NCBI GenBank assembly: GCA_030537735.1
Contig: JAUNVG010000002.1
Coordinates: 1 to 64,000 of the forward strand
DNA length: 64,000 nucleotides
Direction: 5' to 3'
Origin: Actinomycetaceae bacterium
Lineage (GTDB): Bacteria; Actinomycetota; Actinomycetes; Actinomycetales; Actinomycetaceae
The first letter of the stretch is position 1; each line of letters begins with the position of its first letter. The notes under the pieces were generated by a model, which worked only from the letters and a program-made list of their open reading frames with translations, was not told where the DNA came from and did not search any database. The position numbers and the translations under genes were made by a program. This document shows positions 1 to 64,000 of the stretch, in pieces.

Positions 1-73
1 GGCCACGGACACTAATGCCCTGCCAGTTACCTAAGGTGGCCCACCTCGGGTAAGAAAACACATCCACAAGACC

Positions 74-114
74 AACTGCCCTGCCGTCTCTGGGAGAGAG
101 ACGGCAGGGCAGTT
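74..114. terminator. Strong hairpin, likely bidirectional terminator
   Basis: A perfect 17-bp inverted repeat (arms 74-90 and 98-114) encloses a 7-base loop. No clear T-tract follows on either strand. It lies about 170 bp beyond the stop of the minus-strand glycosyltransferase and could also end a plus-strand gene entering from the left. The 115-281 stretch between the hairpin and that stop shows nothing else recognisable. Confidence 0.7.
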
Positions 115-281
115 CTGTGCCACTTGAAGACGAATGGGGAAATCACGAACCCCGCCCCGCCCTCGCAAGGTGAAAAACGTCAGGAAAAAAGCTGGAAACT
201 ACCCGCGAAGGGTGTTTTCCACACTACCGGCAGCAGGCCGCAATGATGCAGGCAGTAGAGAACCTCCAGTGCGCTGGGGCG

Positions 282-1436
282 TTAGCGTTTATGCGCACGG
301 ATAGCAGCTTCATAAATCTGGCGATGGTCTTGTACGAACTTCTTTGAACCGAAACGTTCCCAAGCTTGCTTACGCAATTTTTGCGCCGGGTAGGAATCGT
401 TTGCATCCGTTACCATGCGGCGCATTGCGTCGATTAGGGCAACGCTGTCGTCAATGGGGACAACGATGCCGGAGTCCGCAGTGACCATGTAGGACCCGCC
501 GGGCGTGTTCGAAGCGATACAAGGGATCCCCATGCTTTGGGCTTCAGCAAAAACCACGCCTGCTGACTCGGTTTGTGAAACCAGCACTAAACAGTCGGTA
601 TCTGCCAGGGCATCGGCTATCTGGCTGCGAGGAACAGGGCCGGTCATAGTTAACAGGTGGGTTAGGCCTCGCCGCTGAACATGGGTTTTCACGGCGGCTA
701 ACGTATCGGGTGTACCACCGACGATCTTCAAACGCGTGTGCGGGTGATCTGCTTGAATGAGGGCGAAAGCGTCAACTACTTCTTCGGCCCGTTTCAAACG
801 TTCCAGATTGGAAATGTGAATGAAAGTGAAGTGATCGTGCGGCTTTCTCTTAGCGGTGAAGAAATGGTCAGGGACGGGATTAGTAACGGTACCAAATTCG
901 CAGCCGTAGGCGTCTTCGAGCTGGCGTGCGAAAACATTGGATACAGCCAGGCGGAAGTCGGCATCTTTCAAAACTCGGCGTCGTAGCGAGTTACGTGGCC
1001 GCAACCGGGGGAGGTTTAAGACCGAGGGGCGATGCTCCGTGACCCCGTACGGAATATTCCAATATTTCGCGAGGGCGCGAGCGGTTACAGTGCCAGGGAA
1101 AGTCGAGTGCGCATGGATCACGTCGGGCACACCGTAGTTGTCCGCATAGAGCCTGGCAGCGCGGATGGCGGCGAAGCTAAGAGAATAGCGTTCAAAGGGG
1201 GCAAGTCCGAAAGGAATGGATGGGGCACTTTCGCGGATGGTCCATTCCGAGGCGTCAAGTTCAGGCTCATGGGGACGCCACTGTCGCCCTGGCTGCGTGG
1301 ATACATTCAGCACGCCGACGTCCATGTGAGCGGCGCGGAGCATATTTATCTGTTCGAGGAAGAAACTACCGTTAAGGGGGGACTGCGCAGTGGGGTACCA
1401 GGAGGGAGTCCACAATACGTGTAGTTTTTCACTCAT
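282..1436 (-). CDS. Family 4 glycosyltransferase (GT-B fold)
   Basis: A 384-residue protein with the two-Rossmann GT-B architecture. The N-terminal half opens with a VLWTPSWYP strand typical of GT4 enzymes. The C-terminal half carries the retaining-GT E-x7-E motif at E290/E298 in a segment reading ESAGVVFAEAQSMG, followed by a PGG turn. Such enzymes transfer a sugar from a nucleotide-activated donor and usually build cell-wall or capsular glycans or glycolipids at the inner face of the membrane. The ATG is supported by an AGAGG ribosome site about 6 bases upstream. It stands alone, transcribed away from the ABC module at 1.7 kb, so neither acceptor nor donor can be inferred. Family assignment is secure; substrate is unknown. 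Confidence 0.88.
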   Translation of the reverse strand: MSEKLHVLWTPSWYPTAQSPLNGSFFLEQINMLRAAHMDVGVLNVSTQPGRQWRPHEPELDASEWTIRESAPSIPFGLAPFERYSLSFAAIRAARLYADNYGVPDVIHAHSTFPGTVTARALAKYWNIPYGVTEHRPSVLNLPRLRPRNSLRRRVLKDADFRLAVSNVFARQLEDAYGCEFGTVTNPVPDHFFTAKRKPHDHFTFIHISNLERLKRAEEVVDAFALIQADHPHTRLKIVGGTPDTLAAVKTHVQRRGLTHLLTMTGPVPRSQIADALADTDCLVLVSQTESAGVVFAEAQSMGIPCIASNTPGGSYMVTADSGIVVPIDDSVALIDAMRRMVTDANDSYPAQKLRKQAWERFGSKKFVQDHRQIYEAAIRAHKR

Positions 1437-1661
1437 CGTCGCACCTCTCGTCTGCAGGGTTGGGCTGCCCCCAAGCGCACGCTTTCATCCGAGCTTGTCA
1501 CCGCATACGCAATACCGTTAACTCTACCGAATTATCCCAGCCCCACTACGCAAAGTTTCCCCAGTAGTGACATTTGTCAGCGCTTCAGCGGTGCAATCCT
1601 CATGCCTCTTGTGTCGGTATGGCACTACCGCTGTACCTGGCGTGGGGAAAGAATCGACAGT

Positions 1662-2597
1662 ATGAGACAAAACAATGCATACACCGGCGCGGGGAAACCG
1701 GTGATAACAGTAGACAAACTAGTGCGGCGCTACGGGAAAGACTTCACTGCCGTAGACAACGTCAGCTTCGACGTGAAAGCCGGAGAAATCTTCGCCGTAC
1801 TCGGCACCAACGGGGCGGGGAAGACCTCCACCTTGGAAGTGCTTGAAGGGATAGCTAAGCCGCACTCGGGAAGCGTGCGCGTGTTCGGCATGGACCCCAT
1901 AGCTGAACGTAAACGCATACGCCCCCACCAGGGAGTGATGATGCAAAGCGGAGGTTTCCCCACCGACCTCACCGTGCATGAAGCTTTGCAGATGTGGGCC
2001 GGGACCCTCACCCAGCCAGCGGGGGTGGTAGAAACCTTGCAAGCAGTGGACTTAGAACACCGCGCGGATACTCGGGTGAAAGCACTGTCGGGCGGAGAAC
2101 TGCGCCGACTGGACCTGGGGTGCGCCATCCTTGGACAACCGCGACTGCTGTTCTTAGATGAGCCCACCACCGGCCTCGACCCGCAATCGAGGCTCACCTG
2201 TTGGAAACTTATTGAAGAACTAAACCAAGGCGGCACCACCATTGTGCTCACCACGCATTACCTGGAGGAAGCCGACCGCCTGTGTGACCGGCTCATTATT
2301 ATGCACGAAGGGCAAGTAGCGCGCGCTGGCACGCACGCGCAGGTAGTGGCCGGTTACCCCTCCACCATTGAAGTCGCCAACGAAGAACAACTGTATCGGA
2401 AGCTGCCCGAGGCGCTGCGCCACGCCTGTCACGAAAGCGAGGGCAAACTCGTGTGGAAGACCCACGAACTGCAAAAGGACCTTGCTGCGCTATTGCAGTG
2501 GGCAAGTAGTGAAGGCATCCAGCTGCAACAGTTGAGCGCCGTTGAAGCGAATCTGGAGACAGTGTTTCTAGATATCGCTGGAGCCATTCATAGCTAG
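1662..2597 (+). CDS. ABC-2 type exporter, ATP-binding subunit
   Basis: ATPase of an ABC exporter, 311 residues from the chosen ATG. Walker A reads GTNGAGKTS, the signature is LSGGELRRL and Walker B is LLFLDEPTTG, followed by the switch histidine in TTHYLEEAD. The spacing and the roughly 80-residue C-terminal tail fit the drug/lipid (CcmA/DrrA-like) subfamily. An upstream in-frame start at 1602 exists, but the ATG at 1662 has a purine-rich GGGGAAAG site ahead of it and places the ABC core near the N-terminus as usual. The permease starts 17 bp downstream and the two-component genes follow directly, so the four genes are probably one operon. The substrate cannot be read from sequence; export of a membrane-active antimicrobial is the best guess from context. 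Confidence 0.9.
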   Translation: MRQNNAYTGAGKPVITVDKLVRRYGKDFTAVDNVSFDVKAGEIFAVLGTNGAGKTSTLEVLEGIAKPHSGSVRVFGMDPIAERKRIRPHQGVMMQSGGFPTDLTVHEALQMWAGTLTQPAGVVETLQAVDLEHRADTRVKALSGGELRRLDLGCAILGQPRLLFLDEPTTGLDPQSRLTCWKLIEELNQGGTTIVLTTHYLEEADRLCDRLIIMHEGQVARAGTHAQVVAGYPSTIEVANEEQLYRKLPEALRHACHESEGKLVWKTHELQKDLAALLQWASSEGIQLQQLSAVEANLETVFLDIAGAIHS

Positions 2598-2614
2598 GAA
2601 TACAGGAGAGAAGA

Positions 2615-3442
2615 ATGAAAAACACCGCCAACGTTTCCACCTCGAAAAAGGTGGTGAAGGTCGCCGAGATGACTCCCATTAGCGCCAGTAAGCAGTGGCG
2701 CTCCCTGGTGAGGGGAGAAATCAAACTACTGCAACGCAACGTGACGCAACTGTTCTATGCGTTGATATTCCCAATACTGCTGCCGTTCATGTTCTTGTCT
2801 GTGGTACCGGCACAAGACCTGCCAGCTGACCAGAAGGCGCACCTTATGGGTACCCTGCTGGCGGGATCGATCATCGTGGGATCGACCATGGCTAGCTTCT
2901 ACACCGCGGTTTCAGCGCTCGTTAACCGGCGCGAAGAAGGTGTACTGCAACGCATGCAGGCAGGGGAAGCCAGCGACGCAACTATTGTTATATCCATCTT
3001 CACCCCAGGAGCAGTCATGGCGCTGCTTACCTCCTGCCTGCTTTTTGGCATCTTGGAACGGGTTGTCGGGCTTCATATCAGCGTTAACCTATGGTTGGTA
3101 GCAGTCGGAACCATAGCCGCACTGTTAGTTTGTATCGCGTTTTCCCTCATTACCGCGAACTACACGCGCACCGCGGAATCGGCGCAAGTCACCGCTGTGC
3201 CGTTCATGCTTATTGCCATGGCAGGAACCATGGCAACGGTGGTGACAAAAGAAATGTCACAAGTGCTTTACTGGATAGTGAACGCACTACCTACAGCTCC
3301 CGTTGCCCACCTCATTGTGGAAGGAGTCAGCCTCAACGTGGATTGGACGATTGTGGCACGCTCCCTGGCCCTAGCCGCGGCGTGGATCGTACTAGCGGGA
3401 GCCTGGGGGTGGACCAACCTACGCTGGGTAAAACGCAGCTAA
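2615..3442 (+). CDS. ABC-2 type exporter, permease subunit
   Basis: A 275-residue polytopic protein with about six hydrophobic segments. The first (roughly residues 43-60) follows a short basic cytoplasmic leader, and the layout is that of ABC2_membrane permeases. A conserved cytoplasmic loop with NRREEGVLQRMQ lies between the second and third segments, as in DrrB/NodJ-like permeases. The start is preceded by AGGAGAG 8 bases upstream. It pairs with the ATPase gene ending 17 bp earlier to form the exporter, and lies 18 bp ahead of a sensor kinase. The arrangement resembles linearmycin-type LnrLMN/JK resistance modules, except that there is a single permease. Substrate unknown. Confidence 0.87.
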   Translation: MKNTANVSTSKKVVKVAEMTPISASKQWRSLVRGEIKLLQRNVTQLFYALIFPILLPFMFLSVVPAQDLPADQKAHLMGTLLAGSIIVGSTMASFYTAVSALVNRREEGVLQRMQAGEASDATIVISIFTPGAVMALLTSCLLFGILERVVGLHISVNLWLVAVGTIAALLVCIAFSLITANYTRTAESAQVTAVPFMLIAMAGTMATVVTKEMSQVLYWIVNALPTAPVAHLIVEGVSLNVDWTIVARSLALAAAWIVLAGAWGWTNLRWVKRS

Positions 3443-3460
3443 CAGACTAAGAACCAAGAA

Positions 3461-4720
3461 ATGGAAGCGCAGACGAAAACCACCAGATCCACCACTTTGA
3501 CGTGGCGACGCCAGTCGTGGAGATTCACCCCCATGCGGGAGTTCCTCTCCACCTCCGACCGCTGGATGTACCGCTCCTTCGTGCTGAGTCCACTGGCAGT
3601 GGTGGTACTGCTACTGGTAAGCACCGGAATACTGTTAACAATCGCCACGGAAGAAGCCGCCACCACCTACGATCTGCTTACCTGGGCGCTAACCTGCGTG
3701 GTGACGCTAACGGTGGCAACTAAATGGATGCTGCGGGGGGTAGACCTACGCCAAGGCAGAGCCCGCGTGGAACTGGCGCTCATGTTAGCTTTGCTGACCC
3801 TGCAAGTGGTGGCAAGCTACAACCACCCCAGCCAAGTAGTGCGAGGAATCGTCATAATCTGCGCCGCAACCGTCCTCATGGTCTCGACCATGCTTGGCCC
3901 CATCTGGATGGTATTCGTCTTCCTGGGAATGCTGGGGGCAATAGCCTACCTACTGGAAGCAAATACGTTCCAGATTGTCCTCGTAGAGATGGGGATGGCG
4001 GTGTATTGGCTGTCCGTGAAACTCACGCTCTGGTACGTGGACGTCATGCATGACCTCAGCAACGCTCGCCACACCGAAAGGCGCCTGGCGGTGTCGGAAG
4101 AACGCCTGCGCTTCGCCGACGACCTACACGACGTCATCGGACGTAGCCTGTCAATAATCTCCATGCAGGCCGAACTGGCGGATCAACTAGTGGCGCGTGG
4201 GGACGAGCGCGCGCGTGAACACTTACAAAAAGTGCGGTCCGAAGCGGCGCAAACCATGACGCAGATGCGGTCCTTGGTGCGCGGATACCGAGAACCCAAC
4301 TTGGACACAGAGCTGCAAGGAGCGCGCCAACTCCTGCAAGCGGCCGGTATGGACGTGACCATTCACGGTGAAGGTATAGCTTTAGAACCAAGAGCGGCAG
4401 CGCTGGCCGGGTACTTCGTGCGGGAAGCGGTTACGAATATTTTGCGCCACTCCCAAGCCAAGCACGTCACCATCACCCTGACTGAGAAGCGGATCAGCGT
4501 CAGTAACGACCACCCCCTGTGGGAGGAAAACGGCGAGGACGGTGGAGGCGTGGACCTCGCCACTGACCTGCTTGGGAAAGGCAGTGGGATCGAAACCCTG
4601 CGGCGGAAGTTGGAGGAATCCGGAATGGGTGGATACGAGGGCGTGCGGGTACAGGCCAGTGCGGAAAGGTTCCTGATCAGCATGGAACTAGAGCCAGTCG
4701 CGGCAGGAGAAAAAGCATGA
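3461..4720 (+). CDS. Sensor histidine kinase (HisKA_3/DesK-NarX type)
   Basis: A 419-residue membrane kinase. The N-terminal half has about five to six hydrophobic segments (roughly residues 38-195) and no obvious extracellular domain, so it probably senses signals within the membrane. A short coiled linker leads to the dimerisation helix with the HisKA_3 phospho-acceptor motif DDLHDVIGR (His223). A HATPase_c domain follows, with an N-box REAVTNILRHS near residue 325 and a late GxGxE-like glycine motif GKGSGIETLRR. The partner regulator overlaps the stop by 4 bp (ATGA), indicating translational coupling. With the upstream ABC exporter this looks like a self-contained module that senses an envelope-active compound. 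The ligand is not identifiable. Confidence 0.9.
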   Translation: MEAQTKTTRSTTLTWRRQSWRFTPMREFLSTSDRWMYRSFVLSPLAVVVLLLVSTGILLTIATEEAATTYDLLTWALTCVVTLTVATKWMLRGVDLRQGRARVELALMLALLTLQVVASYNHPSQVVRGIVIICAATVLMVSTMLGPIWMVFVFLGMLGAIAYLLEANTFQIVLVEMGMAVYWLSVKLTLWYVDVMHDLSNARHTERRLAVSEERLRFADDLHDVIGRSLSIISMQAELADQLVARGDERAREHLQKVRSEAAQTMTQMRSLVRGYREPNLDTELQGARQLLQAAGMDVTIHGEGIALEPRAAALAGYFVREAVTNILRHSQAKHVTITLTEKRISVSNDHPLWEENGEDGGGVDLATDLLGKGSGIETLRRKLEESGMGGYEGVRVQASAERFLISMELEPVAAGEKA

Positions 4721-5325
4721 TTTCTGTGGTTTTGGTAGAAGATGAACACCTTATACGCTCCGCCATTGCCGGACTGATAGAACTTAATGAAGACATGGAA
4801 GTGGTGGGGCAGTTCGCGAGCGGGGAGGACGCCCTCGCCGGGTGCGGGGCGCTGGCACCGGACGTAGCGGTGATAGACCTGCAACTACCCGGGGTCGACG
4901 GGATTGAAACCGCAGTGGGGCTGCAACAACGGGTGCCGGGAGTGCGCACCATGATACTTACCTCCCACGGGCGGCCGGGATACTTGAAACGCGCCCTATC
5001 GCGCGGAGTTAGCGGATTTATGCCGAAAACCATTGCGGCTTCAGACCTGGCGCGCGCCATTCGCACCATTATGCAAGGCGGGCGAGCGGTGGATTCGGCG
5101 CTCGCGGCGGAGGCGATAACCAGTGGGGATTCGCCGCTTAGTGCCAGGGAGGCGGATGCCTTGGAGATGTCGATTGGGGGGACCGCGGTTAAGACTATTG
5201 CGCGGCGGATGCATTTGAGTGAGGGGACGGTGCGCAACTACCTGTCTTCGGCGCAGGCGAAGTTGGGGGCGCAGAATCGTTTCGAAGCCCTGGAGATTGC
5301 GCGTAAAAATGGGTGGATTGGGTGA
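4717..5325 (+). CDS. NarL/FixJ-family response regulator
   Basis: A 202-residue regulator with a receiver domain (residues 1-120) holding the acidic pocket E8/D9, phospho-acceptor D54 in VIDLQLPG and the conserved lysine K104 in FMPK. A LuxR-type helix-turn-helix (about residues 138-195) contains a recognition region around MHLSEGTVRNYLSSAQAKLG. It overlaps the kinase gene by 4 bp and is certainly its partner. By family it would activate a nearby promoter, most simply that of the ABC exporter at 1.66 kb, giving autoregulation. It closely follows the DesR/LiaR layout. No unusual residues. Confidence 0.92.
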   Translation: MISVVLVEDEHLIRSAIAGLIELNEDMEVVGQFASGEDALAGCGALAPDVAVIDLQLPGVDGIETAVGLQQRVPGVRTMILTSHGRPGYLKRALSRGVSGFMPKTIAASDLARAIRTIMQGGRAVDSALAAEAITSGDSPLSAREADALEMSIGGTAVKTIARRMHLSEGTVRNYLSSAQAKLGAQNRFEALEIARKNGWIG

Positions 5326-5382
5326 GGTTGCCTTTCGGGGCGAGATAGCGCGGCGGGCGACGGGCCGGTGCGAGCGCAGCAC

Positions 5383-5410
5383 TTGACGGTTTAAGAGAGT
5401 ATGGAACAAT
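5383..5410 (+). promoter_or_regulatory. Putative sigma-70 promoter for the DUF2254 gene
   Basis: TTGACG at 5383-5388, a 16-bp spacer and AACAAT at 5405-5410 lie about 47 bp before the GTG start at 5457. The -35 is near-consensus and the -10 matches at four of six positions. Predicted by eye only. Confidence 0.4.
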
Positions 5411-5456
5411 CAAGCGCAAGGGGAGCAAACACTAGCAACGAATCGGGAGAATACAC

Positions 5457-6785
5457 GTGATTTTAGGGAAAATACGGCAGTTAGCGTCCGATAAAGTATG
5501 GCTGGTTCCCCTACTTGCCTCCCTCCTGGCCGCGATCGCCGCCGTGGCGCTCAGCGCCGTTCGCATCGACCGGGAGCACTGGATTTCTAGCTACCTGTGG
5601 CCCGGAGACACCGCGGCGGCTGCCGACATGCTCAGCTTCATAGCTTCGTCCATGCTCACGGCCTTAACCACTGTCATATCGATGACGCTAATCGTGTTGC
5701 AGGTGGCGGCCGGACAGTTTTCCCGCCAACTATTGCGCGACTACATCCGGTCCAAAGCGGTCAAAGGGATCTTCTCCGTTTTCACCGCGGTGTTCGTCTA
5801 CGCCCTCGTACTACTGCGGTCGGTGGAGGCAGAAGGAATAGACGAACCTCCCCAGCTGGCAATGACGCTGGCGATGATTTTGGTGCTGGTGTCGCTGGGA
5901 ACATTCGTGTGGTACGTGGCGCGAGTGGTCGACATGGTGCGAGTGGACTCCATTATCGAAGCGGTGTCGACCCGGGTGGAGGAGCTTTACAAGCGTCACC
6001 GTAACGCTTGGGAGGAAACCGCGCAGGCACCTGAAGTTCCCGACCATGCGCGCCCGATTCGCGCCGGCGACAGCGGGTTCGTGCGGGAAGTGTTCACCAA
6101 GTACGCGGCGCGGTGGGCGAAGAATCACGATGCGGTGGTGGTGGCGACGGTAGCGCCGGGAGACCCGGTGGTGACCGGGCAGGTGGTGGCGTGGGTGTTT
6201 GGACGTGACCAGAGCCTGGAGGAGGAGGTGGAGCTTCCAAAGGACATGGTGGGGATTGATCCTGAACGCACGGCGGAGGCTGATATCCGCCTGGGAGTGC
6301 GGCAGCTGTCTGACATTGCGGTGCGAGCCATGTCGCCGGGAGTGAACGACCCGACCACTGCGGTGCACGCGGTGAACCAGGCGATTTCGTTGCTGCGGAT
6401 GGCGGCGGAAGACCCCTTGGCGAATGAAGTTGTTAAAGCCGAGGACGATGGGCGGGTACTGGCGTTCGCACCTTCACCGAAAGCTATCGACTTCATTCAT
6501 GAGATTGTCGGGCCGGTGCGCAGGTACTCGGGTGCGGAACCGGCGGTTTTAATCCAGTTACTGCGGCTGCTGGCTGTGGTGGAAGAAGGCGCGCAGGAAA
6601 GTGAAGTGGCGCAGGTGATCGCGAAGGAGCGACGCCGGATAGTGGAGACCGCGCGGAACCAAATGCCGCACCCGGACGATGCGCAGTGGGTGGAGAGTTT
6701 GGCGTCGGCAGATGCGGTGCGCGAAGCCAGCCGAGTGCGTGGGCCCCATGCTGACTTGGTGGAGTCTGACGAGGACGGGGACTAG
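5457..6785 (+). CDS. DUF2254 family integral membrane protein
   Basis: A 442-residue protein with four hydrophobic segments in the first ~155 residues: LVPLLASLLAAIAAVALS, one around SSMLTALTTVISMTLIVL, one around IFSVFTAVFVYALVLL and one around MTLAMILVLVSLGTFVWYV. A long soluble C-terminal part follows. The pattern and the motif DIAVRAMSPGVNDPTTAVHAV are typical of DUF2254, a widespread family of unknown function. A GTG start is used with CGGGAGA upstream. It appears monocistronic, with its own promoter candidate, between the two-component module and the ROK-MocA gene. No enzymatic motif is visible; I do not assign a function. Confidence 0.85.
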   Translation: MILGKIRQLASDKVWLVPLLASLLAAIAAVALSAVRIDREHWISSYLWPGDTAAAADMLSFIASSMLTALTTVISMTLIVLQVAAGQFSRQLLRDYIRSKAVKGIFSVFTAVFVYALVLLRSVEAEGIDEPPQLAMTLAMILVLVSLGTFVWYVARVVDMVRVDSIIEAVSTRVEELYKRHRNAWEETAQAPEVPDHARPIRAGDSGFVREVFTKYAARWAKNHDAVVVATVAPGDPVVTGQVVAWVFGRDQSLEEEVELPKDMVGIDPERTAEADIRLGVRQLSDIAVRAMSPGVNDPTTAVHAVNQAISLLRMAAEDPLANEVVKAEDDGRVLAFAPSPKAIDFIHEIVGPVRRYSGAEPAVLIQLLRLLAVVEEGAQESEVAQVIAKERRRIVETARNQMPHPDDAQWVESLASADAVREASRVRGPHADLVESDEDGD

Positions 6786-6820
6786 CGGTCTTGCGGTTGA
6801 GGTTGGGCATGGCCTGGGGA

Positions 6821-6842
6821 AAGGTAATGTGATTGTTACCTT
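6821..6842. promoter_or_regulatory. Inverted repeat, candidate operator ahead of the ROK-MocA gene
   Basis: Arms AAGGTAA (6821-6827) and TTACCTT (6836-6842) are perfect inverted repeats 8 bp apart, a spacing that puts the half-sites on one face of the helix. A second perfect palindrome, TCAATATTGA, lies at 6881-6890. Both sit in the 182-bp gap before the ROK-type regulator, and ROK repressors commonly bind their own upstream region. The first could instead be a weak hairpin ending the DUF2254 gene, but it has no T-tract. Confidence 0.45.
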
Positions 6843-6967
6843 CGGTTCCTAGACCAGCTAGGTGGTGTGAGGTAGGATACTCAATATTGAAGAGCATTTT
6901 ATAAAGGTACTTCGATAAAAGGTTTTTGGGAGCAGCCACCCGAAGCACACACCGTAGTGAGTAGGAA

Positions 6968-9331
6968 ATGAGTACTCCAGATCGCACCTGTACAACCGAA
7001 CGCCAAGAGAAACTGGCTAAAATCTGGGCAATACTGCGCGATCGCAGTATTGGTTCCAAGGGCGATAAGAACCCGGGGTGCTCAATTGGAGATTTGGTTG
7101 ATAGCTCGGGGTTGTCTCGCCCCACAGTTATGTCCGTCATCGGTGACCTGACTGACTTGAAACTAGTTGAACAAATCGAACAAAGTAGTGAAACACGAGT
7201 TGGACGGCCCGCCACCACTTGGAGAATTTCTCCGCAAGCGGGGATCATAATCGCAGTCGACGCGCTGGTCTCAACCGCCCTGGTAACCGTGGTATCGCTT
7301 AGTGGGAAAGTCCTGGACGCACAAGCCCACGACCTCACCACCACTCCGCCGACGCGTATCACCGAGCTTGCCACCATCATTAAAGAAACCGCTACCGCGT
7401 ATAAGCAGTACGGCAAACTGCACCACGTGGCTATCTCCACCACCGGAATTATCGATTCTGACGGCACCGTCATTCACGCTGACTTGCTGCGAGCTCTAGA
7501 TGGCATAAACCTGGCAGCGGAGATCGGTAGCCGGGTAGGGTGCAACGTCACCATTGACAACGACATTAACTCCGCCGCATACGGGGAGTTCTGTCAACTA
7601 CGCGACCAGGGGGAACTGGCTGCGGACGGGGACTTGCTCTTCGTTAACCTAGCGCGCGGGGTCAATACCGGGCTGATAATCGGAGGGAAAATTCGGCGCG
7701 GACAGAGTTTTACCGCGGGGGAAATCTCCGACGTACTTGACCTGCGACTGGATAAAGAAAAGCTCCCCGATCACAGTTGGGTGGAGCGCGCCTCTCAAAT
7801 TGTGGCTTCGGTTGCCAGCGTTATCGATCCGGATCGGATTGTGGTGTCAACACCTACCGCCAGGCTCACCAAAACGATTGAGGACGTAATTACCCAGGTG
7901 CGAAAATCGGACGCCGCGACCCGCCCCTACGGTGGGGACGGGAAGCGCTTAAATATCGACATCGCCCAATTGGGGTGGGGGGCGTCTGTGACCGGGGTTG
8001 CGCACGTGGCTCTAAAGAAAGCTAACCAAAGTTTACTGGGAGTCAGTACTCAACCTGCGACGCAGCTGCAAGACCTTCACATAATCCAGGCAGCACTCAG
8101 GAAAGGACAACACACCACCTTGAAGAAGACCCAGAACCCATTAGAAACCCTGCGTATTGGGGTGGTGGGATGCGGCGCTCGCGCCCCCCTTGCGTTGGCG
8201 GCGGAGAGGCCGGAAAACGGCGGATTAATCACCGCGGTATGTGAACCTCACCCGGACGCGGTGAAACGCGTTGAAGCACAGTTGCAGCGCGACCCCAAGA
8301 CGGTGACCATCACCCGGACTGTGAAGGAAATGATTGACGCCGGGGTGGATGCCGCCTTCGTCACCTCACCGGATGACACGCACACGGAAGTGACCTGCGA
8401 ACTGCTGGAAGCGGGGGTGGCGGTCTACCTGGAAAAGCCGCTGGCCATAACCATGGAGGGCGCTAACGCCATACTTGAAACCGCCTACCGCACCGGTACG
8501 AAACTGTATGTCGGACACAATATGCGGCATATGAACGTGGTGCGCACGATGCGTGAACTCATACGGGAAGGGCGTATCGGGCAGGTAAAAGCGATTTGGT
8601 GCCGACACTTCGTGGGGTCCGGAGGTGACTTCTACTTCAAGGACTGGCACGCAGAACGCGCCCGCGGAACCGGATTGCTGCTGCAGAAGGCAGCACACGA
8701 CATTGACGTCATGCACTGGTTAGCTGAAGCTCACACCGAAGAAGTCGTAGCCATGGGTGGGCTCACCCTATATGACCAGATTGAAGATCGAGCAGACCAC
8801 TCCGAGGAACTCATGCGCGAGTGGTACAGCCTCGATAACTGGCCGCCACTGAGCCAAACAGGTCTAAACCACACCATTGATGTGGAGGATCTGTCGATGA
8901 TGCTTATGCGGATGGATACCGGGGTGTTTGCCTCCTACCAGCAGTGTCACTACACCCCCGACTACTGGCGAAACTACACCGTTATCGGCACCGAAGGACG
9001 CATTGAAAACTTCGGTGACGGGGCCGGTGGGCACATCAAACTGTGGAATAAACGCACCCACTACAACCCCGATGGGGACGAAACTTTCCCCATTATCGGA
9101 GACGCGGAAGGACACGCAGACGCAGATGTCCTCACCGTCACCGAGTTCATGCGGTTCATACGGGAGGGAACCCCTACCGACACGAACCCGCTGGGAGCCT
9201 GGTACGCGGTAGCGGCCGGAATCCAAGCGACCGAATCACTAAGGGATGGAGCCACCCCGCGCACAGTGACCCCGCCGCGCGAAGACATCATCCAATACTT
9301 CAACAACAACCAAACCCCTACTAAGAAGTAA
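6968..9331 (+). CDS. ROK-type regulator fused to Gfo/Idh/MocA oxidoreductase
   Basis: A 787-residue fusion in one uninterrupted frame. Residues ~10-85 form a winged helix (IGDLVDSSGLSRPTVMSVIGDL). Residues ~95-365 form a ROK domain that keeps a DNDINSAAYGEF segment but lacks the DxGGT phosphate loop, the GH metal site and the CxCGxxGC zinc cluster, so sugar-kinase activity is unlikely. After a linker, a Rossmann domain starts at about residue 397 (IGVVGCGA), with the MocA motif EKP (K490) and the HDID catalytic region (H577). The C-terminal half would oxidise or epimerise a sugar or sugar acid using NAD(P). The start has AGTAGGAA just upstream. A sugar ABC importer follows at 9.4 kb, so the protein probably couples sensing and first-step catabolism of the imported sugar. 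The exact sugar is unknown. A possible internal TTG start at 8120 could yield the oxidoreductase alone. Confidence 0.88.
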   Translation: MSTPDRTCTTERQEKLAKIWAILRDRSIGSKGDKNPGCSIGDLVDSSGLSRPTVMSVIGDLTDLKLVEQIEQSSETRVGRPATTWRISPQAGIIIAVDALVSTALVTVVSLSGKVLDAQAHDLTTTPPTRITELATIIKETATAYKQYGKLHHVAISTTGIIDSDGTVIHADLLRALDGINLAAEIGSRVGCNVTIDNDINSAAYGEFCQLRDQGELAADGDLLFVNLARGVNTGLIIGGKIRRGQSFTAGEISDVLDLRLDKEKLPDHSWVERASQIVASVASVIDPDRIVVSTPTARLTKTIEDVITQVRKSDAATRPYGGDGKRLNIDIAQLGWGASVTGVAHVALKKANQSLLGVSTQPATQLQDLHIIQAALRKGQHTTLKKTQNPLETLRIGVVGCGARAPLALAAERPENGGLITAVCEPHPDAVKRVEAQLQRDPKTVTITRTVKEMIDAGVDAAFVTSPDDTHTEVTCELLEAGVAVYLEKPLAITMEGANAILETAYRTGTKLYVGHNMRHMNVVRTMRELIREGRIGQVKAIWCRHFVGSGGDFYFKDWHAERARGTGLLLQKAAHDIDVMHWLAEAHTEEVVAMGGLTLYDQIEDRADHSEELMREWYSLDNWPPLSQTGLNHTIDVEDLSMMLMRMDTGVFASYQQCHYTPDYWRNYTVIGTEGRIENFGDGAGGHIKLWNKRTHYNPDGDETFPIIGDAEGHADADVLTVTEFMRFIREGTPTDTNPLGAWYAVAAGIQATESLRDGATPRTVTPPREDIIQYFNNNQTPTKK

Positions 9332-9403
9332 GCCGAAGCAGTATCGAAAACATCTAGTTAACTCATTGACACCAAAACCGAACCACGATTGCAAAGGAGC
9401 ATC

Positions 9404-10705
9404 ATGTTGAACCGACGTAACTTCCTAGCGGTGCTGGCCTTTGGGACGACCTCAGCCGCCCTCGCCGCCTGTTCGAAGGACTCAGGAACGTCTGCGGGCG
9501 CGGGGAGTGCGGAGACGCTCAGCCCCGACACCAAGGCGGAACTAACTTTGGCGTACTGGGATAAGAACCAGTCCCCGACCATTGAAGCTAACTTGGCGAG
9601 CTTCAAAGAAAAGTACCCCAACATCACGGTTACCACGAACCTGTCCGGATACGCCGACTACTGGAAGAAACTGCGTACCCAAGCAGAAGGTAAGAACCTG
9701 CCTGACGTGCTGTGGATGAACGGTCCCAATATCCAGCTATACGCTGGCAACGACATGTTGGAACCGCTTGATGTAGTTACCGACATGGGGATTAAGTGGG
9801 AAGACTACCCCAAGGCACTAGTTGACCTATATACCTTTGACGGCAAGCACTACGGAATCCCCAAGGACTTCGACACCGTGGGAGTGTTCTACAACAAGAA
9901 GATCTTTGCTGACGCTGGAGTAGAGCCGCCGCAGTCGGGGTGGACGTGGGAGGACTTCCACGAAAAGGCCAAGGCGATCTCTGATTGGGGTAAGGATAAG
10001 GGGATTTGGGGCGCGGCCTGCCCGGTGGCTTCGAACCAGAGTACCTACTACAACACCATTTACCAGGCGGGTGGCTACGTCATTAAGGATGGGAAGTCAG
10101 GGTATGACGATCCTAAGACCATTGAGGGCCTCAAGTGCTGGGTCGACTGGATTGCCGACGGCTCGGTAGCTCCACCGGACGTAGTTGCTGACGTCAAGCC
10201 CAACAATATGTTCACCGGGGAAAAGTCCGCGATGTTCTGGTCCGGTGACTGGATCGCAGCGGAAATCGCGGAAGCCTTTAAGGGGCGGGAAGAAGATATT
10301 GAGGTAATCGAACTACCCAAGAAGGAAAAGCAAGCCACTATTATTCACGGCCTGGGGTGGGCAGTATCGCAGCACTCCACTAACAAGGCGGCGGCGAAAG
10401 CCTTGGCAGCGCACATGGCGTGTAAGGAAAGCCAGGAGGTGGAAGCCGCGAACGGTACTGCTATTCCCGCGTTCAACGGCACCCAAGATCCTTGGCTGGC
10501 AACCTACCCGAAGTGGAACTGCAAGGTATTTATCGACGGCGCCGACCAGTACGCAGTGCCCTACCCGGTTTCTAAGAATACGGAAGCTTGGGCCAGCACA
10601 GAAGGCGACTACGTGATCCCCGCATTTAGTGGGACGAAACCCGTTGAAGAAGCAGCTAAGGAACTAGCTGCCGCGATGAACGAAGCCCTAGCTAAGGAGA
10701 AGTAA
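9404..10705 (+). CDS. Sugar ABC transporter substrate-binding lipoprotein
   Basis: A 433-residue extracytoplasmic solute-binding protein of the type 1 (maltose/oligosaccharide) family. The N-terminus carries a twin-arginine motif (NRRNFLAV) and a lipobox ending LAAC with the lipidated Cys23, so it is probably a Tat-exported lipoprotein. The mature part shows family landmarks such as LTLAYWDKN, the PDVLWMNGPN stretch and YGIPKDFDTVGVFYNKKIF. The ATG at 9404 is chosen because AAAGGAG precedes it by 4 bases; the upstream TTG at 9389 lies inside that site. The stop overlaps the next ATG by one base (TAATG). The ligand is probably a mono- or oligosaccharide or polyol processed by the MocA-type enzyme upstream. 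Confidence 0.9.
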   Translation: MLNRRNFLAVLAFGTTSAALAACSKDSGTSAGAGSAETLSPDTKAELTLAYWDKNQSPTIEANLASFKEKYPNITVTTNLSGYADYWKKLRTQAEGKNLPDVLWMNGPNIQLYAGNDMLEPLDVVTDMGIKWEDYPKALVDLYTFDGKHYGIPKDFDTVGVFYNKKIFADAGVEPPQSGWTWEDFHEKAKAISDWGKDKGIWGAACPVASNQSTYYNTIYQAGGYVIKDGKSGYDDPKTIEGLKCWVDWIADGSVAPPDVVADVKPNNMFTGEKSAMFWSGDWIAAEIAEAFKGREEDIEVIELPKKEKQATIIHGLGWAVSQHSTNKAAAKALAAHMACKESQEVEAANGTAIPAFNGTQDPWLATYPKWNCKVFIDGADQYAVPYPVSKNTEAWASTEGDYVIPAFSGTKPVEEAAKELAAAMNEALAKEK

Positions 10706-11676
10706 TGAAAGCCGCCGCCGTGGCGGGCAAAACCGCCCGCCACCCCGGCGCGGCGGGGCCTGGAGGCAGGCCCCTTTCGAAGAAACGCCGGGGTAATCCC
10801 ACCAGCGTCGGAGCTTGGCCGATCCTATTCTTAGGACCGATGATGCTGGGTGTCGCCATTTTCTACTACTGGCCGATGCTGAAGAACCTGATCGTCTCAG
10901 TCCAGCAAACCAATGCGTTTGGTGGGAACCCCGAATTCGTTGGACTGGATAACTACCGCGAGGTACTTTCCACGCCCGATCTGGGATCGGCGGTTAGTAA
11001 TACCCTCCTTTACACGGTGATCGTACTGCTGGGGATCCCCTTATCGGTGCTGATAGCTTCCATGATTGAGTTACCCGGGCTGCGCGGTAAAAGTCTTTAC
11101 CGCACTATGTACTTCATGCCGTACCTGGCAATGCCGATGGCGGTAGCGCAAGTGTGGAAACTGGTTTACAACGGCAACTTTGGTTTAATCAACCAAGGTC
11201 TACGGGCAGCAGGCGTGAGTGACCCACCATACTGGCTGGTCACCCCCGGGTGGGCACTACTGGCAGTGGCGCTGTTTGGAATCTGGGCGTCGATTGGATT
11301 TAACGTAATCATCCTTTCAGCGGGACTGAAGTCGATCCCGCGTGAACTATACGAAGCGGCCTCCATTGACGGAGCCTCCACTTGGAAACAGTTCCGCTCC
11401 ATCACCATTCCGCTGCTCACGCCCTCGATATTCTTCCTCACCATCATGACCACGATCGCGGGATTCCAACTTTTTGACGCCCTCTACGCCATGATCGGGC
11501 GAGACAACCCGGCGGAGCCCTACTCGCGTTCCCTGGTCTACCTGTTCTACCGCGAAACCTTCGTCAACTCCAACCAAGGGGCGGGGGCCGCCATCGCCAT
11601 GGTTATTTTCGCGCTGGTGGCGGTAGTTACCTTCATTCAGTTCTTAGGGCAAAAGAAGTGGGTGAACTATGTCTAG
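10705..11676 (+). CDS. Sugar ABC transporter permease (MalF-type)
   Basis: A 323-residue inner-membrane permease. A basic, glycine-rich cytoplasmic leader (residues 1-40) precedes six hydrophobic segments. The EAA loop that contacts the ATPase reads YEAASIDGASTWKQFRSITIPLL, near residues 217-239. It is translationally coupled to the binding-protein gene (1-bp overlap) and overlaps the second permease by 8 bp. Together the two permeases form the heterodimeric channel. No ATPase gene is present in this operon, which is common in actinobacteria where a shared MsiK-type ATPase serves several importers. Confidence 0.9.
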   Translation: MKAAAVAGKTARHPGAAGPGGRPLSKKRRGNPTSVGAWPILFLGPMMLGVAIFYYWPMLKNLIVSVQQTNAFGGNPEFVGLDNYREVLSTPDLGSAVSNTLLYTVIVLLGIPLSVLIASMIELPGLRGKSLYRTMYFMPYLAMPMAVAQVWKLVYNGNFGLINQGLRAAGVSDPPYWLVTPGWALLAVALFGIWASIGFNVIILSAGLKSIPRELYEAASIDGASTWKQFRSITIPLLTPSIFFLTIMTTIAGFQLFDALYAMIGRDNPAEPYSRSLVYLFYRETFVNSNQGAGAAIAMVIFALVAVVTFIQFLGQKKWVNYV

Positions 11677-12595
11677 TCAAGTTATCCCAGCGAAACCAGA
11701 AAACCTCGCTGCTGTGCCGAAGGGTAAAACGAAGGAACGTAGCAAGAAATCAAACACTAGTTTCATTCGTGTCTTACGCGGGCAAGTGAGGTTCTTGCCG
11801 ATCCACTTTTTCCTATTCCTGGGCGGGCTGATAATGGTCTTCCCATTCGTCTACCAGATCCTCATGAGTCTATCGACGAACGCGGAAATCCAATCCGTGC
11901 CCCCCACCTTCATCCCCGAACAGTTACGCTGGTCCAACTACGCCGAAGTATTCACGCGGCTACCCTTCCTGTCACAGTTTTGGACCTCGGTGCTAATCAC
12001 CACCCTACGCACGGTGGCGCAACTGATCCTGTGCTCCATGGCTGGATACGCCTTCGCACGCATGGGGTTTAGAGGGCGTTCACTACTCTTCGGACTGCTA
12101 CTAGCCATCCTCATGGTTCCCGGACAGTCATACCTAATCGGCCAGTACCAGTTGGTGCGCGATATGGGACTGCTGGAAACCCCGTGGGGAATCGTGCTGC
12201 CCGGATTCTTCTCCGCCTTCGGAGCTTTCCTGATGCGCCAATCCTTCATGGGGGTACCTCCGGCCCTAGAAGAAGCCGCGCGCCTGGACGGATGCAACCC
12301 GTGGCAAACATTTTGGAAAGTCATGTTCCCCGTGGTGCGTCCGGGACTATTCGCGGTCATGATTACAACCGTGCTGTGGTCGTGGAATGACCTGCTGTGG
12401 CCGTTGATCGTCACTACGCGGGAAGAAAACATGCCGCTGTCGGTGGGAATCGCGACCCTCGCGGGTCAGCACTCATCTGAATACGCCCTCATGATGGCAG
12501 CGTCAGTGATGGCTATGGCTCCGATCTTCCTGATCTTCTTCACCATGCAAAAACGGGTGATTGAAGGTTTGGCTGCTTCGGGTCTGAAGGGGTAG
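11669..12595 (+). CDS. Sugar ABC transporter permease (MalG-type)
   Basis: A 308-residue permease partner of the preceding gene. A roughly 35-residue basic leader is followed by six hydrophobic segments. The EAA loop EEAARLDGCNPWQTFWKVMFP lies in the last third and the final segment ends with MQKRVIEGLAASGLKG, the standard MalG-type C-terminus. The ATG lies within the last codons of the previous permease (8-bp overlap), so the two are co-translated. No ATPase follows; the next gene is tdh after a hairpin. Substrate as for the binding protein at 9404. Confidence 0.9.
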   Translation: MSSQVIPAKPENLAAVPKGKTKERSKKSNTSFIRVLRGQVRFLPIHFFLFLGGLIMVFPFVYQILMSLSTNAEIQSVPPTFIPEQLRWSNYAEVFTRLPFLSQFWTSVLITTLRTVAQLILCSMAGYAFARMGFRGRSLLFGLLLAILMVPGQSYLIGQYQLVRDMGLLETPWGIVLPGFFSAFGAFLMRQSFMGVPPALEEAARLDGCNPWQTFWKVMFPVVRPGLFAVMITTVLWSWNDLLWPLIVTTREENMPLSVGIATLAGQHSSEYALMMAASVMAMAPIFLIFFTMQKRVIEGLAASGLKG

Positions 12596-12618
12596 TGGGG
12601 AAGTCGAGTAAGTCCTCA

Positions 12619-12666
12619 CCGACGGTTGAGGCAGCGTTAGAATAGCGTTTGCCTCAACCGCGTCGG
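12619..12666. terminator. Long imperfect hairpin between the sugar importer and tdh
   Basis: Left arm 12619-12633 pairs with 12650-12666 over 15 bp with a 2-base bulge, around a 16-base A/T-rich loop. There is no T-tract after it. It may end the sugar-transport transcript or act as an attenuator or operator for tdh, whose ATG begins 36 bp later. Confidence 0.5.
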
Positions 12667-12702
12667 TATGGGGTCCCATGAAGAAGAAAGAAGGCAGTGA
12701 AG

Positions 12703-13734
12703 ATGAAAGCACTGGCGAAGACTAAACCCGGACCGGGACTGGAACTCATTGACGTGCCTGAACCGCAGGTGGGACCCAACGACGTGTTAATCCGGGTGAT
12801 GCGGACCGGGATCTGCGGCACTGACGTACATATCGACCGGTGGGATCCGTGGGCGGTTAAGACCGTGCAGACGCCGCTGATTCTGGGGCATGAGTTCTGC
12901 GGGGAAATTGTCGAGGTCGGTTCCGAAGTTAGCGACCTAAAGACCGGGATGTTCGTGTCCGGAGAGGGTCACTTCGTGTGTGGGCGGTGCCGCGCTTGCC
13001 TGGCGGGGCGACGCCACCTGTGTCGCAATACTAAGGGGATCGGCTACCACGTTGATGGCGCGTTCGCGCAGTACTTCGCGATGCCGGCGGCGAACGTGTG
13101 GGTCCACCACGTGCCGAACCTGGACCCGGACGTAGCGGCGATTTTTGACCCCTTCGGAAACGCGGTGCACACGGCACTGCAGTTCCACACCCTGGCCGAG
13201 GACGTCCTCGTATCGGGTGCTGGGCCGATTGGGATTATGGCGGCCCTGGTGGCGCAGTTCCAAGGCGCGCGCCACGTGGTGCTCACTGACCTTTCAGATG
13301 AGCGACTCGAACTGGCTAGGTCCTTGGGGATCCAGCACACGGTGAACGTGGGGCGGGAGAACCTGGCGGAGGTGTTTTCGCGGTTCAATATGAAAGAAGG
13401 CTTCGACATTGGATTGGAAATGTCGGGAGCCGCCCCAGCCCTTAAGTCCATGATTGCGAATATGACGCACGGGGGACGCATCGCGTTGCTGGGAACACCC
13501 ACCCACGAAATCGACTTGGACCTGTCCACCGTGATTTTCAATATGCTCACCATCCAAGGGGTGACGGGGAGGCAGATTTTCGAAACCTGGTACATGATGA
13601 CGGCCCTGCTGCAGTCGGGGCTGGATATTTCCGGGGTGATCACTCACCGCCTTCCCTTCACCGAGTTTGAAGAAGCTTTCCAGGTCGCGGGTGATGGGCG
13701 CAGTGGGAAAGTGGTGATGAACTGGGAGGAGTGA
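12703..13734 (+). CDS. tdh: L-threonine 3-dehydrogenase
   Basis: Zinc-dependent medium-chain dehydrogenase of 343 residues that oxidises L-threonine to 2-amino-3-ketobutyrate with NAD+. It matches the well-known E. coli enzyme along its whole length. Catalytic zinc ligands are C38, H63 and E64; the structural zinc cluster is C93/C96/C99/C107; the region AAIFDPFGNAVHTAL and the Rossmann motif SGAGPIGIMAA are characteristic. The ATG at 12703 is preferred over the GTG at 12697 because AAGG lies 8 bases before it. The next enzyme of the pathway, kbl, lies 1.6 kb downstream on the same strand, separated by a fic gene. Threonine would therefore be degraded to glycine and acetyl-CoA. Confidence 0.95.
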   Translation: MKALAKTKPGPGLELIDVPEPQVGPNDVLIRVMRTGICGTDVHIDRWDPWAVKTVQTPLILGHEFCGEIVEVGSEVSDLKTGMFVSGEGHFVCGRCRACLAGRRHLCRNTKGIGYHVDGAFAQYFAMPAANVWVHHVPNLDPDVAAIFDPFGNAVHTALQFHTLAEDVLVSGAGPIGIMAALVAQFQGARHVVLTDLSDERLELARSLGIQHTVNVGRENLAEVFSRFNMKEGFDIGLEMSGAAPALKSMIANMTHGGRIALLGTPTHEIDLDLSTVIFNMLTIQGVTGRQIFETWYMMTALLQSGLDISGVITHRLPFTEFEEAFQVAGDGRSGKVVMNWEE

Positions 13735-13799
13735 GCCCCGCCGAAGCGGCGCGTTCTGGTGCTAACTTAAATCTTAAGCTGGCTCCTTCCTATTGGCTG

Positions 13800-13824
13800 C
13801 GCTAGTTTAATGATCAACCTAGCG
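13800..13824. promoter_or_regulatory. Imperfect palindrome in the fic promoter region
   Basis: CGCTAG (13800-13805) and CTAGCG (13819-13824) are inverted around a TGATCA core. A second inverted pair, TAGTT/AACTA, lies at about 13848-13860. The 154-bp tdh-fic gap is visibly more A/T-rich than its surroundings and repeats the element GCTAACTTA at about 13761 and 13841. This is a plausible operator and promoter region for fic. Confidence 0.4.
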
Positions 13825-13894
13825 TTAAGAGCAGTTTTGCGCTAACTTAGTTTCTAACTAGGGCAGGGCAGTTTGCGATTCGCTGGAGGTGAAA

Positions 13895-15202
13895 ATGGGG
13901 CAATACAAAGAACACCTCTGGGAAGGTAATGAAAGCGCGCCTTTGAAGCGGGATCGCAGGTCGGGGCAGTACCGTTCTTTCACGCCTGGCACCCTGACTG
14001 ACTTGGCACTGCCCATACCCACGCCCCTTGCACTTCGGGCAGCGAAACTAGAAAACCGCATCCAAGCTTTCCCCACCTACCCTGAAGCGGCGGGAGTGGA
14101 ATCTCTCAGTCGTCTGCTTGTGCGTAGTGAGGCGATGGCTTCTTCTTACATAGAAGGCTTGCAAGTATCAGCAAGGAAAGTGGCAGAGGCGGAACTTCAA
14201 CGAGAGTCGCAAGCGGTAGAAAAACTCTCGCACACGGCAGCGCAACAGGTTGCCGCTAATATCGCGATTATCGACCAAGCCATGGGGCAGCTTGCCACAG
14301 GTGAGGAAATCACGGTCGCAGACATCGAGGCTTTGCAATATCGTCTGCTGGCAGCGGAAGGTGCGGATCCGAAGAATCTTGGTTTACGGAAGTTTCAAAA
14401 CTGGGTAGGCGGTAGCGGATACCACCCCTTGGAAGCCGAGTTCATTCCTCCACCACCACAGGAAGTGCCGCGGCTAGTGCAAGACTTAGCGCACTACGCT
14501 TCAGGTGCCACGCATGGAACACTGATTCAGTCCGCATTGGTACACGCACAGTTCGAAACCATCCACCCCTTCAGCGACGGAAACGGGCGTGTCGGAAGGG
14601 CCTTGATTCATACTATTTGGCGTCGCCGCGGCCTCGAATCCGCCGCCGTCATACCCGTCTCAGCGGCGCTGGCAACTCGTTCTAAGCAGTACGTGGCGGG
14701 CTTAACCGCTTTGCGCACGACTGCAGAGCCGTCCTCGCCGGAATGGAACGAGGACGTGGCGCGCTGGTTGGAAGTGTTTTTCGACGCCACCGAAACAGCT
14801 TTGATGATTGCCCAGCGCTTTGCCGAAGACATCGCTGACTTGAAGGAAAACTGGCGCGTACGACATGAAGAATATGGTCAAAAGCTAAGCGCGAGGGCGC
14901 TACGCGCGGACTCAACAGCCGTGCGCCTACGCGACGCTCTACCTGCGATGCCGATGTTCACCAGCTCCTTGGCGCAGGAGCGTCTAGCTGTCAGTTCGGC
15001 GGCCGCGAGGAACGCCTGCGGGACGCTGCAGGAGGCGGGAATCATTACACAGGTGTCGATCGGGCGGGGAGTGCGGGGCTGGTACGCACCTGAGATCTTC
15101 GAAGTGTTGAACATCTACGAGCGCCAACTTGCCTCCACCCAATGGGACACGCGGGCCGCGACCCCCAGCCGACCGACCCCAAACCGGATCGGCGGACACT
15201 GA
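13895..15202 (+). CDS. Fic-domain protein (probable AMP transferase)
   Basis: A 435-residue protein with the Fic active-site loop HPFSDGNGRVGR (His224 first), which transfers AMP from ATP onto a target hydroxyl in this family. An N-terminal helix carries the inhibitory motif S83-x3-E87-G88, so it belongs to the self-restrained class with the inhibitory helix in the same chain. The N-terminal region and the C-terminal winged-helix-like part (residues ~345-420) match the common ~370-430-residue bacterial Fic/DUF4172-like architecture. ATG 13895 is chosen because GGAGG lies 5 bases upstream; the GTG at 13889 overlaps that site. It lies between tdh and kbl on the same strand. No separate antitoxin gene is adjacent. 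The target is unknown. Confidence 0.9.
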   Translation: MGQYKEHLWEGNESAPLKRDRRSGQYRSFTPGTLTDLALPIPTPLALRAAKLENRIQAFPTYPEAAGVESLSRLLVRSEAMASSYIEGLQVSARKVAEAELQRESQAVEKLSHTAAQQVAANIAIIDQAMGQLATGEEITVADIEALQYRLLAAEGADPKNLGLRKFQNWVGGSGYHPLEAEFIPPPPQEVPRLVQDLAHYASGATHGTLIQSALVHAQFETIHPFSDGNGRVGRALIHTIWRRRGLESAAVIPVSAALATRSKQYVAGLTALRTTAEPSSPEWNEDVARWLEVFFDATETALMIAQRFAEDIADLKENWRVRHEEYGQKLSARALRADSTAVRLRDALPAMPMFTSSLAQERLAVSSAAARNACGTLQEAGIITQVSIGRGVRGWYAPEIFEVLNIYERQLASTQWDTRAATPSRPTPNRIGGH

Positions 15203-15315
15203 AGGAGGGCGTTGGCCGGGCGGTGAAACATGCCTGCAAGGCGGCAGTTGGCGCGGTGAGATGGACGTAGGATTACAGGTAGAAGAATCGTTAGATCAGA
15301 CCTGGGGAGGACACC

Positions 15316-16533
15316 ATGGACGCCAAACTGCGGGAGCGTTTCACCGCCGAACTACAGCAGTTACGGGATGAGGGCTTGTATAAGGAAGAAGCCGCCCTCA
15401 CTACCGCCCAAGCCGCGCACGTAGGTGTCGAGGACGGTCGCGAAGTTCTAAACCTGTGTGCCAATAACTACCTGGGGTTAGCTAACTCCCCGGTGCTGAT
15501 TGAAGCGGCGAAGAAAGCCCTGGACGAGTGGGGTTTTGGGATGGCGTCGGTGCGTTTCATCTGTGGCACCCAGACCCTGCATACGCGGCTGGAGCGCACC
15601 CTGACGGAGTTCTTCCACCCCGAAGACGCAGACGAATGGGACACCATTTTGTACTCCTCCTGCTTCGACGCCAACGGTGGGCTGTTCGAAGTGCTCGCCG
15701 GGCCGGAGGACGCCATCATTTCCGATGAACTAAACCACGCCTCCATCATTGACGGGGTGCGCCTAACTAAAGCCCAACGCTTGCGCTACCGCAACCGCGA
15801 CATGGCTGACCTGGAGGCGAAACTGATTGAAGCTAAGGACGCGCGCACCCGCATCATCGCCACCGATGGAGTGTTCTCCATGGACGGGTACGTCGCCCCG
15901 ATTGATGAGATCTGTGAGTTGGCGGCCCGCTACGACGCGCTGGTGATGGTGGATGACTCCCACGCGGTGGGGTTCACTGGCGCCACCGGGGCGGGAACCC
16001 CGGAGTTGTTTGATCGACGCAGCGAGGTTGACGTCCTCACCGGTACGCTCGGCAAAGCCCTGGGCGGGGCCAGTGGTGGGTATACGTGTGCGCGGCGTGA
16101 GGTGGTGGAAATGCTGCGGCAACGCTCCCGCCCCTATTTGTTCTCTAACTCCCTGGCGCCCTCCATTGCGGCGGCGGCGTTGGCAACCGTGGAACTATTG
16201 CGCGACTCCAGTGACCTGCTGGAGAAGTTGCGGGAAAATACCGCGTATTTCCGCCGTCAGATGGTGGCCCGCGGGTTTGAGATCCCGGAATCTGACCATG
16301 CGATTGTGCCGGTGATGATTGGGGATGCGGTAAAGGCCGCGCAGATGGCGGATGCGATCTTGGCGCGCGGCGTTTACGTGCGGGCGTTTTCCTTCCCGGT
16401 AGTACCTAAAGGTAAGGCGCGTATTCGAACGCAAATGTCGGCCTCCCTAACTCGCGCTGACCTGGATAGGGCGATTGAAGCGTTTGAACAAGCCCGAAGC
16501 GAGTGGGAAAACAAGCACTCTAGGGAGATTTAG
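15316..16533 (+). CDS. kbl: 2-amino-3-ketobutyrate CoA ligase (glycine C-acetyltransferase)
   Basis: PLP-dependent alpha-oxoamine synthase, 405 residues. It cleaves 2-amino-3-ketobutyrate with CoA to glycine plus acetyl-CoA. Landmarks include [20 protein letters not shown], the cofactor-binding [10 protein letters not shown] and the Schiff-base lysine K247 in [11 protein letters not shown], which corresponds to E. coli Lys244. The ATG follows GGGGAGGA with about 5 bases between. It completes the threonine degradation pathway begun by tdh, but is not immediately adjacent because fic intervenes. The convergent minus-strand ORF that follows overlaps its 3' end by 14 bp. Confidence 0.95.
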
Positions 16534-17107
16534 AGGACGGTCGCGGCAGTTCTCGCTCGTGCGCTCCCCAGTGCTTGAAATCTACTGGGAAACTGTCACC
16601 GGGGTGGCCAACTAACACTGCGACCCCATGGTGTGGATGACCGGCAGCTGTCTGGATTGCAGGCTCAGTCCAGTAACGCAAAATAGAGTAGAACAGGTAT
16701 ATTTCGCCATCATTAAATACGCATTTTTGACCACCGGCTTGGACGATTAGATCTTGGGGAAACATCGGTGCGGGCTGTTGTAATTTCCACAGAATAGGGA
16801 ATTCGCGGCGCCGCGTAATTAGCTGGTCAAAATCTGCCGTTAGGTGCTGGGTTTGGTTCGATGCGAGCGTAAACTCCTGGGCCCTAATTCCGGTACCATC
16901 CCAGCTACCAGTTATCCGGTAACGGTTCGGGGTGGTCAAGTCAAGCGAAGTCTGAGGTGGTGCGTAGATCGGTACCGAACCCGGGTGGTTACGGCTGGCG
17001 TGAGGATCACAGTAGTTCACCCATCGGGCGTCGCCAGAGCTACAAATAAAGCCCTCTGTGCAACAAGTCTGGCCTTCTTTGAGTGCGTAAAGCTCAGATA
17101 CGTTCAT
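16520..17107 (-). CDS. Hypothetical protein, possibly the frameshifted C-terminal part of a secreted protein
   Basis: 195 residues with no family I recognise. There is no signal peptide or membrane segment, but six cysteines, four of them in the first ~35 residues (CC, C and C around [16 protein letters not shown]). The start ATG has no ribosome site and lies inside the last codons of the upstream secreted ORF, which ends 14 bp into it in another frame. A stop in this frame occurs five codons before the ATG. The simplest readings are a single ~300-residue secreted protein split by a frameshift near 17094-17117, or a coupled two-gene unit. The 3' end overlaps kbl convergently by 14 bp. Confidence 0.5.
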
Positions 17108-17411
17108 TGAACGAAGCAGTTAGTGGGCCATCAGGTCGCACGGGCGGGTAGGACAGTGTCAACCGGCCTGCCTGGTTGAATCGAAAATCGTAGGTAAACG
17201 CGATATTCATTCCCGTTAACGTTATGCCGCGACTTTCACAGCTTTGCTTGGACTTATACCAGGAACTTTCTTGTTTCCATTCAGCAGCTGCCGCAGAGGC
17301 AATAAATTCTGTGGTGGAAAGAGCAGATCCAGCGGGTGTAAAAGTGGCCAGAGGAAGCCACACCCCGCCGGTGATGGTAGTGGCTAAGAGTAAGGTGGTC
17401 AGGATTCGCAT
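17094..17411 (-). CDS. Small secreted protein of unknown function
   Basis: 105 residues from the ATG at 17411, which has AGAGG 7 bases upstream. A clear Sec signal peptide (MRILTTLLLATTITGGVWLP, then a cleavable Ala/Ser-rich stretch near residue 30) is followed by a short extracytoplasmic part with a single cysteine. No domain is recognised. The reading frame ends 14 bp after the start of the next minus-strand ORF, which looks like an out-of-frame continuation with no signal peptide of its own. An ORF extension upstream to 17465 exists, but the chosen start gives a normal signal peptide. Confidence 0.55.
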   Translation of the reverse strand: MRILTTLLLATTITGGVWLPLATFTPAGSALSTTEFIASAAAAEWKQESSWYKSKQSCESRGITLTGMNIAFTYDFRFNQAGRLTLSYPPVRPDGPLTASFNERI

Positions 17412-17565
17412 CGAAACACCTCTTCTGAAAGGAAACGAGGGAGGACTTAACGCCGGACCAGTCATTAAGATTCGTTGGAGTCATCCTATATGCAGCCGTG
17501 TAGGTCAGGGCGCGTGCCGATAGCGGGGCATGTCGATTAGTAGGATCCGGAATCGGGATCAACTG

Positions 17566-17608
17566 GAAAAAGTCCCGGGTGTGCAAGTTATAACCTGCAC
17601 ACCCGGGA
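17566..17608 (-). terminator. Rho-independent terminator of the MFS gene
   Basis: A perfect 13-bp GC-rich stem (arms 17573-17585 and 17596-17608) with a 10-base loop. On the minus strand it is followed at once by CTTTTTCC. It lies 90 bp past the MFS stop codon, separating that gene from the secreted-protein ORFs downstream. Confidence 0.88.
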
Positions 17609-17697
17609 GGGTTTGGTGAAGTCAGCGTTTAGTGATCAGCGGCAGCGCCCGCCTCGTGGCAGCCGCAAGCTGGCCAGCGGGACGGCTGAATCGCTCA

Positions 17698-19032
17698 CTA
17701 GACGACTGGCTGAGCGGCTGCTTCTGCCGCTTCGGCGCGGCGGTTAATGACTACCAGTGCCACGGCGCAGACGGTGCCGACCGCAGCCACGATCAAGGTA
17801 ATCAAGAACACGTAGCTGTAGCCAACGTAAGCGTCAGCCTTGTATCGCTCCACAATGTCGGAAGTGGTGTAGTTGCCCCACAGGATGGAGGCGTAAGCCA
17901 GGAAGGAGCCGACCGCCATAGCGGAGCCGTTGATTTCTTCAGGCAGGTGTAGCTCGGCAATGGGCGCCAAGATGACGGCCTTACCCATGAAGATACCGAT
18001 GGCCATGACCATCAGCAGGATCATTGCCGGCCACAGCATGGACTCGTTGTGGGGGAGTAGGTAAACCAAGCCCACACCTACCGCGGTGACACCAAGGGAA
18101 ACCGCCATCATCATGGTGGAGGACTTAAAGACGTAGTCCGCTACTAAGCCAGAAACCAGGCCGGCGATGATGCCGATGAAACCGGTGTTGAAGATACCGA
18201 AAGCGGCGGCAGCGCCGTCGGAGGCGTTGAAAACCATCTTGATGTAGGGGGCGGAGGAGTAGATCAGGTTCACGTAGGTCCAGTACACGCACATGGCGGC
18301 GATGCCGGCTAGCCACACGCGCGGGCGTGCCAGGACTTTACCTAGGCCGATGAGGGCGGCCAAGTTGTCGGACTTGCCTTCTTCCTTGGCGATGGCGTTC
18401 TTGGGTACGTATTTGAGTAGCGCCAGAATGAGAGGAATGAGCAGTAAGGAGTAGCCGATGGCGAAGCCCAGCATGATCGGCTTGGTTTGTGCCGGGTAGA
18501 TCCAGATCAGTCCCACGATGATGATGTTCATGAGGAACTCGGCGGCGCGGCGGATGGTTTCCAGCAGGCCCATCGCCAGTCCGCGCCCCTTGGAGTCGGA
18601 GTCTTGCGCCACGAAGGAGACACCGTTGACTACCGCGGGCCAGCCGATGGCGTCCCACACTGCCCAGGTGAAAGCAATCACCATCATGGCGGTGAATGAT
18701 AGCCCAGGGATTAAGTACAGGATTAGGAAGGTGACCAGGCGCCAAGCGGACCACGCCAGCAAGATGCTGCGCACGGTGAAACGGTTGTTGACCCAACCGG
18801 CGGGCACGTACATGAACATTGCCAGGCCCAGGATCGACATGAGTTTACCGAAGTCATCGATGCCGATGCCGAGGACTTCAGTTAGGGGGATCAGCAGTGA
18901 TCCCTTGAAAGCTTCGAAAGCGGAGTAGGTAAGCTGACCGGCCATGACGATGGTCAGGAAGGCCCCCACGTTCCCGCGGCGCAGGAAGGAAGGCAGCCGG
19001 CTGGATTTGCCGGGGTTAACAACGGCGGACAA
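17698..19032 (-). CDS. Major facilitator superfamily transporter
   Basis: A 444-residue, 12-helix MFS permease. The first inter-helix loop region reads FGKLMSILGLAMFMYVPAGWVNNRF, close to the MFS loop 2-3 motif and reminiscent of the YihN/YqcE branch. A TTG start at 19032 is chosen because GAAAGGAAA precedes it and it removes an unlikely 35-residue Pro-rich leader that would come from the ATG at 19137. It shares a strand with the glycerophosphodiester phosphodiesterase ending at 19199 upstream (about 170 bp gap), so uptake of glycerophosphodiesters or glycerol phosphate is possible but unproven. A strong terminator follows it. Confidence 0.82.
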   Translation of the reverse strand: MSAVVNPGKSSRLPSFLRRGNVGAFLTIVMAGQLTYSAFEAFKGSLLIPLTEVLGIGIDDFGKLMSILGLAMFMYVPAGWVNNRFTVRSILLAWSAWRLVTFLILYLIPGLSFTAMMVIAFTWAVWDAIGWPAVVNGVSFVAQDSDSKGRGLAMGLLETIRRAAEFLMNIIIVGLIWIYPAQTKPIMLGFAIGYSLLLIPLILALLKYVPKNAIAKEEGKSDNLAALIGLGKVLARPRVWLAGIAAMCVYWTYVNLIYSSAPYIKMVFNASDGAAAAFGIFNTGFIGIIAGLVSGLVADYVFKSSTMMMAVSLGVTAVGVGLVYLLPHNESMLWPAMILLMVMAIGIFMGKAVILAPIAELHLPEEINGSAMAVGSFLAYASILWGNYTTSDIVERYKADAYVGYSYVFLITLIVAAVGTVCAVALVVINRRAEAAEAAAQPVV

Positions 19033-19198
19033 TTTAGTTTCCTTTCGGTGGTTAAAGTGGGTCAGCGGACCCAGGGTTGATGGGGGGGGAGTGTCCAGGA
19101 GTGGACTGCCCATATAGAGTGTCGTTTTCTCGCGCACCTTTAACGTGCCAAGTAGCCTAAGGTCGTTGGGTAAGCGCGCGGCTTAGGTGAGGCTGTAA

Positions 19199-19930
19199 CT
19201 AGCGGCGAATCTCGTGGGCGATGTCAGTGAACACGCCGGTTGCGCCCCAGTTAAAAAGCTCGTTGGCGCGCGCCGCACTGTTCACGGTCCACACGTTTAC
19301 GCCGAAGCCGGCGTCGCGGAAAGCCTGTACTTTGGCGCGAGTCAGCCCCGTGTCTTCGGGGTGAATGTAGTCGGCCCCCACCAGTTCGAGGACGGATTTC
19401 CAGTCGTCGTACAGGGCGCAGGTTTCGTACAGGCAGCCGATGGGGAGTTTGGGGGCGCGCTGTTTGAAAACCGACAGTAGTACGTGGTTGAAAGAGGAGA
19501 TGATTACTTCGCGTCCGGCATCGAGGCGTTCGAGTTCGGCAATGACGTTGTCGATCAGCGTCGAGGTCATGGCTTTGCCGGCTTCGTTCGATTTGATTTC
19601 GATGTTCGCGTTCATGCCGGTTTCGTTCATGAAGTCCACTAGCTCACGCAAGGTGGGGAGCTTTTCGCCCGCGAAGTCGGGGGAGAACCAGGAGCCTGCG
19701 TCGATGTCGGCGAGGTCGGCTTTGGTCAGTTCGTAGTAGCCACCGGATTTGTTGGTGGTGCGGTCCAAGGTGGTGTCGTGGCAGACGATGACGGTGCCGT
19801 CGCCGAGGACGTCCACGTCGGTTTCGAACCATTTGATACCTTTTTCGGCGGCGAGTTTGAATGCCGGCAAGGTGTTTTCGGGGGCGAGGGTGTTGAGCCC
19901 GCGGTGTGCAATAACTTCTTTGTTAAGCAT
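19199..19930 (-). CDS. Glycerophosphodiester phosphodiesterase
   Basis: A 243-residue GDPD-family TIM-barrel enzyme that hydrolyses glycerophosphodiesters (deacylated phospholipids) to glycerol-3-phosphate and an alcohol. Conserved motifs are the N-terminal HRG with APENT, the metal-binding ETDVDVLGDG, catalytic CHDTTLDRTT and NIEIK. No signal peptide is present, so it is cytoplasmic, implying that substrate must be imported; the MFS gene next to it is a candidate importer. The start ATG has GAAAG at 8-12 bases. Length is typical for cytosolic UgpQ-like enzymes. Confidence 0.92.
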   Translation of the reverse strand: MLNKEVIAHRGLNTLAPENTLPAFKLAAEKGIKWFETDVDVLGDGTVIVCHDTTLDRTTNKSGGYYELTKADLADIDAGSWFSPDFAGEKLPTLRELVDFMNETGMNANIEIKSNEAGKAMTSTLIDNVIAELERLDAGREVIISSFNHVLLSVFKQRAPKLPIGCLYETCALYDDWKSVLELVGADYIHPEDTGLTRAKVQAFRDAGFGVNVWTVNSAARANELFNWGATGVFTDIAHEIRR

Positions 19931-20173
19931 GGTTTTCTTTCGTACTAGACGGTAGATATGGGTTTAAATTCTAGTCCAAAGAAGTTAGTGAGGCAATTAT
20001 GTTTGGCTTGAAATATAGGTGCAAAGTGAGAGCGGGGAGGGTTGGCAAACGTTCAGAAACTGATTAAAAGGGCGGCTCGATTTGCCCTGTTTGCACAAAT
20101 GTGCACCTGGTTGGTTGTTAGCTACCGCGGGGACCGGCTGGAAGAAGGGGGTGCGGCAACATAAACTGCCTCT

Positions 20174-21112
20174 GTGAAGCAAACCCCGCCCCCACCTGGC
20201 GCCGGCCTGCGCCAACCTTGGGACCCCGACGCTCCGCGCAACGCCTTCGAACGAGCCACAGACGAATACACGAAGGTGCGGCCCACCTACCCAGACGGCG
20301 CCATCGACACGATCATCGGCGACGCCGGAGGGCCAGCGGTGACCGTGGCCGACATTGGTGCGGGCACGGGCAAACTCACCGCCCAACTGCTGGGGCGAGG
20401 AGCCAAGGTGATTGCAGTGGAACCGGCGCCAGCGATGGTGAAACAACTGCGTCAAACACTGCGCAACGGCGGTATTGCGACTGCGGCTGTAGGCGGCGCC
20501 ACTACTGCCCCCGGTGGCGGTGCGGCAGAAGCGGCCGGGACAGAGGACGAATCCCCCCACTCAGCCACGCAGTTCACGCAACTTTGCCAGCGAGGCGACG
20601 CGACCGTCCTCGTGCAGAACCGATGTCTGCTGGTAACAGCCAGCGCCGAGGCAACCACGCTGCCTGATAACTGCGCGGATGTGGCGGCATACGCGCAGTG
20701 CTGGCACTGGTTGGATCCGGAAAAAACCAGTGCGGAAGCGGCGCGGATCTTGCGCCGCGGAGGGCGGATAGCGATCGTGGCGAACCAAATGGATGTGGAA
20801 GTGCCGTGGGTGCACCGGCTGACGCGGATCATGCGGTCGGGGGATGTTTACCGGGCGGAAAAACCGCCGCGGCTGGGCTCGCAGTTCGGACCCGTGACGT
20901 TGCGCCAGGATGCGTTCACCACGCCACTGTTGCCGCGGGAGGTGATGGCGCTTGCCAGGACGCGCTCGTCGTATTTGCGGTCAAAGCCGCAGAATCAGGA
21001 AAAAATGCAAGCCAACTTAGCCTGGTACCTGCGTGACTACCTGGGGTACGGGGAAGAGGACGTGGTGGAAATCCCCTACCTCACGTTCACTTGGACCGCG
21101 CACCTGATTTGA
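20174..21112 (+). CDS. Class I SAM-dependent methyltransferase
   Basis: 312 residues. The N-terminal FERATDEYTKVRPTYP stretch and the SAM-binding glycine loop VADIGAGTGKLTAQLL (near residues 58-73) identify a methyltransferase-11-type enzyme of the kind often annotated as a trans-aconitate methyltransferase-like protein. An acidic residue after the second strand (AVEPAPAMV) binds the ribose. A low-complexity Ala/Gly/Thr-rich insertion (roughly residues 100-130) interrupts the usual spacing before the ADVAAYAQCWHWLD motif. A GTG start is used. The 3' end overlaps the convergent brnQ gene by 26 bp. Substrate unknown. Confidence 0.82.
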   Translation: MKQTPPPPGAGLRQPWDPDAPRNAFERATDEYTKVRPTYPDGAIDTIIGDAGGPAVTVADIGAGTGKLTAQLLGRGAKVIAVEPAPAMVKQLRQTLRNGGIATAAVGGATTAPGGGAAEAAGTEDESPHSATQFTQLCQRGDATVLVQNRCLLVTASAEATTLPDNCADVAAYAQCWHWLDPEKTSAEAARILRRGGRIAIVANQMDVEVPWVHRLTRIMRSGDVYRAEKPPRLGSQFGPVTLRQDAFTTPLLPREVMALARTRSSYLRSKPQNQEKMQANLAWYLRDYLGYGEEDVVEIPYLTFTWTAHLI

Positions 21113-22427
21113 AATCCAGCGCCAGACCCACCAGCAGCGCCACCAGGGCGGGAGCCACCCAGGGAAGATGCGAACTACCCAAAGGCAAGGCATCTAGCGG
21201 GGCTCGCAAGGGAGCGAAGACCGGCAACGTCGTGGACCACAGGGCCTCGCCTAACCCGATTACGGCGGCGGCAGCGGCAGGTAGGCGGTAGCTGTAGAAG
21301 AGCTGACGCGGAATCGGCATGTCTAAGAGCGTCACGAAAATCAAACTGATGGCGATGGGGTAGATCAGCTGATTCAAGGGGGCAACGATCGCTAGGATCG
21401 CCTCCAGCCCCAGGTTCGCGAGGGCGAATGAGACGACCACGTGGATCGCAACCATGTGGCGGCGCCGAATCTTGGGGAAGAGGGTTTGGAAATAAGACGA
21501 GGACGCTCCCAGCAGTCCCACCGCGGTGGTGAGGCAGGCCAGTAGGGCGATGAGGCCGAATACCGCTTGACCGCCGCGCCCGAACAGTTCGTTCGCAGCC
21601 ATGGTGAGAGCTTCCGCGCCGTTGCTGGCCCCGCGCCCGTTTACGTGCACGCCGATTAATGCCAAGCCCGTGTAGATGGCGGCGAGGGCGGTGCCCGCCA
21701 GGGCGCCGGTGGCGACGGTGCCGAGGAAAACCGAGCGACCACTGGTGAAACCGCGCTGGCGTAGGGACTGGATGATTACCAGCCCGAACACCAGGGAGGC
21801 GATGGCGTCCATGGTGAAATACCCCAGGATTAGGCCGGTGCTTAACGGGCCGTCCTGGTAGGTCGGTGCCGCGGTGGGGGCGGTGTTTACTCCGCGCCAA
21901 AGGGTCGCGGCAATCATTGCGACCAGGAGGGTGAGCAAACTGGGGGTGAGCCATTTACCGATGCGGTCAATCATGCCTTTGGGATTAACTGCGATGGCGT
22001 AGGCAACGGGGAAGAAAACCGCGGTGTAAAGCAAAAGCGGCAGGGAGGAGGAAGAGCCCTCTTCCAGCATTGGTTTGACCGTCATTTCGTAACTGACGGT
22101 CGCCACTCGCGGAATCGCGTAGAGCATGCCGGTGGAGAGGAAAATGACGATTGTGAAAACGAGGCCGGGGATTTTTCCCAGCCGACTGGAAAGACCGTCG
22201 ATTCCGCGCGAGGACGTGGCGACCGCGACCATGCCGAGGATCGGTAGTGCCACGCCGGTGAGGATGAAACCAATGAGTGCCGGACGCAGGTTGAGGCCGG
22301 CTTCGACGCCGATCATTACCGGGAAGATTAGGTTGCCGGCGCCGAAATACATGGCGAATAAGGCCATGCCTGCGATCAAGATGGCGCGTAGTTTAGAGCG
22401 ATTCATAAAAGTTTGAATCCCGCTCAT
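21087..22427 (-). CDS. brnQ: Branched-chain amino-acid:cation symporter (LIVCS family)
   Basis: Up to 446 residues with about 12 hydrophobic segments. The N-terminal segment ALFAMYFGAGNLIFPVMIG is the hallmark of LIVCS carriers, which import leucine, isoleucine and valine with Na+ or H+. Later motifs such as GYFTMDAIASLVFGLVI are also typical. The start is uncertain: ATG 22427 gives seven more residues than the ATG at 22406 (MNRSKLRAIL), which looks more like the usual beginning; neither has a strong ribosome site. It is convergent with the methyltransferase gene and divergent from the mutarotase gene. Confidence 0.9.
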   Translation of the reverse strand: MSGIQTFMNRSKLRAILIAGMALFAMYFGAGNLIFPVMIGVEAGLNLRPALIGFILTGVALPILGMVAVATSSRGIDGLSSRLGKIPGLVFTIVIFLSTGMLYAIPRVATVSYEMTVKPMLEEGSSSSLPLLLYTAVFFPVAYAIAVNPKGMIDRIGKWLTPSLLTLLVAMIAATLWRGVNTAPTAAPTYQDGPLSTGLILGYFTMDAIASLVFGLVIIQSLRQRGFTSGRSVFLGTVATGALAGTALAAIYTGLALIGVHVNGRGASNGAEALTMAANELFGRGGQAVFGLIALLACLTTAVGLLGASSSYFQTLFPKIRRRHMVAIHVVVSFALANLGLEAILAIVAPLNQLIYPIAISLIFVTLLDMPIPRQLFYSYRLPAAAAAVIGLGEALWSTTLPVFAPLRAPLDALPLGSSHLPWVAPALVALLVGLALDFKSGARSK

Positions 22428-22572
22428 GCGGGCCGAGCCGGAGGTGTAGAGGACAGAAACTGTCCTTCATAATACGGGTTGTGGGTGGGATTTGGCTTCC
22501 TCGTCCGTCTTTTAAACGTTTATTGGGTCGATTTAACGTTTTAGGGGTTTTGTTGACCACTAACATGGGGTT

Positions 22573-23496
22573 ATGACGAGCACACAACCACAGTCCACGC
22601 CCGCGGAGCCTGCGGGTGCCGCGCACACCGCAGCTGAGCCTGAAATTAATCGGATCAAAACGGCGCAGGCCGAGGGCGCGATCTTCGACCTGGGAGCGCT
22701 GGCGTGCCACTGGCAGCCAGCCGGGCAGGAGCCGGTGCTGTGGAACAGTGACCCGGTTACGCAGGGAGTGTATCCAACTCGCGGTGGGGTGCCGGTTTGC
22801 TTCCCGTGGTTTGCCGCGGGGCGCAGTGGGCAGCGCAAACCAAATCACGGTTTAGTGCGAACCGCTAAGTGGAAGCTAGTTAGTTGCGATGAGGACACGG
22901 GTAATGTCACCTACCGCATTAGCAGTGAGGAAGCTGACCGTGTTATCTCAGCGGAGCCCGCGTACTTGGAAAATACCAGCACTTGGGTGGCGCAACTGGA
23001 AGTGGAGTTCAAGGACTCGTTCAGTGTTTGCCTGGCAGTTACTAACACTGGGGAAACAGATTTCACGTTCGAAGCAGCGCTACATACGTATCTGGCGGTT
23101 AGCGACGTGCGTAACGTGATCGTGGCGGGGTTGGAAGCCGACCCGTATTTGGACACCACGCTCACGCCACCAAGGGTGGTTAAGCCCTCGGAAGGGGAAC
23201 AAGCACCGGTGGCGTTTGGGCAAATGGTTGACCGGGTTTACGAATCGAGCGCCACTGTGAGGGTGGAAGATCCCGGGTGGGGGCGCGTTATTGAAGTGAG
23301 TAAAACCGGGTCAGCTAATACGGTGGTGTGGAATCCGGGCCCGGAAGCTGGAGCCACAACTAGCGGGGTGGGGTCGCAGCGGTGGCACGAGTTCGTGTGC
23401 GTGGAGGCCGCGAACTGTAAGGAAAACGAAATCACCGTGCCGGCCGGAGGAACCTGGGTGATGAGCCAGACGCTGCGAGTTCTCCCGTACGCCTAG
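22573..23496 (+). CDS. D-hexose-6-phosphate mutarotase (YeaD-like aldose epimerase)
   Basis: A 307-residue galactose-mutarotase-fold protein of the YeaD subgroup, which interconverts the anomers of glucose-6-phosphate and related sugars. Diagnostic pieces are the phosphate-binding RGGVPVCFPWF, the HGLVRTAKW segment with a catalytic histidine, FEAALHTYLAVSDV with the second histidine, and WNPG...FVCVEAAN near the C-terminus with the catalytic glutamate. A poorly conserved 25-residue Ala/Pro-rich leader precedes the fold. The start has TAACATGGGGTT just before it. It stands alone and is presumably housekeeping sugar metabolism. Confidence 0.9.
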   Translation: MTSTQPQSTPAEPAGAAHTAAEPEINRIKTAQAEGAIFDLGALACHWQPAGQEPVLWNSDPVTQGVYPTRGGVPVCFPWFAAGRSGQRKPNHGLVRTAKWKLVSCDEDTGNVTYRISSEEADRVISAEPAYLENTSTWVAQLEVEFKDSFSVCLAVTNTGETDFTFEAALHTYLAVSDVRNVIVAGLEADPYLDTTLTPPRVVKPSEGEQAPVAFGQMVDRVYESSATVRVEDPGWGRVIEVSKTGSANTVVWNPGPEAGATTSGVGSQRWHEFVCVEAANCKENEITVPAGGTWVMSQTLRVLPYA

Positions 23497-23520
23497 GGTG
23501 TGTAACGGGTAAGGCCGTGT

Positions 23521-23580
23521 GCTGGGTCGTCCGCTAGGTCGCACGCTGGGGCGTTTACTAGGGCGTTTACTAGGTCGCGC
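23521..23580. repeat. Five 12-bp tandem repeats
   Basis: Exactly 60 bp consists of five consecutive imperfect 12-mers of the form GCT(A/G)GGTCGnnn, each starting with GCTG, GCTA or ACTA followed by GG(T/G)CG. The block starts 24 bp after the mutarotase stop and runs 11 bp into the 3' end of the minus-strand antitoxin-like gene. The period is conserved while bases vary, indicating an old slipped-strand array. Confidence 0.8.
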
Positions 23581-23920
23581 GCGAATGCCAAAGACTGTCG
23601 TAGATAGAAATGTTTTCGAAGCCGTCATCACTATCTTCGTCGTCTTGTTCCCAGTTGGGTACGCGAATATTCAGGATGGCTGCGAGAAGACTATTAGGTT
23701 CCTGTAGGTCAAGAAATAGGTTCTCCCAATCTGAAGGTGGGAACATGGCAAATCTTGTTTCCAATATGTCGCGGCGTGCGGCAGGTATCAACACAGACAT
23801 TATGTAGTCCGACACGTTAATTCCCTGCAGTTTTGCAGCCTCATGGATTAGCGCACGGATCTCCTTGCTCACACGTATACTAATCCGCTCTGTTTTAGGG
23901 TAAAGGTCTATGGGTCTCAT
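23570..23920 (-). CDS. TacA-like DUF1778 antitoxin, orphan
   Basis: 116 residues. An N-terminal ribbon-helix-helix begins at ERISIRVSKEIRALIHEAA and continues with INVSDYIMSVLIPAARRDILE. This is followed by a DUF1778 toxin-neutralising tail (FPPSDWENLFLDLQEPN) and an acidic C-terminal extension (QDDEDSDDGFENISIYD). In typical systems such a protein represses its operon and neutralises a GNAT acetyltransferase toxin that acts on aminoacyl-tRNA. Here no GNAT gene lies on either side: downstream is a 12-bp repeat array and the end of the mutarotase gene, upstream are repeats and hairpins. It is either a solitary regulator or a remnant. Confidence 0.78.
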   Translation of the reverse strand: MRPIDLYPKTERISIRVSKEIRALIHEAAKLQGINVSDYIMSVLIPAARRDILETRFAMFPPSDWENLFLDLQEPNSLLAAILNIRVPNWEQDDEDSDDGFENISIYDSLWHSRAT

Positions 23921-24017
23921 GCTGGAACTCTAGAGTGCACAGCGGGGCGATTCCAGCAACCAACGACGACTGTGGATAACTTTCAAACCAGAGAGTGCCG
24001 GAGGATCGAGCGATACG

Positions 24018-24250
24018 GGAACGCAGCGATGCGCGAGCAGGCGGGGCGGGAATGTCGCGACGCAGGACCGCCGAGGCGGTTGGGGTCCCGGGCATTGCGG
24101 TGTGGGCGCGGGGGTCTGAGGTCCGATTTGATGTTGCAACTTTGTACGCCTGGTAGGCGTACAAACTCAGAAACAAAACCCCAAAGGGACAGGCAACGCA
24201 GGAACGCAGCGACGCGCGAGCAGGCGGAGCGGGAATGTCGCGATGCAGGA
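24018..24250. repeat. Pair of 50-bp direct repeats flanking a hairpin
   Basis: Copies at 24018-24067 and 24201-24250 are identical at 47 of 50 positions (three transitions). Between them, at 24141-24165, is a perfect 10-bp inverted repeat with a 5-base loop. The 23921-24367 stretch (447 bp) contains no convincing gene; short ORFs here are low-complexity products of the repeats. Confidence 0.75.
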
Positions 24251-24276
24251 TCACGAAAATGCCTCTCAAACATACT

Positions 24277-24308
24277 GATACCGGCCTGCATATACGCAGG
24301 CCGGTATC
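24277..24308 (-). terminator. Hairpin terminator of the YfhO-like gene
   Basis: Perfect 13-bp arms (24277-24289 and 24296-24308) enclose a 6-base loop. On the minus strand the sequence after the stem is moderately T-rich. It lies about 60 bp past the stop of the YfhO-like gene. Confidence 0.72.
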
Positions 24309-24367
24309 ACATGACTCGTTCAGGCGAGGAGTCGAATCAGTGCAACTGGGTTACCCCGGTAATGGGG

Positions 24368-26869
24368 TTAGTTGAACTTGAATATCTTTGACTTCGCTCG
24401 AGCATGCTTGCTGTCGGAAGTGTTCCCGCCCATTACTTTACGAGTGGCGCCGAAGCCGACTAGTCCGACTAGAACTAACAGTGAAACTACTAGCCCTGCA
24501 CGCCATCCGGGAGTCTGGTAGGAGCATTGGACCGGTCCGGGGCCCTTTGGTAGGACCTTGAGGAATCCAGCGCTTCCGTCGGTGCTAGCCGCACCGCAGT
24601 TCCAGTACGGTGAATAGGCGGTTGCTAGCAGCACGGGTTCGTCGGTTGCGTTCAAGGAGAAGGAAGCGCCGCTCAGTTTCACGCTTCGTTCCTCCATGTT
24701 TTCTGCAGCCGCTTTTGCCGCGGGGTAGGAAGTGCATACAAACTGGTTCGCTGAGACATCGTAATCAGTGTTCTTCACCAGGTAGAAAACGGCCTTATGG
24801 CTTCTGCCTGACAGAATCACGCCGCGGCGAACTTTATCAGCAGCGCGGTCATCGACCTGTGCACCGAACCCGGTATCGGGAACTAGGAACTGCGGATATG
24901 ACCCTGGGTTACAGTTAGCGGCGATGCGGATGGTCTTGCTCTTTTCCATGTGGAAACCGCCATTGAGGTCTATATCCACCGGATCTTCCCCACGATTTGC
25001 CACCTGTAGAGACACCACCGGGGTAGAAAGCTTCGTACCCAAAAGAGCCTCACGTGCGGCAAATGGATCGCCGGCTGGGATAGCTAGATCTGCAGGAACG
25101 TTACGTGCAAACGGGACAGCCTGGATCGGAACAGCCTTAAAGTCGTCACCGTTTAGTTGAACGATAGTTGAGGCCGCGCTCAGCAAGCTGGCGATTGGGT
25201 CTTCACCCGTGCGGACCATTCGGCCACCCGCCGTAGTGGGGAAGCCGTACATTTCCGGCAGATCCACGCCCAGCGGTCGAGGTGTCAATGAGGATGAATA
25301 TGAAGTGGAAGTAACCCCGTAGAGAGGTCCTTGGTTCCAGGGGATTTCAGCGTTGTCGAAGTAACCTACTCGTTCCAAGCCGGTGGAGTGACCCACTTCA
25401 GCGCGTAGCCGGTCAGCTAACTCGCCTCGGTAAGGGACAGAGGCTAAGAACTTCGTTTGGAACTCGGCAGTGGCCATGGACTGTACTGCTACCTCAGCGG
25501 TAAATGTGAGCAGAAGTAGGACAGTGGCGCCGGTAGCAAGGATCTGCTTGCTTTGGCGCAGCGCCGCCACCAACGTCATTCCTACAGCAATGCCAACAAT
25601 GCCGATGATGATCGGGCTGATGGTGCCAAAGTTGAGACCCTTTTGCGCGATCGCAGCAGGAATCAGCAGGAGGGCAGGTACGGCCTCTGCCGCGAAGAGA
25701 GTGGTGAGGGGTTCTTCCTTAACGGTGCTAAAGCCTTTGGCAGCAATGATTACCAGGAAGAACACCAAAACGAACGATGCGCGGAACCAAGATCCGTTAG
25801 GCGTGTCAAACAACGACCAGATTAGAGCCAGTGGCCGCACGAACATGGTCAAGGACAGCAACACTATCGTTCCCAGCCACACGAGCTTGCTCTTGTAATG
25901 AACGCTCTTGGAGAAGAAGAAAATAGCAAGCGAAATTATTCCCAACGTTCCAAAGAATAAGTTGGGGGTGTCGTAAAGGACTGATGCCCCGGGGAAGAAA
26001 GTGCGAATAAGGGTGAGCGGATTAACGCCAGGCCAGGGGCGACCAGCACCGAACGGAATTGATTCAAGCTGCGCCAAGTAGGTCGGTATTAAAGTCCAAG
26101 CGGAAAGTAAACCACCGATAACTCCCACGGTAAGGAGTCGTAACAGTCCTTTGAAGTCCCATTCTTCTTTAGTTAATCCACGCTCCACAATCAGAGCTAG
26201 GCACAAAATGCCGGCGGCGAAAGACGCCATGAAAGCTGTGTAATAGTTGCCGGTCCAGGCGAAAGCTACTATGGCGATTGACAAGTAGAAGTGCCTACGT
26301 TGAAGCGACCATAGAACAACAAGTCCAAGCAGCGGCAGAGCAACAAGTCCCTGTAGCCACATGGTGCGGAAAATGGCGTAATCCCAGAACCATCCACCGC
26401 TAGCCCAGGCAACGCCCCAGAACCAGGCGAAACGTGTTTGCGGAACTAGCTTAGAGATGAATAGGGTCATGGCGGCTGCAGCGCAAACCAGGATTAACCA
26501 AGTAATTAATGTCAGCCCCAGAGCAAGCGCTTTGCGTGGGAAGAACCAAAGTAGCAGCAGGAATGGGGAGGCAGCGTAGTTAACCCAATCGGGGAAGAAA
26601 GGTGCACCCAGCCCGAAATCCCAGTTAAAGAAGACTGAAGACGGGCCTGCTCCGTGCAGAATGTCCCAGTAAGATCCATAGAAAGAAAGTAACTGCCACC
26701 CGGCATCCCCAAGTCCATAATTAACAGGACCGAAAGGATAGCGCCCAGCCCAACTGTAGGCGGCAATCAGTACGAATATCTCAACTATGACAGCGGCAAC
26801 AATTTGATTTCTTGTGATGCCATCAAACTTATTGATCGACTTAGGAAGTTTGAATCGTGAAAAAGACAT
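24368..26869 (-). CDS. YfhO-family large membrane protein
   Basis: 833 residues, with about twelve hydrophobic segments in the N-terminal ~460 residues, then a ~310-residue extracytoplasmic domain, then one more segment near the C-terminus (AGLVVSLLVLVGLVGFGAT) and a basic tail. The first extracytoplasmic loop (GLGDAGWQLLSFYGSYWDIL, then FFNWDFGLGAPFFPDW) matches YfhO proteins. These are GT-C-like membrane proteins implicated in transferring sugars from lipid carriers onto lipoteichoic acid or other envelope polymers. Length is close to B. subtilis YfhO (about 860). The gene is monocistronic, with a hairpin after it and a long non-coding stretch before it. The glycan target is not inferable. 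Confidence 0.85.
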   Translation of the reverse strand: MSFSRFKLPKSINKFDGITRNQIVAAVIVEIFVLIAAYSWAGRYPFGPVNYGLGDAGWQLLSFYGSYWDILHGAGPSSVFFNWDFGLGAPFFPDWVNYAASPFLLLLWFFPRKALALGLTLITWLILVCAAAAMTLFISKLVPQTRFAWFWGVAWASGGWFWDYAIFRTMWLQGLVALPLLGLVVLWSLQRRHFYLSIAIVAFAWTGNYYTAFMASFAAGILCLALIVERGLTKEEWDFKGLLRLLTVGVIGGLLSAWTLIPTYLAQLESIPFGAGRPWPGVNPLTLIRTFFPGASVLYDTPNLFFGTLGIISLAIFFFSKSVHYKSKLVWLGTIVLLSLTMFVRPLALIWSLFDTPNGSWFRASFVLVFFLVIIAAKGFSTVKEEPLTTLFAAEAVPALLLIPAAIAQKGLNFGTISPIIIGIVGIAVGMTLVAALRQSKQILATGATVLLLLTFTAEVAVQSMATAEFQTKFLASVPYRGELADRLRAEVGHSTGLERVGYFDNAEIPWNQGPLYGVTSTSYSSSLTPRPLGVDLPEMYGFPTTAGGRMVRTGEDPIASLLSAASTIVQLNGDDFKAVPIQAVPFARNVPADLAIPAGDPFAAREALLGTKLSTPVVSLQVANRGEDPVDIDLNGGFHMEKSKTIRIAANCNPGSYPQFLVPDTGFGAQVDDRAADKVRRGVILSGRSHKAVFYLVKNTDYDVSANQFVCTSYPAAKAAAENMEERSVKLSGASFSLNATDEPVLLATAYSPYWNCGAASTDGSAGFLKVLPKGPGPVQCSYQTPGWRAGLVVSLLVLVGLVGFGATRKVMGGNTSDSKHARAKSKIFKFN

Positions 26870-27250
26870 GAGGGACTAATACCGTTCTATGGGGCAAAGG
26901 GAACTCTATAATCACTAGTCAGAGGCTACCTCTGACGGTGAACCAGCGTAGTGAATAGGCCCTGGGATGTCAATCACGCAAGCAGCTATTGTGCAGCATC
27001 GCTCATTGCTTAAGTAGATGTGCTAACGCAAGCAAAAATCGCCGAGTTTGGGGGTGTCAAAGCTGCACGTGCGGGAGCTCCGGCGGGTTTGAAAAACCAT
27101 CGCGAGGGTGCAGGCGGGGCGGGTGCGTAGCGGGGTGGCGGGGCGGGCGAGGCGGGTACAGGAAGGCAGAGCGCGCAGCGGCGGGTGAGCAGGCAACCCG
27201 GGCGCGGGTGGCGCGGGCGAGTAAATGCACCCAAAGGTGGGTGAACTAAA
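26870..27250. other. Non-coding interval with a G-rich, low-complexity segment
   Basis: About 380 bp between the YfhO-like start and the pntB terminator hold no believable ORF. The part around 27110-27230 is made of GGCGGGG/GGGCGAGG-like runs on the plus strand. The first ~90 bp presumably hold the promoter of the minus-strand YfhO-like gene. I find no RNA gene here. Confidence 0.5.
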
Positions 27251-27284
27251 CGCCCCGGATACCGTATCTACAGTATCCGGGGCG
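27251..27284 (-). terminator. Terminator of the pntAB operon
   Basis: Perfect 12-bp arms (27251-27262 and 27273-27284) with a 10-base loop, about 75 bp past the pntB stop. On the minus strand it is followed by a short TTTAG stretch, a weak T-tract. Confidence 0.72.
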
Positions 27285-27358
27285 CCTAACAGACGTTCTG
27301 AGCCAGCAGGCCTCTAAACCAGCAGACCCGCTCCGACAGCAGGAGGGGCGAAAGGAAG

Positions 27359-28894
27359 CTACAGGGCCGCCAAAATGGCATCCACTGAGGCTTTCGCGTC
27401 ACCGAACAACATGTGCGTGTTCTCCTTGAAGAACAACGGGTTCTGCACGCCCGCGTAGCCGGTTGCCATGGAACGCTTGAAAACAATCACGTCCTTGGCT
27501 TCCCACACCTTCAGCACCGGCATACCCGCAATGGGGGAACCCGGCTCCTCGGCTGCGGGGTTAACCGTGTCGTTCGCACCGATTACGAGGACGACGTCCA
27601 CGTCCTCGAAATCATCGTTCACTTCATCCATTTCCATGACGATGTCGTAGGGGACCTTCGCTTCGGCCAGCAACACATTCATGTGGCCAGGCAGACGACC
27701 GGCAACCGGGTGGATACCGAACTGCACATCCACACCGGCATCGCGCAGGCGGCGAGTCAGATCAGCCACCGGGTACTGCGCCTGGGCAACTGCCATGCCG
27801 TAACCGGGAGTAATCATCACTCGTTTCGCGTCCGACAATAGCTGGGCAGTGTCCTCGGCGGAAATCTCCTGATGCTCACCTTCGACCTGCCCGCCAGCGG
27901 TGACCGCACCGTCAGAACCGAAACCACCCAAGATGACGGAAATGAAAGAACGGTTCATGGCAGCGCACATAATGTAGGACAGGTAAGCACCCGAAGAACC
28001 AACTAAAGCACCGGTGATAATCAGCAGGTCGTTGTTCAACATGAAGCCGGCAGCGGCCGCGGCCCAACCGGAATAGGAGTTCAACATCGACACCACTACC
28101 GGCATGTCGCCACCACCGATAGCGGCCACCAAATGCACACCCAAAGCCAAGGCGATAATGGTGATTAGCACCAGGGAAAGGATGGACAGCCACTGACCTT
28201 CGGGGGCTTTAATGAACACCGCGATCAATGCCACGGTGGCGACCAGGGCCGCCAGGTTAAGCCAGTTGCGTCCCGGCAGCATCAGAGGAACGCCCTTAAT
28301 CTTGGCGGACAACTTCAAGTAGGCCACGATGGAGCCGGTGAAAGTCACCGCCCCAATGAAAATGCCGATGGCGATTTCACCCAGGTGGAACCCGCCCAGG
28401 GCATGCGCCAGCGGGTCGGGAGCAATGTAGGAGTTGAAACCGACCAGGACTGCCGCTAAACCAACGAAGGAGTGCAGCAGGGCAATCAGTTCCGGCATGC
28501 CCGTCATTTCTACCTTGCGGGCCTTCCAAATACCGATGACCGCGCCGATCAGCATCGCCACCGCAATCAGTAAAGCAGTGGTGAGGACCCCGCGCCCAGG
28601 ATCAGAAGTCAGAGCCAAAGTGATGGTTGCGGCCAGCGCCAGCGCCATGCCGATTACGCCCGACCAGTTACCGCGCTGGGCGGTGTCGTGGCGCGACAGG
28701 CCAGACAGGGCGCGGATGAAGAAAATGGCGGCGACAATGTAAACGATTGCGACGATCTTACCCATGGTGGTGATGCCGGCGAGGGCGTCGCCCAGGTTCT
28801 CCAGGGGAAGTGCGGCCTCGTAGGTGGAGGCGGCGGTGGTTGCGCGGGCAGTGAAAGCAGCAGTGAAGGCGGAAGTGAGATTAACAGTTAACAT
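27359..28894 (-). CDS. pntB: Proton-translocating NAD(P) transhydrogenase, beta subunit
   Basis: 511 residues. The first ~320 residues hold about nine hydrophobic segments forming the proton channel (domain II). A linker leads to the soluble NADP(H)-binding domain III (residues ~345-511) with [36 protein letters not shown] and the [14 protein letters not shown] loop. With PntA it moves protons across the membrane to drive NADPH formation from NADH. It lies 4 bp downstream of pntA and ends with a hairpin terminator. An unusual Thr/Ala-rich leader of about 35 residues precedes the first helix. Confidence 0.95.
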
Positions 28895-28898
28895 CAGA

Positions 28899-30452
28899 TC
28901 AGTCCTTCTTGAACATGGCGAGCATGCGGTGCGTTACCGTGAAGCCACCAAAAATGTTGATTGACGCCACCACGATGGCGAGGAACGACAGTACCGTAAC
29001 TAGCAGGTTGTTGGACCCCACCTGTAAGATCGCGCCGACCAAGATAATGCCCGAAATCGCGTTCGTTACTGACATCAGCGGAGTGTGTAGTGAATGCGTC
29101 ACCGCGGTGATCACGTAGAAGCCGACGATTACTGCTAACGCCAGCACCATGTAGTGGCCAATCACTACCGCCGGGGAGTACAGCATGAGGGTGCAGATGG
29201 CGACTGCTGCCGCAACCATCCACGCCAGTCGCACTCGTTTCGCTTTTGCTTCCGCCCGGGAAGCCTCGGCGGCGCGCGCCGCTTCCTGCGCTGGGTCGGG
29301 GCGCTTTGGTTCTGCAGGCGCTGCCTGGGCGGAGACCTTCACCGGTGGTGGAGGCCACAGGATCTCCCCCGCCTGGGTCAAAGTGATACCGCGGATGATT
29401 TCATCTTCCAAGTCGAGGATAAGCTCCCCATCCTTACCGGGGGTAGCTAGCTTCAACAGGTTCACGATGTTTTGCCCATACAGTTGGGAGGACTGGGCTG
29501 GTAGGCGACCGGCAAGGTCGGTGACACCAATAATGATGACCCCGTTATCGGTCATGATGGTTTTACCTGGCTCAGTCAGCTCACAGTTACCGCCATTAGC
29601 GGCCGCCATGTCTACAATCACCGACCCCGGCTTCATGCCGGCAACCGCTTGCGCGGTGAGCAAAATGGGGGCGCGTCGCCCGGGAATATTAGCGGTGGTG
29701 ATAACAATGTCAGACTCGGCGGACTGGTCGGTGTAAAGCTTCAACGCCGCGTCACGCTGAGCGGTAGTCATCTCCTTGGCGTAGCCGTCAGAAGAAACTT
29801 CCTGCGCCGCGGGGATCGCCACGAAAGAAGCACCCATGGATTCAACTTGCTCACCCACTTCCGGGCGCACGTCCGTGGCGTAAACTTCCGCGCCCATCGC
29901 GTTCGCGGTTCCGATCGCCGCCAGGCCTGCCACACCCGCGCCAATGACGTAGATGCGAGCTGGGGGCATCTTCCCCGCAGCGGTTACCTGGCCGGTGAAC
30001 AAACGCCCGAAAGCACTGGCGGCCTCCACCACCGCGCGGTAGCCGGCGACGTTCGCCATGGAGGAAAGCACGTCCATGGATTGGGCGCGGGAAATACGCG
30101 GCACCGTATCCATGGCGAGGGCGGTGATGCCCTTGTCCGCATACGTTTGCACACGTTCGGGGTTGTGTCCCGGGGCGAGCCGGGAGATCAGTGTGGCCTC
30201 TGGGCGCATGAGCGTCAACTGGGCGTCACTGGGAGGGTCGAGACAAAGAATGATGTCAGCATCCCACACCTGCTCGGAGCTAACGACCTGTGCGCCTGCA
30301 GCCTCGTACTGAGCGTTGAGGTAGCGCGCGGCGTTCCCGGCGCCAGCTTCCACACTGACGTCGTATCCGAGTTTTATGAGTTTTGTGACGGTGTCGGGGG
30401 TAGCTGCGACGAGAGGTTGGCCGTCTCGTTCTTTAGGCACACCAATGTGCAC
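28899..30452 (-). CDS. pntA: Proton-translocating NAD(P) transhydrogenase, alpha subunit
   Basis: 517 residues in the fused E. coli-type alpha arrangement. Domain I (NAD(H)-binding) begins with [13 protein letters not shown] and contains the Rossmann motif [10 protein letters not shown] at residues 171-180. An Ala/Glu/Arg-rich linker (residues ~370-400) leads to three or four C-terminal helices including [20 protein letters not shown]. In many actinobacteria this subunit is split in two, so the fused form is notable but not rare. It is co-transcribed with pntB (4-bp gap). The ATG is preceded by a GGAGC ribosome site. Confidence 0.95.
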
Positions 30453-30689
30453 GGATGCTCCTTAAACGACAAGTGGTGGTGAAAAAATGGACACCACCAG
30501 CCTATCGCGATTAGGTCATCTATGGGTAAAGTGCCACAACCTGGAATGAAGACGCTCGCAGCAAAGCGCCCGGCCCGGGGCGACGCGGGGACGACGGTTC
30601 CATCCCGGCTCCGAAGCGGGGCAGACGGTGCGAACCCGGCTCTGAACCGGGGCGACGCAGCCGGTTCCACTGCCGCGGCACCCGGCCGG

Positions 30690-32150
30690 TTACAGCGCCG
30701 CTAACCCGGCCTCAACGGCAGCCGGCAACGCATCCAGAACGGTCGCCACGTCCTCGTCCGTGTGGGCAGAGGACACGAACCACGCCTCGAACGGGGAAGG
30801 AGGCAAGTACACGCCCGCCTCCAACATGGAATGGAAGAACGCGCGATACGCATCCTGGCTTTGCGTCTTCGCCTGCTCGTAATTTGCGACCCCCTGCGCA
30901 CCCGGTTCAGCGCCGAAGAATACCGAGAACAAGTTGCCAGCGCGGTTAAGCGCAAACGGCATACCCTGCGCCTCGCAAGTCTGAGTGAGGCCGTCAACCA
31001 GCACTTGGGACAGTGAATCTAAACGCCCGTAAACCAAGTCATTAGCAAGGTTAAGAGTAGCCAGCCCGGCGGCGGTGGCAAGCGGATTACCCGAGAGCGT
31101 GCCCGCCTGGTAAACCGGGCCGAGGGGAGCTAGCAGGTCCATGACCTCGGCGCGACCACCAACCGCGGCCAGAGGCAAACCACCGCCGATCACCTTGCCG
31201 AAAGTCATCAGGTCCGGCTGGTAGGGGTCAGTGTCTTGCTCCAAACCCCAATAACCGGCGCGGGAAACACGGAAACCGGTGAGGACCTCATCGATAATCA
31301 CCAACGCCCCATGCCGGTGCGCCAAATCAACCAACGCCGCGTTGAAACCCGCAGGAGGGGTGATAACCCCCATGTTCGCCGGCGCGGCCTCGGTGATAAT
31401 CGCCGCGATCTTGTCGCCGCGGGCGTTGAATAACTCCTCCAACGCCGGTAAATCCCCATACGGCATCACTATGGTGTCGGCGCTGGTGGCGGCTGGAACG
31501 CCCGCGCTCCCGGGAATCCCCTGGGTCGCCACCCCGGAACCGGCCTGCGCCAGCAGGGAATCAGAATGACCGTGGTAGCAGCCCGCGAACTTCACCAGCA
31601 GGTCGCGCCCAGTTGTCCCGCGCGCCAAACGAATCGCCGTCATGGTGGCTTCGGTGCCGGTGGAGACGAAACGGATCTTCTGCACCGGCGACACGCGGTC
31701 AATCACCGCCTGCGCCAGCTCCACCTCCGCTTTGGTGGGGGCGCCGAAACTTAAACCGTGCTCAGCGGCTTCCTGCACTGCGCGCACCACTTCCGGGTGG
31801 GCGTGGCCAAGCAGTGCCGGGCCCCAAGAACCCACCAAATCCACGTAGCGTTTACCTTCCACGTCGCGCACAATCGACCCGCCCGCGGACTGGATGAACG
31901 GGGGAGTGCCGCCCACACTGCCGTAAGCACGCACCGGGGAATCAACCCCGCCGGGAATCACCTGGCCGGCGCGGGCGAATAACTCGGCATTCGTGTCCGC
32001 CGGAACGTGGGTTTGCGATTGGGTCGGGAGGGCGAGGTCGCCGTCGTCCGCGGGGGTGAAGGGATCGTATTGGGAGAAGGGGGAGGTGAGCTCGGCGTCG
32101 AGCTCGTCGTACATGGTTTCGTCGGTGACGCGGTTTTCGGAGCTGTTCAT
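30690..32150 (-). CDS. hemL: Glutamate-1-semialdehyde 2,1-aminomutase
   Basis: PLP enzyme of up to 486 residues that converts glutamate-1-semialdehyde to 5-aminolevulinate for heme synthesis. Family landmarks: AGQVIPGGVDSPVRAYGSVGG, GSWGPALLGHAHPEV, ATMTAIRLARG, the PLP aspartate in IIDEVLTGFRV and the Schiff-base lysine in PDLMTFGKVIGGGLPLAA. The N-terminus has a ~52-residue acidic extension not seen in most homologues, and no strong ribosome site precedes the ATG at 32150, so the true start may be internal. No other heme gene is nearby. The 30453-30689 gap to pntA is G/C-rich with short repeated GGGGCGACGC-like pieces. Confidence 0.93.
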   Translation of the reverse strand: MNSSENRVTDETMYDELDAELTSPFSQYDPFTPADDGDLALPTQSQTHVPADTNAELFARAGQVIPGGVDSPVRAYGSVGGTPPFIQSAGGSIVRDVEGKRYVDLVGSWGPALLGHAHPEVVRAVQEAAEHGLSFGAPTKAEVELAQAVIDRVSPVQKIRFVSTGTEATMTAIRLARGTTGRDLLVKFAGCYHGHSDSLLAQAGSGVATQGIPGSAGVPAATSADTIVMPYGDLPALEELFNARGDKIAAIITEAAPANMGVITPPAGFNAALVDLAHRHGALVIIDEVLTGFRVSRAGYWGLEQDTDPYQPDLMTFGKVIGGGLPLAAVGGRAEVMDLLAPLGPVYQAGTLSGNPLATAAGLATLNLANDLVYGRLDSLSQVLVDGLTQTCEAQGMPFALNRAGNLFSVFFGAEPGAQGVANYEQAKTQSQDAYRAFFHSMLEAGVYLPPSPFEAWFVSSAHTDEDVATVLDALPAAVEAGLAAL

Positions 32151-32426
32151 GGGGTCAGTTTATGTCACCGCGCGGGCGAGTGGGGGAGTGGGGTTTGGAC
32201 AGTGCCAAGCTCCGACGTGTTCAATATGTGGACAGCTTAGGAAAATGGTCCCAAAAAGGCGAGATACCCGGTAGGGTATTTCCATCTACCGTTTAAGACC
32301 TCACAAAGAAGCGGGATCGACGCGGTAGCCAAGTAGTTCAACCATTTACAACCGTGAAAACCGGGGCGTCCAACCACGGACACCCCACCCCGCCCGAACT
32401 TTCAGCAGAACACGATTGGAAATCCT

Positions 32427-34007
32427 ATGAGCACTCCCTCCATCCAAGAATCCTCCGCGCACGCGCAGGCCGAGGACGCACTCGCGCCCTCACAGGGAGC
32501 ATGGATGCGGCAAGCCATCGGCCTCCTGGTCGGTATCGTCCTCGCCATCATCACCTACATGATCTTCCCCGCCAGCGCAGTGGAGGTGGTAAACGCCGCC
32601 AAACCAGACGCAGAAACCCCCTTCACCCTGGAGGCTCTGCGCATCACCGCCGCCGCCGCCGTCCTCATGGGAGCGTGGTGGATGACCGAAGCCATCCCCC
32701 TGGCCGCCACCGCGCTGGTACCACTAGTAATATTCCCCCTGTCTCAAGTCATCACCTTCAAGGAAATCGCCGCCCCCTACGCCGCTGACACCATCTTCCT
32801 ATTCATGGGCGGATTCATCCTGGCCCTAGGCATGCAACGATGGAACCTGCACCGGCGCCTCGCGCTACTAGTAGTGCTAGCTGTTGGCACCAAACCCAAG
32901 CAACTAGTGGCCGGCTTCATGATCGCCACCGGCGTGCTCTCCATGTGGGTGTCCAACACCGCTACCGCCGTCGTCATGCTCCCCATTGGCCTGTCCGTAC
33001 TGGTATTGACCGCCGACATCGTGGGCGGATTCAAGAACCAACGCAACTTCGCCACCGCACTCATGCTGGCGATTGCCTACTCCGCCTCCATCGGCTCCCT
33101 CGGCACCATTATCGGCACCCCGCCCAACGCCCTCCTGGTGGCCTACCTGTCCGAAAACCACGACATCCACATCGGATTCGGACAATGGATGCTGGTGGGT
33201 GTACCCCTGTCGGTAGTGTTCATGGCCATCGCCTGGTTCATCCTCACCACCGTGTTCAAACCGGAAATGAAAGACATCCCCGGCGGGCGCGAAGTTATCC
33301 GCAAAGAACTCGACAAGATGGGTGGCATCACTCGCGGTGAAACCATGGTCGGAATCGTCTTCCTCATCGCCGCGCTGTCATGGGTGTTCGTGCCCATCCT
33401 GCTGAAGATCTCCGGCTCCGAACTGAACATCACCGACGCCCTCATCGGAATGACCGCAGCCATGCTGCTGTTCCTGCTTCCCGTCGACGCCAAGAGCGGG
33501 GTGCGCCTGATGGACTGGGAAAGCGCCAAAGCCCTTCCCTGGGACGTGCTGCTGCTGTTCGGCGGTGGCCTGGCACTGTCGAAGATGTTCTCCGTTTCCG
33601 GCCTGTCCCTGTGGATTGGCGAGGTCGCACGCGGCCTTTCCGTGCTGCCGACGATTCTGATTGTGGCTGCCGTCGCCACCTTGGTCATCTTCCTTACCGA
33701 GCTGACCTCCAACACCGCTACCGCCGCCGCGTTCTTGCCCATTATTGGTGGTGTAGCGGTCGGAATCGGACTTACCGACGGAGCCCCGCAAAACGTCATG
33801 CTGCTGACCATTCCGGTGGCAATCGCCGCTACTTGCGCGTTCATGCTGCCGGTAGCGACCCCGCCCAACGCCATTGCCTTCGGCTCTGGCTACGTGAAGA
33901 TCAACGAAATGGTCAAGGGCGGAGTGTTCCTCAACATCGTAGGCATCGTGCTCATTACCGCCGTGGTCTACCTGCTGGCAGTGCCGGTGTTCGGACTGGT
34001 GTTGTAG
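32427..34007 (+). CDS. DASS (SLC13) family sodium:anion symporter
   Basis: 526 residues with about twelve hydrophobic segments. Both substrate/sodium-binding SNT motifs of the divalent anion:sodium symporters are present (VSNTATAVVMLPIG near residue 175 and TSNTATAAAFLPIIGG near residue 430). Family members carry succinate, malate, citrate or sulfate; the sequence does not tell which. It is preceded by a 276-bp gap that contains ATACCC-GGTA-GGGTAT at 32264-32279 as a possible operator, and is followed by a strong terminator, so it is monocistronic. Confidence 0.9.
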   Translation: MSTPSIQESSAHAQAEDALAPSQGAWMRQAIGLLVGIVLAIITYMIFPASAVEVVNAAKPDAETPFTLEALRITAAAAVLMGAWWMTEAIPLAATALVPLVIFPLSQVITFKEIAAPYAADTIFLFMGGFILALGMQRWNLHRRLALLVVLAVGTKPKQLVAGFMIATGVLSMWVSNTATAVVMLPIGLSVLVLTADIVGGFKNQRNFATALMLAIAYSASIGSLGTIIGTPPNALLVAYLSENHDIHIGFGQWMLVGVPLSVVFMAIAWFILTTVFKPEMKDIPGGREVIRKELDKMGGITRGETMVGIVFLIAALSWVFVPILLKISGSELNITDALIGMTAAMLLFLLPVDAKSGVRLMDWESAKALPWDVLLLFGGGLALSKMFSVSGLSLWIGEVARGLSVLPTILIVAAVATLVIFLTELTSNTATAAAFLPIIGGVAVGIGLTDGAPQNVMLLTIPVAIAATCAFMLPVATPPNAIAFGSGYVKINEMVKGGVFLNIVGIVLITAVVYLLAVPVFGLVL

Positions 34008-34083
34008 CCACGCGCCACCTGCCGCCAGTGGTAGGGCCGGTTTTAAGGCCTGCCCCAGGCGACGGATAAGGCGAACATAGAAC

Positions 34084-34125
34084 CGGGCGGGCTCGGGAGT
34101 TGGAACTCCTGAGCCCGCCCGTTTT
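34084..34125 (+). terminator. Rho-independent terminator of the DASS gene
   Basis: A 17-bp GC-rich stem (34084-34100 with 34105-34121, one mismatch) and a 4-base loop are directly followed by TTTT at 34122-34125, about 80 bp past the stop codon. Confidence 0.92.
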
Positions 34126-34211
34126 CGTGTGGAAAATTTCACAATCCGATAAAATGAGTTCGGATTCCCCAAATTTTAATTGCGTTGAGAACCATTATCG
34201 ACTATCTTCCA

Positions 34212-34230
34212 TTAGGTAAACCTAACCAAT
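34212..34230 (+). promoter_or_regulatory. DtxR-type metal-responsive operator
   Basis: The 19-mer beginning TTAGGTAAACCTAACC matches the corynebacterial DtxR consensus (TTAGGTTAGCCTAACC...) at about 15 of 19 positions, with the perfect TTAGGT/ACCTAA half-sites. It lies 28 bp before the first metal importer's binding-protein gene. A further inverted repeat (AATCCGA/TCGGATT, 34143-34166) lies upstream. Repression by a Fe2+- or Mn2+-loaded DtxR/MntR-type regulator is expected. Confidence 0.75.
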
Positions 34231-34257
34231 CCTAATTCTTCACAAGGGAGTTCACCA

Positions 34258-35214
34258 ATGCGGAACCTCAAACGAGCCGCACTCGCCACCATCACCGCAA
34301 CTGCGGTGGCAATGGGGCTAAGCGCATGCGCGACCGACGCAGACAAGCCTGCCGAAAACGAAACCAAAGCAGCAGGAAAGCTCAGCATCGTCGCCACCAC
34401 CGGCTACCTCGGTGACGCCGCCGCCAACATTGCACCCGACGCCGACATCACCGTCCTCGTCGGCCCCGGTGGTGACCCCCACACCCAGCCGCTAACCACC
34501 CAAGACACCCAGAAGCTAAACGACGCTGACGTGGTGCTGTGGACCAGCCACGACATGGAACACCAAATGATGGACCAGCTCGACGGCCTCGGAGCCAAGC
34601 AGGTCCCCGCCGCGGAAGCCGTGCCCGAAGCTGACCTGCTGCCCTGGGAAGAAGACGGCAAAATCCAAGGCCACGACCCCCACGTGTGGAACTCCCCCGA
34701 CGCCTGGAAGATCGTAGTTACCGCCGCCGCGGACAAGATCGCTGAAATCGACCCCGCCAACGCCGACACCTACAAAGCCAACGCCGAGGCCTACAACACG
34801 AAGATCGACGAAGCCAAAGTTGAAGCCGGCAAACTGCTCGACGGCATTCCCGCCGACCGACGCATCCTCATCACCGGTCACGACGCCTTCAACTACCTGG
34901 GCAAGACCTTCAACATGGAAATCATGGCGACCGACTTCGTTTCCTCCGAATCGGAAATGTCCGCCGCCCAGCTAGACGAACTAGCCCAAACCATTGCCGA
35001 TAAGAAGGTGCCCGTCATCTTCCAAGACAACCTGGCCAACCCCGAAGCCATCAACCACCTGAAGCAAGCCGTTAAATCCAAGGGATGGGAAGTGGAAGTA
35101 TCCGACAAGGAACTCTTCGCTGACTCCCTGGGAGAATCCGCCCCGGTAGACACCTACCTGGGAGTGTTCAAGTACAACGCTGAAGCCATCGCGGAGGCGC
35201 TAGCCACCAAGTGA
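34258..35214 (+). CDS. Metal-ion ABC importer, binding lipoprotein (His-His-His-Asp type)
   Basis: A 318-residue cluster A-I (ZnuA/TroA-like) binding protein. The signal peptide ends with lipobox LSAC (Cys24). Predicted metal ligands are H75 (GGDPHTQ), H142 (HDPHVW), H208 (TGHDAF) and D289 (FADSLG). Histidine at the third position is typical of TroA and zinc-binding proteins rather than Mn-specific PsaA/MntC proteins, which have Glu. The start has AGGGAG 7 bases upstream. A DtxR-type box precedes it, and an ATPase and two permeases follow, the same order as in tro operons. A hairpin after this gene may make it more abundant than the other subunits. Confidence 0.92.
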   Translation: MRNLKRAALATITATAVAMGLSACATDADKPAENETKAAGKLSIVATTGYLGDAAANIAPDADITVLVGPGGDPHTQPLTTQDTQKLNDADVVLWTSHDMEHQMMDQLDGLGAKQVPAAEAVPEADLLPWEEDGKIQGHDPHVWNSPDAWKIVVTAAADKIAEIDPANADTYKANAEAYNTKIDEAKVEAGKLLDGIPADRRILITGHDAFNYLGKTFNMEIMATDFVSSESEMSAAQLDELAQTIADKKVPVIFQDNLANPEAINHLKQAVKSKGWEVEVSDKELFADSLGESAPVDTYLGVFKYNAEAIAEALATK

Positions 35215-35238
35215 GGTTTTCAGCCACATAAAACTATC

Positions 35239-35278
35239 GTCCGGCCCGCGGGGTTAACTCCATACCCGCAGGCCGGAC
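35239..35278 (+). terminator. Hairpin between the binding protein and ATPase genes (first importer)
   Basis: An 8-bp GTCCGGCC/GGCCGGAC stem extended by a 5-bp GCGGG/CCCGC stem (35239-35252 with 35265-35278, one mismatch). No T-tract. Probably an attenuator or 3'-end stabiliser within the operon. Confidence 0.6.
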
Positions 35279-35330
35279 ATAGGCGTATATAACAATCCCA
35301 ACCGACCGCAACGACCCAAGGAAGACAACC

Positions 35331-36086
35331 ATGACTGACTCTCCCATGCCATGTGTTATCACCGACCTCACCGTCGCATACCATGACCGAATCGTCCTCG
35401 AACACGCCAATGTGAACCTCCCCGAAGGGGAAGTCATGGCGATCCTCGGGCCCAACGGAGCCGGGAAATCCACCCTCATAAAATCCGCACTAGGACTGGT
35501 ACCACCACTGGGAGGGAAAACCGAATTCTTCGGTAAACCCCTGGACCAAGTGCGTAACCGCGTTGGGTACATGCCCCAAAGCGCCGAAGTTGACTGGGAC
35601 TTCCCCACCACCGTCGCCGACGTGGTCAACATGGGCACCTACGGCAAACTCGGGTGGCTGCGCCGCGCCGGCGCCAAACAGCGGCAGCTCGTGGCAGAAG
35701 CCATGGAGATCGTGGGAATCACCGACCTGGCGGACCGGCAGATCTCGCAGCTGTCTGGCGGCCAAAAACAACGCACATTCATGGCGCGGATCTTGGCGCA
35801 AAACCCCGACCTCTACATCATGGATGAACCCTTCGCCGGGGTGGATGCAGCCTCCGAAAAAGCCATTGTGCGGGCGTTGGAAAAACTGCGTGAGGACGGC
35901 AAAACCATCCTCATCGTGCACCACGACCTGTCCACGGTGAAAGAATTCTGCACCTGGGTCACCCTTCTCAACGCCGGTAAAGTCGTCGCCACCGGCCCGC
36001 TCGAAACCGCGTTCACCCCGCACCTAGTGCACCGCGCCTACGGGTTCGACGACGCCGACCTCATGACTGGGGAGGGCTCCAAGTGA
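35331..36086 (+). CDS. Metal-ion ABC importer, ATP-binding subunit (first importer)
   Basis: 251 residues with Walker A GPNGAGKST, the Q-loop region GYMPQSAEVDWDFP, signature LSGGQKQRT and Walker B LYIMDEPFAGVD. The PQ(S)xxVDWxFP segment is typical of the Mn/Zn/Fe (MZT) family ATPases such as MntB/SitB/TroB. AAGGAAG lies 7 bases before the ATG. Its stop overlaps the GTG of the first permease by 4 bp, so the translation is coupled. It powers the importer whose binding protein is at 34258. Confidence 0.93.
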   Translation: MTDSPMPCVITDLTVAYHDRIVLEHANVNLPEGEVMAILGPNGAGKSTLIKSALGLVPPLGGKTEFFGKPLDQVRNRVGYMPQSAEVDWDFPTTVADVVNMGTYGKLGWLRRAGAKQRQLVAEAMEIVGITDLADRQISQLSGGQKQRTFMARILAQNPDLYIMDEPFAGVDAASEKAIVRALEKLREDGKTILIVHHDLSTVKEFCTWVTLLNAGKVVATGPLETAFTPHLVHRAYGFDDADLMTGEGSK

Positions 36087-37132
36087 CCCCCGAAACCACG
36101 CAGCTAGCGATAGACGCCGGGGTGCAAATACTGCCAACCATCGGGCTGGGCGACATCCTCGCCAACTACACTTTCCGCACCATGTTCATCGGAGCCACCC
36201 TCATCGGCGCCATCTCCGGCGCCCTCGGGTGCTTCCTCTACCTACGCAAACAATCACTCATCAGCGACGTCATCGGACACTCCGCAGTCGCCGGCGTGAT
36301 GGTGTCTTTCATCTTCGCCACCGCCGTACTAGGGGTCAACGGACGCTCCATGCTGGTGCTAACCATCGGAGCGATAATCTCCTCCACCCTGGCGGTACTG
36401 GCTGCCAACTGGATCAGCCGCGACTCACGCATCGGCATTGACGCCGCCATGGCCATCTGCCTTTCCATCTTCTACGGGGCCGGCACCGTCCTCATGAGGA
36501 TCATCACCCACTCCTCCCTGCCCGGGCGCGGGGGGATCGACAAGTACATGTTCGGAAACGCCGCCGCCCTCGTCACCGAAGACCTCTACACCATCGCCGG
36601 ATTCGGAGGCGCCGCCGTACTGGTGATGCTGGTGATGTGGAAAGAGTTCAAAGTATTCACCTTCGACCCCGTCCTTGCCACCATGCAAGGATTCAGCCCG
36701 CGCATACTCATCCCCGTGATGATGGCCTCCGCCACCGTCGCCGTAGTAATCGGAGTCAAAGCCGTCGGACTCATCCTCATGATTGCTTTCGCCATTATGC
36801 CGGCCGCATCGGCACGGCAATGGACTAAACGCCTCTCCACCATGGTTGCCCTGGCTGCCGCCATGGGAGGATTCGCCGGCGCCATCGGCTCCATCATGGC
36901 AGTGAACGCTGGGCGCGTACCCACCGGGCCGGTAGTTGTGTTCGTACTGTTCACCATCTTCATTTTCTCCATGATCGCCGCCCCGCAACGCTCCGTGCTA
37001 CGCCGCGCCATCGTGCGTCGCCGCAAATCCCGCGAACTAGCAGCCATGGCGGTGACCGGCTCACCCGGAGTAGACCATACCCAGAACGAGGGCGAAACTG
37101 CGCGTTTCGCAGAAATGGCGGGATCACGATGA
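36083..37132 (+). CDS. Metal-ion ABC importer, permease 1 (first importer)
   Basis: A 349-residue ABC-3 family permease with about eight or nine hydrophobic segments, starting from GTG in the 3' end of the ATPase gene. The conserved FRTMFIGATLIGAISGALGCFLYLR start and ISDVIGHSAVAGVM loop are characteristic of TroC/SitC proteins. The C-terminal ~60 residues after the last helix are a charged cytoplasmic tail (RRKSRELAAM onward), longer than in many homologues. It overlaps the second permease by 4 bp. The two permeases probably form a heterodimer. Confidence 0.92.
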   Translation: MTPETTQLAIDAGVQILPTIGLGDILANYTFRTMFIGATLIGAISGALGCFLYLRKQSLISDVIGHSAVAGVMVSFIFATAVLGVNGRSMLVLTIGAIISSTLAVLAANWISRDSRIGIDAAMAICLSIFYGAGTVLMRIITHSSLPGRGGIDKYMFGNAAALVTEDLYTIAGFGGAAVLVMLVMWKEFKVFTFDPVLATMQGFSPRILIPVMMASATVAVVIGVKAVGLILMIAFAIMPAASARQWTKRLSTMVALAAAMGGFAGAIGSIMAVNAGRVPTGPVVVFVLFTIFIFSMIAAPQRSVLRRAIVRRRKSRELAAMAVTGSPGVDHTQNEGETARFAEMAGSR

Positions 37133-38070
37133 GTTTCGTTGGAGCAGTTGCACTACTGGCAGTCGTAACCGCAGTGACCTGCGCGCTACCGGGAACCTTC
37201 CTGGTGCTGCGCCACCAATCCATGCTGGTGGACGCCATGTCACACGCAGTGCTACCTGGAATCGTTATTGGAGCGCTCATATCGGGGGAAACGTCCTCCC
37301 CCATCATGATTGTGATCGCTGCCGCCATGGGGATGGTAGTGGTGCTGGGAGCAGAGAAACTGCGAAACACCGGGCTTATTACCGGCGATGCCAACCAGGG
37401 GTTGATTTTCCCCGCACTCTTCGCCCTCGGTGTGATCTTGCTGTCCACCGTGCTGAAATCGGTGCACATCTGCCAAGACACCGTGCTAACCGGCGACATT
37501 AACCTCATGGCGCTGGAACCAGAACGCCTCATCGCCATGGGATTCGACTTCGGGCCGCGCACCATGTGGGTGCTGCTGGGAGTGATGGCGCTAAACGCCA
37601 CCTACATCTGGTGGGCCTACCGCCCCTTGAAGCTGGCCACCTTCGACCCGCTTTTAGCTAAATCCATGGGGTTCCCCGTGCGGGCGGTCGAATACGGGCT
37701 GATGTTGCTAGTTTCCATCACCGTGGTGGTGGCCTTCCAAACCGCAGGCGCCATTTTGGTGGTTGCACTAATGGTGGTGCCACCGGCCACCGCGCTGCTA
37801 CTGGCACGCAACCTACCGCAAATGATGGCGTTGAACCTGGTGCTGGCAGTGTTCTCTGCCCTCCTTGGGTTCTGGGTGGCGTTGAAGTTCGACCTGGCAA
37901 CTTCCTCCATGATGGCAGTGGTCGACGGCCTGGTGTTCTTCGGGGTATTCCTCGCCACCCGCTGGTGGTCACGCCACCAAGGACGCATGGCGCTGCGTCG
38001 CCTCGATGCCGCTGAAGCCTCCGACCCGGCAGTACCCGCCGCCGGTGTGGTGAGTGCGACAGTGAAATGA
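37129..38070 (+). CDS. Metal-ion ABC importer, permease 2 (first importer)
   Basis: A 313-residue ABC-3 permease related to TroD/SitD, with about eight hydrophobic segments. The early motif GTFLVLRHQSMLVDAMSHAVLPG matches the family's conserved first cytoplasmic loop. It overlaps the upstream permease by 4 bp and ends the operon 53 bp before tRNA-Arg. No repressor gene follows, so the DtxR-type regulator that would read the 34.2-kb box must be encoded elsewhere. Confidence 0.92.
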   Translation: MSFVGAVALLAVVTAVTCALPGTFLVLRHQSMLVDAMSHAVLPGIVIGALISGETSSPIMIVIAAAMGMVVVLGAEKLRNTGLITGDANQGLIFPALFALGVILLSTVLKSVHICQDTVLTGDINLMALEPERLIAMGFDFGPRTMWVLLGVMALNATYIWWAYRPLKLATFDPLLAKSMGFPVRAVEYGLMLLVSITVVVAFQTAGAILVVALMVVPPATALLLARNLPQMMALNLVLAVFSALLGFWVALKFDLATSSMMAVVDGLVFFGVFLATRWWSRHQGRMALRRLDAAEASDPAVPAAGVVSATVK

Positions 38071-38123
38071 TTTGGAGATAATGGCTGGTCGCAACTAAAC
38101 TATTAGGCAGGCAATCAGCCAAC

Positions 38124-38196
38124 GCGCTCGTAGCTCAATGGATAGAGCATCTGACTACGGATCAGAAGGTTGGGGGTTCGAGTCCCTTCGAGCGCG
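38124..38196 (+). tRNA. tRNA-Arg (anticodon ACG)
   Basis: A 73-base cloverleaf. Acceptor stem GCGCTCG (38124-38130) pairs with CGAGCGC (38189-38195), with discriminator G. The D-arm is GCTC...GAGC; the anticodon stem TCTGA/TCAGA encloses loop CTACGGA with anticodon ACG; the T-arm contains GGTTCGAGTCC. CCA is not encoded. It would be edited to ICG by TadA, whose gene is at 59.3 kb. A possible promoter (TTGGAG at 38072, TAAACT at 38096) precedes it. Confidence 0.96.
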
Positions 38197-38200
38197 CTGC

Positions 38201-38235
38201 ACTCCCCGTTTGGTGAGACCCACCGGCCGGGGAGT
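38201..38235. terminator. Hairpin terminator after tRNA-Arg
   Basis: ACTCCCCG (38201-38208) pairs with CGGGGAGT (38228-38235), with an inner GGTG/CACC pair. It lies between the tRNA and the stop of the minus-strand kinase-like gene and can serve both directions. Confidence 0.7.
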
Positions 38236-38244
38236 TAGCCATAT

Positions 38245-39186
38245 CTAGGCCACGTATTTGCGGCACACCGACACTGTCTCATGCCCGTACCCGCCGGCGA
38301 AAAGATAGGCGTGGACGATCAATATGTGCAGCTGGTGCAAACTGACCCGTTCCTCCCAGCCAGCAGCCAAAGATGAAACCTGCTGGTAACCACGGTAAAT
38401 CAAATCCCAATGGCGCTGCCCGAAAACCCCCAGCGTCGCCAAGTCGGTTTCAGCGTGACCGCCCTGCGCGGCCGGGTCAATCAACACCCCCACCTGGTCG
38501 GCGAGTTCACCTCCCGGCCTGCCCGTGCCTGCCGCCTGGCAGCCCCAGTCCAAACTGGAACGCGCAGACCAAAGCACATTGCCGCTCCACAAATCACCGT
38601 GCAGACGCGCAGCCACAGCTGGGGTGGGGGAGGTGGCCTGCGCCTGCCGGCTAGCTGCCTGGGCCACCACCAGGGCCGGCTGGTCCGCGTCAAAGTCACC
38701 GTCGCGTAGCCGCTCACACAACCTGTGTACCGTTGATGCGCCCGCCTGAGAGATCGAACCGTTGTCAACGCAACGCGGCAAATAGGGAAGTAAGCGTTCA
38801 GTGGCGTAGAACTCACCCCAACTGGTGGGAGCTTGCGCGGCGGTGAGGTACGAAAGGGGAGCCATTCCCATCCACCCGGACTTGTCCCAGCCCAGAGGAC
38901 CTTGACCGAGATAATCAGCACCTGCAGCATGCGTGCAGGCCAGGGAGCGGCCGAACTGCTCGGCTGCCTGCGGGGTGCAAGCGCCGCGAGAAATAGCGAC
39001 AGTAGTGAGACTGCTGGTGGGAGGCCGCTTAGAACCGGTGGGGGAGTCCACCACTGGAACCACGTGCGCACCCCCGCTGGCTTGAGCTTGCGCCAACCAC
39101 TTCAATCCCAAGTACTCAACCGTAATGGCATGTGGGTGGGAGGTGTCAGTCTTGGTGTAGGTGTTGCCGTCGCGGGAGATGCTCAT
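38245..39186 (-). CDS. Fructosamine kinase family protein
   Basis: A 313-residue protein-kinase-like phosphotransferase of the fructosamine kinase (FN3K) family. The catalytic loop reads ARLHGDLWSGNVLW and the metal-binding motif is VLIDPAAQGGHAETDLA, both diagnostic. Family members phosphorylate ketosamine (glycated) amines so that they break down, in protein or small-molecule repair. The N-terminal lobe is short (~90 residues) and the usual KxN nucleotide lysine region is poorly matched. Start ATG 39186 has GGGAGA 3 bases upstream. It is monocistronic and convergent with tRNA-Arg. Confidence 0.88.
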   Translation of the reverse strand: MSISRDGNTYTKTDTSHPHAITVEYLGLKWLAQAQASGGAHVVPVVDSPTGSKRPPTSSLTTVAISRGACTPQAAEQFGRSLACTHAAGADYLGQGPLGWDKSGWMGMAPLSYLTAAQAPTSWGEFYATERLLPYLPRCVDNGSISQAGASTVHRLCERLRDGDFDADQPALVVAQAASRQAQATSPTPAVAARLHGDLWSGNVLWSARSSLDWGCQAAGTGRPGGELADQVGVLIDPAAQGGHAETDLATLGVFGQRHWDLIYRGYQQVSSLAAGWEERVSLHQLHILIVHAYLFAGGYGHETVSVCRKYVA

Positions 39187-39222
39187 ACTGCGATTATGTC
39201 AGGGCGAGTCCCTGCCGGCTCA

Positions 39223-39340
39223 GCCAATCGGGAACCGGGGGAGACAGCGTGCAGGCAGATCCTGCTGAATGTTAGCGCAGCAATGCGTGCGCAGAGGCGG
39301 GATCGAGGAGTTGGGAACCGCGCCAATCGGGAACCGGGGG
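39223..39340. repeat. Two 19-bp direct repeats
   Basis: The 19-mer beginning GCCAATCGGGAACCGGG occurs exactly at 39223-39241 and 39322-39340, 80 bp apart, in the 312-bp gap between the kinase-like gene and the second metal importer. No ORF spans it convincingly. Confidence 0.8.
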
Positions 39341-39384
39341 GCGGCGCGAACCGCCTCCACGTCCTCGCCACCAGGAAACCAAAA

Positions 39385-39442
39385 GCACGTCAACGATGCA
39401 TTTTAGGTCTCCTGAGGAGGGAAAAGTGCGGCGTTGACGTGC
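39385..39442 (+). promoter_or_regulatory. Long nested hairpin ahead of the second metal importer
   Basis: Outer arms GCACGTCAACG (39385-39395) and CGTTGACGTGC (39432-39442) are perfect. Inside are further pairings: TGCATTTT with AAAAGTGC, and CTCCT-G-AGGAG at the tip. Nearly all of the 58 bases could fold into one rod, 57 bp before the binding-protein ATG. It has no terminator T-tract. A leader control element or tandem operator is plausible; no known riboswitch class is recognised. Confidence 0.6.
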
Positions 39443-39498
39443 CTGAGGTGAGGGGGCGACGGTTGTTGTTTCGGGTAGCCGAACTATAGACTGAGGGT

Positions 39499-40416
39499 AT
39501 GAGAAAAAACAGGTTAATGGCGTTAGCTACCGCCACCACGCTGGCGGTGAGCGCCACATTCTTAGCTGGCTGCAACGCCCCCAGTGAAACCGACCCCGAA
39601 GCTAAACCGAAAGTACTCACCACTTTCACCATCCTGGCGGACATGGCGCAGAACGTAGCAGGTGAACACCTGGACGTGCAGTCGATTACCTCGCCGAACC
39701 AGGAAATCCACGAATACGCCCCCACCCCCAACGACATAAAACGCGCCGAAGGGGCGCAACTGGTGTTGAATAACGGGCTCGGACTGGAAAAGTGGTTCGA
39801 AAAATTCGTGGGACAAACCGGAGCGAAAACCGTGGTCGTCACCGAAGGAATCGAACCGATCCCAGTGGCGGAAGGTGACTACGAAGGAAAACCCAACCCG
39901 CACGCATGGATGTCACCCACGCGGGCACAAATCTACGTAGACAATATGGCCAAAGCGTTCGCCGAACTTGACCCCGAACACCAAGCTGACTACGAAAAGA
40001 ACGCCGCCGACTACAAGCAGAAACTGCAAGAAGTAGACCAGTACCTGAAATCTGAAATCGCCACCGTACCGGAAAACCAGCGGGTACTTGTCAGCTGTGA
40101 AGGAGCGTTCTCCTACCTGGCGCAAGACACCGGACTGTTAGAAAAGTACCTGTGGGGAGTCAACGGAGAAGGGGCGCTAACGCCCAAACGAGTCGCGGAC
40201 GTGGAAGCCTACGTGCGGGAAAACCAAGTGCCCGCAGTGTTTTGTGAATCCACCGTCACAGACAAGATGACACCCATTGTGCAGTCCACCGGAGCGAAGT
40301 TCGGAGGCACCCTCTACGTCGACTCCCTCTCGGACGAAGGCGGAGACGTCCCCACCTTCTTGGACCTGCTCAAATACGATGCGGAACTAATCGCCAAGGG
40401 GCTCACAGGCAAATAG
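39499..40416 (+). CDS. Metal-ion ABC importer, binding lipoprotein (His-His-Glu-Asp type)
   Basis: A 305-residue cluster A-I binding protein with lipobox LAGC (Cys25). Predicted ligands are H71 (EIHEYAPTP), H135 (NPHAWMSP), E201 (CEGAFSYL) and D275 (YVDSLS). The Glu at the third position is the pattern of manganese/iron proteins such as PsaA and MntC, unlike the His208 of the importer at 34.3 kb. The start is preceded by GAGGG with a short spacer. A nested hairpin precedes it, and an ATPase and a single permease follow. A DtxR-like box is not clearly present here. Confidence 0.92.
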   Translation: MRKNRLMALATATTLAVSATFLAGCNAPSETDPEAKPKVLTTFTILADMAQNVAGEHLDVQSITSPNQEIHEYAPTPNDIKRAEGAQLVLNNGLGLEKWFEKFVGQTGAKTVVVTEGIEPIPVAEGDYEGKPNPHAWMSPTRAQIYVDNMAKAFAELDPEHQADYEKNAADYKQKLQEVDQYLKSEIATVPENQRVLVSCEGAFSYLAQDTGLLEKYLWGVNGEGALTPKRVADVEAYVRENQVPAVFCESTVTDKMTPIVQSTGAKFGGTLYVDSLSDEGGDVPTFLDLLKYDAELIAKGLTGK

Positions 40417-40447
40417 ATAGAGTAGTTGATAGGTTGATGAAACACCC

Positions 40448-40483
40448 CGATGGGGAGTGGCGTGTGGGCGCTGCTCCCCATCG
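40448..40483 (+). terminator. Hairpin between the binding protein and ATPase genes (second importer)
   Basis: CGATGGGGAG (40448-40457) pairs perfectly with CTCCCCATCG (40474-40483) around a 16-base loop, in the 84-bp gap. No T-tract. It mirrors the hairpin at the same place in the first importer operon. Confidence 0.62.
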
Positions 40484-40500
40484 CTAGCACGAGGTAGGAC

Positions 40501-41274
40501 GTGAATACGGTGACACAAGGCGGAAACGAACCACAGGTTAAAGCAAGCTCGGGTGAAGCCACCTTACAAGTGCGTGACGTGCACGTGGCGTACGGGCCGG
40601 TAAAAGCCCTCACCGGAATCAACTTCACGGCTTACCCGGAAAAGATCTACGCAGTACTGGGGATGAACGGGTCAGGTAAGTCCACGTTCTTCAAATCCAT
40701 TATGGGGATTGTGCACACCTCCAGTGGCCAGATCACGGTGTGCGGAACCGACTCGCTGAAAGCGCGAAAAAGCGGGTTAGTGGGGTACGTGCCCCAAAGT
40801 GAGGAAATCGACCACCACTTTCCACTCAGCGTCGAAGATGTAGTGATGATGGGGCGGTACTGTTTCATGGGGCCGCTGCGGCGAGCCCGCCACGCCGACC
40901 GTGAAGCCGTAAACGAAGCCCTTGAAGTAGTGGGTTTACAAGACCTACGCAAACGACGCATCGGCGCGCTTTCAGGCGGGCAGCGAAAACGCGCGTTCGT
41001 GGCGCGCGCAGTGGCGCAAGGAGCGAAAGTCATGCTGCTAGATGAACCTTTCGCGGGAGTGGACTTCACCTCCCAAGCCGTCATTACCGACCTGCTCAAA
41101 GACCTGGCGAAAGCCGGTAAAACCCTGCTAGTGTCCACTCACGACATTGAATCATCCAAAGAATTCGCAGACGAAGCCATACTTCTAAACCGGAAAATAG
41201 TCGCCCAAGGACCACCCGCAGACATGGTGAAACCCCAGAACTTGGCGCGCGCCTTCACGCAGGTGGGTGAATAA
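40501..41274 (+). CDS. Metal-ion ABC importer, ATP-binding subunit (second importer)
   Basis: 257 residues; Walker A GMNGSGKST, Q-loop region GYVPQSEEIDHHFP, signature LSGGQRKRA and Walker B VMLLDEPFAGVD. It is a clear paralogue of the ATPase at 35331. GTG 40501 follows GAGGTAGGAC. The permease begins two bases after the stop. It energises uptake through the permease at 41277 with the binding protein at 39499. Confidence 0.93.
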   Translation: MNTVTQGGNEPQVKASSGEATLQVRDVHVAYGPVKALTGINFTAYPEKIYAVLGMNGSGKSTFFKSIMGIVHTSSGQITVCGTDSLKARKSGLVGYVPQSEEIDHHFPLSVEDVVMMGRYCFMGPLRRARHADREAVNEALEVVGLQDLRKRRIGALSGGQRKRAFVARAVAQGAKVMLLDEPFAGVDFTSQAVITDLLKDLAKAGKTLLVSTHDIESSKEFADEAILLNRKIVAQGPPADMVKPQNLARAFTQVGE

Positions 41275-41276
41275 CA

Positions 41277-42215
41277 ATGATAAACGCCATTACCGCTACC
41301 CTAATGAGCCTCACCACCAACTGGTGGTGGAACACCTTCATAGAAATGTGGACCCACCAGTTCATGGTGCGCGGCTACTTCGTCACCGTCCTCGCCGCCA
41401 GCGTGTGCGCCATCTTGTCCTGCTGGCTAGTGCTAGTGGGATGGTCACTAATGGGCGACGCGCTCTCCCACGCAGTCGTACCCGGGATCGTGCTCGCCTA
41501 CCTGTTCGGAGCCCCATTCTCCCTCGGAGCCTTCGCCGCCGCCCTCGTGTGCGTAGGACTAATCGCCGTCATCAGATCCACCTCCCTCATTAAAGAAGAC
41601 GCCGCCATCGGAGTGGTATTCACCTCCATGCTGGCAGTGGGTCTAGCGCTAATATCAGTATTCCCCTCCCACATCGACCTGCAGCACATTATCTTCGGAG
41701 ACCTGCTGGGCATTACCAACGAGGACATGGTGCAGGTACTCATACTGGCGCCGTTGGCAGCGTTAATCGTGCTGCTGAAGAACCGCGACCTCACGCTGTT
41801 CGCATTCGACCCCTCCCACGCCAGCGCCATCGGACTGTCCACCCGCCGCCTGTCCGCCCTGCTACTAACCTGCCTAGCCATCACCGTGGTAGTGGCCATG
41901 CAAGCAGTCGGAGCCATCCTCATCGTGGCGCTACTAATCATCCCCGGCGCCACCGCGTTCCTAATCACCGAAGAATTCCAACGCATGCTGTGGGTGTCAC
42001 CGCTGGTTTCGGCAGTGTCAGTCACCATCGGGATCTACGTGTCCTACTGGTGGAACACCGCTTCGGGCGCCACCGTAGTCGCCACCCACGGAGCAGTATT
42101 CGCCCTCATCTACATGGTCTCCCCGCGCGGACTGCAATCCCTGCGAGCCCCCCGGCAAAAGGCCGTGAAAGCGGTAACCACCCCGCGCGAGGACACCTCC
42201 AACCTTCCGGTGTGA
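41277..42215 (+). CDS. Metal-ion ABC importer, permease (second importer)
   Basis: A 312-residue ABC-3 permease with about eight hydrophobic segments. The conserved LVGWSLMGDALSHAVVPGIVLAY segment marks an MntC/PsaB-type protein. Only one permease is present, so the channel is a homodimer, whereas the first importer has two. The start directly abuts the ATPase gene. The stop is one base from the stop of the convergent ddh gene, leaving no room for a separate terminator. Confidence 0.92.
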   Translation: MINAITATLMSLTTNWWWNTFIEMWTHQFMVRGYFVTVLAASVCAILSCWLVLVGWSLMGDALSHAVVPGIVLAYLFGAPFSLGAFAAALVCVGLIAVIRSTSLIKEDAAIGVVFTSMLAVGLALISVFPSHIDLQHIIFGDLLGITNEDMVQVLILAPLAALIVLLKNRDLTLFAFDPSHASAIGLSTRRLSALLLTCLAITVVVAMQAVGAILIVALLIIPGATAFLITEEFQRMLWVSPLVSAVSVTIGIYVSYWWNTASGATVVATHGAVFALIYMVSPRGLQSLRAPRQKAVKAVTTPREDTSNLPV

Positions 42216-42216
42216 A

Positions 42217-43218
42217 CTACAGTAAATCCCTACGCAAGTCGGCCGGTGGCTGGGCGCAATACAGGGTCGGTGGAATGTCGAAAACCGTGTAGGCTCCCGC
42301 GAGGGCACGTAACTCACCACCGGCCGCCAAGCGAGCCACCGCCCGGCAAGTGGCGGTCACCATCGCACCCGTGAACTGCGGGTTCGACCCCAACGCAAGA
42401 TTAAAGTGGATCGACTGGTGCGCCCCCTGCGCGGTGGTGCCAGCGCGAATCACATCCCCGCCGTGCGGCATCTGGGCGTGGTCGCGGGCAAGTTCCTCAG
42501 CGGAAATGAACTCCACGGTGGTGTCATACGGTTCAAAATAGTTAGGCATGGTGACGATCTGTTCGCGGATGCGATCGCGATCCGCGCCCTCAGCCGCCAC
42601 CACGAAACACTCACGCCGATGCTTTTGTCGCGCCGACAAATCCCCCGCCTCGCCCTCTAAAGCGCGAGCCTTAGCGCTCTGGACTGGAACCGTGTACTGG
42701 ATGGCGCCCTCCACCCCATCGATGCGGCGAATCGCATCCGAATGACCCTGGGAAACCCCGCGCCCCCAAAACGTCGTGGTCTGCCCCTGCGGAAGGACCG
42801 CCTGAGCGATTAAACGCTGCAGGGAAAACAACCCCGGATCCCATCCGGTGGAAATCACCGACACCGTGGAGTTTTGAGTACACACCTCGTTCATGGTTTC
42901 GAAATACTGCGGGATGAGGGCGTGGTTGTCGAAAGAATCAACCGTGTTGAAAAGCGCCGCGAACTGCGGGCCCTGAGTTTGTAAATCGGTGGCGGAACCA
43001 CCACAAAGCGCGCACACATCAACCTTGCCGACATAATCCGCAGCCTGGTCCACGTGGACCGCGGGAGCGAAAAGGGTCTGCAAGGACTGCGGGTCGCGGC
43101 GGGTGAAGATCGCTACCAGTTCCAAGTCGGGGGCGGCGTGCACCGCGGCCTCCACCGCGCGCCCGAGGTTGCCGTAGCCGTTGATGGCCACACGGATGGG
43201 GGAGTTAGATTCTTGCAT
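42217..43218 (-). CDS. ddh: meso-Diaminopimelate dehydrogenase
   Basis: A 333-residue NADPH-dependent amino-acid dehydrogenase (EC 1.4.1.16). It converts tetrahydrodipicolinate plus ammonia directly to meso-diaminopimelate, bypassing the multistep succinylase route to lysine and peptidoglycan. Rossmann motif INGYGNLGRA, LCGGSATDLQTQGP, STGWDPGLFSLQR and FWGRGVSQGHSDAIRRIDGV match the Corynebacterium enzyme family closely. The ATG has AAGGAACC at 8-12 bases. It is monocistronic, convergent with the second metal importer. Ddh has a patchy distribution in actinobacteria. Confidence 0.94.
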   Translation of the reverse strand: MQESNSPIRVAINGYGNLGRAVEAAVHAAPDLELVAIFTRRDPQSLQTLFAPAVHVDQAADYVGKVDVCALCGGSATDLQTQGPQFAALFNTVDSFDNHALIPQYFETMNEVCTQNSTVSVISTGWDPGLFSLQRLIAQAVLPQGQTTTFWGRGVSQGHSDAIRRIDGVEGAIQYTVPVQSAKARALEGEAGDLSARQKHRRECFVVAAEGADRDRIREQIVTMPNYFEPYDTTVEFISAEELARDHAQMPHGGDVIRAGTTAQGAHQSIHFNLALGSNPQFTGAMVTATCRAVARLAAGGELRALAGAYTVFDIPPTLYCAQPPADLRRDLL

Positions 43219-43285
43219 CGTTAGGTTCCTTCAAGAAAATAGATTTTCGATTCCCTGATTGTGTCACTACTACCACCGAAACCGA

Positions 43286-43945
43286 CTAGTTTTGTTTCAA
43301 AATATGGGACGAGGACGTGGGGCGGGTTCGCCACCAAACCCACCAAGACAGGGCGAACCACACCCCCGAAACCCCCAAGATCGCGCCCGCAGTTACGTCA
43401 GTTAAGAAGTGCGCTCCCACGTAAATGCGGGAAAGAGCCACCAGCGACACCGCCACCGCTCCCACCACGAACCCCAGGCGCCGACGCGCTCGCGGCACCA
43501 GCACCAAGACTAACGCCGAAGCGAAAGCCGCTGCGAACGCCGTGTGACCCGAAGGGAAAGACAAGAACCCCACCTGGGGAGAGATCGGGTCCAATAGCAC
43601 CGACGCATCCGGGCGCGGGCGGCCCACCAGCGGTTTAATCACCGCGGCGAAACCCCAGCCCGCGAAAGTTAGAGCCAGCAAACCCAAAGCCAAAGCAGCG
43701 GTGCGGCGCCACCACACCACAAGGGCCGCTAAGAGCGTAAGGATTGGGGCACCCACAGGAGACAACGCCACCGCGATCACGCCAAATAACCACGACCACG
43801 GCTGGGTCTGGTTACCGGTCAGCCAGATTGATAGCAAGATCTCCTGGTTCGCCAAGTCACCGAGGCGAATTAAAAGCCCCAGGACAGCCACCAGCACAAG
43901 CAGCAGCGGAGGAACCCACAAACCACGGCGCAACCACGACGACAT
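43286..43945 (-). CDS. PAP2 superfamily membrane phosphatase
   Basis: 219 residues from ATG 43945, with about five or six hydrophobic segments. All three phosphatase motifs are present: KPLVGRPRPD, FPSGHTA and SRIYVGAHFLTDV, giving the catalytic histidine pair. Such enzymes dephosphorylate lipid phosphates, for example undecaprenyl diphosphate or phosphatidylglycerol phosphate, on the outer face of the membrane. An upstream GTG at 43957 overlaps the AGG of the probable ribosome site. It is the last gene of a minus-strand group with gluQ 18 bp upstream. Confidence 0.9.
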   Translation of the reverse strand: MSSWLRRGLWVPPLLLVLVAVLGLLIRLGDLANQEILLSIWLTGNQTQPWSWLFGVIAVALSPVGAPILTLLAALVVWWRRTAALALGLLALTFAGWGFAAVIKPLVGRPRPDASVLLDPISPQVGFLSFPSGHTAFAAAFASALVLVLVPRARRRLGFVVGAVAVSLVALSRIYVGAHFLTDVTAGAILGVSGVWFALSWWVWWRTRPTSSSHILKQN

Positions 43946-43963
43946 CGAAAAGAACACCTGCCT

Positions 43964-44869
43964 TCACGCTGACGGAGGGGTGAAAACCCACGGTTCACGC
44001 GGCATCGTCGCCGGGTCGAAAACCGCGGCGAACCCCGCGGCGTCAGCCACGTCCTCGCCCGCACCCACCGATGCCGCCAATACCGACCACACTTTTTCCA
44101 ACGACCAACCCGCGTCCAACAACTGCGGTAACGTCACCGCCCCATCGCGCTTGGCTAAACGCGCCCCCTCCGCGTTCAGCACCAGCGGAACATGAACGTA
44201 ACTGGGGGCAGGTAAACCCAACAGCGAAGCCAAATACGCCTGGGTGGGAGCGGTGAAGAGCAAATCATCACCGCGCACCACCTGGTCAACACCTTGGAAC
44301 GCGTCATCAACCACCACCGCCAGGTTGTAAGCCACCGCCCCGTCGCCGCGCTGCAACACCACGCAGTCGATCGGCTCCACCACCTCGCCGTGGAGATCGT
44401 CAACCACCGCCCAAGAATCCACGTCCGGAAGTAAACGCCACGCCGGAGCTCGACCCAAAGCCGCTAGGCGCGCCCGTGCCTGCGCGCGCTCAGAAGACGA
44501 CAGGTCGCGGCACGTACCCGGGTAGAAACCCGCGGGAGTATGGGGCGCGCGAGTGGCCGCAGCGATCTCGCGGCGCGAACAAAAACACTCAAATAAGTGG
44601 CCCGACGCGCGCAGCTTAGACAGTGCCTGTAAATGCGCGAAACGGCGAGAAGACTGCATCAAAACCTCGCCGTCCCAATCCAGACCCAGTAACTTCAAGT
44701 GCTCCACCTGGCGGGCGGCCGCGCCCTCGCGCACGCGGTCGATGTCTTCAATGCGTAAAACAAAGCGCCGAGAAGAACGCCGCGCCCATACCCAGGCCAA
44801 AGCCGCGGTGCGTAAATTCCCGATATGCATGTCCCCCGACGGGCTAGGAGCAAAACGACCAGCACTCAT
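43964..44869 (-). CDS. gluQ: Glutamyl-Q tRNA(Asp) synthetase
   Basis: 301 residues; a shortened class I glutamyl-tRNA synthetase lacking the anticodon-binding domain. It glutamylates the queuosine base in tRNA-Asp. The N-terminus reads RFAPSPSGDMHIGN (the HIGH signature), a zinc-binding Cys set is seen (CFCSRRE ... YPGTC), and the second signature is RLAKRDGAV. The length is typical for GluQ-RS. It lies in a run of four minus-strand genes after the ABC pair at 44.9-47.0 kb and just before the PAP2 gene; the grouping has no obvious functional logic. Confidence 0.93.
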   Translation of the reverse strand: MSAGRFAPSPSGDMHIGNLRTAALAWVWARRSSRRFVLRIEDIDRVREGAAARQVEHLKLLGLDWDGEVLMQSSRRFAHLQALSKLRASGHLFECFCSRREIAAATRAPHTPAGFYPGTCRDLSSSERAQARARLAALGRAPAWRLLPDVDSWAVVDDLHGEVVEPIDCVVLQRGDGAVAYNLAVVVDDAFQGVDQVVRGDDLLFTAPTQAYLASLLGLPAPSYVHVPLVLNAEGARLAKRDGAVTLPQLLDAGWSLEKVWSVLAASVGAGEDVADAAGFAAVFDPATMPREPWVFTPPSA

Positions 44870-44916
44870 GGGGAACCTTCCTAACTGAAAACGAACGCAA
44901 CTACCATTGTGCCGTA

Positions 44917-46350
44917 CTAGAGCAACCGGCTGCGCGAATCACCTGTGAGCACCTGGTCTTGGAGCGGTGCCAACCAGCGGTTCGCAACTAGAGAAGCCAC
45001 CACCGTGACTGCGAAGACCACGAAGACTAAAAACAGCGGCTCCCACGACAGTTCGGTCACCGACGTGTCAGGGAGGACCACCGCGGCTGCGCAGACCACT
45101 GCCAGAGCGAATGCTGAGAACTGGGCGCACAGCAACTGCCACAAGCGCGCTCGGTGCAACAACGTCGGATCCACCCCCAGTAAAAACAGGGTTTGTGCCT
45201 GGTCGCGCCGGTAGATGATGCCACCGGCGTGATCTAAAGAAACCGACACCAGGGAAAGTAACACCACCGCCACGCACACCAGTAACAACCCCACCACTAA
45301 GTTGCGGCGAAGGAGCTCAGCGATGAAAACCGGAACCTGGGATTGCGGCAGGTCCACCCCGTCGGTTTGGGCGATTGCTGATAAGAACTCCTGCGGCTGC
45401 GCCCCCAACGACAAGGCCATGAACATTACCAGCGCAGCAGGGCTGGCGGTTACGAAAAGAGCGCGCGAACGCGACGACAAACTCGCGCCCGCCAGCGTCA
45501 GGTCTAAACGCGAAGAACGCAGCAGGAACCGGCCTAAAACGTAAAGTAGACCCGGGCCGACGAACACCACCACCGCGGTTACCGCCGCCACCAAGGCAGT
45601 TAGATCCCCAACGAAACCCTCCGCTGATAACACCGCCTCCACCAGGGCTGACAGCGCCACCACCAGGAGCGAAACCAGAAGAGGGAAGGGAGCGAAGAAA
45701 CGGAACTCACCTGCGCCGCGGTTGCGAGAAGAATCTAAAGACGAAAACGAAAGCACCACTAGGGCTGCTCCTGCGGTTGCCACGGCCAATAAAAACACCG
45801 TGTTTAGCCACGAAGCAGACGAAATCATGACTTCCGTGGCGGAAACCACGGTTCCCTGGATCTCTAAGAGCTGCCACAGATAAAAGGAAGTGAAATACAG
45901 TAGCGTACCCGCGGCGACGCCTGCCGCGAACTGGGAAAACACCACCACTAAAACCAAAAGCCAGCCGCGAGCGCGACCCAGGCCGAATAAGCGCAGCAAA
46001 CGCAGCTGCTCCAAACGCGAACGCGCCGCCGAAGAAGCCGCCGACGCCGCTAACGACAGCGCCGGAGGGATTGTTACTAAAAATGCGAATGCGAAAACCG
46101 CCTGGTAGGAAGAGAAGAACGCCGACCCCAGTTGCGGGGAATCTAGGGCCTGGACCACCGGAGGGGAAAGCACGCTACCAGCCTGGTCGGCGCGGCGGAT
46201 AAAAAGCGAGGACGCCCCCGAAAGAAGAAGTAGGATCGCCGTCGCCACCGCGAAACCAAACACCGCAAGCACGTCTAGCCAGGACGTGCCTCGAGAAGAA
46301 CTAAAACGCGACCGCTCCAGTAGCCACGCCAACCGCGCCACCGACCTCAT
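44917..46350 (-). CDS. FtsX-like ABC permease
   Basis: 477 residues with about eight hydrophobic segments; repeated SxxLSRRRSRALF-like cytoplasmic turns (SLSSRSRALFVTASPAALVMF) suggest two FtsX-like modules in one chain. Such permeases work with LolD/MacB-type ATPases in mechanotransmission, lipid extraction or peptide export. The gene overlaps its ATPase by 4 bp and is certainly its partner. A large periplasmic MacB domain is not seen. Substrate unknown. Confidence 0.83.
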   Translation of the reverse strand: MRSVARLAWLLERSRFSSSRGTSWLDVLAVFGFAVATAILLLLSGASSLFIRRADQAGSVLSPPVVQALDSPQLGSAFFSSYQAVFAFAFLVTIPPALSLAASAASSAARSRLEQLRLLRLFGLGRARGWLLVLVVVFSQFAAGVAAGTLLYFTSFYLWQLLEIQGTVVSATEVMISSASWLNTVFLLAVATAGAALVVLSFSSLDSSRNRGAGEFRFFAPFPLLVSLLVVALSALVEAVLSAEGFVGDLTALVAAVTAVVVFVGPGLLYVLGRFLLRSSRLDLTLAGASLSSRSRALFVTASPAALVMFMALSLGAQPQEFLSAIAQTDGVDLPQSQVPVFIAELLRRNLVVGLLLVCVAVVLLSLVSVSLDHAGGIIYRRDQAQTLFLLGVDPTLLHRARLWQLLCAQFSAFALAVVCAAAVVLPDTSVTELSWEPLFLVFVVFAVTVVASLVANRWLAPLQDQVLTGDSRSRLL

Positions 46351-47021
46351 CGCAACACACCGTCCTCCAGCAGCACCTGCTTAGAACACCACTGCGCCAC
46401 GTTCGGATCGTGAGTCACCACCATTAGCGCCGCCCCCAACTGCGCGCAACGCTCCACCAGTAAACGAATCACGCTCTCACTAGTGGCCTGATCCAGCGCC
46501 CCCGTCGGTTCGTCAGCGAAAACCACTTTCGGAGAACCAACTAACGCGCGTGCCACCGTCGCCAACTGTGACTCCCCGCCAGAAAGCTGATAGCAGCGCG
46601 TCGTTGGATCGCTCTTGAAACCCACCAAGTCAAGCATTTCGCCCGCCCGGGAGTGAGCCTCAGCGCGCCGAACGCCACGCACCAACAAAGGCAGCGCCAC
46701 GTTATCTAAAACCGAAAGCTCCGAAACCAGCTGGGAATCTTGGAAAACGAAACCACAATGATCCCGACGTAACTCAGCTCGCCCCGCATCTGAAAGCGAA
46801 GTTAAATCCACCCCGTTGAAACTCACCGAACCCTGGTCGGGGCGCACAATCCCCGCCAACGTCAACAACAACGTGGTCTTGCCCGCACCCGACGGGCCCA
46901 TCACTGCCACCGACTCACCGGCGCGCAAGTGAAAATCCACACCCTTCAAAGCCGTCACCGCGCGGAACGTCTTAGAAACACGACGAGCAGTAATTAAAGC
47001 AGGAGCACTAAGAGTATCCAT
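46347..47021 (-). CDS. LolD/MacB-type ABC ATPase
   Basis: 224 residues; Walker A GPSGAGKTT, Q-loop FQDSQLVSELSVLDNV, signature LSGGESQLA and Walker B VVFADEPTGALDQ, the last being the hallmark of the LolD/FtsE subfamily. The signature Q-to-S change relative to SGGEQQR is slightly unusual. ATG 47021 is chosen over an in-frame TTG at 47036. TATAAA-like sequence lies a few bases further upstream on the minus strand. Partner of the FtsX-like permease. Confidence 0.9.
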   Translation of the reverse strand: MDTLSAPALITARRVSKTFRAVTALKGVDFHLRAGESVAVMGPSGAGKTTLLLTLAGIVRPDQGSVSFNGVDLTSLSDAGRAELRRDHCGFVFQDSQLVSELSVLDNVALPLLVRGVRRAEAHSRAGEMLDLVGFKSDPTTRCYQLSGGESQLATVARALVGSPKVVFADEPTGALDQATSESVIRLLVERCAQLGAALMVVTHDPNVAQWCSKQVLLEDGVLR

Positions 47022-47108
47022 GCCGATATTTTCCAATATTTATAAAACTAAGTCGAACCTCACCCGCCGGTTTTCAGCGCAGCAGTAAGCCAAGCGTAAA
47101 CTGGCACA

Positions 47109-47510
47109 GTGAACAACCCCAGCAAACACCTAGGACTCGCGCTCTTCCTCGGCGCCAGCGCCGGGGGAGCCATGCGGATCCTCGTCGACAGCCTCCTCAC
47201 CGGACACACCCTGGGAGGCGTCAGCGTATCAACCATCGTGGTAAACGTAACCGGTGCGTTCCTACTTGGAGCACTAATCAGCACCTGGACCAACCGGCGC
47301 CAACAAAACCCCAAATGGAACAACTATAAGATCATCTTCGGCACCGGCACCCTCGGCGGGTACACCACTTATTCCGGATTCGCCCTGGCAATAGCGCGCG
47401 AATTCACGCTCGCAGCCTGGGGAAGCGGACTACTAACAGTACTACTAGGGCTACTAGCAGCCCGCCTCGGGTGGGTCGCAAGCACCGCGGTTATGAGAAG
47501 CAGAAGATAA
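47109..47510 (+). CDS. crcB: Fluoride channel subunit CrcB/Fluc
   Basis: 133 residues with four hydrophobic segments. The GASAGGAMRI and NVTGAFLLG segments and the fluoride-lining GTGTLGGYTTYSGF motif identify a Fluc-family channel, which lets fluoride leave the cell. GTG 47109 has no ribosome site, but a TAAACT -10-like element ends 6 bases before it, so a leaderless transcript is possible. A second Fluc gene begins 4 bp downstream, suggesting a heterodimeric channel. Confidence 0.9.
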   Translation: MNNPSKHLGLALFLGASAGGAMRILVDSLLTGHTLGGVSVSTIVVNVTGAFLLGALISTWTNRRQQNPKWNNYKIIFGTGTLGGYTTYSGFALAIAREFTLAAWGSGLLTVLLGLLAARLGWVASTAVMRSRR

Positions 47511-47514
47511 CGCC

Positions 47515-47997
47515 ATGGAAATACTCGCAGCACTCGCCGTCGGCGGTGGCGCCTGGCTAAGATTCCACGCCGACCGCAAACTCGCCCCCTGGTGGAAACG
47601 CCGCCTGCAAAACGCGCCCGCCTGGATGCGACGCACCGGGCCAGGACTATCCATCCTCACCATCAACATCATTGGAAGCTTCATCGCCGGGCTCCTGTGG
47701 GGAAGTGGCGCCTTCAACCACCCCGCCGCCCCCATCATCACCACCGGGCTACTTGGAGGATGGACCACCTTTTCCTCCGCCATGACCGACGCCATTGGAG
47801 CACTAGCGCGCCACCAGCAAACCCAAATGGCGGCGGCCGTGGGCGCCGCGGCCGCGGGCACGGACCGGGCGGAACAGCCAGTGGCCGACCGGGCGGAACA
47901 GCCAGCGGCGCGAATAGTGGCGTTCCTAACACTCGCGCTCGGCGGATTCGCGCTATGCGTACTCGCCGCCGCCGCTGGAATCACGCTCACAAACTAA
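47515..47997 (+). CDS. crcB: Fluoride channel subunit CrcB/Fluc (second copy)
   Basis: 160 residues with four hydrophobic segments; family motifs are INIIGSFIAG and TTGLLGGWTTFSS. Between the third and fourth segments is an extra ~25-residue loop containing two tandem copies of DRAEQP, encoded by a 19-bp direct repeat around 47865 and 47889. It lies 4 bp after the first crcB gene; paired genes of this type encode antiparallel heterodimers. No fluoride riboswitch is seen upstream of the pair. Confidence 0.88.
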   Translation: MEILAALAVGGGAWLRFHADRKLAPWWKRRLQNAPAWMRRTGPGLSILTINIIGSFIAGLLWGSGAFNHPAAPIITTGLLGGWTTFSSAMTDAIGALARHQQTQMAAAVGAAAAGTDRAEQPVADRAEQPAARIVAFLTLALGGFALCVLAAAAGITLTN

Positions 47998-48126
47998 ACC
48001 GGTTCGCCAAGTGGACACACACGCGCACACCACGCCAAACTACCTAAACTCACAACCAGAAACCGCAACACAGATCGCGAGGCACCCCACGCCCTCGCCA
48101 CCAAAGAACCGGGGGAGGAGGACACC

Positions 48127-49152
48127 GTGACCGCAGACAACCACGCCAACCACGCCCCCGAAGCCAAAGTAATACTTAAAAACGTCACTAAAACCTACCC
48201 CCTGCGAGGCGGGAACGAAGTACACGCCCTCGAGCAAGTAAACCTGGAAATCACCGCCGGCTCCATCCACGGGATCGTGGGACAATCCGGAGCTGGGAAA
48301 TCCACGCTCATTCGCTGCCTCACCGCGCTAGAGCGCGTCAGCGAAGGACAGGTGCTAGTCGACGGCGTCAACCTCACCGGACTGCGACACACCCAACTAC
48401 GTCAAGCCAGGCGAAAAATGGGAATGGTGTTCCAATCCGCTAACCTACTCGATGCGCGCACCGCCATCGAGAACGTCGCCTACCCACTCACCCTTGCCGG
48501 AGTCGACAAGAAACAACGCCGCGCCACCGCACAACGCATGCTAGACATCGTCGGACTAGGGGACAGAGCGCACTCCTACCCCTCGCAACTATCAGGCGGA
48601 CAACGCCAGCGCGTCGGGATCGCGCGCGCCCTCGCACACAACCCCGCCGTGCTGCTGTGCGACGAACCCACCTCCGCCCTCGACGCCGAATCCACCCGGC
48701 AGATCCTGTCCCTACTCAAACAAGTACGCGACGAACTAGGGGTAACCGTCATAATCATCACTCACGAAATGAGTGTGGTAAGAGAAATCTGCGACGCCGT
48801 CACCATGCTGGAAGCTGGAAAAGTAGTCGAAACCGGCGCCATCCGTGACATTGTGGCGAAACCGTCCTCCCGCCTGGCGCAAGAACTCGTACCCATGCCA
48901 GCGCTACCAGCTAACACCAACGAGGACGTGGTCATCCTCGACACCATGTTCACCTCCCGTCCCGGCATACCCACCGGCGCCACCGTCCTATCACTAGCCT
49001 CCCGCATGGGAGCAGACGTCGCCGCCGGCACCTTCGAAACCATTGCCGACGTGCAAGTTGGGCGCCTCGCGCTCGCCGTTCCCGCCTACCACGTTGACGC
49101 CATCGTGAAAACCCTGCGCGAAAACGACATAGAAACGCAGGTGAGGAAATGA
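48127..49152 (+). CDS. metN: Methionine ABC importer, ATP-binding subunit
   Basis: 341 residues; Walker A GQSGAGKST, signature LSGGQRQRV and Walker B VLLCDEPTSALD, followed by a C-terminal NIL (ACT-like) domain (residues ~265-341) that binds methionine and inhibits transport when it is plentiful. This tail distinguishes MetN from other ATPases. A GTG start with GGGGGAGGAGG upstream, one of the best ribosome sites in the window. It overlaps metI by 4 bp. Confidence 0.95.
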   Translation: MTADNHANHAPEAKVILKNVTKTYPLRGGNEVHALEQVNLEITAGSIHGIVGQSGAGKSTLIRCLTALERVSEGQVLVDGVNLTGLRHTQLRQARRKMGMVFQSANLLDARTAIENVAYPLTLAGVDKKQRRATAQRMLDIVGLGDRAHSYPSQLSGGQRQRVGIARALAHNPAVLLCDEPTSALDAESTRQILSLLKQVRDELGVTVIIITHEMSVVREICDAVTMLEAGKVVETGAIRDIVAKPSSRLAQELVPMPALPANTNEDVVILDTMFTSRPGIPTGATVLSLASRMGADVAAGTFETIADVQVGRLALAVPAYHVDAIVKTLRENDIETQVRK

Positions 49153-49853
49153 ACGCCATAATCCCCGCCCTCGCTGACCCCAACGCCGGACGCTGGTTCT
49201 CCAACCCGGTGATTGCGCAAACCTACTGGGAAGCCGTGTGGGAAACCCTGGCCATGACCGGCTTGTCATCACTAGTCACCGTGCTACTAGGCCTACCCCT
49301 GGGACTGCTGCTAGTTGCCACCAGGCGCGACGGGCTACTACCCAACCGCAGCCTCCACCACACCCTGGCACTCATCGTCAACATCGGGCGGTCCATACCA
49401 TTCATCATCCTCATAATCGCCATCTTGCCCGTAACCCGATTCATCGCCGGATCCACCCTCGGGTGGAAAGCCGCCGTTGTGCCACTAACCATCGGAGCCA
49501 TCCCATTCTTCGCCAGGCTGGTTGAAACCGCCATCCTCGGGGTAGACGCCGGCAAAATCGAAGCCGCCCACATGATGGGGGCGCGACGCTGGCAAATCAT
49601 GGCCGGCGTGCAAGTACGCGAAGCCATGCCTGCGCTCATACAATCCATAACCGTGCTTGTCATCACCCTAGTTGGGTACTCCGCCATGGCAGGTGCCATC
49701 GGGGGCGGCGGACTAGGGCAGCTAGCCATGAACTACGGCTACCAACGCTACCAAGACGACGTCATGATACTTGCAGTAGTAGGCATACTGCTCATCGTGC
49801 AACTCATTCAAGTCATCGGCGATATGTGCAGCCGGCTGGTGGATCACCGCTAA
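49149..49853 (+). CDS. metI: Methionine ABC importer, permease
   Basis: 234 residues with five hydrophobic segments in the MetI fold. The coupling loop reads EAAHMMGARRWQIMAGVQVREAMP. The motif VGYSAMAGAIGGGGLGQLAMNYGYQRY at the end of the transmembrane region is diagnostic. The ATG overlaps the metN stop by 4 bp. Partner genes metN (upstream) and metQ (67 bp downstream) complete the D/L-methionine uptake system. Confidence 0.95.
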   Translation: MNAIIPALADPNAGRWFSNPVIAQTYWEAVWETLAMTGLSSLVTVLLGLPLGLLLVATRRDGLLPNRSLHHTLALIVNIGRSIPFIILIIAILPVTRFIAGSTLGWKAAVVPLTIGAIPFFARLVETAILGVDAGKIEAAHMMGARRWQIMAGVQVREAMPALIQSITVLVITLVGYSAMAGAIGGGGLGQLAMNYGYQRYQDDVMILAVVGILLIVQLIQVIGDMCSRLVDHR

Positions 49854-49920
49854 GCCACCACCAGCCGGGTACAGCACCGCTAGCGAGACTTAAAAACACA
49901 TTCTTGAAAGGACCAAAACC

Positions 49921-50757
49921 ATGCGTATCTCACGCCTACTTACCGTTGCCACCGCCTCCGTGGCGGCACTTGCACTAACCGCCTGCGGATCTAGCGACGA
50001 CGGCAGCCAAAGCAGCGAGGCCACCGGCGGAGCAGACACCGCCACCATAAAAGTTAGCGCCAGCCCCGTACCCCACGCCGATATACTGCGGTTCATCAAC
50101 GAAAACCTCGCAGCTGACGCCGGGCTCACCATTGAAGTAATCGAATCCACCGACTACAACATCCCCAACGAAGCCCTGCAAGCCGGCGACGTAGACGCAA
50201 ACTTCTACCAAACCGTGCCCTACCTGGAAGAAAAATCCGCCGAACGCGGATTTGAGTTCACCCCCGGCAAAGGTGTGCACTTAGAACCACTAGGGGTGTA
50301 CTCATCCAAGATTAAAGACCTCAAGGAACTCAAAGACGGCGCCCAGATCGGCATTATCGCTGACACCCAAAACCAGGCGCGCGCCCTCAAACTGCTTGCC
50401 GCCAACAACATCGTCACCCTGCCTGAAAGTGGCGACATCACCATTCACACCGTTAAAACCAACGGCGACTACAAGTTCACCGAAGTGGAAGGCGCCCAAC
50501 TCGTGCGCTCACTCGACGACGTAGATATCGCCGTCATCAACGGAAACTACGCCCAAGAAGGTGGCCTGTCCATCACCAAGGACGCCCTCGCCGCGGAAAG
50601 CCCAGAAAACAACCCCGCAGTGAACGTGCTCGTGTGGCGCAGTGCCGACAACGACAAAGAAGCCATTAAGAAGCTCGAAGAACTACTGCACTCACCTGAA
50701 GTTAAGAAGTTCATCGAACAAACCTGGCCAGACGGGTCGGTAATCCCCGCCTTCTAA
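49921..50757 (+). CDS. metQ: Methionine ABC importer, binding lipoprotein
   Basis: 278 residues with lipobox LTAC (Cys22) and a Ser/Asp-rich linker. It belongs to the NlpA/MetQ family: ASPVPHADILRF, FYQTVPYLEEK and VAVINGNYAQEGGL-like segments line the methionine pocket. AAAGGACC lies 4-10 bases before the ATG. The 3' end overlaps the convergent moeA gene by 4 bp, so no separate terminator exists on either side. Confidence 0.94.
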   Translation: MRISRLLTVATASVAALALTACGSSDDGSQSSEATGGADTATIKVSASPVPHADILRFINENLAADAGLTIEVIESTDYNIPNEALQAGDVDANFYQTVPYLEEKSAERGFEFTPGKGVHLEPLGVYSSKIKDLKELKDGAQIGIIADTQNQARALKLLAANNIVTLPESGDITIHTVKTNGDYKFTEVEGAQLVRSLDDVDIAVINGNYAQEGGLSITKDALAAESPENNPAVNVLVWRSADNDKEAIKKLEELLHSPEVKKFIEQTWPDGSVIPAF

Positions 50758-52037
50758 AACCCCAACGTAGCCTCCCCGCTGGCGTCAGCCGGTGGGGAGG
50801 CGAACCAATTCAAAGGCACCACCCTAAGCACGTCGCCGCGCTCAAGCCGCGCGCCCGGCTCCACCCAGGCCAACGCATTCGCTGAGGCCGCTTGAGCCAA
50901 TAAATGTGAAGAACCACCACCCAAAACCGACACCACCAAAGAACCGTGGTTGTCGGCGCGTAAAAACGCGCGGCGCAACTGCACGCGAGTGTCTGGTAAA
51001 CCCTCCACCGGGCCGTCTAAAAACGCCGACACCGCGCCGAAAACCGGGTGGGAAAAACGCGGCGACAAATCACCCCACACCGGTGCCACAAATAAGCGGA
51101 AACTCACCAACGTGGAAATTGGGTTACCCGGCAGGCACACCACCGGGACCGAATCGAAAACCGCTAAACCCTGCGGGCCGCCCGGCTGCTGGGCCACGTG
51201 ACCAAACCAAGCCACGTCCTCGCCCTCTAAAAGCTGGCGAACCACCTCGAAACGACCGTGACTAATCCCGCCGGAAGTCACCACCACGTCCGGGCGGTGA
51301 AGCCTGAGTGCCTGGCGCAAATCCGCGCGCAACCGCTCCACCCGGTCATCTGTGCGCACCCGCGCCACCACTTCAATGCCATGAGTGGCACACAAATCAG
51401 ACAGCAGGGAACCATTCACCTCAGGTACCTGCGCCGGGCCCGAACCGCCAACCTCCGCGCCCCCGAAACAAACCACCGCGCGCCGCCGCTGCCACACCGG
51501 CACGCGCTCCACGCCCACACCGCGCAAAGCCGCCAGTGCCAACGCATCCAAACGCGCACCCGCCTCCAACACCAAATCGCCAGCCGCCACGTCACTGCCG
51601 CGCTCACGCACGAACAAGCCCTCAGCAACCGCAGGCACCCACACGCCCTCGCGATCAGCATCAGCGAAGGAACCCGGCACGCAACGCTCCACCGGGACCA
51701 CCGCCACGCAGCCCACCGGCAAACGCGCACCCGTCATCACTGGAGCCACCGCGTCCAACAAGCCATTCGGGTACAAAGCATCCACGTCTGCGCCCGCAGC
51801 CACCGTCGGCCCCACCTTCAGGCGCGTGGGAAGCATCTGCAAATGCGCAGCGCTTAACGCGAAACCATCCATTTGCGAATTATTAAAAAGCGGCGACGGT
51901 TGGGGCGCCAACACCGGCTCCGCGCACACCCGACCAGCTGCCTGCGACAACGGCAACGAAACCACGCTTGGATCCGCGCCGCGAAGCTTCCACACCTCAC
52001 GCAAATGCTGACGCGCATCACGCACCAAAACCACCAC
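50754..52037 (-). CDS. moeA: Molybdopterin molybdenumtransferase
   Basis: A 427-residue MoeA-type enzyme that inserts molybdate into adenylated molybdopterin. The N-terminal part contains NNSQMDGFAL, the central part VAPVMTGARLPVGC and the MoCF domain VVTSGGISHGRFEV and VCLPGNPISTLVSF. The common active-site GxSxGxxD reads GGISHGRFE here, a departure with His and Glu in place of the usual residues. Several GTG codons cluster at the start (52037, 52034, 52025), so the N-terminus is uncertain by a few residues. No other molybdenum-cofactor gene or molybdoenzyme lies in the window. Confidence 0.88.
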   Translation of the reverse strand: MVVLVRDARQHLREVWKLRGADPSVVSLPLSQAAGRVCAEPVLAPQPSPLFNNSQMDGFALSAAHLQMLPTRLKVGPTVAAGADVDALYPNGLLDAVAPVMTGARLPVGCVAVVPVERCVPGSFADADREGVWVPAVAEGLFVRERGSDVAAGDLVLEAGARLDALALAALRGVGVERVPVWQRRRAVVCFGGAEVGGSGPAQVPEVNGSLLSDLCATHGIEVVARVRTDDRVERLRADLRQALRLHRPDVVVTSGGISHGRFEVVRQLLEGEDVAWFGHVAQQPGGPQGLAVFDSVPVVCLPGNPISTLVSFRLFVAPVWGDLSPRFSHPVFGAVSAFLDGPVEGLPDTRVQLRRAFLRADNHGSLVVSVLGGGSSHLLAQAASANALAWVEPGARLERGDVLRVVPLNWFASPPADASGEATLGF

Positions 52038-52201
52038 CCCGAAACGAGTAAGTTAACGACACGACAATTCTACGTGACCAAAAGACGGGAAAAGAACGCC
52101 CAACAGCTGAGAAAGCGTAGGGATGTCGATAGGGTGAAGAAAAGACACCAGCACACGGTGACAGCCCGCGACGCCCCAAAAGCGCCAGGGAAAGAAAAAC
52201 C

Positions 52202-53721
52202 ATGGCTAAATCAGACGAAATCGAAAACTTCCGTAAACAACATAAAACCGAACTGAAAGCCGACCGCGCAGCCCGGGCCGACACCTCCTTCTTCGGACAC
52301 CCCCAAGGACTAGCAACACTATTCGGACTCGAACTGTGGGAACGGTTCTCCTACCTCGGATTCCAAGCCATCCTCGCCCTCTACTTCGCCGACGCCATCG
52401 CAAACGGCGGACTCGGATACGAAAAAACCACCGCCTCCTCCGTCTTCGCCGCCTACGGTGCACTCGTGTACCTACTCGCCATCGCCGGCGCCTGGATCGC
52501 AGACCGAATCAGCGGAACCTACCGCGCCGTACTATGGGGCGGAACAATCATCGCCGCCGGTCACATCTTCATGGGAATCCCCCGCGAATTCGCCACCTGG
52601 ATCGGACTCGCCCTCATCATCATCGGAACCGGACTACTCAAACCCAACGTCTCCACCATGGTTGGAGAACTCTACGAAAAAGGAGACAACCGACGCGACG
52701 CCGGGTTCTCCATCTACTACTCCGGCATCAATATCGGAGCCTTCCTCGGCCCCATCGTAGCCGGATGGCTCGGACAAAAAATCGACTGGCACTGGGGATT
52801 CGCCGCCGCCGCCGTCGGAATGATACTAGGACTAATCCAATACGTCGCCGGACGCAAACACCTAGCCGGACGCATGCGCGCCGCCGCCGTGCAAGAAACC
52901 TTCACCCGCGACAAAAACTTCTACCTCACCATCGGCATCGTCACCGCCGGATTCGCCGTCGGCATAATATTCGCACTCACCGCACACAACGGACTAAACC
53001 AACTCATCAACATCATCACCGGCGTAACCGCCATCGTCCCCGCCGTCTTCCTCATCTACATGTACCGCTCCAAACGCGTAACAGACACCGAAAGACGCAA
53101 CCTCGCCCCCTACTCACTCCTCCTCATCGCCCTCGTCGCCTACAACCTCATGTACTTCCAAACCGGAAACACCCTCAACTTCCTCGCCCTAGAACAAACC
53201 AACAACACCCTCCTAGGCTACGAATACCCATCCACCTGGTACATCGCCCTCACCGCCATCGTAGAAATCGCCATGGGGCCCGTCCTCGCCTGGCTATGGA
53301 TCAAACTCGGCAGCCGCCAACCACATGTCGCCGCCAAAGTCGGCATCGGCACCGTACTAGGCGGCACCGCCTTCGTCATCATCGCCCTCGGCTCGTGGAC
53401 CACCGGCACCGGCACGCTCATCCCCGCCCTGTGGGTAGTAGCCTGCTACATCTTCCTCGGACTAGGCGACCTAGTACTACAAACCTCAGGCATGTCCGCC
53501 ACCACCAAACTCGCCCCCGCGCCTTCGCCTCCCAAACCATGGCACTATGGTTCGCCGCCATGGCACTAGCCCAAGGCATCCAAGCGCAAGTCGTGAAACT
53601 ATCCACCCCCGACAACGCCGTCACATTCTTCGGAATCCAAGGACTCATCGTCATCGCCTACGGCACCTTCCTCATACTCCTCACCCCCTGGCTCAGCAAA
53701 CGCATGCAAGCCGTCGCCTAA
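52202..53721 (+). pseudogene. POT-family peptide transporter, frameshifted near the 3' end
   Basis: Proton-coupled oligopeptide transporter (PTR2/POT) broken by a single-base loss. The first frame runs from ATG 52202 with the family's ExxER motif (LELWERFSYLGF) and PTR2 signature (FSIYYSGINIGAFLGP), then goes out of frame at a C5 run at 53514-53518 and stops at 53569 with a Pro-rich nonsense tail. The adjacent frame continues the protein to 53721 with RAFASQTMALWFAAM and two further helices ending in LTPWLSKRMQAVA. One extra C would restore a ~506-residue protein. It may be a real inactivation, phase variation in the C tract, or a sequencing error. An S15 peptidase gene follows 32 bp later. 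Confidence 0.87.
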
Positions 53722-53753
53722 CCAGCCAACCGCCCTCGAAAACAGGAAAAACC

Positions 53754-55784
53754 ATGAAAATCATCAAAGAATTCCCCCACCAAGTACAAATCATCGAAGA
53801 CTGGATACCACTGAGCGACGGCACCCGCCTATGGATGAAAGCCTGGCGCCCCATCACCGACGACCCAGTTCCCGCCATACTCGAATACCTCCCCTACCGC
53901 GCCGGAGACTGGACCGCACCGCGCGACCACGAACGACACCCCTACTACGCCGGACACGGATACGCCTCCATACGCGTCGACATCCGCGGACACGGAAACT
54001 CCGAAGGCATACCAGGAGACGAATACAGCCCCCAAGAACACGCCGACGGCATCGAAGTCATCAACTGGATCGCGAAACAACCATGGTGCACCGGCAAAAT
54101 CGGCATGTTCGGGATCTCCTGGGGAGGATTCAACTCACTCCAACTAGCCGCACTCCAACCAGAACCACTCAAAGCCATCGTCACCACCTGCTCCACCGAC
54201 GACCGCTACGACAACGACGTACACTACTTCGGCGGATCCATGCTCGCAGTCGACATGCACGCCTTCGAATCCCGACCCCTCGACAAACGCGTCTGGGGCG
54301 AACAATGGCGCGAAAAATGGTTACACCGACTCCAAAACATGGAACCATACATCGACACCTGGCTAAGCCACCAAACCCGCGACAAATACTGGCAACACGG
54401 ATCAGTCTGTGAAGACTACTCGCGCCTCAACGCCGCCGGCATGGCAGTAGGAGGATGGAACGACCCCTACCGCGACACCGTGCTACGACTCGTCGAAAAC
54501 CTCTCCAAACAAGGGAAAAACGTGCGCGGCCTCATTGGGCCCTGGTCCCACCAGTACCCCGACCGCGACCTCAAACCCGGACCGCACATCGACTTCCTCG
54601 GAGAAACCCTACGCTGGTGGGACCACTGGCTCAAAGACGAAGACAACGACGCCATGGACACCCCACTACTACGCACCTGGATCACAGACAGCGTCCCACC
54701 GGCCTCCGTCTACGACGAAATGCCAGGAAGATGGGTCGCCGAAACCCAATGGCCCTCACCACAAATCCAAAACCAAACCCACACCCTCGCCGACGGGCAC
54801 CTAACACCCATCGCCGCCAAACAAAAACACACTATCGAAATCAACTCCCCTCAAAACACCGGAACCTGCGCCGGACGATACTTCCCATTCGGAAACGACG
54901 CCGACCTGCCCACCGACCAACGACCCGACGACGGACGATCAGTAACATTCGACTACCCAATCAGCGAAGACACCAACATACTCGGCAACGCCGCCATCCA
55001 GCTACGAGTAAAAGCCAACCACCCCAAGGCACAAATCTACGTACGACTATGCGACGTCGCCCCCAACGGAGCCTCCACCCTAATCACCCGAGGAAATCTC
55101 AACCTCACCTCCCGCGAAGGACGCCACCAAGTCAAACCAATGCCCACAAACCAATGGGAAGACGTCACCATCCCCATCACCGGCACCGGATACCGCATAC
55201 CCGCCGGACACGCCCTCCGCGTCGCCATATCCACCGCCTACTGGCCCTGGATCTGGCCCCAACCACAACCAACCACCATACAAATCGACCCCCAACACAG
55301 CGCCCTACACCTACCAGTACGCAACCAAAACCCGCAGATCAAGGAACAAGACCAACAAGTCAGATTCGACCCCGCACAACAACCCGAACCACTACCCGTC
55401 CAATACCCCGAAACCGGGCGCGCCGGAGCCCAACGACCCGAACGACTCATAAGCGAAGACGTCGTCGCCCGCGAAACCTACCTACAAGTCGACCCCGCCT
55501 ACGGAGGCACCCGCATCTACCCCGACGGACTACACTTCAACGAAGACTCCGTCGAACGCTACTGGATCCAATGGGACAACCCACTCAAAGCCCGCACCGA
55601 ATCCGAATGGAAAATCTCACTCACCCGGCCCGACCTCAACTGGAAAGCCAGCCTAGAAGCCACCACCCGCATCCAATGCGACGAAAACAACTTCTACACC
55701 GAATCAATCGTCACCTGCTGGGAGGACGAAGAACAAATATTCCACCGCAGCTGGAAACAAACCATCCCCAGAGAAGCCAGCTAA
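53754..55784 (+). CDS. CocE/S15-family X-Pro dipeptidyl-peptidase-like hydrolase
   Basis: 676 residues from ATG 53754 (ACAGGAAA upstream). The alpha/beta-hydrolase domain carries the nucleophile elbow GISWGGFN (Ser122), preceded by the RGHGNSEG-type segment, and a later His region GPWSHQYPDRDL. A C-terminal jelly-roll (PepX_C) begins near residue 370. The family includes X-Pro dipeptidyl-peptidases and CocE esterases; no signal peptide is visible, so it acts in the cytoplasm. Because it follows a peptide transporter, hydrolysis of imported proline-containing peptides is the likely role. The transporter partner is frameshifted in this sequence. Coding is extremely C/A-rich. Confidence 0.87.
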   Translation: MKIIKEFPHQVQIIEDWIPLSDGTRLWMKAWRPITDDPVPAILEYLPYRAGDWTAPRDHERHPYYAGHGYASIRVDIRGHGNSEGIPGDEYSPQEHADGIEVINWIAKQPWCTGKIGMFGISWGGFNSLQLAALQPEPLKAIVTTCSTDDRYDNDVHYFGGSMLAVDMHAFESRPLDKRVWGEQWREKWLHRLQNMEPYIDTWLSHQTRDKYWQHGSVCEDYSRLNAAGMAVGGWNDPYRDTVLRLVENLSKQGKNVRGLIGPWSHQYPDRDLKPGPHIDFLGETLRWWDHWLKDEDNDAMDTPLLRTWITDSVPPASVYDEMPGRWVAETQWPSPQIQNQTHTLADGHLTPIAAKQKHTIEINSPQNTGTCAGRYFPFGNDADLPTDQRPDDGRSVTFDYPISEDTNILGNAAIQLRVKANHPKAQIYVRLCDVAPNGASTLITRGNLNLTSREGRHQVKPMPTNQWEDVTIPITGTGYRIPAGHALRVAISTAYWPWIWPQPQPTTIQIDPQHSALHLPVRNQNPQIKEQDQQVRFDPAQQPEPLPVQYPETGRAGAQRPERLISEDVVARETYLQVDPAYGGTRIYPDGLHFNEDSVERYWIQWDNPLKARTESEWKISLTRPDLNWKASLEATTRIQCDENNFYTESIVTCWEDEEQIFHRSWKQTIPREAS

Positions 55785-55818
55785 CAAAACCCAGCGGTAC
55801 GCACCCATAGGAACAGGA

Positions 55819-55846
55819 AGTGGGCGCCCCTATCGAGGCGCCCACT
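55819..55846. terminator. Bidirectional hairpin terminator
   Basis: AGTGGGCGCC (55819-55828) pairs with GGCGCCCACT (55837-55846) around an 8-base loop, between the convergent S15 and LemA genes. A run of A follows at 55853-55857 on the plus strand. Confidence 0.75.
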
Positions 55847-55871
55847 GAGCGGAAAAACCACACCGAAGCAA

Positions 55872-56438
55872 CTAAAAATCAACCCCAGGAGCAGACTGCG
55901 CCCCCGAATCAGCCACATACGAATCATGCGGCTCAAACTTAAACAAAGCCGCCACAACATTGCTAGGAAACACCTGCAAACGATTGTTATAAGCCATGAC
56001 CGTATCGTTGAAACTCTGACGCATGTAGCTAATCTTGTCCTCAGTCTCCGCAAGCTGAGACTGCAACTGCTGGAAATTCGTGCTCGCCTTCAAATCCGGA
56101 TAACGCTCCGACAACGCAAACAAAGAACGCAGAGCCGCAGTTAAACCACTATCAGCCTCAAGCTGGGCCCTCGTGTCGCCAGACTGTTGCGCCGCCACCA
56201 TCCGCTGACGAGCCTCAACCACACTTTCCAAAGTCTGGCTCTCATGCTTCGCATAGCCCTTCACCGTCTCAACCAAATTAGGAACCAAATCCAAACGCCG
56301 CTGCAACTGCACCTCAACCTGGGCAAGGGCATTCGCAATCCGATTACGAAGAACCACTAACTTGTTGTGAGTAGACCAAACGAAAACGCCAACAGCCAGC
56401 AGTAGTACAACCACCGCAATCAACGACTTTCCAAGCAT
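55872..56438 (-). CDS. LemA family protein
   Basis: 188 residues. A single N-terminal membrane segment (SLIAVVVLLLAVGVFVW) precedes a long helical domain with the family core NKLVVLRNRIANALAQVEVQLQRRLDLVPNLVETVKGYAKHE and the C-terminal YNNRLQVFPSNVVAALFKFE. GGGGGGAA lies 4 bases before the ATG. LemA proteins are membrane-anchored proteins of unclear role, often co-encoded with DUF2207 or TPM-domain proteins. Here it lies 120 bp after such a DUF2207 gene on the same strand. No enzymatic residues. Confidence 0.92.
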   Translation of the reverse strand: MLGKSLIAVVVLLLAVGVFVWSTHNKLVVLRNRIANALAQVEVQLQRRLDLVPNLVETVKGYAKHESQTLESVVEARQRMVAAQQSGDTRAQLEADSGLTAALRSLFALSERYPDLKASTNFQQLQSQLAETEDKISYMRQSFNDTVMAYNNRLQVFPSNVVAALFKFEPHDSYVADSGAQSAPGVDF

Positions 56439-56558
56439 GATTCCCCCCTAAAAAAAAGCGACACACACCGATAAAAACACGGTTAAAGCCGCTTCCAGTT
56501 TACAACAGCGCGCAAGACTGGAGCGAAAAACGACGACTACTATTTTCGCGGAGCCAAA

Positions 56559-58514
56559 CTACCTGGCGCCGCCTCCGCCGCCACCGAAGCCGCCTCCGCC
56601 TCCGGATGAAAAACCGCCACCAGAACCACTGCCACTAGACCGGGAACTAAAACCAGAAAAGGAAACGCGCTTGAAAGACCGACTTAGCAACGCACTCGGA
56701 GAAGAAGTAAACGAAGCCGCACCAGCACTTCGATAGCCAATAAACTGCGCAGAAGAAAGAACACGAGGATCCTGTAAAACATCAGAATCCAGCTTCTCCA
56801 AATTCGAAACGAACGTCTTTGAGACCCCGAACAACACGGCATACGTCACGTAAGTCCCCCACACCCGCACATCTGTAGGAGGACGCTCGTCCAACCTCGT
56901 GAAATCAAGTAGCCAACGTCGCAACGACTTAGAACGCGCATGCAACTCCAAACCCGCATCCGAACGGGTCTCAAAAGAACTCGAAAAATACGAAGCCAAA
57001 GCAGACACCACAATCGCCAAGGCCGGAGCGGCAGCTAAAAGAAAATCAAAATAAGAACGAGGAGCCAAGAAACTGAAAAACCTCGTGGTGTCTAAAAACA
57101 CCCAAATCATAAAAATTATCGATATGGCAGCAGAACAAAGGTTTGCAACCAGGATGAATCTCGGGGTGGCGGAAAGCCGCTCGCTCGTCAAACCCGCCCA
57201 CTCAGCCTCTTTCTTAATGAGTTTCTCTAAAACACGCAACTCCATGCTAAGAAGAGCCGGGTATTTCTTAGCGAACTTGCCAAACTCGCTAATCTTGACC
57301 GTGGGAGACCCGTCTGCCACCTGGTAAAAAATAATCCGGGAAACCTGTCTATCAATGGGATGTAACGACTCCGATACCGCCTCAACGTTAGAACGTAAAA
57401 CCCAATCTTTCTTGAAATTGCTGCCACCTGAAACCGGAGTAAGCGAAACCCAACCCAGGTTAATCAAACGCAAAATACACGCATTGAAGATCGATTCCTT
57501 AAATTTCCCGCGCTCATAATTGAAACCAACCGCAGCAGGATGCAAATCAGGTGGCACCCCAAACTCACCATCCAACCCGGCCGCAGGTGAATCCCTCCAA
57601 TACTTATCGGAGAACACCGGGCGCCTCAAAGCACCAGACAACCAAATAAAACCAGACACCAAAAAGACAAAAACCGAAAAAACCAGCGGCCCAACCAGCG
57701 CCGCCTTCATCAGGAAACGCTGCCGGTTAGCCTGATCAGCTGCCTCCTGCTCCTGCTTCAAAATGGAGTCAAGAACACTGAAAGCATGAGAATTTGCGCC
57801 ACCAGGTTCAATCTCAGAAACCCACTGCGTCGGAAAAACCACGCGAACCTCAGCAAACTCGCCCGACACCACCCGCGAAACACTGGCCGAAACAGTCCGA
57901 GCCTGCGAATTCAAACGAACAAACCCATCCAAAGGGCCGTGAGCCCAAACACGAAAATCCCCTTCCGGAACCGGGCCATCCGCAGCGCCAGGGAAAGAAA
58001 CCGTCAACTCAACGTTGCGGCTATCAACCTGCCAATCCGGGCCGACAAACTTCCAATAAAGCTCAGCCACGTCCTCATACTTCTGCACCGCATTCTCAAC
58101 CGTGTAATCAATCGTCACAGGCACAGAACCGTTTCGATGAGGAAAGAAAACGTAAATCGTATTACGCTCCTTATCGAAAGAAAAATAACTACCATCAGGG
58201 CCGCCCGTCGCGCGCCACTTAGGGTCAAAATTAATCTCTTCAACAGGAGAATAATCAACCTCAGCGCCATTAGCCACTAAGACAGATCCACTATATAAAT
58301 CAGGTATCTGCCACCAAACCGTGGAAAAAAGCCCATCAAAGACAAAAGTGCGAGTTTCGCGAACATGGAGACTGCCGTCAGGTAAAATCTCTGCCGCTAT
58401 CTCAACGCCATCGAAACCATAATCGCGAGCACTAGCAGAAAACGGCGAAATCGTGGCCACACCCAAAAGAGCGCAAACCAAAAGCACCAAAAGAAGTGAC
58501 CACTTACGCCACAT
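56559..58514 (-). CDS. DUF2207 membrane protein with Gly-rich C-terminus
   Basis: 651 residues. A signal-like N-terminus (LLLVLLVCALLGVATIS) precedes the DUF2207 extracytoplasmic domain (residues ~30-235, with VEIAAEILPDGSLHVRETRTF). One membrane segment near residue 270 is followed by a cytoplasmic part, a membrane pair near residues 455-505, and a C-terminal tail ending in a run of glycine and serine. That tail is typical of this family and allows membrane or polymer anchoring to be only guessed at. AGGGGAA lies 5 bases before the ATG. It is in an operon with lemA; the pair may act together in envelope or protein quality control, but the function is unknown. Confidence 0.88.
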   Translation of the reverse strand: MWRKWSLLLVLLVCALLGVATISPFSASARDYGFDGVEIAAEILPDGSLHVRETRTFVFDGLFSTVWWQIPDLYSGSVLVANGAEVDYSPVEEINFDPKWRATGGPDGSYFSFDKERNTIYVFFPHRNGSVPVTIDYTVENAVQKYEDVAELYWKFVGPDWQVDSRNVELTVSFPGAADGPVPEGDFRVWAHGPLDGFVRLNSQARTVSASVSRVVSGEFAEVRVVFPTQWVSEIEPGGANSHAFSVLDSILKQEQEAADQANRQRFLMKAALVGPLVFSVFVFLVSGFIWLSGALRRPVFSDKYWRDSPAAGLDGEFGVPPDLHPAAVGFNYERGKFKESIFNACILRLINLGWVSLTPVSGGSNFKKDWVLRSNVEAVSESLHPIDRQVSRIIFYQVADGSPTVKISEFGKFAKKYPALLSMELRVLEKLIKKEAEWAGLTSERLSATPRFILVANLCSAAISIIFMIWVFLDTTRFFSFLAPRSYFDFLLAAAPALAIVVSALASYFSSSFETRSDAGLELHARSKSLRRWLLDFTRLDERPPTDVRVWGTYVTYAVLFGVSKTFVSNLEKLDSDVLQDPRVLSSAQFIGYRSAGAASFTSSPSALLSRSFKRVSFSGFSSRSSGSGSGGGFSSGGGGGFGGGGGGAR

Positions 58515-58580
58515 TAGTATTCCCCTAATTTCTAATCAGCTGAACCGCCTCAACACAATCAGAACCCAACACTACCAAAA

Positions 58581-59219
58581 TCACTGAACGATCCCGTACA
58601 ACCTATCCCCAGCATCACCCAAACCAGGAACAATATAAGCATTCTCATTCAAACGCTCATCCACCGCAGCAGTCACAATCTGCACATCAGCACGATCACC
58701 AACCGCGTCCTCCACACACTTCAAACCCTCAGGCGCAGCCAACAAACACAAACACGTCACATCACGAGCACCACGCTGCGTCAAATAATCAATCGCAGCC
58801 ACCATCGTGTGACCAGTAGCAAGCATCGGATCCAAAATGAAACACTGACGACCCGACAAATCCTCAGGCAACCGATTCGCATACGTCTCAATCGCCAACG
58901 TCTCCTCATCGCGCTTCATACCCAAGAAGCCAACCTCAGCCGTCGGGAGCAAACGAGTCATACCTTCCAACATGCCCAAACCAGCACGCAAAATCGGAAT
59001 CACAATCGGACGCGGCTCACCAATACGCTTACCCGTAGTAGCAGCCACCGGAGTCTCAATAGCAACATCCTCAACCACCACATGGCGCGTCGCCTCATAA
59101 GCCAACAACGTCACCAACTCATCCGCCAACTGGCGGAACGTCGACGAATGCGTAACCCGATTACGCAAGACAGTAAGCTTATGGGCAACTAACGGATGAT
59201 CAGCAACATGTAAACGCAT
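58581..59219 (-). CDS. upp: Uracil phosphoribosyltransferase
   Basis: A 212-residue type I phosphoribosyltransferase that makes UMP from uracil and PRPP in pyrimidine salvage. It begins with [20 protein letters not shown], has the PRPP loop [20 protein letters not shown] and ends with the uracil-binding [18 protein letters not shown] 59219 is chosen by homology; the frame extends further up but that part is not conserved. No strong ribosome site precedes it. It is divergently transcribed from tadA with a 60-bp shared promoter region. No uracil permease is adjacent. Confidence 0.94.
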
Positions 59220-59279
59220 AACTATACGGTACCGCGAAAACGCAAAACATCTAGCAAAATAGTCATATAAAGTGGAAAC

Positions 59280-59837
59280 GTGGCAAAACAAACCTACCCC
59301 TTCCCCAAACGCGCCGACCGACACCAACAAACACCGCGCACACCCCAAACAACGCCACAAGAAACCCTAAAACGCGCCATGAACCGCGCCCTATTCCTCG
59401 CCAACCGCGCCCAACAAAACGGCGACGTCCCCGTCGGAGCAGTCATCATCGACAACCAAGGCAACGTCCTCGGCGAAGGATGGAACACCCGCGAAGCCAA
59501 CTACGACCCCACCGGCCACGCCGAAATCATGGCGCTACGCCAAGCCGCAAAAAACCAATCCGACTGGCGCCTAGAAGACTGCACACTCGTCGTCACACTA
59601 GAACCCTGCACCATGTGCGCAGGCGCCATCGTCGCCGCCAGAATAAAACGCCTCGTCTTTGGAACCTGGGACGAAAAAGCCGGCGCCTGCGGATCAACCC
59701 GAGACGTCGTGCGCGACACCCGACTCAACCACCAAGTCGAAGTGAAAACCGGCATCCTACAAAAAGAATGCGAAATCCAACTGCGCGGATTCTTCCAAGC
59801 ACAACGCCAAAAAAACCACAACCCCACGAAAAGGTAG
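59280..59837 (+). CDS. tadA: tRNA-specific adenosine deaminase (TadA)
   Basis: 185 residues. It deaminates A34 of tRNA-Arg(ACG) to inosine; that tRNA is encoded at 38.1 kb. Zinc ligands are H80 (with catalytic E82 in GHAEIMAL), C110 and C113 in [10 protein letters not shown]. About 25 poorly conserved N-terminal residues precede the deaminase fold, and the Arg/Lys-rich C-terminus fits tRNA binding. GTG start; a TATAAA element ends about 8 bases before it, so the transcript may be leaderless. The surface-protein gene follows 5 bp later. Confidence 0.93.
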
Positions 59838-59842
59838 CGACC

Positions 59843-61150
59843 GTGAGCCAAGCAGACCCCTGGTGGGAAGCAGACATCTACCAGTTAACACAATGGGCCA
59901 GCCAATACCCGCACCTGTGGCAAAACATCGCCGACCACCCCAACTGTAGCGCCGAACTCAAACAGTGGATCCAACAGCAAACCAATAGTGCAGGCAGTCA
60001 GGTTCCTGTCAGCTACGAAGCCGCAACAGGCCAGGCTCCCGCGAACCAGGCGGCTGTTCCGAACCAGGCTCCCGCGACACACCAAGCAATGCCAGGCCAG
60101 GCTCCCGCAAGTCACGTGGCAGTTCCGAACCAGGCTCCCGCCACACACCCCGCGCAAACACCCGGAAACCACCAACCCCCCCCCGCACGCGGGAACAGCA
60201 CGCAAAAACGAAAAATCGTCCTCATCATCGTCATCTGCCTACTCGCCCTCGCAGCCACGCTCACCGGCCTCGCCTGGAAACAACAATGGTGGCAGCAAAC
60301 CGAGCCCACCCCAACCACCCAACCAACATCAACCCCCACCCCCACGCCGACCACCGAACCCACCCCCACGCCCACACCCACACCAACCCCAAACCACCCC
60401 GCAGGGTGGGACGACATCAAAAACCACGACTTCCAAAACGCCACCTGGGAAATGGCCTGGGTATTCTTCCCCGACGAAACCAGAGCCACCAACATCAACT
60501 TCGTCAACGGCATCGGACAAGGCAAATACTCCACCCTCCGCGTAGTCGGACCACCCGTCTACGCAGACGCCAACTCAGACGGCTACCTCGACGCCTACGT
60601 CAGCCTCGAATCAAAATCGCCAAACCGAAGCGCAGAAACACGCTCATACATATTCACCTGGAACCCCCAAACCAAACAACCACAACAAATCCACTGGTAC
60701 GTAGCAGAACAAGGCGACTGCCTCGGCACCCTCACCAGCGTCGAACCCGACGAACGAGGCTTCACCATAAAAGGCACAAAACCCGCCTACGGCGCCGGCT
60801 GCAGCCAAACACGCAACATCCCCTACACCCGCACCATCGCAGTCGACGGTAAATACCCCATACGCGTCGACAAACCCGGATGGGGCGGCATGTGCGCAGC
60901 CGACCCCGCCACGAACACCAACCTCCTCAGCAGCGGACAACCCATAGAAACCGTGCAGCTCGCACCCGAAGACGGTGCCCCACCAATCACCAACTACCTA
61001 CCTGAAAACCAAAACGTAGGCGTATACGTAGCCGCCTGGCACGACGGAGAAATCATCTACATCGACGGCTACAAACAAGTAATCATCCAACAACCCGGAC
61101 AACCACTAACAGGCGACGGCGACTACGGATGCGCCTTCATACCTGAATAA
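59843..61150 (+). CDS. Surface protein with variant leucine-rich repeat domain
   Basis: 435 residues from GTG 59843 (AAGG 8 bases before it). Residues ~4-48 resemble the variant LRR module of actinobacterial proteins (DIYQLTQWASQYPHLWQNIA, then HPNCSAELKQWI). A Gln/Ala/Pro-rich spacer (residues ~55-115) repeats the units NQAPAT and GQAPA, encoded by 24-30-bp imperfect DNA repeats. One membrane helix (IVLIIVICLLALAATLTGLAW) is followed by a Thr/Pro tract (TPTPTPTTEPTPTP) and a ~230-residue outer domain with four cysteines (about WYVAEQGDCLGT, YGAGCSQT, GGMCAADP, YGCAFIPE). This suggests a cytoplasmic sensor half linked through the wall to an extracytoplasmic domain. No known ligand. tadA is 5 bp upstream. 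Confidence 0.78.
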   Translation: MSQADPWWEADIYQLTQWASQYPHLWQNIADHPNCSAELKQWIQQQTNSAGSQVPVSYEAATGQAPANQAAVPNQAPATHQAMPGQAPASHVAVPNQAPATHPAQTPGNHQPPPARGNSTQKRKIVLIIVICLLALAATLTGLAWKQQWWQQTEPTPTTQPTSTPTPTPTTEPTPTPTPTPTPNHPAGWDDIKNHDFQNATWEMAWVFFPDETRATNINFVNGIGQGKYSTLRVVGPPVYADANSDGYLDAYVSLESKSPNRSAETRSYIFTWNPQTKQPQQIHWYVAEQGDCLGTLTSVEPDERGFTIKGTKPAYGAGCSQTRNIPYTRTIAVDGKYPIRVDKPGWGGMCAADPATNTNLLSSGQPIETVQLAPEDGAPPITNYLPENQNVGVYVAAWHDGEIIYIDGYKQVIIQQPGQPLTGDGDYGCAFIPE

Positions 61151-61162
61151 AAACCAGCCTGT

Positions 61163-61191
61163 TTGGTGCCAACCCACCCGTAAGGTACAAT
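61163..61191 (+). promoter_or_regulatory. Putative promoter of tRNA-Ser
   Basis: TTGGTG at 61163-61168, a 17-bp spacer and TACAAT at 61186-61191 precede the tRNA by about 40 bp. The -10 is five of six to consensus. Confidence 0.55.
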
Positions 61192-61200
61192 GGGACGGCA

Positions 61201-61225
61201 GCTTTTGTGGAAAAGACACAAAAGC
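61201..61225 (+). promoter_or_regulatory. Leader hairpin 5' of tRNA-Ser
   Basis: GCTTTTGTG (61201-61209) pairs perfectly with CACAAAAGC (61217-61225) around a 7-base purine loop, ending 5 bases before the mature tRNA. It may serve processing or stability of the precursor. Absent a T-tract, it is not a terminator. Confidence 0.6.
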
Positions 61226-61230
61226 AACCA

Positions 61231-61319
61231 GGTAGCGTGTCCGAGCGGCCGAAGGTGCAGCACTCGAAATGCTGTGTGGTGAATAGCCACCGTGGGTTCA
61301 AATCCCACCGCTACCGCCA
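61231..61319 (+). tRNA. tRNA-Ser (anticodon CGA)
   Basis: A class II tRNA with a long variable arm. Acceptor GGTAGCG (61231-61237) pairs with CGCTACC (61309-61315), discriminator G, and CCA is encoded (61317-61319). The anticodon stem GCAGCA/TGCTGT encloses loop CTCGAAA, anticodon CGA (reads UCG). The variable arm is TGGTGAATAGCCA, and the T-loop is GGTTCAAATCC. Confidence 0.96.
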
Positions 61320-61323
61320 AACA

Positions 61324-61361
61324 AAACCCCGGAAACTCACAACAAAGAGTCCCCGGGGTTT
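61324..61361 (+). terminator. Terminator after tRNA-Ser
   Basis: AAACCCCGG (61324-61332) pairs with CCGGGGTTT (61353-61361), with an inner ACTC/GAGT pair. The right arm itself ends in TTT. Confidence 0.78.
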
Positions 61362-61526
61362 ACTGCATCCAAAACAGGTGCGACCGATATCACCCCGTGA
61401 AAACCCCCAAAAACCAGCCCAATATTCGAGTCACCACGCAAAAACCCCTAGACTATATTCGGTTCAGTGCACGCAAACACAAAACAAGCGACACTACGAA
61501 AACATAACGTGGAGAAGGAAAAACGA

Positions 61527-63890
61527 ATGACCGAAGAATTCCAGCGGGCAACTCAATCCCAGATCCGAGCCGTATCCGGACGGCCCCCACAGGCCGCCAC
61601 CCGTATGGAACTATGGCAAGGCCTATCAGCCGCAGTAGTGGACCGCATCGCCAACAACTGGCACGCCACCACGCAAAAATACCAAGCCGGCCGACGCCAA
61701 CACTACTTCTCCGCGGAATTCCTCATGGGCCGCGCCCTACTCAACAACCTACTCAACCTAAACCTCACCGAAGACGCCCAAAAAGCCGCGCAACAAGCCG
61801 GCGCCAACCTCAGTGACGTCCTCGAACAAGAACCAGACGCCGCCCTCGGCAACGGCGGACTCGGACGCCTAGCAGCATGCTTCCTCGACTCCTGCGCCAC
61901 CCAAGACCTACCAGTCGTCGGATACGGCATCCTCTACCGATACGGACTATTCAAACAAGTCTTCGACAACGGATTCCAAACCGAACACCCAGACTCCTGG
62001 ATGGAAGAAGGCTACCCCTTCGTAATCCGCCACGAAGAAGAACAACGCCACATCCACTACGCCGACCTCACCGTGCGCGCCGTCCCCTACGACATCGCCA
62101 TCACCGGATACGGCACCAACAACGTCGGCACCCTACGCCTATGGAAAGCCGAACCCCAAGAAGAATTCGACTACGACGCCTTCAACTCCCAACGCTTCAC
62201 CGACGCCATCGTCGACCGTGAACGCACCATGGACATCTCCCGCGTCCTCTACCCCAACGACACCACCTACGAAGGCAAAGTACTACGCGTCCGCCAACAA
62301 TACTTCTTCGTATCCGCATCCCTACAAGAAATCGTCGAAAACCACGTCAAACAACACGGCAGCCTAGAAAACTTCGCCGAATACAACTGCGTGCAACTAA
62401 ACGACACCCACCCCGTACTAGCCATCCCCGAACTCATGCGCCTGCTCCTCGACGAGCACAACCTCGGTTGGGAAGAAGCCTGGGAAATCGTGTCCCACAC
62501 CTTCGCGTACACCAACCACACCGTCCTCGCTGAAGCCCTCGAAACCTGGGAAATCTCAATCTTCGACCGGCTATTCCCCCGCGTCATGGAAATCGTATGG
62601 GAAATCGACCGCCGATTCCGCGCCGAAATGGCAGAAAAAGGCCTCGACCAAGGACGCATCGACTACATGGCGCCAGTGTCCAACGGGCTCGTACACATGG
62701 CATGGATCGCCTGCTACGCCGCCTACTCCATTAACGGCGTAGCCGCCCTCCACACCGAAATCATCAAACGTGAAACCCTCGGTGAATGGCACGAAATCTG
62801 GCCCGAAAAATTCAACAACAAAACCAACGGCGTCACCCCCCGACGCTGGCTAAACCAATGCAACCCCCGCCTATCAGCGCTCCTAACCGAAGTAACCGGG
62901 TCAGACAACTGGGTTAAAGACCTCGACGTGCTCGCCCAATACGAAAACGCAGGCACCCCCGAAGTCTTCGACAAACTCAACGAAATCAAACACGCCAACA
63001 AAGTCGAATTCGCCAAATGGATCAAGAACCGGCAAGGAATCGACATTGACCCCGACGCCATCTTCGACGTCCAAATCAAACGCCTACACGAATACAAACG
63101 CCAGCTACTCAACATCATGTACGTGCTGGACCTGTACTTCAGGGTCAAAGAAAACCCCAAACTGGACGTGCCACCACGCGTCTTCATCTTCGGCGCCAAA
63201 GCCGCCCCCGGCTACGTGCGAGCCAAAGCCATCATCAAACTAATCAACGAAGTTGCCCGCATCGTCAACAACGACGAAAGCATCCGCGGACTACTCAAAG
63301 TCGTCTTCGTTGAAAACTACAACGTATCTCCCGCGGAGAAAATCATTCCCGCAGCCGACGTTTCCGAACAAATCTCCACCGCCGGAAAAGAAGCCTCAGG
63401 CACCTCCAACATGAAATTCATGATGAACGGAGCCCTCACACTAGGAACCCTAGACGGCGCCAACGTGGAAATCCTCGAAGCCGTGGGCGACGAAAACGCC
63501 TACATCTTCGGAGCCAAAGAAGAAGAACTCCCGCAACTACGGCAAGGCTACGACCCTCGCCACCAGTACGAGACCGTACCTGGCCTCAAACGCGTACTCG
63601 ACGCCTTCATTGACGGCACCCTAGATGATAACGGTTCAGGCATGTTCCACGACCTACGTTGGTCGCTGCTGAACTCCAACGGCTACGAAGACGCCGACGT
63701 CTACTACCTGCTGGGAGACTTCGCGGCCTACCGCGAAGCCCGCGACCGCATGGCTGAAGACTACGCCAACCGGGAAGAGTGGGCTCGTAAATGCTGGATC
63801 AACATCGTCCGCTCTGGCCGCTTCTCTTCTGACCGCACGATCCGCGACTATGCGCTTGAAGTGTGGATGATCGAACCGCAGAGCATCTAA
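61527..63890 (+). CDS. glgP: Glycogen/starch phosphorylase
   Basis: A 787-residue family GT35 enzyme that releases glucose-1-phosphate from alpha-1,4-glucans. Motifs from N to C: FSAEFLMGRALLNNLLNL, LGNGGLGRLAACFLDS, the NDTHPVLAIPELMR region, NKTNGVTPRRWL, and the PLP signature EASGTSNMKFMMNGALTLG with Schiff-base Lys630. Start ATG 61527 has GGAGAAGGA 7 bases upstream; a frame extension to 61467 is unlikely. It lacks the mammalian-style N-terminal regulatory segment. It is monocistronic with a hairpin terminator after it, and supplies sugar phosphate from stored glycogen. Confidence 0.96.
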   Translation: MTEEFQRATQSQIRAVSGRPPQAATRMELWQGLSAAVVDRIANNWHATTQKYQAGRRQHYFSAEFLMGRALLNNLLNLNLTEDAQKAAQQAGANLSDVLEQEPDAALGNGGLGRLAACFLDSCATQDLPVVGYGILYRYGLFKQVFDNGFQTEHPDSWMEEGYPFVIRHEEEQRHIHYADLTVRAVPYDIAITGYGTNNVGTLRLWKAEPQEEFDYDAFNSQRFTDAIVDRERTMDISRVLYPNDTTYEGKVLRVRQQYFFVSASLQEIVENHVKQHGSLENFAEYNCVQLNDTHPVLAIPELMRLLLDEHNLGWEEAWEIVSHTFAYTNHTVLAEALETWEISIFDRLFPRVMEIVWEIDRRFRAEMAEKGLDQGRIDYMAPVSNGLVHMAWIACYAAYSINGVAALHTEIIKRETLGEWHEIWPEKFNNKTNGVTPRRWLNQCNPRLSALLTEVTGSDNWVKDLDVLAQYENAGTPEVFDKLNEIKHANKVEFAKWIKNRQGIDIDPDAIFDVQIKRLHEYKRQLLNIMYVLDLYFRVKENPKLDVPPRVFIFGAKAAPGYVRAKAIIKLINEVARIVNNDESIRGLLKVVFVENYNVSPAEKIIPAADVSEQISTAGKEASGTSNMKFMMNGALTLGTLDGANVEILEAVGDENAYIFGAKEEELPQLRQGYDPRHQYETVPGLKRVLDAFIDGTLDDNGSGMFHDLRWSLLNSNGYEDADVYYLLGDFAAYREARDRMAEDYANREEWARKCWINIVRSGRFSSDRTIRDYALEVWMIEPQSI

Positions 63891-63904
63891 AACGCAGCAC
63901 TCGG

Positions 63905-63934
63905 GGCGGAAGCCGGTTTCTACTGGCTCCCGCC
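63905..63934 (+). terminator. Terminator of glgP
   Basis: GGCGG-A-AGCC (63905-63914) pairs with GGCT-C-CCGCC (63925-63934) with one mismatch, followed by GCTTTGTGTTTG. The rest of the window to 64000 shows no gene. Confidence 0.72.
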
Positions 63935-64000
63935 GCTTTGTGTTTGTGGTCGCGGGAAGTACCAGCCCACATGGTGGCTGGCGCCCGCAGTGTTGCCTCG

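Follow-up and report, generated by a model that had tools for sequence, protein, structure and literature searches.

A ROK-type regulator fused to a Gfo/Idh/MocA oxidoreductase, with a predicted operator and a probable internal translation start

A single gene in a 64,000-nucleotide stretch of DNA from a Gleimia-like Actinomycetaceae bacterium (hereafter called the window) encodes a ROK-type regulator joined to a Gfo/Idh/MocA oxidoreductase. We propose that the product is an autoregulating ROK-type repressor carrying an NAD-dependent sugar enzyme, and that free enzyme is made in addition from a start codon inside the gene; we give this model as a whole a probability of about 0.6. Both halves belong to known families. 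The combination, the operator and the internal start seem undescribed, and a literature search, with thin coverage of subscription journals, found no paper on a ROK-MocA fusion. To our knowledge, few enzymes are fused to their own repressor, the textbook case being PutA.

Architecture and distribution of the fused gene

The features of the locus are as follows.

6883..6920, + strand: predicted operator, tandem CTTnnGAAAG with overlapping matches at 6883-6904 and 6898-6919, at least 47 bp upstream of the start codon
6968..9331, + strand: fused ROK-Gfo/Idh/MocA gene, 787 codons
7067..7180, + strand: winged helix-turn-helix, residues 34-71, with a conserved SRPT (alignment; Pfam MarR_2-type, slightly under the cut-off)
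7250..8038, + strand: degenerate ROK domain, approximately residues 95-357, without DxGGT and zinc cysteines, with N198, D199 and E252 present
8039..8146, + strand: linker, residues 358-393 (AlphaFold model; alignment), helical at 371-378 and disordered at 386-391
8099..8107, + strand: internal Shine-Dalgarno (SD)-like sequence, AGGAAAGGA, within the codons for the conserved 'KG'
8120..9331, + strand: predicted free oxidoreductase of 403 aa, from TTG 8120
8150..9253, + strand: Gfo/Idh/MocA Rossmann and C-terminal domains, residues 395-762, with EKP and QKxxHDID retained
9404..10705, + strand: solute-binding lipoprotein of a sugar ABC transporter (Pfam SBP_bac_8/SBP_bac_1; ORF listed from TTG 9389)
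10705..11676, + strand: sugar ABC permease 1
11669..12595, + strand: sugar ABC permease 2
12697..13734, + strand: L-threonine 3-dehydrogenase, Tdh (NCBIfam NF003808, 522 bits against a cut-off of 380)
15316..16533, + strand: glycine C-acetyltransferase, Kbl (synteny)

As claimed in a preliminary description of this DNA, the fused gene is one continuous frame. It is open over all its codons and devoid of internal stops, and in it a winged helix is followed by a degenerate ROK domain, a short linker and a complete Gfo/Idh/MocA domain. Pfam searches bore out the domain reading given there, and the EKP and HDID motifs of the second half are present. The ROK signature (PF00480) matches residues 95-253 (E 6e-18, 65.8 bits against a cut-off of 22.9), and this match is confined to the N-terminal half of the profile (positions 2-155 of 294). 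Helix-turn-helix models score above the cut-off in other fused proteins and below it in the window protein. In the enzyme half, GFO_IDH_MocA (PF01408) covers residues 395-517 above the cut-off (E 2.5e-18) and GFO_IDH_MocA_C3 residues 525-680 (E 2.4e-21); a second C-terminal GFO_IDH_MocA match spans 529-762, and the C-terminal signatures PF22725 and PF02894 also exceed their cut-offs.

A motif check agreed with the earlier statement that the ROK part lacks both the DxGGT loop and the zinc cysteines. DxGGT is absent from all the fused proteins, and a ROK-family sugar kinase was rejected as a candidate on account of this missing phosphate-binding loop. The zinc-binding motif CxCGxxGC, which is usual but not universal in ROK-family repressors, is absent from every fused and adjacent ROK protein examined, but several further ROK proteins encoded in the window's genome have it. 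Thus, of the hallmarks of ROK-family transcriptional repressors, the protein has the winged helix and the ROK domain and lacks the zinc motif, and we call it a degenerate, ROK-type regulator because of the latter. N198, D199 and E252, positions that line the ligand site in ROK sugar binders, are invariant in 37 aligned fused proteins.

The best sequence and fold matches of the ROK half are TM1224 (2hoe), 4ija (Z 31.5) and Lmo0178 (5f7q, Z 29.2). With ROK-family repressors such as Mlc, NagC, XylR, Lmo0178 and RokB, the fused protein shares the winged helix and the ROK fold, a location next to sugar-uptake genes and an inverted-repeat-like operator. It differs from them by the missing zinc cysteines and DxGGT, by the full oxidoreductase at its C-terminus and by the tandem CTTnnGAAAG arrangement of its operator.

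The second half has the Rossmann and alpha/beta C-terminal domains, the EKP lysine and the catalytic His of the Gfo/Idh/MocA family. In the aligned fused proteins E489, K490 and P491 of the EKP motif (residues 489-491) and D578 of HDID (residues 577-580) are invariant, and H577 is nearly so. This half has the fold and the EKP motif of the SqgA sulfoquinovosidases (8qc3, 8qc6), 1,5-anhydrofructose reductase and levoglucosan dehydrogenase, and its (Q/E)KxxHxxD stretch aligns with sulfoquinovosidase 8qc2; it is set apart from known members by an identity of about 20% and by the attached regulator. The SqgA-type NAD-dependent glycosidases rank first structurally (8qc3, Z 32.7, 3.0 A over 337 residues), yet several entries are tied at Z 32-33 and dehydrogenases lie within 1 Z. 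Judging from its motifs, this half looks active and is predicted to have kept its catalytic function as an NAD-dependent sugar oxidoreductase or glycosidase. The AlphaFold model comprises two well-folded parts (mean pLDDT 83); with a pTM of 0.54, the position of one half relative to the other is unreliable.

A survey turned up 41 loci with this fusion, spread over 34 genomes (Actinomycetaceae, Propionibacteriaceae, Flexivirga and one more). Homologues are therefore not always encoded as two genes, the outcome that the preliminary description had named as speaking against the fusion, although some relatives do have separate genes. Within the window's family, the fusion is present in 9 of 213 genomes, and many of the rest have the enzyme gene only. 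The fusion occurs in 23 of the 198 Propionibacteriaceae genomes, seven of which harbour two copies, and Flexivirga (L084/L222) and L245 account for two additional genomes. Carriers identified by title include Actinomyces, Cutibacterium avidum, C. porci, C. namnetense, Acidipropionibacterium, Arachnia and Tessaracoccus. No relative was found on viral contigs; plasmids harbour stand-alone homologues only, annotated, where annotation exists, as plain Gfo/Idh/MocA oxidoreductases.

The ROK halves of the main lineages are only about 30-44% identical to each other. For the ROK half, 11 of 12 pairs give Nei-Gojobori dN/dS ratios of 0.09-0.25 and the remaining pair gives 0.50; the range for the enzyme half is 0.03-0.29. 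These ratios indicate that both halves are under purifying selection.

Gene neighbourhood and predicted operator

The sugar importer reported earlier to adjoin the gene is indeed there: a binding protein and two permeases are encoded directly downstream, in the window as at 29 of the 39 main-clade loci. The binding protein probably starts at ATG 9404, which is preceded by AAAGGAG and thus has the better SD sequence, rather than at TTG 9389; its N-terminus (window 9404-9490) displays a twin-arginine-like RRNFL signal and a lipobox. No ATPase gene is present among the listed ORFs of the window's cluster. Actinobacterial sugar importers of this class often use one shared ATPase.

Genes for Tdh and Kbl lie further downstream at 15 loci in several genera, and the importer is missing in some cases (L185, L187, L201). 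In Actinomyces, other MocA-type enzymes are often encoded downstream instead. The tdh and kbl genes are direct neighbours in most relatives examined; in the window a Fic/DOC-family gene (13889-15202) stands between them. An L-serine dehydratase gene is found divergently upstream of the locus in Cutibacterium. From the Tdh-Kbl and serine dehydratase neighbours, one may speculate that the substrate is a glycosyl-threonine or glycosyl-serine. Directly upstream of the fused gene, on the same strand, the window has a gene for a DUF2254 membrane protein (5457-6785), of which no homologue was found beside the fused gene in relatives.

Six Propionibacteriaceae loci (L211, L213, L214, L215, L219, L221) form a second, paralogous ROK-MocA fusion group without the internal start. 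All are near a melibiase-like gene (PF02065), and three are near a different ABC importer on the opposite strand, neighbours that hint at alpha-galactosides.

An expectation-maximisation search of the regions upstream of 27 lineage representatives yielded the motif CTTacGAAAGnacCTTTCgtAA, with a log-likelihood of 222.6 against 66-74 in eight shuffled sets. Confident sites precede the fused gene in 26 of the 27 lineages; the window operator contains TTTTATAAAGGTACTTCGATAAAA at 6897-6920. When neighbourhoods of about 19 kb were scanned, high-scoring matches were found almost only ahead of the fused gene, and a 24-bp operator pattern, allowing up to three mismatches, occurs once in the genome. 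Within the neighbourhoods examined and this one-pattern genome search, the regulator looks local. In 15 of the 27 lineages, against about 10% expected by chance, a TTGAC element lies 16-49 bp ahead of the motif on its upstream side. In the window, a consensus promoter scan revealed no clear -35/-10 or consensus promoter on the + strand near the operator.

The conserved predicted operator, which falls in the region 6786-6967 already pointed to in the preliminary description, argues for an autoregulated operon that would include the downstream ABC importer, and it lends support to the earlier proposal that the protein regulates the importer operon. Two split relatives, L147 and L152, were left out when the motif was built; it nevertheless occurs 33 and 57 bp, respectively, ahead of their separate ROK genes. 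At L209 it lies 34 bp ahead of the binding-protein gene. Since split relatives share the operator, the covalently attached enzyme appears dispensable for regulation, and the fusion is predicted not to be required for that of the operon.

Evidence for an internal translation start

In the main clade, the linker carries the protein motif KGxHxxM. At the DNA level it consists of AAAGGA (or AGAGGA, GAAGGA, ACAGGAG, AGGAGG) and, after 9-12 nt, ATG or TTG. Among 32 fused genes, the start position is occupied by ATG in 28, by TTG in three (the window, L143 and L199) and by CTC in one; L220 has GTG. The residues encoded by the SD-like sequence vary (K, R, E, T or N) and the purines are retained.

The codon for Gly380 is GGA in 24 of 31 species, which are related, so that these counts are not independent; the corresponding share is at most 34% at 53 other conserved Gly columns and 14% gene-wide. 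Among 253 conserved four-fold degenerate columns, no other shows strong conservation of an A or T in third position. Given the low identity between ROK halves, little unselected codon identity is expected there.

The site also persists where the regulator does not. In L212 (Cutibacterium modestum), the ROK half has a stop, and the linker SD, the ATG and the enzyme frame are intact. L216, a metagenome-assembled genome that also has broken transporter genes, has lost the ROK half and retained the SD-like sequence and ATG, and the enzyme-only L217 and L218 have GAAGGAG at 12-nt spacing from ATG.

Other observations are less clear-cut. The SD duplex energy was not significant relative to synonymous recoding (1 of 32 genes below 0.05), and a spacing of 12 nt between SD and start is long. 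In a scan for an SD core plus a start codon, the internal site ranks within the top three of 759 columns; residues 644-645 score equally high, because V-E-D residues are fixed there. The His of KGxHxxM is conserved as well, so part of the motif may reflect constraint on the protein. The internal start is missing in the Arachnia paralogue group and Flexivirga. On balance, the retention at nucleotide level of both the AAAGGA-like element and the start codon suggests that free enzyme is probably made too, and we consider an internal translation start somewhat better than an even bet.

Origin and possible mode of action

In some relatives, the ROK protein and the enzyme are encoded by two neighbouring genes. 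L088 and L152 show a 4-bp overlap (ATGA) between the two, which would be the obvious precursor state of the fusion. The enzyme tree unites 38 fused genes with two frame-broken fusions and a few enzyme-only or adjacent-gene entries, and the Flexivirga fusion is placed beside adjacent-gene relatives. One cluster of the ROK tree holds 39 fused ROK domains, two broken ones and one badly extracted long-branch entry; Flexivirga L222 and L245 belong to a separate group that also contains the adjacent genes L113 and L090. This separation of the Flexivirga-type fusions from the main clade indicates at least two independent fusion events. The window gene clusters, with moderate support, with genes of Actinomyces and Propionibacteriaceae and not with other Gleimia enzyme genes, a position that points to horizontal transfer. 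The ROK half is frame-broken with an intact enzyme half in L212 and L198, and in L220 the enzyme half is damaged as well; these three are natural losses of the regulator.

Our model can be outlined as follows. A two-gene operon, its genes adjacent or in some relatives overlapping, would have given rise to the fusion, in which the enzyme gene's former start site would have survived in the main clade. The winged helix would bind the tandem sites at 6883-6920, just downstream of the operon promoter, and repress the protein's own gene and the importer genes behind it. Repression would be lifted by a sugar or a derivative of one, which the ROK domain most likely binds, and the enzyme half would process the imported substrate and so remove the inducer. 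As the codon-level evidence suggests, the mRNA would probably yield some full-length repressor-enzyme and additional 403-aa enzyme. The ROK domain is favoured as the sensor because its presumed ligand-site residues are invariant and because the operator is kept where the genes are separate. It is doubtful, although conceivable, that fused and free enzyme form mixed oligomers whose DNA binding is tuned by the amount or ligand state of the free enzyme.

If, alternatively, only the 787-residue protein were made, the fusion would simply hold repressor and enzyme at 1:1. The non-significant SD energy test, the existence of fusions without an internal start codon (the Arachnia paralogues and Flexivirga) and the partial conservation of KGxH as protein all speak for this reading, which we regard as a minority possibility; against it stand the Gly380 GGA codon, which is far out of line with the rest of the 54 conserved Gly columns, the retention of ATG or TTG in the start-codon column and the internal site kept by ROK-less or ROK-broken alleles. 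A somewhat less probable reading is a trigger enzyme, in which substrate or NAD(H) on the oxidoreductase half would switch DNA binding by the ROK half. Trifunctional PutA unites an autogenous DNA-binding repressor and a catabolic dehydrogenase in one polypeptide (PMC5293562). The fused protein shares this combination, with domains unrelated to those of PutA, and similar coupling is possible by analogy. As in a trigger enzyme, a DNA-binding domain and an enzyme, active by prediction from sequence, are in one polypeptide; the link is conserved over two families with the enzyme half intact, the fusion evolved at least twice by our trees, and the conserved linker helix and KGxHxxM could couple the domains. 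However, the operator common to relatives with separate ROK genes implies that coupling via the enzyme can be dispensed with, the ligand-site residues of the ROK half are retained, the predicted linker is partly disordered and the overall pTM is low. ROK-based sensing thus fits at least as well.

The MocA half might instead be a dead sensor domain with no enzyme function, as in yeast Gal80, a regulator with the Gfo/Idh/MocA fold. Beyond this precedent, there is a weak Gal80p_C-like Pfam match (E 0.011), but the EKP lysine and the HD motif vary hardly or not at all, dN/dS is very low and close orthologues occur as separate, stand-alone genes, making this very unlikely. BzdR, like the fused protein, is a regulator that joins a DNA-binding domain to an enzyme-derived domain (PMC3602430); unlike BzdR, the fused protein has a ROK domain as well, and its enzyme half looks active. 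Finally, other Gleimia orthologues are stand-alone, as expected if an assembly error or chance read-through had joined two genes here. The number of fused loci in many genomes, the single grouped clade of fused ROK domains and purifying selection argue that the fusion is no artefact, leaving this explanation a negligible chance; the genome survey led us to reject an assembly artefact.

Automatic annotation may capture just one half of such fused proteins. If mixed oligomers do form, they would represent a stoichiometric sensor that arose when two genes fused and the old start site was kept. The operator and the probable internal start allow the purpose of the fusion to be tested, namely coupling of catalysis to DNA binding versus tied production. 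One family displays a series of stages, from adjacent genes and overlapping genes to repeated fusions, at least two, and later loss of the repressor half.
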